The translations under genes and the position numbers were made by a program. Of a DNA stretch of 64,000 nucleotides, positions 1 to 64,000 are shown one piece after another. The notes below the pieces were generated by a model. It saw nothing but the letters and a program-made list of their open reading frames with translations. It made no database searches and had not been told where the DNA came from. How positions within the stretch are numbered: position 1 is the stretch's first letter; the number at the start of each line of letters is the position of its first letter. The DNA lies in NCBI GenBank assembly GCA_949751835.1, contig CATKHK010000035.1, forward strand, positions 365,147 through 429,146, read 5' to 3'. This DNA is from Blepharisma japonicum (taxonomy: Eukaryota; Ciliophora; Heterotrichea; Heterotrichida; Blepharismidae).

Positions 1-741
1 GCCGATTTCTATTTTTCTGCGGACAAAGTTTATTGTCCCAATTTCTACTACACCTGTAAATGGTGTGAATGTCGAGAGAAAATCACTTACCACGAGTTTT
101 CTCAGCTTTCTAGATAATTTGGAGATACAAGAAGGAGTTACATCAAGCAACTGAGCGACTTCGTTATCTTTCATATAGCATACCCATAGAAACATGAAAA
201 GCACAATTTTTTCTATAGTAAAAGAGACTTTTTCTCAGTAAGTCCCCTCTTTTACGTTATATTTTACACCACATTTTTCACATCTAAATAAATACCCCAT
301 ATATCCATTGTACTCAAAATTCATTTCTTTGTAGTAGCCATTTTCATCAATGCAGCTTTTGCATTTTCTAGACTCTGGAAAAATCCCAGATCTAAGTAAA
401 AATGCCATAGCAAGTTCTTGGTCTTTACAAATATTAAAAAACACATGAGGTAGAGGAAGCTCTTTCAAATAGTCTACAAGTCTCTGGTTTTTGACTTTTC
501 TTGTAGGACATAAATAACCTTGTGTTTTTTCTTCTGCAGAAGTACGAAGCTTGGTTTCTAATGAGTGAATTTTGGCTAAATATTTTTTGATTTCCTGCTG
601 CTCCTTGCATTTTATTTTCATAAGCTTTTTATTGTAGATTAGCTGGGAGTTGAATTGAGCATAATTCTGTAAGCAGCAGGAGCAGTCGTAGAAGTTTTGA
701 GCGTGATCTTGGCAGATATGATCTGGAGCGGCATCCCCCAT
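1..741 (-). CDS. IS1595/Merlin-type transposase-like protein (partial, runs off left edge)
   Basis: The reading frame starts at ATG 741 and runs off the left edge, crossing one in-frame TGA (235-237) read as Trp. The N-terminal 90 residues are Cys-containing and partly coiled coil. A zinc ribbon follows (CKSC near residue 126 and CEKCG near 155, then KYNVKEGTYWEK), then a helix-turn-helix (NEVAQLLDVTPSCISKL). The frame then enters the DDE catalytic domain at GVVEIGTINFVRRK. This order (zinc ribbon, HTH, DDE) is that of IS1595/ISXO2 transposases and eukaryotic Merlin elements. The family usually has VEIDE(S/T)xF at this point; here the Asp position reads Gly (codon GGG). The rest of the catalytic domain lies outside the window, so the state of the other acidic residues is unknown. 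It could be a domesticated or a dead transposase. Homologues encoded in ciliate macronuclear genomes are known. Confidence 0.72.
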
Positions 742-1141
742 TTTAATAAATGTATTTTACTTTTGATAAAATTCAATCCTGAATTACAAAAATATTGAAA
801 ATTATTACATAAATTTTATGATAAAAAAATTTTTGTAATTTTTTAATGAATATTTTTTAAATTTTAATTATAATATTTATATTTAAAGCTAAAATATGTA
901 ATATTGAAGCTACTTACACAATGAGATTATTTTCTTATAAATTACAGTTATCCAGCAGAAATATATTCATAAATGTAATAGCAATTCATATTTTGCTTAA
1001 TTTTAAAGAATTCATATTCTCCAGCTTATTCTTCTTTCCTAAATTTTTACTCATTATATTAAGTTCATTCAGGGTTTTAAGTTTTAATTAAAATTAGTGT
1101 TATTTTATCTCTTTTCAATGAAAGGTTAATAATCAAAGCGA
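742..1141. other. Divergent intergenic region
   Basis: About 400 bp of AT-rich DNA separates the divergently transcribed transposase-like gene and the giant Cys-rich gene. It contains A/T runs but no convincing ORF, RNA gene or repeat. It must hold both promoters, but no specific motif can be assigned by eye. Confidence 0.6.
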
Positions 1142-4100
1142 ATGGCATTTTCTTTAATTATTCCTTTGCTACTTTTCCCTTGTATTTCTCAATTACTTAT
1201 CTCGAACAGCTACCTCGGCATTTCTTATGGCAAATCCGATACAATTTCAGTTTCATTAACTTATTACCCTTCATCATCAGTAACTATTTCCTTAAGCGAA
1301 TCAAGCTCATTGATTAGTCTATCCCCGACATCTCTAACTTTTACCTCATCTGATTATTTAAACCCTAAAACTTTTACAGTTTCTGTAATCTCAGTTCCAA
1401 CAGCTCAGTCGAGCCTTTATTCAACTGTAATTATATCTTTATCTATTACCTCCTCAGATGTCAATTATAACAGCCTTCAATATTATACGACTGTCGATAT
1501 AATAAATATTTGCACTCCAGGATCATATGACTGGACTAATACAAATACATGCTCAAGTTCTATAACAAATTTTGTAAGTTCTTCTAACACTATTGCTCCA
1601 TGTAACACTGGTTATTACTATAATTCTGGAAGCTGTAATATTTGTGAAACTGGGAAATATTGCTATGATGGGAAAACGAATAGAAGCTGCCCAACTGGGT
1701 ATTATAGCTCAAGCCAGGGGGCAGAATCTTGTAGTAAAATACCTGAAGGGTACTATGCAAGCTCAGCTGTTTCTAGTCCTACAGCTGTAAGTGTCGGCTC
1801 TTTCACTATTCCAGGCCAGTCCAGCCAAACTCAATGCTTACAAGGAGACTATTGCCCAAACACAAATCTTCATAATGAAATAAAATGCCCATTGGGGACT
1901 TATTCAAGTGCAGGCAAAGCAAGCTGCATAACCTGTCCAGAAGGAAATTATTGTAGTTATAAATCAGCTACAGCTTGCCCAGCTAATACTTATTCTCCTG
2001 CAGGGAGACCTGAATGCATTTCTGGCTCTTACAGTGCTGCTTGTAGTAGTGTAAAGATATCTCCTGCTTATGAAGGTTATTATATCACTAGCAACACTCT
2101 CACTGCTTGCCCAGCATATCAAGTGTGTAGTGCAAGATTTAATTATAACCCTTTTACATGCCCTCAAGGAACTTATTATAATTCTGGAACTTGTTCTCTC
2201 TGTGCTGGAAGTCAGCAATGCCTCAATGGGAGTGGAGTTAATTGCAATTCTCCTTATATCAGTTGAGGGTTATTATGTCTTGGCTGCCCTTATCCTCAGT
2301 ACACTTATTATTATTCTTGCTATCAAGCTGAAGTTGGATGGCGAATTGCTATAAGCCATCAAGCCTGCTGAACTAATTATTTTTCCCCTCTTGGAGATAC
2401 AAAATGTTATTTTTGTTCTCCAGGATATGCATGCTCTGGCTATTATAATGGAAGCCCTAATACTAACTTAGGTCCTACTAATACAATATATAGACCGTAT
2501 GATGGCACGGCTTATGGATGCCCTGCTGGGACTTATAATGATATAGCAGGAGCTACAGATTTTAGATCATGCAAAATATGTCCTGGAGGATTTTTATGTA
2601 GTGCATCTCTTGGAGCTAAGCCAGCATCTGGAGTTTGCTCAAATGATAATGGTGGCAATGGTCAATGTGCAAAATGCGATATAGGTAACTTTTGCCCTGA
2701 AGGCTCACAAAATGGCTGAGTTTTTCAATGTCCAGAAGGAACTTATTCGTCTGCAAAAAGTTATAATTCTGTATGAGCTCACTGCAATACATGCTCAATT
2801 GGAAATGCTTGCCCTATACAGTCATCAATTGGTATAAATATAAATCCCGGATGCTATAGCAGCGATTTAAAGACATTTACATATTGCCCTTATGGGACTT
2901 ATAGCAGTGGGGGAATATCCTCAAAAGGAGGCTGCCAGACATGTAATAATTATGTATCATGCTATGAAGGAAGCTCAAGCCCTATTCCTTGTTTATTAGG
3001 GTATGTTAACAAAAATCCGTTAGGAAGATGTGAGCCTTGCTCTGCAGCCTCTTATGTATGCCCTGCAAGCAGCTGATCAAGTTCTCAAATTTCATGCGCA
3101 GCTGGCTATTGGTGTCCTGTAGGGTCTTACTCTATTTACCTATTTTCCTGCCAAAGTGGAATGTATAGCCTTGCTGGAATGTCAGCGCAAGATGATTGCG
3201 TGGAATGTCCCTCAACTGTATATTGTCCAGCAGCTAGTACAACAAATACAGGCACATCTTGTGGAGCTGGTTTTTATTGCCCACAAGGAACTCCTATGAA
3301 AAATTACTTTTCATGCCCTCAAGGCACATATTCATCAGCTACAAACAATTATCAAAGCTCAGACTGTTCTCCATGTACTGCTGGATATGCGTGTCCGACT
3401 GGCTCAAGTTCTCCTATTGCTTGTGCGACTGGCAATTTTTGTCCTTCTGGCACAGAAAGGCCTGATCAATATGCCTGTCCTGCAGGTACTTATACTTCAA
3501 GCACCTCCTTGGTTTTAGCATCTCAATGTACAGCATGTGACCAAGGATATTATTGCCCTTCGGGATCATCAAAAGAATTCTCATGCCCTCCTGGAACTTA
3601 TTTAACTGCAACCCGAAGCATTTCGATTTCTAACTGCGTTGTATGTCCATCAGGAAAATATTGTACAAGTTTAAGCACTGTTACTCCAACAGATTGCGGG
3701 GTCGGATTTTATTGTGATTCTGGAGCAACTCTTCCTTTAAAATGCTTACAAGGATATTATTGTGATACTATAAACTTGACTTACAAAACAATGATTCTAA
3801 ATTTATGCCCAGCTGGCTATTTATGCCCATCTCAGCTTTCAACAAATCCATCAGGAAACCCAAGTTATTTATGCATAGCTGGCTATTATTGTATAACTGC
3901 TGCATTTTTGCCATATCCATGCATACCTGGAACTTTTCTATCTACAACTGGAGGTACTCAATTAAGCGATTGCTCTCCAGCTGTAGCTGGAACTTATATT
4001 GACACTTTTGCTTCAACTTCAAATACAACTCCGTGTCCAGCTGGATATTACTGCCCAAGCAAGACTACAATTCCTTTACCATGCCCAGCAGGCACGTACC

Positions 4101-7100
4101 AGCCGAATACTAGTCAAACTGACTTCTCAAGTTGCGTTATTTGCCCAGCAGGACAGTTTTGCAGTTTTATAGCTACAATAACTCCTACTGATTGTCCAGC
4201 TGGAAGCTACTGCATTGCAGGATCTCTAGTTGCAGTTAAATGCCCAATAGGAACTTATGGAAGCTCAACAAAACTGCAAAAAGTGTCAGATTGCACTCAG
4301 TGTGATGCAGGAAAATATTGCAATGTCCCTGGCTTGACAAGTTACAAAGGAAGTTGCGCTGCTGGATTTCTTTGCACTGGAGGGTCGATAACGCCAAATC
4401 CAGTTGGCCAAAGTTATGGAGATGTCTGTCCAAGTGGGTCATATTGTCCTGCAGGGACTACTGCAGCTCAAGCATGCCCCTTGGGAACTTTTAATAACTA
4501 TCCAGGGGGGAAATCAAGTGGAGATTGTATAGCATGTCCTGCTGGATTCTACTGTGCAAGCACAACGTCTGCTACACCTACAGGGCCTTGCGATGCTGGC
4601 TATTATTGTACAGGATCAGCTACTACAGCTCAACAAAATCCAGCTCAGGCAGGATTTTATACAACAGTTGGAAGTCCAAACCAGATTCCTTGTGCTAAAG
4701 GTACTTATCAAGACCAAACAGGTCAGCCTTCTTGCAGCCCATGCACAACTGGCTACTATTGCCCAAACACTCAAATGACTACTCCTATAGACTGCCCTTC
4801 AGGCTATTATTGTCCATCAGGAACAATTGGCCCTTTTCCATGTCCACCTGGATCTTATCGAGACACTGCAAATGCCGGGGCTAGCTCAGACTGCATTCCT
4901 TGCACTGCAGGGTCTTATTGTGCCTTATATGGCTTAAGTGCTGTTTCTGGGCTATGTGCAAGTGGTTTCTTTTGCGAAATAGGCTCGCCTTATCAATATC
5001 CATCTACATTGGTAGATACTGGGAGCACAAAATATGGTCCATGCCCTAAAGGGTACTGATGTGGAGTCGGCACAATTATTAGGACTCAAAATGCATGCCC
5101 TGCTGGATCTTTTAACCCTTCTGAAGGGGGAAAATCATCAAGCGACTGCTTGCCGTGCTCAGCTGGAAGATATTGCACAGGAACTCACAATGTTGATGAC
5201 AGCCAGCTTTGTCCTGCTAATTATTATTGTCCTGAATCTAGCGTTTCTGGAACTGATCATCAATGTGCAGCAGGATATTATTGCCCTGGGGGAACAGCGA
5301 GTCAAATTTCATGTATGCCTGGGTATTATCAAGACTCACAAGGGAAATCTTCATGCAAAAACTGCCCCATTGGCTATTATTGCCCAAGAGGAACTAGTGA
5401 TTATACTCTAAATCCTTGCCCATCCGGAGCATATTGCCTTTTAAACACTCCGTTTTCCTATACAAGCAGGTGTCAGCCAGGGACTTTTAATATAAATACC
5501 CAACAAACATTATCCTCTGCATGCATAAGTTGCACAGGAGGCTATTATTGCCCATTATATGGAATTGGGAGCTTAGCCTCATTTCAGTGTTCAGAAGGAT
5601 TTTATTGCAGTGGAGGAGCTATTGTATCAAAGCCTATGATAGGGAGTTTATATGGGGGAATCTGTGTTAAAGGGCAATATTGTCCATTAGGGTCAAGCTC
5701 AGCAACAAGTTGTGATGGAGGGTATTATTGCTCAAAAGATCAATTAAACAATAAAAGTGGGCAATGTAAGGCTGGATATTACTGCTCTGGAGGATCTTTG
5801 GTTCCAAGTCCAAAGACTCCAACTTTTTCAAACGGAGATATCTGTCCTAAAGGAAATTACTGTCCACAAGGGTCTAGCGCTCCAATTCCATGCAGTTCTG
5901 GATATTATTTACCATATACAGGAGCTTCACTTGCTTCAGAATGCATTAAATGCCCAGCTGGTTATTATTGCCCGACAAGTGGCATTGATTTTCCTGCAAC
6001 TCTATGCACGGCTGGGTATTACTGCCCAGGAGGTGACGTCAACCCTACACTTATTTGCAGTTTAGGACATCAATGTCCTACTGGCTCTAGTGAAGAAATA
6101 CAATGCCCTGATGGATATTTTCAAGATTCAACAGGGCAAGCAAGTTGTAAGCCATGCACAGCAGGAAATTATTGTGAGCTAGGTGCTATTCAGGAAACTT
6201 TATGTCCAAAAGGCTATTTTTGTCCTGATTTTACAGGCTATAGATACACAAATCCATGTTCTATAGGCTATTATAATGATATCGAAGGAAAATCAAGCCC
6301 GTCTGATTGCAAGCCATGCACTGCAGGATCTTACTGCGAGCTCCCAGGACTTGAAACCCCTACTGGTTCTTGTTTAGGCGGATGATACTGCAGTGGGAGC
6401 TCTGTAAATGATAGGCCAATCGTATCTAGCTTAGGAGGAATCTGCCCATCAGGGACCTATTGCCCAACAGGCTCTTCAACTCCTTTATCATGCACTCCTG
6501 GCTCTTATTGCAATCAGCAAGGTTTGGCTTCTACTGCAGGACACTGCTCAGTTGGGTTTTATTGCATCTCTGGCTCCAAAACTTGGGTTCCTATTGATGG
6601 AGCTATGGGAAATATGTGCGGACAAGGCAAATATTGTGATGTTGGAGCTTCTTCAGAAACTAACTGCCCTATTGGAACTTTTAGCCCAAGCAAAGGTTTA
6701 GGTCCCGTAAATGACTGCTTTTCTTGCCCATATGGCAATTTTTGTGGGAGCACTGGGTTGATTGCACCGACAGGGGTGTGCGATATTAATTACTATTGTG
6801 GAGCAGGAGAAAGCATTTCCAATCCTAATTTGTGTACTGCTGGGCATTATTGTCCGACTAATAGCTTTGAGCCTATACCATGTGACATGGGCACTTACCA
6901 ATCAAGTGCTGGAAAGTCTTCTTGCCTAAGCTGTCCAGCCGGAAAATATTGCTTAGGAAATGTAAATACACCTCAAGACTGCCCAACAGGCCATTATTGC
7001 CCATCTCCAACAAGATTTGACATTGAATTTCCGTGTAAAAGTGGTACCTATGCTTCAGTCACTGGTCTATCTGCTTGCACTAATTGCCCAAGTGGAAGTT

Positions 7101-10100
7101 ACTGCTCTCCAGGATCTTCAACTTCTAGCAACAAATGCTTATACTACTCATATTGTCCCATAAATACAGAAATTTCAATTATTTGTCCATTAGGCTATTA
7201 CAATTCCAACACTTACGGACTTTCCTCTTCATCTCAATGCACTCCTTGCCCATCTGGTTCTTACTGTGTAGATGGGAGGATAACAGGACAATGCGAAGCT
7301 GGATATTTATGTGTTTTAGCAAGCCCTACCCCGACACCAAGTGGATCCAATTCATATGGATATCCATGCCCTACCGGGAACTACTGCCCAAAAGGTACTT
7401 TATTGCCTGTTCCATGCCCATCAGGACTATTTAGAAAGATAACAGGGGGTAAAAGGCAAGAAGACTGCACCCAATGCCCACCTGGATCTTATTGTGTTAG
7501 TACAAATCCTGAGCCAATTTCATGCCCTATGGGGTATTTTTGTCCTCAAGGAGTCAGCAAGCCGATTTCTTGCCCTCAAAGGACATATGGAAGCAAAGCA
7601 GGAGGCACAGATCAATCCGTATGCTTAGCTTGTCCGGGGGGGTATTTGTGCACAAGATCAGGAATTGGAGACTATACTGCGTTCCCATGTAATAAGGTAG
7701 GATATTATTGTGTTCTTGGCGCTTCTGCACCTACTGCTTGCCCTCCAGGAACTTACTCATCGTCACTTACAGCAGCTTCTATAGATGACTGTAATCTCTG
7801 TCCAGGAGGAAATCAATGCCCAGGGGCTTCTGATATTATTTTACCTTGTAGAGCAGGAACTTACTGCCCGAAAGGATCTCCAATTGAAAAAGCTTGTTCT
7901 ATTGGTTACTATTGTCATGCAAATACAACAACTCCAGCTCTATGCCCTTTGGGCTATTACTGCCCAAAATATGACCAGAATGATTTATCCCAGTATCAAG
8001 ACTCTAGTGAGCCACCAATTCCGTGTCCAGATGCATATATATGCCCAGTAGGTTCTTTTGAACCATTAAGATGCAAGCCAGGCTATTATGCGAGCAATAA
8101 TAATTGTGTCGAATGCGGTAGTGGAACTTATTCTGATGGTACTTATGCAAAATGCAAAAACTGTTATGGAGGATTTATCTGCGCTTCAGCAGCTTCTAGA
8201 CCAAATCCTGTTTCTCTAAAATATCATGGCGGTTACCCTTGCCCAGCAGGCTATTATTGTCCATCAGGCTCTAAAACTCCAACAGCTTGCCCAATGGCTA
8301 CTTACAATCCTTCTACATCCAAAACCTCTCAAGATTCTTGCTTGCCATGCCCCTCCAACACATATTCAGATACCACCGGATCATCTAAATGTCTCCCCTG
8401 CGGTACAAGTGCTTATTCCAGCGAAGGAAGTACAACTTGCGCATGCAAAGGTGCCAATCGATCATACCAAAAGTCTGACGGTAGATGCATATGCATCCCT
8501 TCATATGAATTTTTACAAGATGGAATTTACAGCTCAAATGAAGATTCTTCAGTTGACTGTTTCCCTATGGTCTATTCACATTGTGACCAAACACAAATAA
8601 GAAATCCTGATGGGTCTTGCTCTATGAAATCTGACTGTAGTAATGAATGCAATGGCAAATCAGGGACTCGCATGAGCAATGGCATATGCGAATGTGATAA
8701 AGTAAAGACTAGTGATGGCATTTGCAATAAAAATTGTAGAGAAAATGCACCAAAAGTTACAATGATGGGGAGTGTTACAAGTATTTTTGATCCAACTACC
8801 CAGAAATTTACAAATATTTCTTTAGGGAACAATAATGGATATTATGGTCACACAAAATGCTCAACCAACAATTGCACTGTTTATAGTGTAGATATGACTG
8901 AAAATGGTCCACAAGGAGTGTATGGGATTGGAGAAGCTCTATCTTCTAACAGCTCATCAAGCAGAAGGCTTTTATCGCAGTCTAGTTCAATTGATAGCCC
9001 AGTCTATTGCATTTCTAAAGGCGATACATTTTTATTTTCTATTAAAAATACCAAAAATTATCCAGTATACTCTAAAGACTCGCTATTAAACACAAACTCA
9101 AACTTCGATTATGGCGCATTCACAGAGCTTAAAAGAATGATAAAAAATCCTCAAAACTCTATCTCATCCTTTGCCTTTACATTCTCTTCTGCAGGAGTTT
9201 ATGATTTTGTAGACGCTGCTGATAGTTCAAAACACATAATTGTTACAGTCATGGGATCAGGCCAGCAATGTTTGAACCCTGGTATACCTCTTAGGTCAGC
9301 AACTAAAAGCTCAATTCTTACCTCTGGAGTCTCTACTAACCGTAATATTATAAAAGATCCTGACTGGCTACTAATTATTACTACATGCTCTTGGCTTGTA
9401 GCAATAGTCATAGGCGTTCTTTTTGGTCTATATTTTTTCCACAATAAAGCTTGGAATTATTTCCATAGAAATGTCAAATCTTATAGAGAAATCCAGCAAA
9501 ACATGGATTTAACAGAAGCTACAGAAAAAGAAAAAATTGATATAGAAATTGATGATGAAGAAACTGCTCTTGATAAGACACAGATTGAAATAAAAGTAAC
9601 CAAAAAAGATAAGCATAAAAAAATGAAAGAAAATATAGATGAGAGTACACTTATTAATGATGATATTGATCCATCAATTTTTCAAGCTATGTATGATAGG
9701 TTATTGGAACAAGAAAAAATCCAAAAAAATAACTTTGTACAGAAAAATGAAGATGCTAAGCATACTACAAGTCAAATTATCAATAAATTAGCTAAGCTAA
9801 AAAAATATTTAAAAGTTTCTTTGGGAGGCTTAAACGAACTTAAAGACTTTGAAGATGAAATTCCTATAAAATTAACTCCGCAGCAAGAAATGGAAAAAGT
9901 CATGCGTGGACTTGTAGGGAAATATTTGAAAGATGTTGACTATAAAACAGGTGCAGGAAAAGATGCTTTATATGAAAACATAGTAAATAATCATGAATTG
10001 CTGCAAAAAGATAAACAAAACTTAATAAGAGATTTCAATGCAAATATTCAAAGAATTGAAGATACTCTTGAAACTGAAAACTCTAGAGCTCAAGAAATCT

Positions 10101-12130
10101 TAAAAAGCAGGCTACTTGAAAGAGCTGAAAAAAGAAATAAGAGCAAAGAATTTAAATATGTGCAGTTAACTGAATATGAAATTGAGGCAAATAATATTTA
10201 TCTTAAACAGAACCCAGATCTAAAACAAGAATTTGAAGAAAAAAAGCAAGAAATTTTGAACAATCTTGAAAAAGAGCTAAATATGCAAGCAATTGAACTT
10301 AGAGAAAACCTTGAAAGAGAATTAAAAACAGTTAAATATAAGGCAGAAACAGGAGAACTAATTGCAGAATATGAAGAAAGTATAAAAAAGCTCGAAGATG
10401 AAATGAAAGAAAACAAAGATTTGCAAATTAATAAATTAGCAGCTTTATTGAGGTCTAGAAAAGACAAAAATTATTTCATTGATTTTGAAGAGCCGAATTC
10501 CATAAGGAAAGGCAAAAAATCTGTGATAATTCCATCATACTTCAAAGAAAAAGATGAAGATATGCTTGAAAGTCTAGAACAAAGGCAAGAGATTGACCTA
10601 AAAGAGTTTCAAATATCCCAAGAAAAAGAAATTGAAGAAGAATTAAAAAAGCATGAAAAGGAATTAGATGAACAAGAAGCTATCAGAAAAACTATAAAAT
10701 CTTCCTCTGGTGGTATAATAATTGATAATTTATTGGGAGCTAAAGAACTAGTTAATGAAATGCCATTAGAATCTCGAAGCATGCTTCAAGCTATCAAAAA
10801 AGCTGAAATAATGAAAAAAGCCGATGAGAACAAACAAGAATTTTTAGAGAAGCAGGAAAGAGAAATTGGCAAGCTTAGGGACGAAGTCGCTATAGCAAGG
10901 TTTGAAGAGCTCATGAAGCGACAAATGAGACCAGCTGATATTGCAAGTAGGATCAAAGACATGCTGGATGAAAAACACGAAACTGATCTAGCTATCTTGG
11001 CAGCCAAAAAGCATGCATTATTAACAGAAAAACAAACAATCTTGTTGCAGGAGATGATTGCACAAAAGGCTGTTGAAATTGTTGAAATCCACAAGAATTT
11101 CAACAGAAAACGAGAAAAAATTGAAAATTCTAACTTGCCAACTGAAAACAAAATGTCAGAATATTTCATTCTTGACAGAAAAGAAACTGATGCCCTTTCA
11201 GCCATCGATTACAGCTTCATCAACAAACTTAATAAAGAGCAAGACAATTTATGGAGAGAAATAGAAGGAGAATATCGTAAAAAACTCTTAGACCTCTCTG
11301 ATAAGCACTTTCAAGATATCGTCAATATCTTAAAAAGGATGCGGTCAGCAAATCCAGAGCTCTTAGAACTCCATATCAAGCAAGCTCAAGAAGAAGCCGA
11401 CAAATTTAAAAATCAAATCCAAAAAGAATATGAAAGTAAGTTAAAAGAAATATCAAAAAGAGAGCAAGAGCTTGTAGAGCTTCAAGAAGAAAGGCAGCAG
11501 GAAATTGTAGAACTGCAGAGAGAGCTAGACGAAGCTGAAGCAAAGAAAAATGAAATGGTAGAGATGGAAAAAATGAGGAAAGATATGGAAAAAAGGCAAA
11601 AAGAAATGCTTGAAGAAATGAAAAGAAGGGGGATAGGGAAAGAAAAAATAGAAGAGATTATTAGACAACACCAGCAAGAAATTTGTGACTGGGAAGGGGT
11701 GATGGAAGCAGAAAGGCATAGGCAACGAGAATTAATGCTTAAAAAAATTGCGAAAAAGGTGGAGGAAAATCAGAAAAAAGTAAAAGGCAGGAAAATAGCA
11801 AAATATCATGAAGAAAATGAAAAATTAGCAACCAAAAAAGATGATGAGCCTTTAAAAATTAAATTCCCAACTGAAAAGCCTCTGAAGCTTTATGAGCCCG
11901 TTAAAGATGTTATTACCCATCTAAAAGGAACTCCCTTAATTCCCCACCAGCGTGCTCACATAATCGAATACGCTGATCACTCTCTTGTGCTTCAAAAGCT
12001 CTTAACCAGAGTAAAAAATCTTGAAAAAATTGCTGAAAATATAGATGCCTCTAAGTTCAGCTCTATGATGAAATCAATGAGGCAAGTTTCAAAACTCATT
12101 GATAGTGCTTATTATAAAAAGAATCATTAA
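1142..12130 (+). CDS. Giant GCC2/GCC3 cysteine-rich type I membrane protein with coiled-coil cytoplasmic tail
   Basis: One frame of 3,663 codons ends in TAA and contains seven in-frame TGA codons (2264, 2369, 2717, 2774, 3074, 5057, 6383), all best read as Trp. A hydrophobic signal peptide (MAFSLIIPLLLFPCISQ) is followed by a Ser/Thr-rich beta domain (about residues 25-125). Some 2,300 residues of repeated ephrin-receptor-like GCC2/GCC3 units follow, of the type CPxGxYCPxGS...CPxGTY. The region before the membrane (about residues 2430-2740) leaves the repeat pattern; residues about 2620-2705 may be a cupredoxin-like beta fold. A single transmembrane helix spans about residues 2742-2766. The remaining ~895 residues are a highly charged coiled coil rich in Glu and Lys. 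The topology suggests a surface or alveolar receptor/adhesion protein tied to the cytoskeleton, but the function is unknown. GCC-repeat proteins are abundant in ciliates. No obligatory intron is needed to keep the frame open. Confidence 0.93.
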
Positions 12131-12255
12131 TCATTTCAATTTTATAAATATCATAGTTTTTGTGCTTATAGGATAAATTTATCCTACAAACGTCTCATAA
12201 TAATTTTTAATTAGACTATCTCAAATAATTACATACCAGATTTCAATAATTCTAT

Positions 12256-13284
12256 CTATTTTTTAAGTAAATGCTGTACTTCTTGTTTCTCCTTTTGCAG
12301 CTCGTCAATAGTAAGTCTAAGTTTTTCAGTTACAAAGCTGTTTGTAGGCAAGTCTCTAACTAAATGATAATGTCCAGAACCGTCAACTGTAAGTGGGTAT
12401 GAGAAAATCAGTCCATCAGGGACTCCATAAGCTCCATGGTACAGCTCGCTAGGAACTGCCATACTGACCCATCCTCCATGAGTTCCAAAGGTCCAGTCTC
12501 TCATATGATCAATCGCTGCATTTGCGGCTGATGCTGCACTTGATAACTTTCTAGCTGCAATAATAGCTGCTCCTCTCTGTTGTACAGTTGGGATAAATTC
12601 ATTTTCTATAAACTCCTGAGTAAATTTAGCATGTCCTGCATTTCCAGAAACCTTTACGTGGCTTGCATCAGGGAACATAGTTGATGAGTGGTTTCCCCAA
12701 ATACAAACGTGGCTTACCGAAGTCACTGGAACCTCTGCTTTAAGAGCAAGCTGGCTAAGAGCTCTGTTATGGTCAAGTCTAGTCATAGCTGAAAAGTTTT
12801 GTTTAGGGATATCAGGAGCGTGAGATTGGGCAATTAAACAGTTGGTGTTGGCTGGATTTCCGACTGTAATCACTCTGCAGGTCTTTTTAGCATATTTGTT
12901 TAGGTCTTCTCCTACCTTGACGAAAATTTCTCCGTTTTGCTTGAGCAGGTCGCCTCTTTCCATTCCTGGGCCTCTTGGCTTAGATCCGACTAAGAAGGCA
13001 TAGTCTACGTCAGTAAAGACAGTGCTTTGGACATCAGTTGCAATAATGTCGTGGAGGAGAGGAAAAGCACAGTCGTGAAGTTCCATTACGACACCTCTAA
13101 GAGCTTGCTGCATCATAGGGAGATCATGGATTTGAAGGATGATAGGCTGGTGAGGACCAAGTAATGCCCCACTTGCTAAGCGGAATAATAGACTGTAGCT
13201 AATCTGACCAGAACCACCGGTGACTGCAATTCGTACAGGAGGCTTGTGAGCTGTGAAGCTGCGACACAGAACTTTTGCCAACAT
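12256..13284 (-). CDS. MDH: Malate dehydrogenase, cytosolic (MDH1) type
   Basis: This 342-residue protein, ending in TAG, would interconvert malate and oxaloacetate using NAD(H). The N-terminal Rossmann loop is [13 protein letters not shown] (family: VTGAAGQIxYxLL). The substrate-binding segment is [14 protein letters not shown], the NAD-site element is VGNPANTN, the substrate Arg and partner acid lie in TRLDHNRA, and the catalytic His is in [12 protein letters not shown]. Length and motifs match the cytosolic/bacterial MDH group rather than the mitochondrial MDH2 group. The first ~16 residues ([16 protein letters not shown]) are basic and free of acidic residues, so they could be a mitochondrial presequence; that location is inferred. 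The gene converges with the giant Cys-rich gene (125 bp gap) and lies 238 bp downstream of the CNNM-like gene on the same strand. Confidence 0.95.
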
Positions 13285-13522
13285 ATTTTTATAATTGGCT
13301 GAGACTTATTTTTTAGTTAAAATGATGGGATAATACGTAATCAATTAAAAAAATGAAATTATGATGGGTTTTAAATGACTTAATACTTATTCTCACATAT
13401 GAAATTACTGAGACTTAAATTGATAGAAATATTAATTTTAATCTTAAATTTTAAATTATTATTATTGTTCTCTTTAACTCAACACTCATAATAAAATTAT
13501 TATATTACCCTATAAGCACTAG

Positions 13523-14743
13523 CTAAGCCATCGAAATTGTGCTCATAGAAAATTCATCAAATCTTGGATGCAGAGCTGATAATCTTTTTCTTTGTCTTGT
13601 GGTTCTTGTTTGTGGGCTTGAAAGTTTGTTCTGCACAAGATTTCCAGCAAGAAAGCTTGTGAGTTTATCATAGTCGTCTTCATCTAAAATATCAGTCTTC
13701 AAAATTTGTTCCAGCACATCTTCCATCGTAATAATCCCCTTTACCTCTTTTTCGTCACTCACAATAGCCATATGTATTCTCCCTTCTCTAAATTTCCCCA
13801 ATAGCTCATACATAGTTGTATTCTGCGACACGCTTAAAGGAGCTCTCAGCTTTATTCCTGATTCCTGTATAGTTCTACCGTGCTCGGCACAGAGTAAAGT
13901 TTTCACATGCATCACATTTTTTATTCTCTGCTTATTTTCTGAGGAGTATACAGGTATTCGGGAGTATCCTTGTTTCAGTATACGATTGATAGTTACTTCA
14001 TCCAATATTGTATCTTCATATAGGTAAAAGACTTTTTCAATTGGGATCATATGATTTTTTACAACTTCTTCTCGCAAATCAATAGCACCATGAATCATTT
14101 TTATCTGTCCAGAGACCAGTCCAGTTACTGAGGTCGTCCCAGACTCTTCAATTATATCATTTTCATGCAGTGCTACAAGTGCTTTTATGTCTTTATTTTT
14201 TAATCTCCTCCCTCCATGGTTCGCTCCAAAGCATCTATCCAATAATTTAGCTATTGGGTAACTTATAGGGAATAATAGAACAGTAATTATTTTAACGACA
14301 GGGATCAGCTTGCAGGCAATTTTAAGTTGATCAGGGCCTGTGAAAACAGCTTGGGGAAGAATTTCACCAAAAATCATAACAAAAGTCACACTCAAAATGA
14401 TGGAAATAATTTTGCTAAACATTGTGTCTAATAGGATTGGGAGAGCTTCCATAGCTGCAGCGTTTGATAATAACAGAGTTACTAAAACTAAATGATGATG
14501 ATTTATAATACTGAGGACTTTCCGGGCTTGCTTTTGCTCCGTAGGGGTTCCTGATGCTAATTTCATTTCTAGATCTAACTCATCTATTGACATTAGACCT
14601 ACAGTAAGGCCTGACATAAGCCCAGAGATAGAAATCAGAAGCAAACTCACTAGGGAATAAGTTATATAAACTTCTGTGCCCAAGCCTGTTGTTATAAATT
14701 CATCAGCTTGAACTTGTTGAAAAAAAAGTAATCAAATCCACAT
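13523..14743 (-). CDS. CNNM/CorC-type DUF21-CBS membrane protein
   Basis: I place the start at ATG 14743, giving 406 residues. From there a TGA codon (read as Trp) falls within a signal-peptide-like N-terminus, MWIWLLFFQQVQADEF; under the standard code the gene would seem to lack a start. Next comes a DUF21 domain of several hydrophobic helices with the family hallmarks SGLMSGLTVGLMS and FGEILPQAVF. A paired CBS module follows, from about MIPIEKVFYLYEDT to ITMEDVLEQIL. This is the CNNM/ACDP (eukaryotic) and CorC (bacterial) family, linked to magnesium transport or sensing. Extracellular N-terminus, DUF21 membrane core and cytosolic CBS pair is the usual order. The gene ends in TAG. Its start codon lies only 46 bp from that of the divergent RGS gene at 14790. 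Confidence 0.92.
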
Positions 14744-14789
14744 TATAATTAAAAATTCATAAAGAACTTTTGTCTAAGCAAAATATAAT
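14744..14789. promoter_or_regulatory. 46-bp divergent intergenic (presumed bidirectional promoter)
   Basis: Only 46 bp of AT-rich DNA separates ATG 14743 (minus strand, CNNM-like) from ATG 14790 (plus strand, RGS). Both promoters and both 5' untranslated regions must fit here or extend into the opposite gene. That it is a promoter is inferred from position only. Confidence 0.55.
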
Positions 14790-15935
14790 ATGGAAAGCAC
14801 TTACCTTGGACTTTTATGAGCTTTTTTGCTATTAATTTTAATAGGCTTTTATCTGATATGTGCCTTGTATATACATCATAAAAAATACTTTCAAGAAATC
14901 TTCGCATGATCATTACCTAATTTATATTTGACGATGTGTGCAAGCTGTATAGAGATACTTGGCTCAATTTCATTAGGTTTTGTCGACAAACTCGGATATT
15001 ATTATGAAATGAAAGCAGTATTAATTGTATTCATTGCTTATGAATTAGCTCATCATGCGCATTTTATATCAAACGTCATGAGAATTTATAGGCTGAATGT
15101 ACTGAACAAAATAAGAAATGGCGAATATGAGAGCCATGGAGAATATTTGAGAAGGAAGGTTAGGCTTGACCATAAATGAAGCGCCAAGTTCATAATAATT
15201 TACACAATTTTTTTTTCCTCGATTTTTGTGGGATTTGCCCTTTATCAATTGATTTCAAATGATAAAGGAGATATGGACATGATTTATAATATTCTCTTTG
15301 ATTTTTTGATATTTTTTGAAGAAACCACTTATTTTATTTTTCTATTAAAAATCCGCAAAGTGAAGTATTGCTCTAATTTGAAATATGAGTTGTATATGAT
15401 AATTTTTATATGAGCATTAGGTTTATTAGCACCATTCACAACAAACTTAGAATATCATTTTTATATCGTGCCTTCTAGAAATATCATTTTATTAGTAGGG
15501 ATTTTGATATCACTTGGAAGGCATTCTAGAATGAGTACAATTTTGCCATTGCAAACTTTAGAAGACCCAAGAATTCTCATCGAAGATTTTACTGCTTATA
15601 AGTGCTTTAAGGCTTTTACCCAAAATTCAAACAATAAAACATGAGAGTATTATTTGGATTTTCTTATCAATATTAGCTTGTTTAAGCTAAATCCTTCAAA
15701 TGAAAAAGGGCAAGAGATTTATAATGATTTTTTACGAAATAATGATATTATTCCAGAGTTTGTATCAAGAAACGCTGAAAGACACCTTGTAAAATACCAA
15801 AAAGATATAACAAGTAGTCTATTTAATGAAATAGAATTTTTTATTTTAAAGCATTTAGAAAAAACTATTTATCCAGAGTTTAAAAATTCGCCTGAATACC
15901 AATCACTTTTAGAAGAAACAAACTCCCTTTATTAA
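14790..15935 (+). CDS. Multi-pass membrane protein with C-terminal RGS domain (copy A)
   Basis: The frame from ATG 14790 to TAA 15935 encodes 381 residues and crosses several TGA codons, all read as Trp. The first ~250 residues contain multiple hydrophobic helices (GLLWAFLLLILIGFYLICAL first), compatible with a seven-helix-like membrane module. From about residue 261 an RGS domain follows: it begins RILIEDFTAYKCFKAF, contains YYLDFLINISLFKL, and ends YPEFKNSPEYQSLLEE, the typical RGS C-terminal helix pattern. RGS domains accelerate GTP hydrolysis by G-alpha subunits. Membrane proteins that combine 7TM and RGS modules are known, plant RGS1 being one. The next gene is a paralogue only 26 bp downstream. 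The RGS assignment is firm; the helix count and receptor role are inferred. Confidence 0.86.
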
Positions 15936-15961
15936 ATTCTTTGTAAATTATTAATTAATTA

Positions 15962-17116
15962 ATGACAGGAACATGGCTCTACCTTGTATGATTAAGCATC
16001 TTTATTAGTATTTTTGGGATATATAGTTTTTTCTTGTGATATATATTCCATCGCAGAGACTTTCAAGAAATATATTCCAGATCTGCAGGAATTTTGCTTT
16101 TCTCCATAATAGTCAATGGCACTGAAAATATCGGTTCAATTTCTTTAGGATTTATTGAGATTTTAGGCTTGTACTATAACTTAAAGGTCTGCACCTGGAT
16201 TTTTGTTATTTATGAAATCTCACATAATGCTTACTTCATATCAAATGTGCTGAGAATGTATAGGCTGGTTTTGTTAAACAGGATTAGGAATGGCAATTAC
16301 TGTAGCTATTTAGACTACTTAAATAGTAAAAAAAGACTCGGAAATCAGTGGAATATAAAAATTATTTTAGCTTATTCGCTGCCTATTTCAGCATTTTATA
16401 TAGCATTTGCTTTGTATCAAATGGTAACAAAAACTGGCGGAACACTGAATACGATTTTTGATATATCTTGGAACTTTTTGATTCTTTTTGAAGATGCCTG
16501 CTATTTGATATTTTTATTAAAAATCAGGAAAATCCCTTATTACTGTAATTTAAAAATCGAGCTGTATCTAATTTTAGTGATCTGGTCAATGGGATTAACT
16601 GCTCCTTTTGTAAGTCCTCTATTTTTCCACCTTTATATCATTCCTCCTAAAAACCTTTGTATGGTAATTAACACCTTTTATTTCTTACAGAGAAGCACAA
16701 AACGACTTAGCGTTGTTCCTTTAGAAGTCCTTAAATCCCCAAGAGTTTTACTAGAAGACCAGCTAGCTTTTAACTATTTTGTCTCCTTCGCAAAAAAATC
16801 AAAAAATAAGCATTGGGAGTATTATTTGAAAATCCTTGTTGAAATCCATCTCTTTAAGCTTGATCCAAACCCAGAAAAAGCTTATGATATATATAGAAAA
16901 TTTTTAGCAGGGAAAAATATCTTCTCTGAAAGCATGACTTTGGATTTGTCTAATCAAAGTCTTTGTGGGGATATGAATCCTGATATAAGTGCTTCAATGT
17001 TTAATGATGTTGAAAACAATATTTTCAGACAGTTTAATGAAACCGTTTATCCTGAGTTTCAAAAATCGCAAGAGTATCAAGAATTGCTCAGAGAATCAAC
17101 CCATGCAATTTATTAA
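15962..17116 (+). CDS. Multi-pass membrane protein with C-terminal RGS domain (copy B)
   Basis: I place the start at ATG 15962, giving 384 residues ending in TAA; two TGA codons near the start (in VWLSIF and LWYIFH) read as Trp. It matches copy A along its length: FQEI, GSISLGF, the ISNVLRMYRL segment versus ISNVMRIYRL, the FLLKIRK helix end, and the LEDP/LEDQ entry to the RGS domain. The RGS domain spans about residues 261-380 and ends YPEFQKSQEYQELLRES. Together the copies form a tandem duplication that has diverged considerably. The predicted role is the same: a membrane-bound GTPase-accelerating protein for G-alpha. Convergent neighbour: the CFAP97-like gene, 83 bp away. Confidence 0.87.
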
Positions 17117-17199
17117 TTCTTATTTTATGTACTTTTATCAGCAATTGTTAATATTAAATCCTCAAGTTTTAATGAAAAATCAATGAATTAACCTTTAAA

Positions 17200-17976
17200 C
17201 TAGAATATTCCTTCTTCTTGCTTTTCTTTATCATTTGTCTCAGTTTCCTTGTTTACTTTATTCATATCAGCTTCTTTTAAGTTTTCTTTATCATTTTCTT
17301 TTATAATTTCCTGTTCTCTGTTAGCTGATTGGATTTCGGATTTCACACCTTTCGGAGTTGCTTCACTCTGCCTCAGTTTAAATGATTTTTCGCTTGCATA
17401 TCTTTTTAATCCTTTTTTAGTATCAGGGGAATAATTATGTGTATTTTTATCGAGGTTTTCTAAAGGTGGTAACCGATTTAGTTTTCCCTCAAATTTGGGG
17501 AAACTTTTCTTTTTGAACCAATGCTTCGACATCTGTTGACTATATTTGGCAAAATTCTGGTAATCATCTAAAAGTTTCTTTTTGTTTAAGTTAGACTGCA
17601 AATCTTGGATCTTTTTAATTAATTTTTCATTCTCAACTGCAATTTTTTCAGCTTCTCGCTTTCTTTTTATACTGTTTAGCGTATTCGGCCCAGCTGCAGG
17701 GTTAAATGAGAAATTATAGCGTTTATCAGTGATAATTTGACTGATTCTCGTCATAATTTTTTCGTTTTCTCTATCAATTTCCCTACATTTTTTGAGATCT
17801 AATGATGACTGAGATTTCGCTTTATGCTGTATAATTTGGCGAGTTGTAGGCGGAGAGTTGTCTATGCGATTAGAAGATTTGTTTTTGATTTCATTCAAAC
17901 GGTCTTTATGACGCTTCGTAGCTTGATCATGGTCCCAAGTATCAGAAACCTTCGCTTCAATTCACTGTGACTGCAT
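17200..17976 (-). CDS. CFAP97/Hemingway-like protein
   Basis: The start is ATG 17976, giving 258 residues ending in TAG. A TGA read as Trp lies at codon 5 (MQSQWIEAKVSDTWDHD), so a standard-code reading would miss the first 26 residues. The conserved core contains REIDRENEKIMTRISQI and, after a short linker with FNPAAGPNTLN, RKREAEKIAVENEKLIKKI. Paired helices of this EN(E/K)-L-x-(K/R)-I type, preceded by an N-terminal tryptophan segment, are typical of the KIAA1430/CFAP97 (Drosophila Hemingway) family, which is associated with cilia and axonemes. The C-terminal third is low complexity, rich in Lys, Glu and Asn. A role in ciliary assembly is inferred from family membership. Confidence 0.72.
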
Positions 17977-18269
17977 TATTTTTTATTAGTAAAAATAAAG
18001 ATGTTTCATTTCTGCTTCTAATAATTCCCTTTAGCATTTCATAATTATTTTAAATTAATTCGAATATTGTGCTCTATCAAAATTAGTTGAAAAAATAAAA
18101 TTAATAAAATTATTCAAAATAAAAGAAAAATTTTACCATCGTTACTTCTCATAAGCTTCCATTAATTTATATTACCATTTATAATTTTCCATCATGCAAA
18201 AATTTTCATTATCTTCATATTAGTCCATTTTAAAAAATATTTTAATTCTAGGTTAACAATAATCAATAA

Positions 18270-18860
18270 TTACAATAAAGAATTTTCACTTGTAAAGAAA
18301 GCACTGAGCTCTGAAAAATCGCTCAGGTCTTCAAAGCTTCCTGATGTTTCTTCAGTGGAAGACTCGTCGCTATCGTAGTTTGACGCTTCTTTTTTGGTCT
18401 CGACTTTTAAAAAAACGTCCAGATATTCTTCTAAATTTTTTGAGATTTCATCGCTCCAAATGCGCCAATCACTTGCCGCAAGAAATGAAGCTTCTAGTTT
18501 AAGTAACTCCTGCGTAGTCACCAACCCTATTTTCGCCAAAGCGGCGTTTGAAAAGGTTATATCTTCCGAAAATTTGAAAGCGACTGACACCGAGGTGAAT
18601 ACGATTCTATGTATATTCCTATTTGTGAGGGAAAAAGTTGGGTAAGACCTTAGAATTTTGTCTAGCAACACGAATCCCAACGTAAAAACAGCGTCTGAAC
18701 AACAAAGGCGATCCTGGAGATGCCCTAAAAATGAAAGCAAATCCATAGGTAGCGGGCGAGCCCTGTTGAAGATATCGAAAATCTCATTTTTCTGCTCAAG
18801 TTCTCCACTTGACGCGAGTCTCCCTATTAACGTGTGGTGCATTCCTTCTAAGACCGACAT
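18270..18860 (-). CDS. Pho80/P-type cyclin
   Basis: This 196-residue protein, ending in TAA, is almost entirely one cyclin box. Hallmarks are the FLGHLQDRLCCSDAVFTLGF segment, the helix with DKILRSYP, the core VFTSVSVAFKFSEDITFSNAAL, and LLKLEASFLAASDWRIW, the cyclin helix-5 element seen in Pho80-like and plant U/P-type cyclins. Such cyclins pair with Pho85/CDK5-like kinases. The C-terminus is an acidic Ser-rich tail. The start ATG 18860 directly precedes the fold, and no longer in-frame start is evident. The gene is divergent from the Cys-rich secreted gene at 19052, with 191 bp between starts. Confidence 0.88.
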   Translation of the reverse strand: MSVLEGMHHTLIGRLASSGELEQKNEIFDIFNRARPLPMDLLSFLGHLQDRLCCSDAVFTLGFVLLDKILRSYPTFSLTNRNIHRIVFTSVSVAFKFSEDITFSNAALAKIGLVTTQELLKLEASFLAASDWRIWSDEISKNLEEYLDVFLKVETKKEASNYDSDESSTEETSGSFEDLSDFSELSAFFTSENSLL

Positions 18861-19051
18861 ATTTTTTGCTAATTCGAGAATATTTACGATACATTAACAT
18901 GGATTTTCACCAAAAATTTAAATTCTCCTAACAGATTATTTAAAAATTTTTTATAAAAAATAAAACCTCTTATAGCTTATAATATGTAGGATTTATAAGG
19001 ATATTAATTAAAATATTTAAATAAAATATAATAGCTTACTTAGAATAGTAA

Positions 19052-21040
19052 ATGTGGATATCAGTATTCCTTTTGTCTGCAGTATCAGCTTCGCAGTGTC
19101 CTTCATATGATTGCACTCCTTCATACACCAAGCAACAGTGCCTGTCTTATTCAGCTATCGAAGGGGCAGGAAAATATAAAATGACTCCATGCTACCCAGA
19201 ATATTACTGTCCTACAACTCCAATCGAAGAAAATCAGTCTTGTGAATTTAAAAAGCCTTCAGTTAATTATCCCGGAGAATGATGCAACACCAATAGCGAC
19301 TGCACTAGTGCAAATTGCATCAATAATGTTTGCCAAGGCTTGGGAGATCAAGTTGTATGCAAAAATCAATGGGATTGCAACCCAGGTTTCCACTGTGACA
19401 CAGCAACAAATCCACCAAAATGTCAGGCACAGAAGACTTTAGGCTCTCAATGCGATAGCGACGAAAGCTGCCTTAATGATTTACTTTGTGTCAACAATAA
19501 ATGCATTCAATTGTTTTCCCTTGGACTTAATCAGCCAGTTGTTGAAGAACTAGTTAATTCAAAAACTGGCTTTAATTTAGTCTGCCAAACAGGCTATGCA
19601 GTTTATTCAGGCAACACTTACAATTGCACAAAGGCCCCAACAAGCACAGAGAAACTTCCAGTAGCATGCACACCAGGATCTAATTGTACATCTAGTGATG
19701 AAAAATACAGCAAAAGCTGCACCTGTGCTTACAATGAAGCTGGAAGTTCTTATTGTCCTTTATTTGAAGGAGATCCTATCGCAGTCTCTATGATCAAAAA
19801 TTGGCTTGCTATGAACAATGTCAATGAAAAATGCAATGCGCACAATCCGTGGAGCTACCAATGCTTTGCTACCTTATCTACAACTGCTCAGCAACTTTGG
19901 TACAGCTGGGCAATAGACTATTGGCAGTATGCTTATAACTATTATCCTCTTATACAAGGAAACGACGAGTGCTCTCAAAGTATTTTTACACAAAGCTATT
20001 GGGATATTTCCAAAGCATCTACCACTTTTCAGAAACCTCAATGCCCAGCTTACTTTTGTAATACTCCTACAAAAGACTGGAGCTCTGATCAATGTGGATT
20101 TTATGAGAAAAATATTGATAGCTATAAGATCTCAGAAATTTACTATATAAATGAATGCGCACATCATAACCAGACCTGTGTGGTAGATTCTCAGAAAAAC
20201 GCCACTTGTGATGTTCTTGATCAAAATACAAGATATCCAGGAGACTACTGTGAAAAAGACGAACAATGCATCAGTGGAAGCTGTAGTGATAAAGAATGTG
20301 TTGGAAAAGTCTATGATCAAGAATGTACAAACACTTACGATTGCAATCCTGGGCTATATTGCAATATGACTGCAAATACTTGCAAATATCAAGTAGAAGA
20401 AGGCGGAGACTGCGACCACTGGTATGAGTGCAGAAACAACTTAACCTGCAATCTTGGACAATGTATCCCCTACTTCTCTTTATCAGCAGAAAGTATCGTA
20501 GATGATGTGCAAACCAGCACTGGAAAATCATATTCCTGCTATTATGGCTTCGCTAATGTCACTTCTACTTCTCCACCTAGAGGAGTTTGCATGAAAGCAC
20601 CTGTTTCTGCAGCAAAACTTGACGAACCATGTACTCCTGGCTCCACATGTGTAGATACCACAGGGAAATACTCAAAAAATTGTCAGTGTGGATATAATGA
20701 ATGGTCTCAGGCTTACTGTCCAGTCTTTGAAGGAGATGCACCTTGGCAAAACTCCATTTCTCTACTCAAGCGTCTTCACAAGGTAAATTTAAAGTGTAAC
20801 ACTAATTCCAGACATGGGGAGTTCTGTTTCCTCAAAATAGATGGCTATCATCAACTTTACTATCAATACTCCACCAACTATACTACTTACCTCCAAGGCC
20901 CTCAGCTTCAGTACAACCCTGACTGCATCAAAACTACTATAACGTCTCAGTATTGGCTAGACTTACAGAACTCTTATATTAAAGAGGCAGGGATGATTTT
21001 AACTGCGATTTCTTTTGTATTCGGGGTTTTAGTTCTTTAA
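19052..21040 (+). CDS. Secreted Cys-rich protein with Dickkopf-like repeats, probably GPI-anchored
   Basis: The 662-residue frame starts with a signal peptide (MWISVFLLSAVSAS) and contains one TGA (19280) read as Trp in PGEWCNTNSDC. Two large homologous halves can be seen. Each has a Cys-rich block of Dickkopf-N/colipase style (CKNQWDCNPGFHC and CTNTYDCNPGLYC), then a conserved segment with AP(T/V)S..KL and CTPGS.C, an SK(S/N)C.C.YNE motif, and a YCP.FEGD motif. The last ~17 residues form a hydrophobic tail (GMILTAISFVFGVLVL) ending at the stop, the layout of a GPI-attachment signal; a C-terminal transmembrane anchor is the alternative. Related Cys-rich surface proteins occur in other ciliates. 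Function unknown. The next gene starts 26 bp downstream on the same strand. Confidence 0.85.
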
Positions 21041-21066
21041 TAGGATAATTCAGGATAATTTAAAAA

Positions 21067-22128
21067 ATGTTAGAGTCTCTAAGCGGGAATCTAGTAATTA
21101 AGGATTTCTTATATTTGTACCCAAGGTCTCAGTGGGCGAGATGTTGTGAACTTTTGATGGTAATTGGAATCAGCGCAATACAAAACCGATACTCTGGATT
21201 CGTATCAGTAAGCGAGCTTGAAACCATTTCACGGGGATCTCCGCTGCCATTGGCTGCACAAATGCCAGGTATCAAAGCACAGCTTAAAGGGATGATTGAA
21301 GAAATTGATAATTACAATAACGATCCTGCAGAAAAAGAATTCAAAAGGTCTTCGAGTGTCACTAATTTAAAAAATAAAAGGCCACCAAGATCTTCGACGA
21401 ATAAAGAAATCCCTGGGCCTATTTTAATGGAGTCCACCCCAAAATTTCGATGTTTAGATGAAGTGTTTTCTAAGCAAAAAGGAAAAGACAGCAGCAGATC
21501 GAAAGAAAATTCGAATAGAAGCCCGTTAAAAACCATTAAGCCAAGCACGATTCAGCAACTTAAAGGAACTCCACATAGAAAAGTGCCAAAATATCTCCAG
21601 AATGTGGACTCGAAAATCAGATGTGATGTTAAAAAAGATATTCAGAAGTTTTTCAACCCTGATAAAAAACTTTTAAGTGAATTTCAATGAGTTTCTGATG
21701 AAGAAATCCAAAGAAATCCATCGCCAACCTTAGAAAGTATAACAAGTAGAGAAGACCCGAATTTTTCTAACAAAAAGCCTCTTTTTGAGGATACGTTTAC
21801 GTATACAGAAACAGACGAAAATCAATCCCCTGGCCCCAAAATAAAGAAAAAGCTTCCAGAACAGGATTTTTCATCAGAAGTTATTCAGCTTGCTGATGAA
21901 TTTTTAAACAACCCCTTAATTTCTCATCTGTCTAGAAGAGAATCACAAAAATCTTCACCTGTAAAACCTCAGAAAACTGAAGAAATAATGCCGCAAATTC
22001 CTTTTGGAGACTACTCAGATTCCTTTGATGGTACTTTTAAAGGGATAAAAACAGATAGGATGCCTAGTAGAAGCTATAATCCTTCACTAGGAAATTCACT
22101 ATATAAAGAAAATTATTTTAACTATTAA
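21067..22128 (+). CDS. Conserved-looking protein of unknown function
   Basis: The frame from ATG 21067 to TAA 22128 encodes 353 residues and includes one TGA (21688) read as Trp in SEFQWVSDEE. I do not recognise it. The first ~80 residues look globular (PRSQWARCCELLMVIGI and QNRYSGFVSVSELETI). The remainder is polar, Lys/Ser/Pro-rich and probably disordered, with short motifs such as IPGPILMESTPKFRCLDEVF. No signal peptide or membrane segment is seen. It sits 26 bp after the Dickkopf-like gene and converges with the large coiled-coil gene. Confidence 0.8.
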
Positions 22129-22365
22129 TATACCTTTATTAAAAATTGAAATTAGTTTAGTGATATCTTTTATTACAAAAATCTAAAATATTAATAATTA
22201 AATTTTTACTTTGAGTCAGCTTCAAAAAAATTGTTATTTCTAAAAATTAAAGCTAATTAAAAAATGATGATGCTGGTGATACAATTTTAGTAATTCACTA
22301 AATTATAATCATAAATAAACTACTTTCAATAGTTGTAATCAAATATTATCTAATGGGCTTACTCA

Positions 22366-25143
22366 TTAAACTTGCCCTTGACTGCTTTCTTTGGGCGAAA
22401 AAATCCCTGATAGTGAATCTTTAAATTTTTTTGCATCACTCCAAGACCCTCTCGGAAGTTCTCCGGATGATAAAGTATCACCCAAGCTCATTCTTACTTC
22501 TCCTTCAGAAAGAGAAGAGCTTGAAGACAGTTCTTTCAGCTGAGATTTTGCTAAAAATTCTTTAAATCCTGCTATGAATTCTGGCTGCATTGCTGCTGAT
22601 TTTTCTGAACTTAAAGAGGACCTTAAAGACTCATCTGACTCTGATAGTGTGAAAAGATCAGATCTGGCGCTATCTGTTTTGTGGTCTTCTAGGTAGGAAA
22701 TATCAATTTTTCTTCTTGGAATTTCTGCCTCCTTTTTGAGTGCTATCTCTTCAGCATCTATATTTATATTGTTTGGAATTCTCCTCAGAATATTAAAGTT
22801 TTGGTAGGTTTGAGGTGTAGAAATGTGCTGGGATGACCATTTTTCCATGATTTGATGAGCTGATAGGGAAGAGTTTTCTACAATTATTTTTTGGAATTGC
22901 TGGCCTACTTGGGTTTTGAAAAAATCGCTGACTTCATCAGGGAGCTTTGGAGTTTCTGAAATTCTTGCAAGGCTTTGAGGGACTGTAGATACATCGTTCG
23001 GAACACTTGTACGATTTCTTGGGAAGTTTGAGAAAATTTGAGTTGATGGAGTTTCTATTCTTGAAAAGAAGCTGGGAGTTTGATTTCTTGATAAATGGCC
23101 AGCTTGGATTAATGAAGAAATATAGTGCTGGATTGATGCCGCACTCATCATGCCGAGTAAACGAGGATTTAAAAGAGAGGCCAAGTCATCCTGGGATTGA
23201 GTGCTTGGACGCCCTGACGATTGAGCTGATGGCTGCTTAGCGAGAAATCTTGGAGAAGTTTCTATTTTAGGAGACTTGTACGCGAAAGGGTCAATTTCTT
23301 CTGCTGGGATCTGAATTTCATTGAATTTCGGACTTTCTTCATGTTCTGATTTTTCATCTGGCTCAAAGTCGCTTGTGTAGTCGCTCTTTACTTTAGAATC
23401 TTCTTCCTTTTTACTGTTTTCTTCTATATAGTCGCTCTTCGATTCTTCTTTCTTGATGCTTGCTTCCAAAGTATCACTTTTTACATTTGAATCCTCTTCA
23501 ATTTTGCTATTTTCTTCAATTCTGCGCATATTTTCCTTATTTTTCCTCTCCTTTTCTTCTCTCAACTCTCTGATTTTTTCGAGAATAATTTCTCTTCCTA
23601 TGTTACTAATCGTATTTGGATCGAAATGTAGACCTTGCTTCACAAGCTCACTTAATTCTTCCACGCCTAATAACGATGAAGATTTTTCTTGTAAAGTCAA
23701 TTTTAAGCTTTGAGTGGTGCCTAATGTTTGATTAAGCACATAAGTTGTAATAACATCGATAGTCTGCTCTTCGAGATTTCCCCGAAGAGGTGCAGAGGTT
23801 TGAAATGGAGGAAGATAAGGAGGTGAAATGTAGTTAGAGAGGTTTTCTTCAGTGAGCTTACCAGTTGTTGTGCCTGGGCGAGTTTCGAAAGGATTTGGGT
23901 TTTCATGCTGCATTTTAAGAAACTCGAGAGATTGGTGAGGAGAGGTTTGGGTTGGAAATGAAGCAGTTTCAGGTTTAGAAAGAGTCTTTGGGGAAGGAAT
24001 AATAGGTTCAGAGGGTTCTTGAAGAGATCTATCAGTGAGTTCTGGAGATTCTGATTCTGATCTTTCGCTTTCGACTTTTTCAAGAAGAATATTTTTAGGC
24101 TTAGGAATGTTTTTATTTATTTTCACACTTTCTATAGCCTTAGGTTTTGTACGAATATTTTGAAGTGATTTTGGCTTTAACGAAATATTATTTGTTGGTT
24201 TATAACCTGGAACTTGTACTTTTCTGACAATAGTTTTCTCATTTTTCTTTTTCTTGGCTTCTTCAGATTTCGTTTTTTCAGGCTTTTTCTTTGGGTACAC
24301 CAAAGCGGTTGATTGATATTCCCTAATCAAATCATTTTTAACTGTTCTACAAATATTTAACTCTTCCAGCACCCCATCATAATTCATTTCTCCTAAAATT
24401 TGCTTAACATTAATAGGCATAACTTCACTATCCAATTTCATCGGTATATTTTTTATTTTCTCTACTTTTTCTAAAATTCTATCCAGTCTTCCATCTATTT
24501 CTTTTTCTACTTCTTTTGTATCTTTATTTATAATGACTAACTCATTTTTAACTTTTTCCTCCTTGCTTTTTAGTTGTGCTTTTTGAATCGTCCCAGATCT
24601 TGTTTTTTCTTGTTTGATATTTTCTATTGATTTTTTTGTGATAACAACAGACTCTTTAGGTTCAATAGTTTTCTCGTCATTTTCTAAGGCACTTTTAATT
24701 TCATTAACTTGACTGTATAAATTCTTAGTCATTACCTGGTCTTCTTGATAAAGTCGTTTTACTTCTTGAAGTTGTTTGTTTAGAGGCTCTATAAGTTCTG
24801 CTAAAATTTCTTTTGATAAACCTTGATTTGGTTTATGTGTTATGGCCTGGATTATTTTTTTGTGATCTGATTGACCTGCTTTGAGGACTTGAACTTGCTG
24901 TTGCATAATTAAAGCTTGTTTTTGCAGTAACTCACCTGTGAAAACTCCTGTTGCCTGTTGTTTAAGAGTTGTCTGCATTTCATCTAGAAAATCATGATAT
25001 TTTTGATTTATTTCGGGAGCAGGTGCTTGAATCGTTTTTTTCGCAGGAGTTGACGAGGCTTGAGAGCGAAAAAATTTATCTCTAAGAGCCTTTTCTTTTT
25101 CTGAAATAATAAATTTAGTTGCAACCATATCAGCGTTGTTCAT
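22366..25143 (-). CDS. Large coiled-coil/low-complexity protein, unknown
   Basis: This 925-residue frame, ending in TAA, contains no TGA. The N-terminal ~260 residues are predicted coiled coil (KYHDFLDEMQTTLKQQ, LLQKQALIMQQQVQVL, LIEPLNKQLQEVKRL). A Lys/Pro/Ser-rich linker follows, then a helical patch around residues 465-550 (DVITTYVLNQTLG, GREIILEKIRELREEKER), acidic repeats of the IEENSK/KSDY type, and a C-terminal Ser-rich tail. The overall style (coiled coil plus long disordered region) is common among centriole and cilium proteins; TALPID3-like proteins are one family to compare, but I cannot claim that identity. No signal peptide or transmembrane segment is seen. Confidence 0.82.
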   Translation of the reverse strand: MNNADMVATKFIISEKEKALRDKFFRSQASSTPAKKTIQAPAPEINQKYHDFLDEMQTTLKQQATGVFTGELLQKQALIMQQQVQVLKAGQSDHKKIIQAITHKPNQGLSKEILAELIEPLNKQLQEVKRLYQEDQVMTKNLYSQVNEIKSALENDEKTIEPKESVVITKKSIENIKQEKTRSGTIQKAQLKSKEEKVKNELVIINKDTKEVEKEIDGRLDRILEKVEKIKNIPMKLDSEVMPINVKQILGEMNYDGVLEELNICRTVKNDLIREYQSTALVYPKKKPEKTKSEEAKKKKNEKTIVRKVQVPGYKPTNNISLKPKSLQNIRTKPKAIESVKINKNIPKPKNILLEKVESERSESESPELTDRSLQEPSEPIIPSPKTLSKPETASFPTQTSPHQSLEFLKMQHENPNPFETRPGTTTGKLTEENLSNYISPPYLPPFQTSAPLRGNLEEQTIDVITTYVLNQTLGTTQSLKLTLQEKSSSLLGVEELSELVKQGLHFDPNTISNIGREIILEKIRELREEKERKNKENMRRIEENSKIEEDSNVKSDTLEASIKKEESKSDYIEENSKKEEDSKVKSDYTSDFEPDEKSEHEESPKFNEIQIPAEEIDPFAYKSPKIETSPRFLAKQPSAQSSGRPSTQSQDDLASLLNPRLLGMMSAASIQHYISSLIQAGHLSRNQTPSFFSRIETPSTQIFSNFPRNRTSVPNDVSTVPQSLARISETPKLPDEVSDFFKTQVGQQFQKIIVENSSLSAHQIMEKWSSQHISTPQTYQNFNILRRIPNNINIDAEEIALKKEAEIPRRKIDISYLEDHKTDSARSDLFTLSESDESLRSSLSSEKSAAMQPEFIAGFKEFLAKSQLKELSSSSSLSEGEVRMSLGDTLSSGELPRGSWSDAKKFKDSLSGIFSPKESSQGQV

Positions 25144-25392
25144 TATATTTTATAAGCGGTAAGGTTTGAATAATTTAGTTAATAATAGTTAAATTAATTG
25201 GATAAAATACTAAAAATTTAATCAATAATTGGTTATAATATAAGTATACTTAAGAAATAAATCAGCGAATTTTATAAAGCAAAAATCATTTTGCATTAAC
25301 TTTATCTTTTCAAAAATTCAATTTTTGTAAAAATAAATACAAGATATCAGCTTATTGCAAGTTGTAATTAAACTAAATCTTATCTTAATATG

Positions 25393-26562
25393 TTATATGC
25401 TAATATCTTCAATTAAACCATCACTTTCTGTAAGTTTTTCCATGCTTGGGTTGGCTACTCTGATTATTTTTGAGATTACCTTCGGCATCAAATAGCTAAC
25501 AGTAACTCCTGATGCATACATTAAAAAAGCTAAAGGAGCAACAATTTCAGGGCCAGTTATCAAATATACTAACAATGACTCTGCCCCATACAAAATACCA
25601 CCGAAAATAGCTACTAGTCCAGCAGCAATTCCTATATTTGTTCATGTCATTTTTGGCACAGCTATGTCCTTGCTTCTATAAAATCCTCATGCAAATCCAG
25701 CAATTGCAACAAATAAGCTTGCAGTTTCTAAATCTATTTGTGATGCACTTTTTTTATCTAAATTTCCATCGCATTTATTTTCGTAATTTTTTTTCCATTC
25801 AGGATCTCAATATGGATTTCTGAATAAAAAGAGTATTAAAGTTCCGAACATCAGTAATATTGCAGCAGCATTTATAATTATTATTCTTTTGTTGTTAAGC
25901 TTAAAAAGAATTTTTTCAATTTTAGGATGGATTAAAATTGACACTATAAGCATGGCATAAGAAAATCCTAAAATTACTTGAAAATAAAAATGAGCACCCA
26001 TAAAATTTCTGTTTAATCCTGTAATAAAAGAGGCTAAAACGATAATAAGCCATTTTAATAAAGATATATGTTTTTTAGACTGTAGCCACAGCATTCCCAA
26101 ATATAAAATTACACATCCAGCTGATAAGGAGTGTCCTGATGGAGTTCCTCAATCTTTGCTGCAGTCTAATGCATGAATTTCTGAATATTTTCAATACGGA
26201 CGAGGTTGTGCAAAAATCAGCTTTAGTAAGGCAGAAAATGCTCCTCCAAATAAACCAGCACAAGTAGAGACGGCACCAATTTTTCGATCGTATGAGAGGT
26301 AAATAATTATGCTTCCAATAACAAAGATAATTTCAGTGGCTATTCCCAGAATTTGAAATATAAGGTCAATTTCGAGAGATCTACCTCTTTGAAGCCATTC
26401 TATATATGATGCACTTGAGTTTTCTAAATCTTCTTGCAATAGGATTTGGATTAAAGTAAGCGATACAGAAGATACTAAAGATAACTGAATATAGATATCA
26501 TTCCTATCTAAGTACATTTTAAAATAATTATTTATGTTTTTAGTAAATAAATAGCAAGTCAT
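25393..26562 (-). CDS. Glucose-6-phosphatase-like PAP2-superfamily membrane phosphatase
   Basis: The frame of up to 389 residues contains several TGA codons read as Trp and ends in TAA. The PAP2 phosphatase signature is complete in the form used by glucose-6-phosphatase. Motif 1 is KLIFAQPRPYW (Lys114, Arg121-Pro122). Motif 2 is TPSGHSLS (His144) preceded by C-S-K-D-W-G. Motif 3 is NRNFMGAHFYFQ (Arg185, His191). Most PAP2 enzymes have Asp four residues after the last His; here it is Gln195, as in the HFPHQ motif of vertebrate glucose-6-phosphatase. About nine hydrophobic helices surround these motifs. The expected reaction is hydrolysis of a phosphomonoester via a phospho-His intermediate in the ER membrane. 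The start could instead be the Met at residue 16 (374 residues). Confidence 0.85.
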
Positions 26563-28125
26563 ATATATTAATTATATGCATATTACTAAAGCTAAAAGTA
26601 TTATATTTTAATGAAAAATATAGTAAAATTGCTACTATCCTAAAAAATATATTGCTTAATCAAAATCAGCAAAAATGAATTGCATATACAGAATATATTT
26701 TATAAGACATATTTTAGTTAATAAAAGATTTTTTCTTTATTTGTTTCATTGTAAGTATTTATTCTAAATTAGATTTTTTGCATATTTCATCAGAATAAAT
26801 AAAACACTTATTCTTTATAAAAAGAAATTTTCTAAAGTAATCTTATTAATTCCAATTTTTCAGTCTGAATTTCTTTGAAACATAAGGTAAAATAATAAAA
26901 TTATTTTAAAAATTGATTTTTGTGAATTTTATCAGATTTCAGTACATTAAGACCTTCAATAATCGAAAGCTGTTATATAAATGTCATATAATATCAAAAC
27001 CAACAAATTGATCTTTTTTTATGTTATAAACGATGAAAATTTTTGAACTATGACATTTTACTGATTTGAGTTGACTTTTTTACATCGAGTTTTACAGCTT
27101 TTATTGTCGAAGTTTTATTTTTATGCTAGCCTTACAACTAATAAAATAATTCATGTTAGCAGTTATATAACTTCAAAAGCTACTGATTTGACAGAATGAT
27201 AATGAAATCAGGTATCAAAATATCTGTATAATTGCTTTTAGCCCAATCCGCTTTGAATTTTCAAGCAATACATATTTAGTCAGGAATCAATTATTCTATC
27301 CCCAATACGAATTTAATTGTAGTCAAATAAGCATTTGAATTAAATATTAAAATATAATTCAATTTAAAAGATTATTATCTTATTTTGAAGAAGCTCATGC
27401 TTATGGTTGCCTAAATAATCTTTGGCAGAATAATATTCTCAGTAATATTATAGCGCTTTTGCATTAAAAAGTGTATTTATGTAAGACCAATATAAGAAAT
27501 TATAATTTCGCCTTCATAAGAAGATTAAATTATCAAAAATATATAGCTCATCTAATTCTATATAAATATAAAATAAACATGTAATTTAGATCTGTGTAAT
27601 AGCACTCGAGCATATTTAACCTTTAAATTTTCTCTTAAATGTCTTTATGCAAATACTTTAAATTGATGCTCTTTTAGTTAGGCATGATATACTAAATCAT
27701 TATTGATTACTCTTTCACCCAGATTGTTATTCTTTTTACATTTTATCAGATGGAATGTCTCTAATTTGATATTTATGAAAAATTATTTACTTTATATCAG
27801 AAAAGAATAGAAAGAAATTGCTAATAAAATGGTTGAATAATTATTTGAGAGCCAAAAGCAAAATTTTCACTGCTTACAGGCAAAGAATAGTAAAATTGTT
27901 GAATATTTACAAAATACTAATTTATTTTGTTAATTTTATATATTCTAAAATTAAAATTTAAGGATTTAATAATTATTCCTTAATATTCTAAAATCAGAAT
28001 GTAAAGACTTGAGTAATTATCCTTAATCTTCTAAAATTCAGAATTTAAACAATTAAATTAATTTATCAAAAAATTTTAATTTTATTTCGCATAATTTTAC
28101 AGGAATCAAAAATGCTGTAAAAAAT
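26563..28125. other. Gene-poor AT-rich region
   Basis: About 1.56 kb with no convincing coding frame on either strand even when TGA is read as Trp. It is much more AT-rich than the flanking genes and contains many short poly-A/T runs. Its right end holds the 43-bp tandem repeat at about 27942-28064. No RNA gene recognised. For this gene-dense genome it is an unusually long empty stretch. Confidence 0.5.
27942..28064. repeat. 43-bp diverged tandem repeat, about 2.8 copies
   Basis: Units begin at 27942, 27985 and 28028, exactly 43 bp apart. Each starts with (A/C)TTCTAAAAT. The first two both end TTATYCTTAAT (TTATTCCTTAAT and TTATCCTTAAT), and units two and three share a CAGAAT core. The third copy decays at its right end. 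It lies just upstream of the small ORF at 28126. Confidence 0.7.
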
Positions 28126-28383
28126 ATGAACGCTGTCGAACATTCAAACACAGATAGATTAATTGAAGACTGGATGAGCATAATGAAGTCTGATCAAAAG
28201 AAAACAATTGATCAAGCTTCTATGCGTTACAATTTTGACTTTTCCCGGGACTTACCTTTATCTCGCACGTCATCAAATCTTCGATGGGATTTTGATGACC
28301 TACATGAGAAAGAGTGCTCTATAAAGCTAAGTAGCCCAAGAGCAATTCAATTAGTCACAGTAGACAATTTTGTGAACAAATAA
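28126..28383 (+). CDS. Small hypothetical protein (85 aa)
   Basis: An 85-residue frame from ATG to TAA lies in otherwise non-coding DNA. Its codon mix resembles the real genes more than the flanks, and the protein is balanced and hydrophilic (NTDRLIEDWMSIM, FSRDLPLSRTSSNLRWDF). It has no signal peptide, membrane segment or recognised domain. An upstream ATG 16 bases earlier is out of frame and stops at once. It could be a genuine small gene or a chance ORF; I lean towards real. Confidence 0.5.
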   Translation: MNAVEHSNTDRLIEDWMSIMKSDQKKTIDQASMRYNFDFSRDLPLSRTSSNLRWDFDDLHEKECSIKLSSPRAIQLVTVDNFVNK

Positions 28384-30091
28384 AGTATGAATCCAAATTC
28401 AAGAAATAATTTAATTAATTCTAAACTTGTTATGATTTAAATATATTTTGGGAATTTCATTTCCTGTAGCAAAATAATTTGATATCCTTCCTTTCATTTT
28501 AGTGGTTTTAAAGTTTAAAATAGGCTAGATGATATCTATTTGTTATCAATGTGTAAGATTAGGGCCTCTCAAAAATTTTTAATCCTTTTTTATTATATGC
28601 TTAAACAAGAAAAAGCATGACTATAAATTATTTTTTAGTAAATGCTATCTAACAAAGTTTAAAAAATTTTAAGATTTTAAATCTAGTCCTTATCCTAATA
28701 ATTTATATATGTTAAATTACTTCTTTCAAAATATTTATTATATGCAGACTCAACTTATCTTGATTATTAATAATTTTTCTTATTAATCAATTATCAAATG
28801 ACAATAAATTGATTCAGCTATTTTATTTTGCACAAATTTCCATAAAAGACTATAATTTAGAAATTTTTTTTAATTATGCCTAAGAATGATTATGATCTAT
28901 ATTTATTATTTTCTTAGTTTCTTGTCATGTTGCATGCTTTAAACAAATTATAAAAAGAATTATTGAGAAAACATAGAACATGATCTTTATGTCCAAACGC
29001 CATTTTAAATTTGAAATTAGCTATTATTTATAAAATCTCTACATTTAAAAATCACAAAAATATGATTTATTTTTATTATTTAAAAAGTCAATTTAAATAA
29101 AATGGGATGATATTAAATATATTAGATATCTTATTCGATTTTATTCCTACTTGTTTTGTTGTTTCCAGAAGCCTGGAGAATTCTTAGTTTGCAAGCTAGC
29201 CTTATATCAGGAGATGAGAAAGGCCCAGAAATTGCTGAACAGCAACAGATACTTTTTATGCTCCTATAGAATTTGAAAATTTTCTAACCTCAATGTTAAC
29301 GATGACAAACCAATTAAAAAATCATACTCAGCTATTTAAAAGGGAAAACGAGTCATCAAATGGTGAGGCGAAAGTAAATGCCATTTTATAAAAGAAAATC
29401 TTAAAGGAGAATGCAGTGGACTTGAGCATGAAATTTACTCTGGTCCTTTAGAGTTTATTATAGCTATTGCATATACTTCCTCACTCAAAATTGCAAACTA
29501 TGCATTTGAGCTAGCTTAATGGATAGTCAAAAAAATTAGTACTCCATAAAGTAATATTATGAAAAGTGTTGATGAGGAATTTTAAAACAGAGAGACAAGA
29601 TACGAAAGAGTATCTATTTAATAATAGTAAACAGCTATATTCAATGCATTTTTACAAATGGCATCAAATCCATAGCAATTTGATGTTTGTGGTATTGAAT
29701 CTCAATACGCCGATAATTATTAATATTGTGCCTTTTCTTGAAGTAGGATAACTTCAGGTGTAAACATTTATAGTGATTTCTTATTATTGACCTGAAACAA
29801 GGTACTTTGGGAAAGATTGCAAGTGAATGGATTTCTAACTTAATTGCTATTTTTTATTAGCACTATTATGCTGAGATATAAATCTTCCTCAATTTGTGTA
29901 AAGACTTAACGACACTTCAAAGCATTTCGATAAGATAATTCACCTACTAAAGATATAGATGGCACTGCAATTAAAAGAAAGAATTGGCTTATGCTTTCAA
30001 AAAACATATTATTTTTGCAGTTAAATTATTCATCTCACTTTTTAATTCTTAAAATCTTAATCATTATTGTCCTAGATCTTAAATTTTATAA
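28384..30091. other. Gene-poor region with a decayed coding stretch
   Basis: About 1.7 kb without an intact gene. The part up to about 29160 shows nothing but AT-rich DNA. Coding-like but broken sequence is present at 29162-29549 (listed separately). A 61-residue ORF at 29566-29751 is weak. No RNA genes or terminal inverted repeats were recognised. Confidence 0.5.
29162..29549 (+). pseudogene. Decayed coding region using three successive frames
   Basis: Three adjacent segments read as plausible protein in three different frames. Frame A from 29162 gives FPEAWRILSLQASLISGDEK onwards. Frame B from 29248 gives DTFYAPIEFENFLTSMLTM onwards, ending in TAA at 29389. Frame C from 29391 gives KENLKGECSGLEHEIYSGPL onwards, with an in-frame TAA and then a final TAA at 29547. 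No 15-16 nt GT-AG intron can be placed to reconcile the shifts. I do not recognise the protein. Local GC is higher than in the flanking non-coding DNA. Chance remains possible. Confidence 0.4.
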
Positions 30092-33000
30092 ATGTCTGAG
30101 GAACTGTCAACACTTTCGTTTATAACCCAAAGCTTATTAGGCTATAGCTTTCCTCCTGCGATTTACGATACTCTTACAGCAGGCTCGTCAAAATCAGCTC
30201 AAGTTCTTGAAAATGAAAACATCATCCTCAATAAAAATTTAAAATTTGCTCTTACAGAACTTAAGAAACTTAATCAAGCAAAATATGAAGAAATCACCAA
30301 AATATTTGATAGCAATATATATGCAAATTCTCTAAAATGCCCACAAATTACAAGAGAAAGCATTTTGCCTGTTAACTTATATGAGCTAGCATTAAAGAAA
30401 TTCGAAATTGAGCCGATTCAAGCTCCAAATCCAACTAATGAGAAAGAATTTTGCAAAGCTTACCTGAAAAATATAGAGCTATTAATAAAAGCAGCCTTAA
30501 ATGAAAAAGAAAAAAACATTTTACTAGAAAGCGAAATAAATTCAATTACATCTAAGCTACAAAGTCATTTAAGAGAATACGAAATTTCAGTTAAAAATAT
30601 TGAAAAGTTCAAAGGAAAACTCCAAATTGACATCGACAGTCCAAAATCTTTCAGAAGTATTGATAAAATATTATCATACTTAAGCGAGCTAGATTGCAGC
30701 TTTTATAGCTTATCTACGTCACTTAAACAGCCGTATAGCGGAGAAACATTCATAGAAGACATTATTTCTATAAATGGTGACTTATTAAAATGTTTAAATT
30801 CACTATCTAATTCCCTCAATTTAAAGGACCAAGAAATATCAGAAAAAATTGAATTATTTTCTAGCAACTTATCAAAAATAAGCTTAACTTCAAGTCAAAT
30901 ATCATCAAATTCTGATATTTTTATAAAAAATGATTTATTTAAATCATTTTCTGAGCAAATTTCACAAATTTTGGTTTCTTTTTGTGATATACATTCGCTA
31001 CTAATAGACCATATCCCAGAATGTACCACAATGCCAGAGGTTATCAAACGATTTTCAGATGCTTTAAAAGGTTCAGATTCTACTTTGCGCCTTATGATTG
31101 ACGTATTTTCCGGTTCAAATAAGCAGTTGTATAGAACTTACGAAACATTAACAAATTATCGTATAAAATTAGATAAATCCGCTAGAGAAATTACAAAAGA
31201 AAAGACGTTACATCAGAAGTGAGAAATCCTTGAAGAATGCTTAGAGAATTCCTATTCTTTACTGTCTCAGCATGAATCTCTAAAAAAAGAATTAATTAGC
31301 GGCATCACAGGTAGTGATTTAGCTTCCAACATACTCAATAAATTAGCTCCTACACTGGAGAAGTGTGAAGATACAACTGAAAACATGCTAAACAAAGTGC
31401 ATATTTCTTTCATTAGAGATTTGATAGAAGATACTAATGCACTTAAAAAGGAAAGGCTAGAATTAGAGAAAGTGCATGATTCTGAAATGCTGAAGCTTAG
31501 CATGATGCTCGAATTGATATCGAAGCATACAAATCTCTATGGAAAAATGTACAACGCTGTACCGCATTATCCGCCAGAAATTAATATAAGTGAAGTGCAT
31601 CCTATTGAGCTTAAAGAGACTGACTATACACACAGTCCTGAATTGTTAAGCCCAAGAACTCCTAGTCCATGCAGAAGCCCTAAATTTAGTCCAAAGCCTA
31701 AGCCAGCAATAGGGGATCATTGGAATGGAATATTGGACCTAGTAGAGTCTATAACGACAACAGCTTATCAAAAACTCACGCTCCCACAGTCAATATCTCA
31801 AGAAGACTTTCATATTAAGGTTGAGCCTTATATAAGAGTAAGTAGGAGTATAAGACGGTCTCCTTCACAGACCCCTGAAGAGGAACTTATTGACTGCTTA
31901 AAAAACCAGCTTCAATTTATATGAGATATATTGAATAATGATGAATGCTTCAAAGAAGTTTCTCAAGCCTTGCAAAATATAATTACACTGCAGGTTAATT
32001 CTGAGGATAAATCAGAAAATACCCTTAAAAAGATCACCACTATTTTTACAATTCCATCGGATGAGAAAAAAGTAATTAAAAAACGAACTTTTCTAAGCGT
32101 GACATACGCTGAGCCTTCTGAAGGAGAACATTTTGCAACAATATTTAATTTGATTGAAGATTTAAAAAAGCACCAAAACATACTTGAGGGTATGGAAATC
32201 AAAAAAATGGATATATTAGAAAAGCAAGAAATTCCAGTTAAAAATATTGAAGTTTTTAATGAAATGCTTGAGAGCATAAAGATTAAATACCCAGATTTAG
32301 TAAAAGATATTGAAAATATTAAAGATTCTGAGCCTATGATAGAAATAAAAGAAAAAATAAGCCAATTTAAAAAGAACTTCGATAAATTTCAACCTAAAAG
32401 TCACGAAAATATTGAGTCAAGAGTAAACGAATGCTTGAAAGTTAGTAAAAAGATTTTCGAACAATTGAAAGACAAAATTGAAGATTTTGAAGAAAAGTTT
32501 AAAGAAGATTTCGAAAATATTCATAAAGATTTATATAATGGCCAGGAAAGCAATGATCAATTAGTTTCATTATTGGAATGCGAAAAGATCAATTTAATTC
32601 TGGCTTATAATATTGAAGCAAAACAAAAGGAAGAAGAAGCAGTCGTTTTAAATAAGCATACTATTGGAAAGCCTAAGCAAACTAAGCAAAAAGTGAGATC
32701 AAGCAAAAAACCTGCAAATGAAGATAAAGATATAAAGATCCTTCTAAATTCTGTTGATAATTTTGCAGAAAATATTTCAAAAGTGATTAATATCAGCTTG
32801 GACGAAATTCAGGATATAAAATTAGAAGATCCTTTATCAGAGTCAATAGAAAAAATAGTAAGAATTAATGAAAATATCACCCAGCAGTTTGAGAATACTC
32901 AAGAAAAGCCAGAAATTCCAAAACTGAACTTTGCGTCACTAAAAGAAAATGCAAAAGAAATTGATTTGAAAAATAAAGAAATTGAGAAACTTGGTGAAGA

Positions 33001-34912
33001 AATTAGTAGGCTTTCTAAGATCATTCACAGTTTAAGGCTTGAATTAGAAATTTCAAATAAGTCACTTGACGAAATACAGCAAGCTAATTTTGAATTAAAA
33101 TGTGACCTCAAAGAAAAAGAAGAGTCATTGAAAAGCAAAGAAAGCTTAGAAACAAAAATAAAGGAATTAAAAGAAAAGAATAGTAACTATGAAATACTCC
33201 AAGTTAAGGTAGAAGGGCTTGAAAATGGTGGAAATGAAGGAATTGTAAATAATCTTACTGAGCTATTGCGCAAAAAAGTTGAAGAATTAAATAATTCAAG
33301 GAGCTCTGAAGAAGAGTTAAACACAAAATTAAATAAGTCAAAAGAAAAAATAAAGAAGGTTTTACTGAGACACCTAATTATAAGAGGAATATTTATTGAC
33401 CGTCTCACAATACTCTTATCATTCCTCAAATGGAAAAAATTTACTGAAATTCCACCACTTTCCTTTGATCTCCTTTCTCCATCTCCTCGAGAATCCTTGC
33501 GATTTTCATTTTCTCCAAGACTTAGCATGGCAAGCTATTTTTCACCAGAAAAGTCCATAGATTTCAAAGAAAATATTCAAACAGCTAAAGAAATTCTAAC
33601 TGACGAAATCCCTAAACGAAATTCCAAGCTAGAGCTGCACCAATATGAAGCGAAAGAGATTTCTATTGACATTCCTCTATTATTCGATTTCTTTGAGGAA
33701 TTTATGGAGGCTAAATACCAAAAAGATGTAAATGATTTTGAGAAAAAAATAAAAATAAGCACAATCCCTGACTATTTTTATCATTATTTGAATAAAAAAT
33801 ACACAATTAAGCAAGTTGCAGTGAAACATATAGCAAATATTATGCAAACGTTGAACTTTTTGTACCATGAAAAACATTTCTATGGATCTTTTATATGCAG
33901 AATGCTACAGATATATCATAAAGATCCAATCCCTCATCAATTGGGCTTATTTTTAACAAAAATTAAGCATGATTTAATTGAGTTGATTAATGAAACTAAG
34001 TCGAGACTGGAAAATTATGAGTATACAGAGTATTCTGGAGGGGAAATATTTTTACCTGATTTAATTGATTTTATTGTCAAGATGTTTTCTGAAGATAAAA
34101 AAAGTGGAATTTTGACTCTAAAATTACTCAAGCCAGAATTTACCGAAGAAATTGTTTTATTTAGGTGTCTTCATCAATTTAAAAATCTGAATATAGAGCC
34201 TAGAGATCTATTTAATGAAATAAATGAGGAAGGGAAAGTTGATATGCAACATTTTATACAAGGAATTAAGACTAAAACAAATTTATGGGCATTTGATGAA
34301 GAAATGCAAAAACTCTTTATATCAATTGATAAGAATCAAAATGGGTTTATCACCGAAAATGAGTTCATTGAAAAATTTGATTTTTCAGTTTACCAAGAAA
34401 TGATAAAAGACAGTAACTTTTTAATTACTGGCTCACAATTTCTGACTGTTTTAATAGAAGTCTTCCATGCTAAACAAACAAAAGATGCAGCATATCTAAG
34501 TACAATTATCCAGCAAAAAGGATCAGCATTCAATAAAATTCAATTCAAAGAAATAATTCTTCAGCTTGACCCCAATTTGCCTCAAGAAAAAATTGACTTT
34601 TTATATAAGAAAGCTAGAGAAATAAGTAGTTCTGATGACATCAGTTTTCATGCAATTTGTAGAGTTGTTTTAAGATATGGTGTAGGGAAAATGGGCTATG
34701 GCGTTTTTCATATTCCTCAGCTAGAACAGTTTGAAGTTGATACAGGCTTTGAGACTTTTAATTGGGCCTGGGGAAGTGAAAGTTTAGCTGGGCTTCAGAC
34801 TTTAAGGGCTTTAAGCAATGAAGAAAACAGTCCTAAAGCTAGAGAAACAGTGACAACGACAATAAAGCGAACTATTAAGAGGAAATCAATTAAAATAATT
34901 AGAACTAACTAA
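30092..34912 (+). CDS. Large coiled-coil protein with C-terminal EF-hand
   Basis: The frame from ATG 30092 to TAA 34912 encodes 1,606 residues and crosses two TGA codons (31220 and 31922) read as Trp. Most of the protein is alpha-helical and coiled coil, with a Ser/Pro-rich segment near residues 520-535 (SPRTPSPCRSPKFSPKPKP). The C-terminal ~350 residues look globular and include a canonical calcium-binding EF-hand loop at residues 1413-1424 (DKNQNGFITENE), flanked by helices; a second, degenerate EF-like unit may precede it. This suggests a calcium-responsive structural or cytoskeletal protein, but I cannot name the family. Its stop codon overlaps the stop of the convergent SET-like gene by four bases. 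Confidence 0.88.
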
Positions 34913-36117
34913 TAGTCCAATAGTTCTTTCATAAAGCTGCGCTCTAATACTTTTAAGTGCTCTCTGTAAGTAGCATGCTCAGCTATATAATATTTTAGCT
35001 TCAACTGATTTCTCTCATCTTTTTCTTTTTCCAACTCCCTTCTTAAAGTCCTTAGCTCGTTTTTGAAGATAACAGCACTCAAAACCTCTCTATACCTTCT
35101 ATAACCTTCAATTCTATCTCTAGCTTGGTCTACAAAAAATCTGAACATCCCTTTATCAAAATCAAATGGGATTAAGTTGTATTCACATTGGGAAAGCCCG
35201 ATCCTTGTGCCATAGCACTCGTCAGCTTTATAGACCGTTAAAGGAAAACTTTCGTCTAAGTTTTTTTCTATTACTGTCCCAAAGAAATTTAAAGCTCCTA
35301 TGTTTGGTATTAATCTGTGAGAATAAACTAACTCTGAACCTACTGACTGATTTCTGTCTGCTAATAAGTAAACACTTCCTTTATCAGTCACTAAAGGGTT
35401 GAACTCAGTATCATTTCTGTATATTAAAGGTAATGGAGAATGATTTGGCCTCTCAATCAAAGGTATAATAACTAATCCATCCACCACATGATCTGTAGGT
35501 CCAACCTCATAGTTTTTCAGTTGCTTCCAAATATTTTTAGGGATTTTAAGTGAGTATTTGGTCATAATGCAGTACGCCCATACCCAACTCTCCCATTTTT
35601 TCATATCTTCTGGGATCTCGATTTTGGCATCTTTTATACTTTCTATATATGTGTCATAAGTAGCATTCATATCAATCATAGCTTCTGGTCTTGTGTTAAA
35701 ATTTCTATTGGTTTTGAATTCGTCAGTATCATTTTTATTTCAGAGCTGATACAAGTGAAAATCTGTAGGATAAAGGCCTACATAGAGGCTGGTAAATGAA
35801 GTTTTAGGAGCCATGAATTTCTCATATAGAATGCGAGCCATAAGAATAACTTCAGGTTTCTTGTTAGAAACATACGGCATCAAAGAAAATGATTCAAAGG
35901 TAGAAATTATGTATTCCCCATTCATCACCAGCACTGGATCACCTCTTTTGATAGGACTTACAGCGACAAATCTTAATGATCCATCGGTTAGTTCTTGAAG
36001 TATCACTTTTTTAGAGTTTTTGTTGACGTAGGAGATCAAGTTGTCTTTGAAATCAGAATCAAATGTATCAGGGACGAGGGAGCCAAGAATGACCTGAAGC
36101 AAAATAAAAATAATCAT
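34909..36117 (-). CDS. SET-domain-like protein with signal peptide
   Basis: The frame from ATG 36117 to TAG encodes 402 residues with one TGA (35737-35739) read as Trp. A hydrophobic N-terminus (MIIFILLQVILGSLVPD) looks like a cleavable signal peptide. The body resembles SET proteins of the Rubisco-LSMT/SETD3/SETD6 group: an early SPIKRGDPVL(V) segment, a WAYCIMTKYSL helix, the PLIERPNHSPLPLI segment aligning with the family's P-x-x-D-x-x-NH, and a C-terminal helical part with YRRYREVL. The usual catalytic YG motif is not obvious (SELVYSH occupies that area), so methyltransferase activity is doubtful. A secretory-pathway location would be unusual for a SET enzyme. The overlap with the stop of the convergent gene is 4 bp. 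Confidence 0.78.
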
Positions 36118-36944
36118 ATTTTTATAAAATTTACACAGATGGAAATAAATATTTACAGTTTTCGCAAAGTTTATAAGATATTAATAGCTCAATTGTTATA
36201 GATAAATTTATTGCTGCAGCTTAAAATTAAATTAATATAAATTACAAAGTTTATTATTCATAGCAAAAATATATATATTTTAGAAAGAATTAAATAATGA
36301 ATTTATGAAAATAAAATAATCTGCTTATAATTCATCAATAATTTCTTCGATAACTTCAATGTGTTTTTTCAAAGACGATAAGTATTAGAAGATGCATGCT
36401 ACTTTTCTCTCATTTAATTGGTTGCATTTAATAGAGTTATTGCAATAGCTCTTATATTACTTATTATCAAGACGAGGTAGTTTATAATTGAAAGGGGTTT
36501 AATGCTTTGTCAATTGCAAAACTTATCAAATGACTATAAAGCCAATCCTTTCTCTGACATTATAAATAATTGTCAAAATTTACTAATATTCACAGTTAAG
36601 AAAAATATATGATAGTTAAGCATTAGATAATGTTATAACTGTATAGCATGCATATTTTTCTTATACTATGCTAGCTCAAAATTCATATAGAAATGATCCT
36701 TAAGTTTTCAAGTATTTTGGCAGCGTTTCTAATTACTGCTTCCATCATTGTTTCTATCGATTTCTAATCTGATCTGATAATTCTCACCTGATTGGACCTT
36801 TTTTTAGCTTTATTAAAAATATGCTGTGATTTTTATCATAATCTTAAACTTATTAAATTATTTAAGAGATTTTAAGCAAACTATCCATTTGGACTTTATG
36901 AGATGATAAGGTTATCTGAAAAGATGGTTGGCTATAATAAATAA
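36118..36944. other. Divergent intergenic region
   Basis: About 830 bp between the divergent SET-like and HECT genes. It is AT-rich with no ORF, repeat or RNA gene that I can support. It presumably carries both promoters, the HECT one adjoining a large gene. Confidence 0.5.
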
Positions 36945-39900
36945 ATGGGAAACTCGTCAAGTGAAATCGTGTCAAGAGTTGAAGGCTTAGACCTTGATGC
37001 TTTGTCAAAATCAATGAAGCAGGACTTAGAAATCCTCGGCGACCCTTCACTCATCTTCAACACTGGCAAGCTTCTCTGTCGTTCTGATCTTGAAGACTAC
37101 ATGGTCCCAGGCTTCGACAAAGTCAAACCCAAAGAAGAAGATGTAAGCACTGAGCAAGAAGAGTCAATGATCTATAGCGTTGGCATTGCAGAGCGTCATC
37201 ATGAAAAGCATGGAGATGCTATCAAAAACCTAATTGATGACATTTTACGCAAAAAAGGCGAAGATCCTAGCTCAAAAGAGATCATTGTCAAACTCCAAGC
37301 CATTTCTCGCATTTTTGAAGCACTTCTGCGACTTGAACAGACTAGGAAGCTCCGCTCCAAGCACGAAGAAACCAAATTGACAGCCACCAAAGGTGCACTT
37401 CCACCAGTAGCCAAAGCAGCTGTTCGCTTTGGGTTAGGAACACTTTTATATCTTGTGAAATGTGTAGGAGGCATCAACCCAGAAATCTACCAGCTTGTAG
37501 CAAGAGAAGCGTCAGAAACTCTTGCAGAAATGCCACCAATGGCACTACAGACTTCAGACCCGACTATTTCCAAAAGCCTTGACAACATTGCGCAGTTCTT
37601 TGACTCAATTCTGAAAGGAGAAGTGGATAATGTGACTGAAGGGGACAAATTGGCAAGCTTATCACCTCTTTTTGCATTGGCAATTACTACTGGAAGCTTG
37701 ACATCTACACTAGTGCTTGCTTTGAGGTTTTTACTTATGCCAAATAATGATAGCTTAAGGCCGATATTAGAAATTATTTACCCTCATTTGAAATCGCTCA
37801 AAAGCTTAGGCGTGGCAGTGCGTGAAGAAGCTCCAAAATGGTGCAAAACCAAAGTTGGGCCTAATAGTGCAATAGGAGATGATGACTGCTCAGTGTCTGG
37901 CTCAAGTGGATGGTCTACAACTTTAGGAAATGATGAAATCACTTCAGGTATTCATTATTATGAAATGATAATGGAAACTCTTTCGACTGAAAATTTCCTT
38001 TGGGGAGTCGCTGATACGAAATACTCTTCAATGTCAAGTTGGTCAGATTCCAACTTCAGCTCGTTCCTGTACCAATGCCAGTCCTCAATCTGGAACAAAA
38101 GCAACGAAATCTATAAATGGGAGCCTTACAAGCAAGGAGATAGAATTGGGATGCTCCTCAACATGGATGATAAAACAGTCACTTTTTACAAAAACGGAAT
38201 CAGAGAGCCAAGAGGAAACCACGGGCCTTTACCAGATTGTGTCAGGATTTACACTACACAAGCTGGGAACACCAAGGTAAAAAATATAATTCCTGAAGAG
38301 TTCCCTGAAGATGTTATTAGTATACTTGGAAATGACAAACCAGTTGATACAGAAGAATTTAAAGCAACACGCTTATATCAGCTGCTAGACGGTGATAGTC
38401 CTTCAGAAGATTTTTTTACTACCAACACAGCAGAAATTTCGAGCTTTATTTTAAGCAAACTTGCCTGTGTCAACACCTCAACCTTGGAACTTCTACAAAG
38501 CAAAGGGAAAAAGATTGTGATTCCTAAGAAAAGAGGAATTTCTTTAGATCTTCAATATTCGACTGTTGATCAACTTGACAATATTTTTGTAGCATTGCTC
38601 AATATTATAAAAGGTGGTGAATTTAATAAACTGAGTGAAGAAAACTGCCACCTGGCGCTTATTTCAACTCAGCAGCTAATAAGAGCTCATTTGCTAGCAT
38701 CAAGACACCATCAGAACCACGGGCTTGACTCTTTGCTAAGAAACCGTGTTATGGAGCACACAACTGAAATTCTGACAATTCTGCCGAATACCAAAGCTAG
38801 TGAGGAAGCGACTCTTACCATTAGCTTGTGTTTTGACTGCTTTTACAGCGAACCACAAGAAAAATTGTCATATTTAATTGAGAGACTTGAGGATAAGAAA
38901 AGTGGAAAAGAAATAGAAGGAGTCTTTAAACAGCTCCAAGACAGAATTTTCTTAGAAATGGCACAGCCTGAAAAACTTTTCCCAGCCCTTCAGCTTGTTA
39001 ACGACGATCACAGCAAAGTGATCCAACATTACTTTGAGCTCCTCATTGAATTTGGAACCAAAACTTCTACATCTGTTGCACATGGAGAAGCCCCAGAAAC
39101 TGGACTAATTAGATTGCTTGAAACCAGTCAGACTGTTTTGATTGCCCAGGCTGCAAGATCGAACTTTGAAGGCACCTGGCAAGAAATTTTGCTGTCTTAC
39201 GCAGTCTTACTTTTCCAAAACGCTGACGGCGTAATTAAAGAAATTTTAGCACTTTATCCTAATGGTGATGTCCCTGATGATTTATGCAGCAAAATGAATG
39301 ACACTATTCTCCAGCACTTACTAGAAGGGCTTCTCTACTCATTAATGCTCAGCAAGATGGATTTAAGCATCCTGGCTAAGGTTCTATCAAGCTTGCAGGG
39401 CTTAATCCAAAGCCTTGGAAGATTCCTCTCTAAGCCTTCAGTATTAACTAATGGTTCTGCCTGGATCCCTCAGATTTATGAGTCGACCCATAACTACGCA
39501 GATGGCCTAAACACAGAATATCTCATAAAAGTCCCAAGGGCTCTGAAGTATTTATTGACGTTTGACCCTCAATGCAAAACAGAGAACGGCTGTGATTACT
39601 TAGAGCTGTGGCTCGATCAGAACAAAAGCAGCAAATTCGCAAGATGGGAAGGAGAAAACTTCCCTAAGCAACCTGTTGAAGTCCAAAACCCTCTGCTTTT
39701 CTTCACTTTCCACTCTGATGGGTCAGTCAACTACTGGGGTTGGAAAATCGAAATCAAGGCTGAAGTTGAAGCAAGCTACTTCACCAAACAATGGCCAGAT
39801 ACCACCAAAGATGCTGCTTCTACATTGCTCGGCTACATAAGCTCTAACTTGATTTCAGGACAGTGGGACTTAACCCCAGATGACGAGGAAGCTTCTAAAT

Positions 39901-42900
39901 TGCTTAACAACCCTCTCTTAAAATACGGTATCCACGACAGTGTTTTAACCCTCGTAAAAGAACCAACTCCTTTGAATGAGCATCTGTTCATCATGACCAC
40001 CAATGCCAGTATCTCAGAAAAAGCCAAAAAAGCCATAACTGCATCGGTATACTCTGAAGCAATCAAGAAAAGGATAGTGAAAAGTTCATCAACCACAACT
40101 TCTTTAGGAGACTATGTAGCTGCATATGGGAAACATGAAATTCAGACCAAATATTCAAGTGTCCCATTCTTGCAAGAACTTATAGAAGGAAGCGAAAGAG
40201 TCACCAGTGCATGGGCTAATTTAAAGAAAAAATCAGGGGTAGTAGGGCCAGCTGCTAATATAGGAGGAGCAGAAATGGACCAAGCTGAAAGAGCAATTTT
40301 TGCAGTTTATACAGCCTTCTTTGAAGCAGTTGACACGGTAAATAAGATATTTGATGCTCCAAGCGACATCGGCGCTACTATGAAATATATTGTTAAGCAA
40401 AGTAGTCTTATTAGAGGCTGGGCACAAAAACAGAAACAAAAACTTATGGATGGTGGCAAGCCAGACATTACTTATAGCGATATTAATAAAGATATTGTGA
40501 CAAAATGCGCTTTGCTACTAGGAACTGACTATAAGTTAAGTTTGAATGAGCTTGGTGTCAGCAAAGTCATGAAAAATTTACTTTCTAATGTTGCAAGAAT
40601 ACAGAGTCAAGACTCAGGCAAGCTCAAAACTGGCAGCAAATGGAAAACTGTCAAAGATGCTGTCAAATCAGCATCTAAGCTTAAAGGACTTCTAAGCCTT
40701 GCTTCTAAAACCAAAGAGCCAGAAAATGAAGATGTCAAAGAATTTTTGAAGGTAGCTGATCTCGTCACAAAGTTTTTGGAATCTTCAGTCCCAGTTGAAA
40801 CCATTATAAGTCTCATCGACAAAAGAAGAACCAAAGGGATTGCCAGAACTCTTGGATTCCTCTCGTTTGCTAATCTAATAGGCTCCAGCAACAAGCAAGA
40901 ATCCGCCTTAGTAAAATCCTTTAGCGACTCATTGAAAATCAAAAGCGAGAAAAATCATTATTGGGTTGGTCTAGAAGGAACAGATCCAACACTTCTTCAC
41001 TGTGTTCAGCATTCTTTCTTCCAGGTATATGGCACCTTGCAAAAAGAGCTGTCAAAACCAAGACCAAAGAAGTTAAAGCAAATCGATTATAATCATTATT
41101 TGACTGTACTAGAAGCAATGAGCTGCCCACTTAAAGGAACAGACGGACACTTAATATTGGAGCAACAATTCCCAACCACCATTACCCATCTTCTAAAATG
41201 GGCCAAAGGCTACATAGGAGAAGACGAAATTCACCGCCCATTCAAAAAAGAGCTTTGCATCACTAGATTTAGTGTCCTTCCTGAGCCGGATGTTCCAGAA
41301 AATGCTACTAAAGTGCTTTTAGAAGAAAGACCAGATGAGCCAAAAGTTTATTTGGTCATCGAAAAGGCAGGAAACTCAAAGCCTATTACTGAAGCTGTGC
41401 TGTCATCTGAAAGAAATTTAGATGGATATGAGGATGCTTGTGGAGAATTCACATTAAGAGGAGAGACTAAGTTTATTTTAGTTAAAAGGGATGACGAGAA
41501 GCCTAATAGCAAATACCTGACAGGAGTTTCTGATACTTTAGAGTTTACCTTTACTGAGTATGACAACTTAATAGATCCAGAGCCGGAAGAAGAAAAAAAG
41601 AAAAGAGATGAATTAAGAACAAGACTAAGCAAAGGGTCTTGGGCTTTATTCAAACAGCTGCTATACTCAATTGCAGGCTCGTGGATAGAGACAAACGAAA
41701 CCAAAAAATTACTAATTCAAGAGCTATTCATGCAAACTATTTTCAGCGAGCTAAAATACGATAAATTATTCATCGCACCTGATGAAAGTCCTTTGATAGT
41801 TGCACAACTCGCCAGAGGCGACAGTTGGATTGGTAAAAACGTGATCCCAGCTGAACTGAAAAGAAACCCTGTCCAAGAGTGGCTTAGACAGTTCAGACAC
41901 GAAACTGAGAAGTTTTCCAACTGCGTCCTCAAAGACATCATTAATGAATTCATTGAAAAAGCTGATCCTGCAATGAAAGGAATTTTGACTCCAGAAGATT
42001 TAAGCAGACTAGAAAGATCCATCGCAGAAACCTTAGAAAGCTATGAGGAAAATAAAAATAGCAGAGGAGAATACGACTTCTTCAGATACTTGCATGTGCT
42101 TAAAGGACTTATTGATCAATTCCCAGCAGATGTCCAAGAATATATGAATGCTTCTAAACTGTGGCAAGAATTGCCATACGACTATTATGAAGCAGCAACC
42201 GCTTATGACTTAACAAATGTCAATGGAGTTATAGATAACTTTGAGAGAAAATTAAAACCAGCAGAAGGAGCATCCTTTAGGACTTATATCGAATTATTCA
42301 GAACAGCTGAGCAGCCTGGCATCATTGCCGCAGATAAGATCCCTGAAAACACACCAGCGGAGTTCAAAGATGAAGCTGGATTATTAGATTTCTACGTCAC
42401 CGTTAACGCAATCAATAGAGACCATGAAAAATTTGCTTCATTTTACAACGAAATTCAAGACTCTTTGTCATACTATGGAGACTTACCACATTCTTGTAAG
42501 ACAGCTTCTCAAGCAATTGCTGGACAAATCGACTATTTAGGTTCACTGCTTTGGAGCTTATATGGATCTCTTGGCTCCCAATGCTTGCCTAAGCTTCTAG
42601 CCCGTGAATCCTATTTCAAGACTCTTCTCCAGCTTACCTTCGCTGTCCCATCCTCTAAAATTGTTACTTTTGGTGCCAGAATACTAAGACACATTATCCC
42701 AACCCAGCATTCTCCACAAACCTTGGTGCCTTACTGGGAATCTTTGCAAGACCTCCCTGATACCAAAGTTGACCTTATTTCTTATCTGCTAAGCAAGATT
42801 GGCAGCGGAGTCACTTGGTACGAACATGAAAATCTTAAAGAAATTTCCTTGAGATGGGCTTATGAAGCTGAAAGCTTACTTCTTTCTCTAGCACAGGTAG

Positions 42901-45900
42901 ATAGGTGGAGAGTTGAGCTTGTGGAAACTCTTATACAGACATTGCAAGATGGTAAAGCAAATATCAACCAGAACAAACCACTTGAAGCTCGCCATACAGG
43001 AGCTATTTATTTGCTGTCAGCATCTTCAAAGAACTTTGATGGCTATGGAATAGTTCCAATTACCCTGTCACAGGTTCGACTTAGCAATTCTTCAATACCT
43101 AGAGGAGTTATCAGGGAAATCAACCACCCGAACGCAAATTTCTACTCTGTTAACGAAGACTCAATGGCTACTGAGCCGCTAGAAAAAATTGAAGGACTTG
43201 AAGCTCAAATTAACACAAGGATTTATGATCATTTGACTGTGGAAGAAAAAGACAGTCTCAGTGAAGTCATTGTCTCTTTCTGGGAAAATCTTCAAGACAG
43301 CAGAGAGAATTTAATATTCGCTCCTAGTGACACCATTGCAAATGTGAGAATCTTATATGCAAAACTCGATGTAGCTTTTATGGTCGCAATATTGGACATC
43401 ATTGAATCTAAAGAAAGTGTTCAGGAATCTGAGGGAGAAAGCATTATCAGAAGAATTTTAGACCGCAGCAAACCATTCACGTTCACAAGCAAGAACATTT
43501 ATTCCAAGATTGTCAACGAACTAGCCAAAAAACTTCATGCAAACCCACAAGCCAAAGAAGAAGTTCAAATGACTGAACAAGAAGCTCAGGCCAAAATCGC
43601 TCAGTACGCAGAAGCTGACCAATTGTTAGCAACTGAGCTACTTTCTCTTGATGTCCCAGCTGTAAAAATTGTCAAATGCTTTGACCAAGGTATTAAGGAA
43701 AGAGATGCCGTTATCAGCTGGCAAGAGCCAGCCAAGCCTGAAAAACAAATAGTCCAGCTTTACAAACTCGGAGCCTTAGAAGACAATTCCTTCAAAACCA
43801 GAGATATCTCAGGCAAATCTGAGCTCTATCAGAACGGCCTTTATCATTTTGTGATAAACAACCCTGAAAATACAGCAGATAGAAAAGAACTATTGAACAC
43901 CTTAGACAATTCCATTTTCCACGGAGTCAACTCACAGTGCTCTATGGTCACAATTTTGGCTGTTTTAGAAGGAAAAGTTAAAAATGATAGCTTAGTCGGA
44001 GGACTGAAAATTGGAAAACTCAAGATTGGGTGGAAATCAGAATCAGGCAGCTCGCACTTTGTTATCAACAAGGTGAATCAGCATGAATTCAGCCATTCGG
44101 AGCAGCTATTTGTTAGGATTCACGCAAGCTCTTCAGGAGAAATCACTGTTGTAAACGAAATTAGCCATGAAAGAAGAGAAATCACGACAGGTGGCGTATT
44201 TAACGGTTTCAAAATCAGTAACTACGGGGTTTACCTTAAGCAAGGCGCTTCAATAAGCTTACTTGCCTTTGAAATCTATGAAGGAAAATATGAAGGTGGC
44301 TTACAAGCAAAGATAGAAAAAGCTAAAGACTTAGAAGGCGGTGAAAGATACGTTAGAATTAAGACTAAGGCACAGAACTTAGATAGACTTAGGCTAAAGC
44401 TCTTGGGACTCTCTGATGAAGAAGTAACCCAATTATTAAGTTCCAATGATAGTTTATCATCAATTGTAAAGCATACTTTGTCTTCGGTTCCAGACGAAAG
44501 AATATCAAGTTCTCAATTATCCTTAGAGCAAGCAACCATAACTGATATAAAGATCTTCAAGTCCAAAGACCTCATTCCTAAAGATTATTCTGTAGTTCAA
44601 GTCTACGAAAATGGTAGCCCGGTTGAGTTTGAAATGGCTCACAGGCAGTGGCTGGCGATGAAGAAAGAAAACTTTTTAACTGGAAAATGCTGCACTGGGT
44701 TCTCTGTTGCAGAAAATCCTGGAGACTACACTGATATTGGCGATCTAAGCATAGAAGATGAAAGGAAAAACAACGTGTACATCAAAATTACTGCTCCTGA
44801 CAAGAAAAATATTCCAATTAAAGATATTGCGTTTATCAAGGTAAGCTCAATTTACTCTGTTATCCTGCCTCATGGGTTTAGGCTTGTCACCGATAAAGAA
44901 GGAAAAGCTATTAACATTGCTGGAAAGCAAGAAAAGGGCCATTATATATTGGTAGGCATCAAGGACAGTGACACCATAATGAACTGCAACGTTTTCCCAT
45001 TGAGAAGCTTATCTGTAAAAGGAAACTCTTTCGGGCTTGTCGACCAGTACCAAACTTCAGAAGTGAAAGTCAATAAGAAAGAAGAAGAAAAGTCGTATGA
45101 TGGCTACACCATTATGGAGCTTTATAACTACTTATATGATATTGAAGAAAACCGCAGGATCTCTACATCAAGGAAACTATTGGTGAGCGTGCTCAAGAAA
45201 AACCCTAGTATTATTGTTCAAGCTTCAGGCAGCCTAAATCTTGGCAAACTTCTGTCATTCGTTGATACTGAGCTTGATCTTTTGGAAGGGCCGTTCACTC
45301 AGCTTTTGAGCAGTCTAGATAAGCAAGATTTCCGTGTTCAAGCTGCAACTGAGTGCATAGCAATCTTGTTGTCTTGCTTAATTGCGAAGACTTCTTCAGT
45401 TGCATTGAAGACAATTACTATTGAGAGTTTGCATCCTTATAATGATGGTATGGACGTTGATGATGTAATCACAATCCCAGGCGCAAAAGGCTTGAGAATT
45501 GAGTTCGACCCTCAATGCTACACAGAATCTGGCTGCGATCCGCTGAGATTTTACCAAAACTCGGGCAGACAAGGAGAAATCAAATGCTTGTCAGGTCAAG
45601 GCGAAAGTAACTGGCAGCCGTTTGATGTTGAAGGAGACACTGTTTACACTTATTTCCATAGTGATGGCTCAGTCCACTACTGGGGCTACAAGTTTGACGT
45701 TATCCCAGTAGGTTCTGGAGAAAAGCCTGATATGAAGCCAGACGTCGCTCTTTGGCTACTTGAAAAATTCTCTCTGCTTGTAGGAACTGACAAAGAGCTT
45801 GATTTGCTTTATTCCACACCATTCTTGCAAACACTCTTCTTATTCATGCTATCTTCCCCTGACATTGAGTCTAAATCAAGGTCCTTAAACATACTGAAAT

Positions 45901-48900
45901 CATTTATGAAGAACTCCACCCCAATTCTCCAATCAATTTTCAAAATTCTTTTCTCTGAAGCCAATGAGCTCTACAATGCTAATAAGTCATCGAAAACAAG
46001 CCATCCTTTGCTACAAACACTGGTATTGTTAATGGTAAAAGCTATCAGTCTTGGGTATTCTGGCCCGCAGGAGCCATGGTTTATTGAACTCAATGAGCTA
46101 ATTTCTGATATGAAAGGGCTAACAGACAAAGATGAAGCGTTGGAGATGTTCCTTTTCGAGACCTTCAAAGGAAAGATCAATGCAAATGCTGAGCAGGTTA
46201 GGGAATCCCCACACCCATACAACAGACAAACGAAATGTGAAAGAATTCAAATCCCTGGAGCAGCCTTTTTGAATATTGAATTTGACTCACAAAGCAAAGT
46301 TGAGCCAAGAGACACCATTTTCTTCAGCTATGACGAAGAAGGGAAATCCTCAATCGAAAAGACAGTTATTGGCGTTGAGTCTTCATCGTCAAACTGGGCT
46401 GACATGCCAAAAGGTCCAGATATTGCTCTATCAAACAACAACAAGACAGTAACGAGAACTAATTCTTCAGGCTGGGGAACTGCAATTTTCAATGAAAGCT
46501 ACAGTTCAGGAAAGATAAAGATTTCTCTACACATAGATAATGACGGAGATTCTGCTTATTTGTACATCGGAGTCATGAAATCAGATGGCACTGACTACAA
46601 TTTAAGCGAATATATTGGCAGCGACTGCTCGAGAGAAGTATGGACTTGGAAAAAGAGCGGAGAATTCCATAAAAAGGGCTCAAATACCTCAGGAACTGGA
46701 TATGGAACCAATGATACGGTGGTAATGCTGATTGATGCAGATTCTAAAGAACTAACTTTCTTTAAGAACGAAGAAGAAATTTACAAATTCACTGGACTTT
46801 CGCAAAGCGTCATCCCTGCTATCTGCTTTGGTGGATCCAACCAATTGGTTTCTATCAAAAGTGTAGAAAAGCTTGGTTTTGGAGAAGCTACAATTGATAA
46901 GAAAAAGCTCAAGGTGAATGGAGACACTGTCTATGCCTGGTTTCCTGTGAACTCTGGATTTAACAAGAGCCACTTCTGGCTTGGTGCTAAAGAGTCAGCT
47001 AATAGATCTGATGGAAAACTAACTATCACTAAGGTTGATGAAGGAAACTCTATTTATGAAAGTAGCATTGATCTTAGAGCAGGAAATCATTATATAGAAA
47101 CCACCATAAACAGCGAAGGAAGAATTGGTATTGGCTTGGCCATGAGATCATCAGTTGAAAACAAGAATCTTGAAGCTGACACCAACATGATTTTATACAG
47201 TGACACTGACGGTTTTGGCCTCCATGATGTCATTGGAGTCCACGCTAACTTTGACGCCTGCTCATTTACCTTCTACAAGAATGGAGAACAAATAGCTACT
47301 AAAAATCTTTACACAGAGTTCACTGAAGAATCTGAACCACTTAAGTTTGTAACTGTCTTAACTGCTCCTCAACAAGCTGTGACTCTTTCAGAAAAGCCTT
47401 CAATTCCAGCACATGTAGATCTTCTGAATATTGCTAGTGGCAGCGATTCTACCCTTTGGGGTTACAAATTCAAGATTATTCCAGACTTCAAAGGAAGAAA
47501 TATGAAAGTGATTGAGTCGCTTCTCAGCTTTGCAACTGAAGAAATTAAGACAGAGTGGAGAGACACCTACTCAGCGAAGTTTAAGCGGCTGTTTTGTACT
47601 GGAGCAGCTGAACAGCTGGTGATTTATCTTGATGAGTTCACTCAGTCCAAAGGCAAAGATGTTCTAGCTCTTACTAACGAAGAAATTGACCCAACCGAAG
47701 CTGAACTGATTTACTACCCAGAGCTGGAAAAACTTAGCAAAGACGACATCAGAGGTCTATATCAGATTTTGCTTAACTTTAATAAACGAGTTGAGGCATC
47801 CTTGTACTTATTCAACTTGCATATTGATCCTCAGCAAGGTATTTCTGAACTGCAAAGGGTATTTGGTGGATCTAAGAGCTACATTTTCTTCAAGATCAAG
47901 AACACCCTACTCAAGGACTGCATATCAAAGACTAATAATGATGTAAGGACTGAAATAACTATAGATAGACCTAAAGCAGCAAGACATAGAGACAGAAAAG
48001 AAGTCGACACCCTAGGACAGTTCTCAATATTTGGCCAAATCTATCGAGCCTTGATTAGCAAACAAAATAGAGAATTCAGAAACTCTGAAAGGTTCTATAG
48101 AGTCACCTATAGAGGTGAAGCTGCTACTGATGCTGGTGGTCCTTATAATGAATCAATCAGCAATATGGTTGATGAGCTGCAGTCATCTTATTTGAGACTT
48201 CTTGTGCCTTGCCCTAACAATGTTCATAACATTGGAGAAAACAGAGAATCTTGGATTATTAACCCTGCAGCAGAAAGTAAGCAGGACTTAGAGCTGTACA
48301 CCTTCCTCGGAAAAGTTATGGGAGCTGCTATAAGAACTCAAAACAACTTAGGGCTATCTTTCCCACCAATGTTTTGGAAGAGGCTTTTGATGGATCCAGT
48401 CTCTATTAAAGACCTTAGAGGAGTTGATGTCTGCTGTGTTCAGATTTTAGAAATCTTAAGGAATCTTGAAGCCAATCAATTGACACCAGAAAACTTCAAT
48501 TATGCATATGATGTGAAGTTCACTACTAAAGATTCTTCTGGCCGTGAAGTTGAACTAATTGAAGATGGTAAAAATGCTACTGTCACCTATGAAAATGCAG
48601 GGCAATATGCAGATTTGATAGAAAAATACAGACTTGCGGAGAATCCTAAAGCATATGAAGCTATCAGAAAGGGCATGAGCGCAGTAGTGCCAATTGATTA
48701 TTTGAACTTGTTCAGCTGGAAACAGTTAGAAATTTTGGTCTGTGGAGCTGCCAACATTGATATCGACATTCTCAAAGCCAATACTGACTATAGCAGCTGT
48801 AGTGCAACTGATCAGCATATTGTGTGGTTCTGGGAAGCCCTCACTGAAATGATACCAAAGGAAAGAGCTTTGTACTTGAAATTCGTATGGGGAAGATCGA

Positions 48901-49127
48901 AGTTACCATCTGGGAGAGATTGGAAGCATATGACTATTACAAGGTATAACCCTCCTGGGCCAGTTAATAATTATATGCCTGTCACACATACTTGTTTCTT
49001 TACGATAGATTTGCCGCCTTACACTACTAAAGAAACAATGAAGAACAAGCTGCTGTACGCAATCACACATTGCACTGACATCGATCTTGATGGATCAGCC
49101 TCAGCAGGATGGGAAGAAGATGATTAA
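36945..49127 (+). CDS. Giant HECT-type E3 ubiquitin ligase with SPRY and CUB-like beta domains
   Basis: A single uninterrupted 4,060-codon frame ends in TAA; every Trp (more than 50) is TGG. It begins MGNSSSEIVSRV, an N-myristoylation-type start (Gly2, Ser6). A SPRY domain lies at about residues 306-446 (SSGWSTTLG, GVADTKYSS, DRIGMLLNMDDKTVTFYKNG). A ZZEF1-style CUB-like module (N-terminal HPY.. or HNY.., then FDPQC, ending HSDGSxxYWGxK) occurs at about 847-938 and 2829-2920. A third copy at about 3090-3513 is split by inserted SPRY-like domains. Helical armadillo-like stretches fill the rest. The C-terminal HECT domain (about 3716-4060) most resembles HERC1/HERC2/HECTD3, with catalytic Cys4017 in THTCFFTIDLPPYTT. 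Role: final thioester transfer of ubiquitin to substrates. Substrates are unknown; membrane targeting is inferred. Confidence 0.95.
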   Translation: MGNSSSEIVSRVEGLDLDALSKSMKQDLEILGDPSLIFNTGKLLCRSDLEDYMVPGFDKVKPKEEDVSTEQEESMIYSVGIAERHHEKHGDAIKNLIDDILRKKGEDPSSKEIIVKLQAISRIFEALLRLEQTRKLRSKHEETKLTATKGALPPVAKAAVRFGLGTLLYLVKCVGGINPEIYQLVAREASETLAEMPPMALQTSDPTISKSLDNIAQFFDSILKGEVDNVTEGDKLASLSPLFALAITTGSLTSTLVLALRFLLMPNNDSLRPILEIIYPHLKSLKSLGVAVREEAPKWCKTKVGPNSAIGDDDCSVSGSSGWSTTLGNDEITSGIHYYEMIMETLSTENFLWGVADTKYSSMSSWSDSNFSSFLYQCQSSIWNKSNEIYKWEPYKQGDRIGMLLNMDDKTVTFYKNGIREPRGNHGPLPDCVRIYTTQAGNTKVKNIIPEEFPEDVISILGNDKPVDTEEFKATRLYQLLDGDSPSEDFFTTNTAEISSFILSKLACVNTSTLELLQSKGKKIVIPKKRGISLDLQYSTVDQLDNIFVALLNIIKGGEFNKLSEENCHLALISTQQLIRAHLLASRHHQNHGLDSLLRNRVMEHTTEILTILPNTKASEEATLTISLCFDCFYSEPQEKLSYLIERLEDKKSGKEIEGVFKQLQDRIFLEMAQPEKLFPALQLVNDDHSKVIQHYFELLIEFGTKTSTSVAHGEAPETGLIRLLETSQTVLIAQAARSNFEGTWQEILLSYAVLLFQNADGVIKEILALYPNGDVPDDLCSKMNDTILQHLLEGLLYSLMLSKMDLSILAKVLSSLQGLIQSLGRFLSKPSVLTNGSAWIPQIYESTHNYADGLNTEYLIKVPRALKYLLTFDPQCKTENGCDYLELWLDQNKSSKFARWEGENFPKQPVEVQNPLLFFTFHSDGSVNYWGWKIEIKAEVEASYFTKQWPDTTKDAASTLLGYISSNLISGQWDLTPDDEEASKLLNNPLLKYGIHDSVLTLVKEPTPLNEHLFIMTTNASISEKAKKAITASVYSEAIKKRIVKSSSTTTSLGDYVAAYGKHEIQTKYSSVPFLQELIEGSERVTSAWANLKKKSGVVGPAANIGGAEMDQAERAIFAVYTAFFEAVDTVNKIFDAPSDIGATMKYIVKQSSLIRGWAQKQKQKLMDGGKPDITYSDINKDIVTKCALLLGTDYKLSLNELGVSKVMKNLLSNVARIQSQDSGKLKTGSKWKTVKDAVKSASKLKGLLSLASKTKEPENEDVKEFLKVADLVTKFLESSVPVETIISLIDKRRTKGIARTLGFLSFANLIGSSNKQESALVKSFSDSLKIKSEKNHYWVGLEGTDPTLLHCVQHSFFQVYGTLQKELSKPRPKKLKQIDYNHYLTVLEAMSCPLKGTDGHLILEQQFPTTITHLLKWAKGYIGEDEIHRPFKKELCITRFSVLPEPDVPENATKVLLEERPDEPKVYLVIEKAGNSKPITEAVLSSERNLDGYEDACGEFTLRGETKFILVKRDDEKPNSKYLTGVSDTLEFTFTEYDNLIDPEPEEEKKKRDELRTRLSKGSWALFKQLLYSIAGSWIETNETKKLLIQELFMQTIFSELKYDKLFIAPDESPLIVAQLARGDSWIGKNVIPAELKRNPVQEWLRQFRHETEKFSNCVLKDIINEFIEKADPAMKGILTPEDLSRLERSIAETLESYEENKNSRGEYDFFRYLHVLKGLIDQFPADVQEYMNASKLWQELPYDYYEAATAYDLTNVNGVIDNFERKLKPAEGASFRTYIELFRTAEQPGIIAADKIPENTPAEFKDEAGLLDFYVTVNAINRDHEKFASFYNEIQDSLSYYGDLPHSCKTASQAIAGQIDYLGSLLWSLYGSLGSQCLPKLLARESYFKTLLQLTFAVPSSKIVTFGARILRHIIPTQHSPQTLVPYWESLQDLPDTKVDLISYLLSKIGSGVTWYEHENLKEISLRWAYEAESLLLSLAQVDRWRVELVETLIQTLQDGKANINQNKPLEARHTGAIYLLSASSKNFDGYGIVPITLSQVRLSNSSIPRGVIREINHPNANFYSVNEDSMATEPLEKIEGLEAQINTRIYDHLTVEEKDSLSEVIVSFWENLQDSRENLIFAPSDTIANVRILYAKLDVAFMVAILDIIESKESVQESEGESIIRRILDRSKPFTFTSKNIYSKIVNELAKKLHANPQAKEEVQMTEQEAQAKIAQYAEADQLLATELLSLDVPAVKIVKCFDQGIKERDAVISWQEPAKPEKQIVQLYKLGALEDNSFKTRDISGKSELYQNGLYHFVINNPENTADRKELLNTLDNSIFHGVNSQCSMVTILAVLEGKVKNDSLVGGLKIGKLKIGWKSESGSSHFVINKVNQHEFSHSEQLFVRIHASSSGEITVVNEISHERREITTGGVFNGFKISNYGVYLKQGASISLLAFEIYEGKYEGGLQAKIEKAKDLEGGERYVRIKTKAQNLDRLRLKLLGLSDEEVTQLLSSNDSLSSIVKHTLSSVPDERISSSQLSLEQATITDIKIFKSKDLIPKDYSVVQVYENGSPVEFEMAHRQWLAMKKENFLTGKCCTGFSVAENPGDYTDIGDLSIEDERKNNVYIKITAPDKKNIPIKDIAFIKVSSIYSVILPHGFRLVTDKEGKAINIAGKQEKGHYILVGIKDSDTIMNCNVFPLRSLSVKGNSFGLVDQYQTSEVKVNKKEEEKSYDGYTIMELYNYLYDIEENRRISTSRKLLVSVLKKNPSIIVQASGSLNLGKLLSFVDTELDLLEGPFTQLLSSLDKQDFRVQAATECIAILLSCLIAKTSSVALKTITIESLHPYNDGMDVDDVITIPGAKGLRIEFDPQCYTESGCDPLRFYQNSGRQGEIKCLSGQGESNWQPFDVEGDTVYTYFHSDGSVHYWGYKFDVIPVGSGEKPDMKPDVALWLLEKFSLLVGTDKELDLLYSTPFLQTLFLFMLSSPDIESKSRSLNILKSFMKNSTPILQSIFKILFSEANELYNANKSSKTSHPLLQTLVLLMVKAISLGYSGPQEPWFIELNELISDMKGLTDKDEALEMFLFETFKGKINANAEQVRESPHPYNRQTKCERIQIPGAAFLNIEFDSQSKVEPRDTIFFSYDEEGKSSIEKTVIGVESSSSNWADMPKGPDIALSNNNKTVTRTNSSGWGTAIFNESYSSGKIKISLHIDNDGDSAYLYIGVMKSDGTDYNLSEYIGSDCSREVWTWKKSGEFHKKGSNTSGTGYGTNDTVVMLIDADSKELTFFKNEEEIYKFTGLSQSVIPAICFGGSNQLVSIKSVEKLGFGEATIDKKKLKVNGDTVYAWFPVNSGFNKSHFWLGAKESANRSDGKLTITKVDEGNSIYESSIDLRAGNHYIETTINSEGRIGIGLAMRSSVENKNLEADTNMILYSDTDGFGLHDVIGVHANFDACSFTFYKNGEQIATKNLYTEFTEESEPLKFVTVLTAPQQAVTLSEKPSIPAHVDLLNIASGSDSTLWGYKFKIIPDFKGRNMKVIESLLSFATEEIKTEWRDTYSAKFKRLFCTGAAEQLVIYLDEFTQSKGKDVLALTNEEIDPTEAELIYYPELEKLSKDDIRGLYQILLNFNKRVEASLYLFNLHIDPQQGISELQRVFGGSKSYIFFKIKNTLLKDCISKTNNDVRTEITIDRPKAARHRDRKEVDTLGQFSIFGQIYRALISKQNREFRNSERFYRVTYRGEAATDAGGPYNESISNMVDELQSSYLRLLVPCPNNVHNIGENRESWIINPAAESKQDLELYTFLGKVMGAAIRTQNNLGLSFPPMFWKRLLMDPVSIKDLRGVDVCCVQILEILRNLEANQLTPENFNYAYDVKFTTKDSSGREVELIEDGKNATVTYENAGQYADLIEKYRLAENPKAYEAIRKGMSAVVPIDYLNLFSWKQLEILVCGAANIDIDILKANTDYSSCSATDQHIVWFWEALTEMIPKERALYLKFVWGRSKLPSGRDWKHMTITRYNPPGPVNNYMPVTHTCFFTIDLPPYTTKETMKNKLLYAITHCTDIDLDGSASAGWEEDD

Positions 49128-50109
49128 AATAATTTAAATCTTCATTAACTTACTTTGACTAAATTCAAAAATAAAAAGCATAAGCTATAAAAACTGTTAT
49201 AGGATATAAAGTTTTTAGCCAAATTTGACTACTAATTGGGGTTTTATGTAGCATGCCAAAAATGGAAATTTTGAAATTTAACCCCAAATAATAAGCATTT
49301 CGATCTATTCCTACAATATCTACCTTTTAAAATTTTGTTTTAAAACTCCAAATAATAAGCAGAATTAGCTTATAACCGGGAGCAGTTCGTTATTAGAAAT
49401 TTAAATTAAAAACTGTTAATAAGTCTTATTGTTGATTGAATTAGAACTTCTTTTATATGTTAAACATTTTATATAAATCTTTTGATAAATAAAAAAAATT
49501 AGTTTATTTAAGGAAGAGGCTAGATTAATATTATTATAATTAGAAATTCAATTTTTAGCTATTATTGCCTTTATAAATTTTTAAGATTAAGAATAACTAA
49601 TGCATTTAAATAACATTATATTTATTATTTGATATTAAAGCTAACTACCAAAAATATTGCCAACCATTTATAAAAAAATGAATATCAGAGTCTATATGAG
49701 TAAATAATGCTTCTTAGATAGAATTCTCAGATGCTCTTTAGCAAGTATATGTGATATTGCCTCAAACATTACAGAGCTCAAAAGGAAATAAATATTCAAG
49801 TAACATTCGAAAAGAAATTATTATGAGTTAATCGAAACTCGTTTTCAGAAATTTGCAAATTTATAGTTTGAGAAAAGAAAATAATTTGTAAATGGATTGA
49901 TAAATCATTTTAAATTTTTTCTATCTTTGCTGGTCCTTCTTACTTGCTAGACAGGATAAATTCTTTTTTTTTTAGTAAAATAACAGGCTAACTTTATTTT
50001 AGAACTGTTATTCACGAATTAAAATATGATTTTAAATTTATGTGCATAAAGATTTAATATCAGACAAAATAAACTTTTTATTAAATAATTTTCGCTAATT
50101 TAAAAAGTA
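49128..50109. other. Convergent intergenic region with short repeats
   Basis: About 980 bp between the convergent HECT and J-domain genes. A 13-nt direct repeat CCAAATAATAAGC occurs at about 49285 and 49348. A loose inverted repeat (AATTGGGGTTTT near 49236 against TTAACCCCAAAT near 49279) could form a hairpin 3' of the HECT gene. The rest is AT-rich without coding signal. Confidence 0.45.
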
Positions 50110-50733
50110 TTAGGAACTTTTTAAACGCTCCAATAGCTCATCCATTTCAACTTCTTGCAGTGCATTAACCCCATCTAATCCTTCATTATCATAAATTTCT
50201 TTCAAATCTTGATTTCCTAATATATCATATGCTTGCTTCAAACACCTAAAATGCTTGGGATCGCCACCTTTATCAGGATGAAACTTTATAGCTAGTCTTT
50301 TGAAGCTTTGTCTTATATCACTTTCAGAGCAACTTGGGGTTAATTCTAATAAATCATATAAATTGCTGGTCAAAAGCTTTACAATTCTTGGGCGCTTAAT
50401 TGGAAGCGAATTTTTTGGGGGACTTAAATTTTTAACCTTTTTTCCATATTTATGTTCAAGATATCTCTGAAAAGCTGGGTATTTCGATTTCCCTTTGGAC
50501 AATTCTCGCTGAAAACGAACTTTTGGAAGCGTATTTTGGCTCTGTGAGGAGTTTATTCCATTTGGCCCAGTTATTTTATAAAGATTAGGAGTTGAAGGAG
50601 TTTTTAAGCTTGCTTCAGATGAAACCGACATTCTTGGAGTATTTACTACATTTGCTAAGGTTATTTCAGTTTTTCTTTTTTTAAGCTTGTTTTTGCATTG
50701 AATTTCTGAATTTCTTCTGACCTTGCTTGCCAT
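50110..50733 (-). CDS. J-domain (DnaJ-like) protein
   Basis: This 207-residue protein, ending in TAA, has a basic, Ser-rich, probably disordered N-terminus (~125 residues) and a C-terminal J domain at about residues 127-195 (NLYDLLELTPSCSESDIRQS, then KRLAIKFHPDKGG with the invariant HPD, then FRCLKQAYDILGN). It lacks the Gly/Phe, zinc-finger and substrate-binding domains of type A/B DnaJ proteins, so it is a class C J-protein that would stimulate an Hsp70. The client and compartment are unknown. The N-terminal sequence contains many Lys/Arg and could direct it to the nucleus, which is inference. Confidence 0.9.
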   Translation of the reverse strand: MASKVRRNSEIQCKNKLKKRKTEITLANVVNTPRMSVSSEASLKTPSTPNLYKITGPNGINSSQSQNTLPKVRFQRELSKGKSKYPAFQRYLEHKYGKKVKNLSPPKNSLPIKRPRIVKLLTSNLYDLLELTPSCSESDIRQSFKRLAIKFHPDKGGDPKHFRCLKQAYDILGNQDLKEIYDNEGLDGVNALQEVEMDELLERLKSS

Positions 50734-51803
50734 TTAAATATAAATTATTATCGTGTTTAGTCTAGCAAATTATATTTCGATTTAGTAGTGTGCCAGTTTT
50801 TAAAAAATATGTTTGATAAATCCAGTAAAAAATGTAAGAGTGGGCTCATCAGCGTTGTTTTAGAATATAAATATGAAAATAAAATCAATCGTATGATTCT
50901 TAACTAATTCCTTCTGAAGACAATCTAAATGAAGATGCAAGAGACTATCAAAGCTATTTCAATCAAAATATTGATGATCGACTATTATATCCTCTACAGC
51001 TATGAGCTAAAATACTGACCTTTTGATAATATCCAATTGTCTAGAAGCAGAGAGAGATTTCAGGAAAACTTATTCATCAAATCAGGATTTCTAATTCTAG
51101 ACCCATACTCAAGATAGCCTATCAATAGTATGCTAGATCTTACCTCCAGGCTATGTCTTTTAATCTTATTACAGAGACCTTTTAAGAAATTATTTTATAA
51201 TTTATGATGCCTAAAGCCAAAAGAGGAAGAATTTATGCTAAACACTGGGCAAAATGACTTCAAGATAAAAAATTTTCTGTTGGCAATGACTTTTTAAATG
51301 GTTCGCTGTTATGAGAATTAACTAATGATTGCACTCTATTTTTAGATTTGACTGAAGAAAACAAATTAGTCCTGGAAGCTTAAATGTCAAGAGTTGCTTA
51401 TGATAGAAGTAGATTTATAATCAACCAGATAATTTTGATTTATGACGTGAAAATAGAAATCTTATGCCATATTCAATTAGTATTACTCTTTCTCCATTAT
51501 TCCTTTTGAATTATAGAGGAAAAGAATGATCCTTTAAATGATGAGAGACTGGATTTGATTGGATCAACCTCTGAAAGTGAATTGAAGATAAGCATATTTG
51601 AGGCTTATTGGAGACTCAGCAATCAGTTTATTACCTGAAAAAGTGCATTATTATATAATAAAAGAGAAAATATATCATAACAAACTTTAAGGAGAGAATT
51701 ATAAGCTTGATTTAAATAAAAAAAGCTTTAAATAGTAATATTAAAAATTTATAATTTACATGAAGCCTTAAAAATTAATATATAAATTATTTAATAAAAT
51801 TTA
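50734..51803. other. Divergent region containing decayed coding-like DNA
   Basis: About 1.07 kb between the J-domain gene and the V-ATPase gene. The central 50.9-51.7 kb holds coding-like fragments (listed separately). The flanks (50734-50900 and 51681-51803) are plain AT-rich DNA and presumably contain the promoters of the two divergent genes. Confidence 0.5.
50904..51680 (+). pseudogene. Decayed or fragmented coding region
   Basis: Several plus-strand segments read as plausible protein. From 50904: IPSEDNLNEDARDYQSYFNQ onwards, with a TGA read as Trp, stopping at 51027. In another frame from 51025: DNIQLSRSRERFQENLFIKS onwards, stopping at 51115. Then ATG 51204 starts MPKAKRGRIYAKHWAKWLQD onwards (59 residues, two TGA as Trp) to TAA 51381, and the same frame continues from ATG 51384 for another 98 residues (SRVAYDRSRFIINQ, DPLNDERLDLIGSTSESELK) to TAA 51678. 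A 159-codon stretch broken by one TAA is suggestive of a real but damaged gene. No homologue recognised. The 59- and 98-residue ORFs might alternatively be small genes. Confidence 0.4.
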
Positions 51804-54140
51804 ATGGGGTTGCTCAGATCTGAAGAAATGGGGTACTATGCTTTAATCACCCATTCTGACGTGGCATGAAAACTCTTAACTGAACTTGGCAAAACATCTG
51901 CTCTTCAGTTCATAGACTTAAACAATAAACACAGTATAGTTAATCGAATTTATTCAGCCTATATAAGAAGATCTGAAGAAGCATTAAGGAGAGTTTCCTT
52001 TATTATTCAAGAAATTCATCGTTTCAAAATTCCTCTTTTAGATCCTGCAATACCCGAAATGCTACTAGAAGACATTGATTTGGAGCTGGAAATCTTTAAA
52101 TTGCCTGAGCAAGCGTTTTTTGAAAGGGTTGAAGAAGAACTAGCTCAAATTGAGAATCAGCTTTTAACTCAGCTTCGCAGTTATGAACAGCTTCTAAGAG
52201 CAATTAATTCTTTAATTGAGAAGAAAAGCGTACTGGAAAAAGCAAAAGAAATCTTTGGATTCCAAGGGATTGAAGAAAATTTATCTTTATTTGTGAAATT
52301 TGCTGGGGTCATAAATAAAAATGAATCGGAAATACTTAAAAGGATGGCTTTTAGGGTGACAAGAGGAAACTGTTTGACTTTTATTTATGACCTAAAAGAT
52401 AAAATTTTAGATCCAAAAACTGATGAAAAGTTAGATCAGGCAATATTTTTTATAGTTTTTATGGGAAACGAAGAAGGGGCAATTGCAAATACTTTGAGAA
52501 GAATATGCGATGCCATGAGTAGTCTACGTATTGAAATTCCTGGAAATCCTAATGAAATGGATGAATTGTTAAATTGCATACACTTCGAAATTACCAACAA
52601 CAAAATCATTGCTGAAAAGACAAAAGAGAACATGAGAGAGCTTCTTCAAAGATTTTGCAAGCCAAAACTTGATAATGGGGCTTACTCTATGATATATGAA
52701 TATCAATCATTTATTCTCAAAGAAAAAGAAATTTTTAAAACGCTTAATATGTTTGATACAAGTAACACACTATGACAAGGCAATTGCTGGTGCCCAAAAA
52801 GCAAAGTAGACTATATTAGGGTCATTATTAATGAATATGGTGAAGGCAGGGCAGATTTAAAAGAAGTTTTTGAAATTCCGCCATATTTAACTCCTCCTTC
52901 TTTATTCAAACTAAACGATTTTACTGCTCCTGTACAAGAGCTGATTAACATTTATGGGATCCCTTCATATAGAGAAATAAATCCTACTCCTATTACTTGC
53001 ATAACTTTTCCATTTCTTTTTGGAATTATGCTTGGAGATATAGGCCATGGACTAATTTTAACTTTGATAGGGGCTTATCTATGCTTAAAGCATTCAAAAT
53101 TGAAAATTTCGAATAGTATTCTGAATGCAACTCCTTATCGATATCTCATTTTCACTATGGGAATATTTTCGATGTATTGTGGATTTATCTACAACGAATT
53201 CTTTGGGATTCCTTTGAATTTATTCGGTTCAAAGTGACAGCAAAACTCATCAGGAGAATATGAGCAAGATTCTGCTTATCCATTTGGATTGGATCCTATA
53301 TGGTCAAAAGCTGATAACGAGTTATCATTTTTGAATTCTTTTAAAATGAAAATCTCAATAATTTTTGGTGTTCTCCATATGACTATTGGAATAATTTATA
53401 AAGGGTTAAATTCAATAGTATTTAAGAAGAGGATTGATTTTTATTATGAGGTCATGCCTCAATTTATATTTATGATTAGCCTTTTTGGATATTTGGTTTG
53501 CATGATCTTTATTAAATGAAACCAAGATTGAAACTATAACTATGATGATAATGCACCTAGTCTGATAAATACGTTTCTAGGTATTTTCCTTGATTTCGGT
53601 GGACTTCATGGACAAAAACCTTTATGGGACGATAGAGAAAGCCAAGAATCCTTACAAGCTTGCTTATTTTTAATAGCCTTACTATGCCTTCCTATTATGC
53701 TTTTACCTAAACCTTTATACCTGAGATATATCCATTCCAAAAGAATTCAGAATTTCCGATATGAAGATATCAATCAAATTGACGATTTTGAATTTTTTGA
53801 AGAATTCACAAAACAGCTAATTTTTACTATAGAAACCACTGTAGGTGTAGTAAGCAATTCAGCATCGTATTTAAGGCTTTGGGCATTATCTCTTGCTCAT
53901 TTTGAGCTATCCAAAACTTTTCTGACTATGTGTATATTCGATCCGATCAAAGTTGGAAATCCTCTTCTGGTCGCTATTGGATTTTTTGCTTTTATGTTAG
54001 CAACTTTTATAGTTCTCTTGATGATGGCTTCAATTGAGTGCTTTTTGCACACTTTAAGACTCCACTGGGTTGAATTTCAAAATAAATTTTACGCTGGTGA
54101 AGGAATCAGATTTATCCCATTCTCTTTTTGTAATTTATAA
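51804..54140 (+). CDS. V-type H+-ATPase subunit a (V0 sector)
   Basis: The frame from ATG 51804 to TAA 54140 encodes 778 residues, close to the usual ~800, and crosses five TGA codons read as Trp (five other Trp are TGG). The N-terminus matches the family (MGLLRSEEM, then SALQFIDLN). A cytosolic helical domain precedes ~8 membrane helices that start around TPFLFGIMLGDIGHG-like sequence (here ITCITFPFLFGIMLGDIGHG). The essential proton-path Arg is Arg691 in ASYLRLWALSLAHFELS, and the C-terminus carries RLHWVEFQNKFYAGEG. This subunit forms the proton half-channels beside the c-ring and directs targeting of the pump to acidic compartments. The next gene starts only 20 bp downstream. Confidence 0.96.
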
Positions 54141-54160
54141 ATTAACTAGTTATAGTAAAT

Positions 54161-56197
54161 ATGAACATTACGCAGTACAAATTTTATGTTTACTCTACCT
54201 TTGGGGTCATTTCTTTTATAACTGGATTGTTAGTTCTAGTTGCTTATGCAAAAATTAAAGGATTGAGAAAACACCCAGGGATGATTATTTTCTGACAATG
54301 CTTTATGCAGCATGTGATTGACTTGCAACTTACCTATAGCGCTGTTCATTATTGAATTACTGGAGAAAGCCTCTCAGACTATACTTGTGAAATAGCAGGG
54401 ATGTTTACTATCTGCTGCTTTTTTATAAGCTGAAATTATAGCTTGAGTTTGAGCATTGAGGTACTCTTAACAATAAATAGTCCTACAAATAGGAATTACA
54501 AAAAAAGATCGCCACTGTACCATATCACAAGCTGCTTTTTTGGATTTTTAATTATCCTTTTGGTGGGGCTTTCAAACTCAGCAGGAAAATCTGCAAATGA
54601 AGCCTGCTTTATAAAATCAGGTACCTGAGCGGCGTAATTTTTATATAGGAAATTGATGTTTATCCCCTTTATAATTTATTATCCTTTTAGCATCATAGGA
54701 GTTGTTTTTTCTTTTATTTACATTAGACAGTCTCGATCAGAAACCTTGAAAACCCTTCTTGGGAAGCATGCACTGTTTTTACAAGTTTACTGTTTATTTT
54801 GGATACCTATGAGTTTAAGCACGATAATTCAAGATGACCAAGGCGTCACAGCACCTTGGCTAAGTTACATATCCTTGACGTTTTCAAGCATTTCTGGCTT
54901 AGCAATAAACTCAGTAAGGCTATCAGACCCTGCTTTTGTCCGTTGGATAAGAAAAAGACTTGGCCTCCGAAATCCAAAAATTTTTAAAAACACAATTACA
55001 TCCATTTTAAACGAAGCCACAAGTGAAATTGGGACATCCCTTGCTGATGTTAGAATTTCCAGTGTCTATGAATCCTCTTACACCCATATGTTCCAGTCAG
55101 TTTACGCTGACGCCGTTTTGACTTCACTTGTGTCAGTCTGTTTGATTTTTTTGAAAAGCTCTCAGGAAAAGGATTATATGCAGGAGGAAAAAGATTTTAT
55201 GTTTTGAAGGTAATTTCAATGAAGTGTTGATTTTTATAAGCAAGTCTATGAGTTCGAAATGACACAAGAAGATTTATCGAAAATTGAACTAGATGGCACA
55301 TTAATTAATTACTGTAAAAAATATATAGTCATGAGATTTCATTGCAAAATCGTGGAATATGCTCCACTGGTGTTCAGACATTTGCGAAGTTTAGAAGGAA
55401 TAAATGATCATGATATGATTTCATCGTTTCATCCAGTATTCAATATTTCTATGATCAAGAAAAATACAGGAAACAAAGGTGGGAGAAGTTCAGCGTTTTT
55501 TTATTTTACACATGACAAAAAATATATAATAAAAACTATTACTAGAGAAGAAAAGAAAGTTCTGCTAGAAGTTTTATTGAAAAATTATCACCATCATATA
55601 GAAAATCACCCAAATTCTATCATAGCAAGATTATTAGGGTTTTTTTCATTGAAATTTCAAAACAGCCATCTTCAATTAATCATTATGCAAAATATTTTTC
55701 CACCTATGAATCTAAAGGCAATTTTCGATATGAAAGGAAGCAAACTTGACAGAGAATCCATCCATGGCCAGCAGGCTGACTCATTAGCTGACCTCACTAA
55801 TGATCTCATTTATAAAGATCTTGATTTTTTAAGAACTCAGAAAAATCTATATGTAAGTTACAGTGATAGCTTAGCTTTGAAGCAAAAGATATATGAAGAT
55901 TCAAAGTTATTTTCAAAGCTAAATATTATGGACTACTCCTTGTTACTTGGAATTGGTACCCCAACTCCTAGTAATAGTAAGCATTACTTAAAATCTTCAG
56001 ACAAAGATAAAGAAAATGCATACATTGTTGGGATCATTGATTATTTGCAAACTTACAACAGCCTTAAGAAAATCGAGACGATCAGCAAAAGTATTATCAA
56101 GCCAAACGTAGATAAAGAGGATATTTCATCAATCAACAGTGAAGCGTATAGTGCTAGATTCTTAAAATTTGTAAACTCAATTATTTCATCTGATTAA
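54161..56197 (+). CDS. GPCR-phosphatidylinositol phosphate kinase fusion (GPCR-PIPK, RpkA type), two 15-nt introns
   Basis: Exons 54161-54633, 54649-55209 and 55225-56197 join into 668 residues; several TGA codons read as Trp; the stop is TAA. The N-terminal ~300 residues form a seven-helix module (GVISFITGLLVLVAYAKI, KHPGMIIFWQCFMQHVIDL, PLYHITSCFFGFLIILLVG and more) resembling cAMP-receptor/secretin-like GPCRs. The C-terminal half is a PIP kinase: FNISMIKKNTGNKGGRSSAF, the catalytic-lobe Lys in YIIKTI, FDMKGSKLDRE, IMDYSLLLGIG, YIVGIIDYLQTYNSLKK and the terminal YSARFLKFV. GPCR-PIPK proteins are known in Dictyostelium (RpkA) and oomycetes. The receptor would couple a ligand directly to phosphoinositide production. 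If the second intron were not spliced, the product would be two separate proteins; the kinase would then start at ATG 55259. Confidence 0.85.
54634..54648 (+). other. 15-nt intron (phase 2)
   Basis: The sequence GTAATTTTTATATAG has GTAA at the 5' end, TAG at the 3' end and A at position 10, the usual branch-point position of heterotrich 15-nt introns. It contains an in-frame TAA that otherwise breaks the receptor between TWAA and KLMFIPF. Removing 15 nt keeps the frame. Confidence 0.85.
55210..55224 (+). other. 15-nt intron (phase 2), AAG acceptor
   Basis: The sequence GTAATTTCAATGAAG carries an in-frame TAA. Its removal joins the receptor C-terminus (EEKDFMFW) to the kinase region (SVDFYKQVYEFEMTQED) in frame. 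It matches the 15-nt length, GTAA start and A at position 10, but ends AAG rather than TAG, so it is less certain than the first. Confidence 0.68.
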
Positions 56198-56218
56198 TAA
56201 TGTAAATAAAATAAATAG

Positions 56219-57862
56219 ATGGAACAATCTTTTCCAGAGGAGCCAATCTCTCTACAACTTCAAATTGACCAACTGAAAGAAACACTCAAGCCATTAAGTG
56301 CTTTTATTGAAGAAATATCAGCAATAAAAGAATCAATGAATCTTCCTAATGACAAAAATTATTCGATAACTGAAATAATTTGTTTAAAATCCAAAGCAGA
56401 AAATTCTGAAGAAGTAGATTCAGTCAAAAAATTGTTTTTTGACTATAAAAGTTACATGAATGACATAAATAGAAGCGTTTCAGGAGAATTTGCAAGGTTT
56501 AATATTTTGATAAGCGAGATGAGAAATGAAGTCAACGTCCTTACATATGCTGATCTCGATAATAAGGAAAATATCAAAGACATCAAAACTGCTCTGTATG
56601 CAAAGGCTAATACGAAAGAACTTCAAGATATAAAAAAATATGTAGATACAATGACTCCCTTGCTCATTTTTGAAGAACAAAAAGAGAAATCTGAAAATTT
56701 TGCATTGAAATCAGAAGTTGAAGAATCCCGAACAATGATCAATAAATTAGAAAATACTATGAAAAGCTTTGAAACAAAGGAGGAGGTCATTGAGCTAGTT
56801 GAAGAAATTAATCAAAATTTCGAAAAATTAGAAAACGAAAATAAAGATACTATAGAAAAAATCAAGAAATGCGAAGATTATTTGAAAGAAAATATTGAAA
56901 TGATGAGCACTAAAATGGATTATGTTAAAAATACATTCGAGCTAGTTCGAGAGAAAACAGAATCAAAGGTTTTTTCACTAAAAGAATATATTGAAAGTTC
57001 ACCATGGAGTCAAGATATCAGCGATATCCGTAAAAGCGTTGAAGACAAAATAAACAAATCAGAAATGAAAGAGCTGAGAATTGACATAAGCTCTGCCATT
57101 TCTGAAATGAGATCTCACTCAGAAGCAGCTCAAACTTCAGTTACCAAATTCAGCTTTGTGCTGGAACGATTTGACGAAATTTTGCTTGAGAAATCATCTA
57201 AAGATGATTTAGAAGCATTAAAACAGCAGCTTCCTAACTTTGTCACAAAATCTATATTTTCAGAGCAATTGAATATGAATAATACAAAGCACTCTCAAAC
57301 TCAATCACAGATTCTTGCCATTTGCAATTCACAAAAAGCTTTGGAAAGCTCCATGCAAAATGTGATAAGCAGGTTTGAGTCTATTAAAAGAGATAATCAA
57401 GATGTAACCATGATTGCAAGGACACTTGAGCAAGTTTATCAAGAAATAAATCGAAAAGCTGATAAAATAGAGATTTTTGATATATTAAAGGTGATGGGAA
57501 AGCAAGAAGATATTAATAAAATATCTCAAAACAACGATCTAGCAAAGAGACAATTAGAGCTGACAGCTGTTTTGGTCTTAGCACTCTGCAGAACATTATT
57601 AAAAACAGGCGAGAATCCTAACTCAATTAAAAAGAAACGAGAGGATCTCTATAGGAATCTAGGAACTCTTGTAAACTGAATAGGAGAAGACAAAGAATGC
57701 AAAACTGAACGAAGTCAAGACCTAAGCTTAACACGGGATGAAGGCTGCAACACCATAAACACTTCATTTAAAAACCCTATTAGACATAAAAGGAATTCCC
57801 ATAGTTTAATCTTTCAGAATACAAAATCCTCCTTAGATCTCCCGCCAATAAAAAACACTTAG
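56219..57862 (+). CDS. Coiled-coil protein, unknown
   Basis: The frame from ATG 56219 to TAG 57862 encodes 547 residues; one TGA (57677) is read as Trp in LGTLVNWIGED. Residues about 10-480 are almost wholly heptad-rich helix (LQLQIDQLKETLKPLSAFIE, ELVEEINQNFEKLENENKDT), typical of a rod-like structural protein. Repeated short segments of the KANTKELQDIKKYVDTM and KADKIEIFDILKVMGKQ kind recall ciliate coiled-coil proteins of cilia and the cell cortex, but I recognise no named family. The C-terminal ~65 residues are polar and probably disordered. It starts 21 bp after the GPCR-PIPK gene, and its stop overlaps the stop of the next minus-strand gene by four bases. Confidence 0.85.
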
Positions 57863-58239
57863 TTAATAAATTGTCCCATTTCTTTGTGTACGTCTATTTG
57901 TTTTAATAATTCCAAAGTCTCACTACAGCATCTTGCTACACATTTTGCATTATCTTCCTTACCTTCACAAACATCAATGCACTTCCCATAGTGTGCTATC
58001 CTTGGCAAGAGTACATCTTCTATATGCTGAAAAAACTTCTTTTCCTTTGCACCACAATTAGTTAAGCATTCTTGATTGACTTCTTTATCATTGATGCAGC
58101 TAACTGAACAGCTAAAATTATTATACTTCACCTTTTTGATGTAGGGCTTAAGCTTTACTTCATAAAAATCTTTGTAAAACACGTTAAATTTGTCTTCTTC
58201 CACAGTCGCATCGACTTTTTTAGATGAAAAATTTTCCAT
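57859..58239 (-). CDS. FAM136A-like protein (DUF842, four CX3C motifs)
   Basis: This 126-residue protein, ending in TAA, has four CX3C motifs in two pairs: CSVSC with CLTNC, and CIDVC with CVARC(C). FAM136A/DUF842 proteins have the same length, helical layout and four CX3C pattern, and are found in the mitochondrial intermembrane space, probably imported and oxidised like other twin-CX3C proteins. The flanking helices are charged; no presequence is visible, as expected for that import route. Identity by alignment was not tested. It lies 23 bp after the Rab gene on the same strand. Confidence 0.75.
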   Translation of the reverse strand: MENFSSKKVDATVEEDKFNVFYKDFYEVKLKPYIKKVKYNNFSCSVSCINDKEVNQECLTNCGAKEKKFFQHIEDVLLPRIAHYGKCIDVCEGKEDNAKCVARCCSETLELLKQIDVHKEMGQFIN

Positions 58240-58262
58240 TATTATGCAAAGAAATTAGTATT

Positions 58263-58913
58263 TTAACAACAGCTACTTTTATTTTTCTGGGGTTTTTGGA
58301 TATTGACTTTTACTTCTGTATTATTTTCTATTTTCTTTGTAGGACCTACAACAGAACTCTCACTTTTTCTGGAGCTGGCAGGGTTTTTGATAGTTTCTTC
58401 ATATATCAAGCTCACGAGCTTTTCAAAAGCTTGCTCGATATTGGTTGATTCTAGTGCTGAAGTTTCCATAAAGGCCATATTGCTTCTCTGCGAAAAGCTA
58501 AGGGCATCTTCTGACCTAACTGCTCTTTTTTCCTCTAGGTCGCATTTATTTCCTACGAGCATTACAATAACACTCTCTGGATCCACATGATCTCTTAATT
58601 CTTTCAACCACCTGTCAAGATGATCAAAGCTGCTGTGGTTGCAAATATCATATACAAGTAAGGCGCCTATTGCCCCTCTGTAATAAGTTGACGTAATAGC
58701 TCGGAACCTGTCCTGCCCAGCTGTGTCCCAAATCTGAATCCTTATGGTTTTTCCACCTATTTTTATATTCTTTTGAGAAAATTCAACACCTATTGTAGAC
58801 TTGGATTCCTTGTTAAATTCATTTCGGGTGAATCGAAGAAGAATGTTTGACTTGCCTACTCCTGAATCCCCTATAAGCACAATTTTATATAAATAGTCAT
58901 ATTCTGTATCCAT
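58263..58913 (-). CDS. RAB11: Rab11-like small GTPase
   Basis: This 216-residue protein, ending in TAA, carries all Ras-superfamily G motifs: G1 GDSGVGKS, G2 effector Thr in KSTIGVEF, G3 [13 protein letters not shown]4 GNKCDL and G5 ETSAL. A C-terminal CC follows for geranylgeranylation. [19 protein letters not shown] and [20 protein letters not shown] are diagnostic of Rab11/RabA, which governs recycling endosomes and traffic to the plasma membrane or contractile vacuole. Switch II has Asp where Rab11 usually has Glu (GQD for GQE), a conservative change that keeps the catalytic Gln. The hypervariable tail is Lys/Asn-rich. Confidence 0.95.
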
Positions 58914-59667
58914 CTTAATTTTATTTGGAGAAAGAAGGAACTATAGGGAGTCTGAGAGAAATTATGAGAAATAAAGGATAAAATTTAGCTGCGCTTATGT
59001 TTATTATTTAAACTTTTTAAGTGTCTTCAAAGTTTGTTAAAATCAAATTCTGTTTCGTTTTTTTATTATTTTAATTTTAGCGAAAATTTGATATAATATC
59101 CTATAGTTTATCCTAAAACATCCTCATTCTTTTCAATTCAAAGCTCTACTATTTCTCTAAAAAATTTTTAACGGAAAGCAATTGAAAACCTATCAAAATA
59201 TTGGAGATTAATCTCATTTTATTTATTAACGAAATGCAAGAATTCTATGCTAATAATATTTTTCGCTTTGATAAAAGGCAGATCACTCGATTTCCGTAAT
59301 CAAATCCTTTTATATTATTGGTTTCTTTATTATATTAATATCAAGAATAAATTATATTTCAATTTGAGATTTTACAAATTTTCAAAAACGGTGAGTCATA
59401 GATATTTTCCCTTCATGAATAAGATAAAATATCATTTTGCATATTTTATTATTTAAATAGCGCTCTCTTAAAGCCATAAAAGTTGCTGGTACAAATTTAT
59501 CTAAACTCAAGCAATATTAAATAACAACTCTAAATCTTAGACTCTGGCTTCTTTGCAATTTTTTATACCCTTTTCTTCGCTTGTCTATCCAAAGGCAATT
59601 TTTCCTTGTTTTATTATTTCTCCAGCACGAAATTCATATATCTCACCAGATAATTTGTCGAATAAAT
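58914..59667. other. Divergent intergenic region
   Basis: About 750 bp between the divergent Rab11-like and ABCA genes. It is AT-rich; a 69-residue frame at 59247-59456 is low complexity and unlikely to be real. The frame of the ABCA gene is open for some 87 bp upstream of its ATG but without an ATG. No repeat or RNA gene seen. Confidence 0.5.
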
Positions 59668-62600
59668 ATGACGGTAGTAGGCCACCTACGAGCGTTGCTG
59701 TTTAAAAACTGGCTTTTATGGAGGCGAGAGCTTTTTGGGTCAATGTGTGAAATTCTGTTCCCAATTCTTCTCATTGTGTTCATGGTTCTGTTAAGGTTAG
59801 CTTTACCATCAGAGCACAAAAGTGCCAAATCATACCTAGATAAAGACTTACAAATTGTTGGACCTATAAACTCCTACAACAAAGGGCTGTATAACTACAA
59901 TCCGAATCCCCTTAGCTACACGCCTTTTAAATGGTGCGAACAAGTTATCAAGTATGGCTGGACTTGGGCAATTGTCGATGAAACAGGTGACCTCACTTCC
60001 AAAGCGCTTGCAGACTACTTAACTGAAAATGTTTGGCTCAAAATGCAGAATCATACAGATCGCCAAATCATACCAATGAAATTCGCTACAATGGATAAAC
60101 TAGAAGATTATATAACAGATTCAAACTACGATGATAAAGGTCATACAAAACTTTGCTTTGCTGTCGGAATAAAGATGAACTATCCTAACTCAACAATATG
60201 GATTCGCTACAACTTTACCAATACAGATCCAGATGACCAAAGCGTCTACGGAGATCCTTGGGATATTTTCTCTACAAGCTATTTTACGGCGGTGAATAAA
60301 TACCAGAAAAGTGTAATAACAACCTATCAACATGATTTCGCAAATAGCGGGTTCTTTGACCTTCAGAACATGATATATAACTTCTACCTAAATGAAGTCG
60401 AGGATGGAGCTTACTTACAGTTTGGATTTGTTCCTATGCACGGGATGAAATATATCGAAGATAACTTTATGAGCGGGTTTGCTGGGACATTGGGATTTTT
60501 TATGTTCATTACATCGCTTGTGCCTGTTTCAAGACTTATTAATAAGATGACAACAGAAAAAGAAACAAAGGTTAAAGAAGCTATGAAAATGATGGGACTT
60601 ACTGATACCCCTTACTTTCTTTCTTGAATCATCATGTACGTAGTAATTTTCGGAATTATTAGTGTCCTTTCAACTTTTATCGGCTGAGAGTTATTCAACT
60701 ACTCCAATAAATTTTTGGTCTTTTTGATGTTTTTCTTGTACGGTTTATCATGCATAGGGTTTTGCTTTTTGATTTCATCATTTTTTTCTAAAGCCAAAAC
60801 TGCAATATTGGTTGGAGTTTTGATGTTTTTCATTACTTACTTCACTCTGTTTGCTGTTACCAATACTACTCCTCGAGGAACAAAAGTGGGTTTATCGATT
60901 TTCAATACAGTAGCGATGGCTACAGGATTTTATACTCTCATTAGTCTTCAAGCAAATCAAGTTGAAGTTGATTTTTCTACAGCTGGGGATGTTTATGAAA
61001 ATTACACAGTTGCTACTGCACTGATTATGCTTACTATCGATACTATTGTATATTTCCTTCTCGCCTTTTATTTCGACAAAGTAATTCCTTCAGAATATGG
61101 AGTTGCCTTGAAGTGGTATTTCCCTTTTACTAAATCATTTTGGATGGGGCATCACTCAAATGACTCAGAATTCAGTGAACAAGAATTAGCTGGAATCAAG
61201 GAAGAAGAAGAAAAACGAAGGAGAGAGCTAAAAAATAATGATAAAATTGAAGATGCAGATCCTCAACTTCTGAAACAAATCGAATCAGGACAGGCAATGG
61301 TAGTTAGAGGACTAAGGAAACACTTTGGGGGAAAAGCTGCTGTTGATGGCTTAGACTTAGATATGTTTAAAGGACAGATATTTGCTTTGCTTGGACATAA
61401 TGGTGCTGGTAAGACTACAACTTTATCGATGCTGACTGGGCTTCTAAAGCCAACATCTGGAACTATGACTGTCAATGGATTTAACTTCAACACAGAGATG
61501 GGCGAAATTAGGAAAAATCTTGGTGTTTGTCCACAGCATGATGTCCTATTCAAAAATCTGACCGTTTATGAGCATCTTTTAATGTTCAGCAGGTTTAAAG
61601 GAATGACTGATAAAGAAGAAATCAAGAAAGCAATTGACGAAAAGCTTACCGAAGTCGAACTTCAAGATAAAAAGAATACTAAGGCGGGAAATCTATCAGG
61701 AGGCCAAAAGAGAAAGCTTTCTTTATCTATTGCTTTAATTGGAGGCTCAAGGATAGTTATGCTTGACGAGCCAACTTCTGGAATGGACTTGACTGCAAGA
61801 AGAAGAATGTGGGATATGTTGAGAAATGATAAGAAAGATAGAATCATCATTTTAACAACACATTATATGGAAGAAGCTGATATTCTTGCTGATAGAATTG
61901 CCATTATGGCTGAAGGAAAAGTACACTGTTTAGGAAGTCCTTTGTTTTTAAAGAAAAGGTTCGGAGTTGGTTATAACCTCACTATTAATAGAAAAATCGA
62001 GGCAAGTGGAAAAGAATACTCTAATCAGGTCACTGACCTTATTAAAAAATATGTTCCAGATGTGGAAATTCTGACTGAAGTTTCAGCGGAAACATCATAC
62101 CAACTTCCTCTCGCTGCATCAATTATCTTTAGCCAGCTATTCAAAGAAATCGACAGAAGAACAGCAGATCTAAAAATTGAAAACTATGGAATATCTGTAA
62201 CTACGCTTGAAGAAGTCTTCATAAGGGTTGCTAGAGGTGACGATGAAAGTGTTTTAGAAAAACGAAAAAGTATTAAAAGAGACGAAAGCAGCTCTGAACA
62301 TACTTTTGATGGTTCTCAGTTTGAAACTGATCTTGCAGAAGCTCGCAAATTTAATATTGCTGAAGATCGTCTTAAAGGAGTTCTTTTCTTTTCTCATTTC
62401 CTTGCATTAATTCAAAAGCGTGTAGTATATTCATGGAGAGACTTGAAAGGGTTTGTTTTAGAAATCTTTTTGCCCCTACTTCTGGTTATTGGGGGTCTTG
62501 CCCTACTTACCAAAGTTAGCGTATTTGACGATCAAAAAAATTGGAAATTAACTATAGATAAATACAGCACTCCTCAAGACGTTCTATGGAACTATGATAC

Positions 62601-64000
62601 ATCTGATCCAGTTTTATCATCTAACGCAAAAGAAATCATTGTTCATAACATGAATCGCCAATATTCTACATCAAAATTAATAAATGATGATTTATCTTCT
62701 TCAACTATTAGTGACTTTGATCAGGATGTGTATGATGAAAGAGATCATCATCCATATAGAATGGGTTCTTATTACTTCTATCAAACTGATAATAATACTA
62801 AACAGTTTTCTGTAGCGATTTTCCATAACACGACTGCAATCCAAGCTGCTCCTACATACGCAAATTTGCTAGGAGAAGCAGTAGCGCAATATGCTCTTGG
62901 ACAGAATTTGAAAATTTCAATGCACAATTGACCTTTACCTTTAACTAAAAAGCAACAGAACTTGGCAAGAAATGCAGGGACCTTTTATGTTTCAATGATT
63001 TTTGCTATTGGAATGGCGTTTATTCCGACTGGACTCGTAACTTTTATTGTAAAAGAAAGAGAAAATAATGTTAAGCACCAGCATCTGGTCAGCGGAGTTT
63101 CTATCCCTGCTTATTGGCTGTCATCTTATACATGGGATTTGTTGAAATTTATGGTGCCTGGAATTTTATCTGTTTTAATGATTCAAGCTTTTGATCTTAA
63201 AAGTTTAACTGAAAATACCGAAATCTATACCGCAACTTGAATACTCTTTATACTGTTCGGGGTCGCAATTTGTCCACATACTTATGCTTCAAGCTTTTTA
63301 TTCAAGAATTACTCAATAGCACAGTTTTATATCTTCATTTATAATTTGATTATGGGAGCTGTAGCAGCTACAGTTGTCTGAACCTTGAGACTCATTTCTG
63401 ATAATACAAGAGATGTAGCTGATGGGCTCCAGTACATTTTTAGACTAGCATCGCCAATGTTTTGCTTTTCTTTCGGAATTATGAATGTTTCTAATAGAGA
63501 AGCTTATGCATCTGCCTACGGAGAAAAAGTGCAAGCACCATTGGCTTGGGATATCGCAGGTGCTGACGTCTTTTTCCTTGGCTTCCATACAGTACTCGGG
63601 ATTATTTTGATATTTTTAATTGAGTGGCTAGGAAATGTCCAGTGGGTGAGAAATATTGGTTCAGCAAGAGATCCAGGTGAAAGTGAATATAGACCTGACG
63701 ATGATGTAGAAAACGCTAAAGAGGTGGCTGCCAAAACAGATCCAAAAGAAGTCGCAGTTAAAGTTTCTGGGGTTAGAAAAGTATACGGAACTATGTTCGG
63801 TAAGTCTCAAGTAAAAGTCGCAATTGAAGAAATTTCGTTTATTGTTCCATTTCAAGAAGCTTTTGCATTACTGGGTGTTAATGGAGCAGGGAAGACGTCT
63901 ACTTTTAGAATTTTAACTGGAGAGTATGGTCCAACGAAAGGTGAAGCCTATATAAATGGCTGCAATGTTATAACTCATTTATCAGAAGCAAGATATAATA
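59668..64000 (+). CDS. ABC transporter, subfamily A (ABCA), partial at right edge
   Basis: The start is ATG 59668; upstream in-frame codons lack an ATG, and MTVVGHLRALLFKNWLLWRR is the usual ABCA N-terminus. At least 1,444 residues are present and the frame runs off the window; several TGA codons (60625, 60688, 62929, 63238, 63379) read as Trp. Order: first membrane helix, large lumenal loop with several N-glycosylation sites, helix cluster (to about residue 480), and first nucleotide-binding domain. That domain has Walker A GHNGAGKTT (about residues 576-584), Q-loop CPQHD, signature LSGGQ (676-680), Walker B VMLDEPTSG and switch His in TTHYMEEAD. A second membrane half and the Walker A of the second domain (GVNGAGKTS, near 63880) follow. 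ABCA proteins are full-size lipid transporters or floppases. Confidence 0.95.

Follow-up and report, generated by a model that had tools for sequence, protein, structure and literature searches.

The gene at positions 54161-56197 (+) encodes, in one frame, a receptor-like membrane domain and a PIP kinase (PIPK) domain. The seven-helix (7TM) region lies N-terminal to the PIPK region in a single protein once introns are removed, and the GPCR-PIPK (RpkA-like) architecture proposed in an earlier note on this DNA is borne out. We consider it highly probable that this is one protein-coding gene whose 15-nt introns are constitutively removed, yielding a membrane receptor-kinase of about 663 residues. 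The fusion, the intron positions and the catalytic motifs are read directly from the sequence (Table 1); the product is 663 amino acids with three introns out, and 668 should the third 15-mer be part of the coding sequence.

The window, the whole 64,000-nucleotide stretch of Blepharisma japonicum DNA that was analysed, is the final 64 kb of contig C35 (365147-429146) in an assembly of 45.2 Mb and 224 contigs; GC content is 34.7%. TGA encodes tryptophan in conserved proteins of the source genome, and the upstream gene for the V-ATPase 116-kDa subunit (695 bits against Pfam V_ATPase_I) contains five in-frame TGA codons. For Blepharisma stoltei, a genome of 41 Mbp with 66% AT is described, in which most introns measure 15-16 bp and UGA is read as tryptophan (PMC9942806). 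Tiny intergenic gaps separate the gene from its neighbours on the + strand (54141-54160, 20 bases; 56198-56218, 21 bases), and the product of the downstream neighbour, of 547 aa, matches no Pfam family above the cut-off. A DNA search found the gene once at 100%, with the next match at 67% and no near-identical copy.

Table 1. Features of the GPCR-PIPK gene, in positions of the window
Feature	Position	Strand	Content and evidence
Exon 1	54161..54633	+	Start codon, TM1-TM4, most of extracellular loop 2; code-4 translation, hydropathy, GPCR profile match
Intron 1, GTAATTTTTATATAG	54634..54648	+	Phase 2; in-frame TAA; same column and phase in paralogue L017
Exon 2	54649..55209	+	TM5-TM7, cytoplasmic segment, putative pre-kinase hydrophobic helix (residues 308-326)
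Intron 2, GTAATTTCAATGAAG	55210..55224	+	Phase 2; in-frame TAA at donor; AAG acceptor; counterparts in L015, L017, L019
Exon 3	55225..55313	+	PIPK N-terminal region begins (DFYKQVYEFEM...SKIELDG)
Probable intron 3, GTAAAAAATATATAG	55314..55328	+	Phase 1; stop-free, length divisible by three; site and phase kept in 6/6 group members
Exon 4	55329..56197	+	PIPK catalytic domain (IIKT, DMKGS, MDYSL, IID, KKxExxxK); Pfam, PDB PIPK structures, motif table; stop TAA 56195-56197

When translated with TGA as tryptophan, the span contains two in-frame TAA stops. The earlier note had joined receptor and kinase by removing 55210-55224 alone; this does delete the stop between the domains, but one intron is insufficient, and the one-intron model was rejected because the TAA at 54635-54637 persists. 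Removal of both 54634-54648 and 55210-55224 leaves 668 codons and no stop, and we regard these as two well-supported 15-nt introns. When long open frames were joined over GT...AG gaps, 13 joins had length 15 (two of which start GTC and are probably chance), and no other length between 9 and 40 gave more than six. With joins required to span a stop, to start GTA and to carry an A six from the end, 15 nt gave 18 in 215 kb, whereas 12, 18 and 21 nt gave 2, 2 and 3. The length-15 signal was absent from a raw-DNA count of GT...AG spacings.

By sequence, all three introns of the gene, the probable third included, fit a pattern of 15 nt, GT...AG and an A at position 10, which they share with the introns described for the heterotrichs Stentor (PMC9505925) and Blepharisma (PMC9942806). 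In Stentor 90.9% of introns are reported to belong to a 15-nt class with a branch-point A at position 10, and the commonest intron is identical to intron 1 letter for letter (PMC9505925). The present gene differs in that intron 2 ends in AAG and intron 3 lacks a stop codon. Among the 18 stop-spanning candidates the acceptors were 13 TAG, 3 CAG, 1 GAG and 1 AAG, the last being intron 2.

A PIP5K profile search of the assembly returned 41 matches, which were grouped into 23 gene places, and a protein search likewise gave 23. Among the translations listed, sorted into classes by reading (a Pfam scan covered three 7TM-PIPKs), these comprise eleven modelled 7TM-PIPKs, five proteins with EF-hand-like N-termini and seven PIKfyve-like proteins. 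The five with an EF-hand-like N-terminal half (L009-L013, read from translations) are suggestive of calcium-regulated PIP kinases. Two 7TM-PIPKs, L024 (C38 ~103 kb) and L028 (C40 ~214 kb), have EYSL for DYSL and a shortened KKxE loop, and in L028 the lysine of IIK is replaced by R; both look like pseudokinases.

The eleven 7TM-PIPK gene models were hand-built and then aligned. Five of them are single uninterrupted ORFs, so that the fusion is independent of any guess about splicing; in a tree these intron-free genes group together (100/100), while L019 has a long branch and an unsure placement. The frames of the family require 11 introns, ten ending in TAG or CAG, with intron 2 of the present gene the sole AAG. 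Intron 1 is common to this gene and L017, and a further intron position is common to L024 and L028. Intron 2 falls in the same alignment column and phase as its three counterparts, whose acceptors are CAG, CAG and TAG, and because these paralogues share its position it looks like an old, ordinary intron. It also appears to mark the margin of the region of kinase homology rather than to lie in a free linker, since the paralogue alignment has a shared hydrophobic helix before it and a DFY-type stretch after it. Similarity to PIPK structures starts at about residue 362, some 17 residues past intron 2.

These comparisons bear on whether the locus instead holds two separate, unspliced genes, a receptor ending at 55213 and a PIPK starting from the ATG at 55259. 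An ORF caller does split the two there, and a spacing of 45 bases would be compatible, as it exceeds the gaps of 20 and 21 bases on either side of this gene. However, receptor and kinase form one uninterrupted ORF in five paralogues and have a 15-nt intron at this place in a further three, the paralogue alignment runs through DFYKQVYEFE, upstream of that ATG, and the receptor half would still require intron 1. We consider two genes hardly credible.

The 15-mer at 55314-55328 was initially read as conserved coding sequence, and this reading was reversed after an intron was found in paralogue L017, in which the 15-mer at that site must be removed because it has an internal TAA. In the present gene the 15-mer is very probably an intron. 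A scan of the eleven models for stop-free 15-mers of the form GTA-N6-A-N2-[CT]AG gave 7 matches against 1.8 expected from codon shuffles. Five of the 7 share one site in phase 1 (this gene, L015, L019, L024 and L028), and the models of the five genes of the other 7TM-PIPK group contain no intron-like stop-free 15-mer.

A coding 15-mer (CKKYI), which would leave two introns and 668 codons, must be weighed against this. It is open in frame, its removal barely shifts the phmmer match to PIPK structures (best 122.6 to 122.1 bits; for PI5P4K2A chain 8c8c, 118.2 to 121.5 bits), and stop-free 15-mers of this kind are no commoner than chance across 101 long ORFs (17 found, 16.1 expected). An ancestral coding block could also have turned into an intron in L017 alone. 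Set against these points, the consensus recurs at one site and phase in all six members of the group, with the TAA inside it in L017, and once the 15-mer is removed the six proteins align there without gaps, save for one extra residue earlier in L019 and L024. Moreover, intron base 2 (T) and base 14 (A), both third codon positions, are identical in this gene, L015, L024 and L028, although third positions are close to saturated, with 53 invariant columns among 625 in these four genes and 27 among 603 in five genes with L019 included one codon out of register. Taken together, we consider a coding block unlikely. Two further stop-free consensus 15-mers, at codons 66 and 315 of the spliced L019 model, are possibly hidden introns.

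A receptor profile built from nine of the eleven paralogues matched 51 distinct PDB sequences at E<=10, every one of which carries the molecule name of a GPCR; the best E was 1.6e-6 and seven matches fell below 0.01. Against two same-genome proteins of the Dicty_CAR type (PF05462 matches), hhalign gave 95.6% over 247 columns at 16% identity. These matches indicate that the 7TM domain is homologous to GPCRs, and the N-terminal receptor would belong to the cAMP-receptor/class-A-like GPCR superfamily. The Pfam scan of three 7TM-PIPK proteins yielded no 7TM family match. Hydropathy shows six peaks before residue 250 and a further peak at 308-326; TM2 of this protein falls below the hydropathy cut-off, and the count of seven helices leans on the profile match too. 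The 308-326 peak is read as a cytoplasmic hydrophobic helix before the kinase. A GPCR disulphide is expected between a position just before TM3 and loop 2. C76 and C149, which occupy these places, are invariant in the nine aligned receptors. An AlphaFold model built from the single sequence of the receptor half, in which intron 1 was translated with TAA as Q, was unusable (pLDDT 42.7).

The kinase half scores 203 bits against Pfam PIP5K (E 6e-60), and the 22 PDB sequences that a kinase profile from seven of the eleven halves matched at E<=0.001 are without exception PIP kinases. The catalytic motifs IIKT, DMKGS, MDYSL, IID and KKIETISK are kept; DMKGS replaces DLKGS (a conservative L to M change) and the glycine-rich loop is GGRSSAFF. 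On these motifs the kinase is predicted to be active. The specificity loop carries KKxExxxK, a type linked to PtdInsP 5-kinases (PMC3823935), and a PtdInsP 5-kinase specificity would be expected.

This arrangement has known relatives. Ciliate proteins of this kind, TtPIPK2a-c in Tetrahymena and 15 in Paramecium, were published in 2013 under the name of type IV transmembrane PIPKs (PMC3823935), and by that published description, rather than by alignment, they share with the present gene the 7TM-then-PIPK order, IIK, MDYSL, IID and the presence of several paralogues; six helices are predicted for TtPIPK2b and 2c. The gene described here differs in its use of TGA for tryptophan and in its 15-nt introns. 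Oomycete GPCR-PIPKs and Dictyostelium RpkA also share the domain order and catalytic motifs (PMC5784254). All eleven proteins here lack the strict form of the LR-x9-GI motif, which most GPCR-PIPKs, though not all, carry between the 7TM and PIPK regions. This absence is not decisive against membership of the GPCR-PIPK family; the motif is reported as absent from 9 of 60 non-oomycete GPCR-PIPK models, mostly from ciliates (PMC5784254). LRSLEGI was considered as the GPCR-PIPK LRxGI signature and rejected, as this motif occurs in PIPKs generally (LRERFGI in PI5P4K2B) and LR and GI are nine residues apart in the published signature. The fused gene is real, an ordinary member of a known family whose architecture is not new for ciliates. 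Among the papers listed in a narrow literature search on GPCR-PIPKs in ciliates, including Blepharisma with phosphatidylinositol or GPCR, none dealt with Blepharisma members.

The earlier note had further suggested that splicing could act as a switch between a fused and a kinase-less receptor. Were intron 2 retained, translation would halt from the intron's second base, giving a 345-aa receptor ending DFMFWR-stop. Regulated partial retention, producing both this protein and the fused receptor-kinase, would be in keeping with the placement of the TAA directly after the donor-spanning codon and with a receptor and pre-kinase helix that would remain whole. The AAG acceptor, compared with CAG, CAG and TAG in the counterparts, is the one feature that keeps the switch idea alive. 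However, three paralogues share the position with ordinary acceptors, and in five fused paralogues no intron is detectable at this site. Any stop-containing intron, if retained, truncates the frame, so the outcome is not special, and a retained message could as well be degraded as yield a functional isoform. The switch finds no support here, and we consider it improbable. A more elaborate proposal, in which the three introns, each a multiple of three in length, form a splice-coded output selector, is highly improbable: the weak acceptor of intron 2 would set the share of fused and kinase-less protein, and intron 3 (one site in six paralogues, stop-free in five) would toggle five residues. If intron 3 were retained, these residues would be added at the entry of the kinase domain.

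The earlier note had also held that the receptor is coupled without a G protein. An exon-by-exon search of the genome with PF00503 (G-alpha) gave 19 small-GTPase-like matches, none of which extends beyond positions 159-264 of the 333 in the profile, the part that small GTPases cover. The sole PF00503 match above cut-off, a place on C42, was rejected as a G-alpha and reads as adjacent Arf-like frames (by reading). From this exon-by-exon search of a possibly incomplete assembly, G-alpha is likely absent from the genome. Some GPCR-PIPK organisms are reported to have no or very few G-alpha subunits (PMC5784254), and this seems to be so here. The proposal of G-protein-independent coupling is thus consistent with the genome as far as PF00503 is concerned, but RGS domains are present, with 8 matches to the RGS profile. 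Two genes in tandem at 14790-15935 and 15962-17116 (+), of 381 and 384 aa, each have an RGS domain at the C-terminus (Pfam RGS 1.7e-8 and 1.1e-8) and, ahead of it, stretches that look hydrophobic by eye, in a genome in which no clear G-alpha was found.

We favour a model in which the pre-mRNA would constitutively lose introns 1 and 2, which are well supported, and very likely also intron 3, each of 15 nt. The product would consist, in order, of the seven-helix receptor, a short cytoplasmic segment with a hydrophobic helix and an apparently active PIP kinase. A ligand would move the receptor helices and so shift the attached kinase at the membrane or alter its dimer state, which would raise local PI(4,5)P2 with no G-protein step.

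These results extend the GPCR-PIPK family to a heterotrich ciliate. They also point to a hazard for annotation: where introns are 15 nt long, a stop-free one can mimic a conserved five-residue block and evade ORF-based gene models. Moreover, with eleven 7TM-PIPKs and no clear G-alpha found, this organism could serve for tests of receptor coupling that is independent of G proteins.
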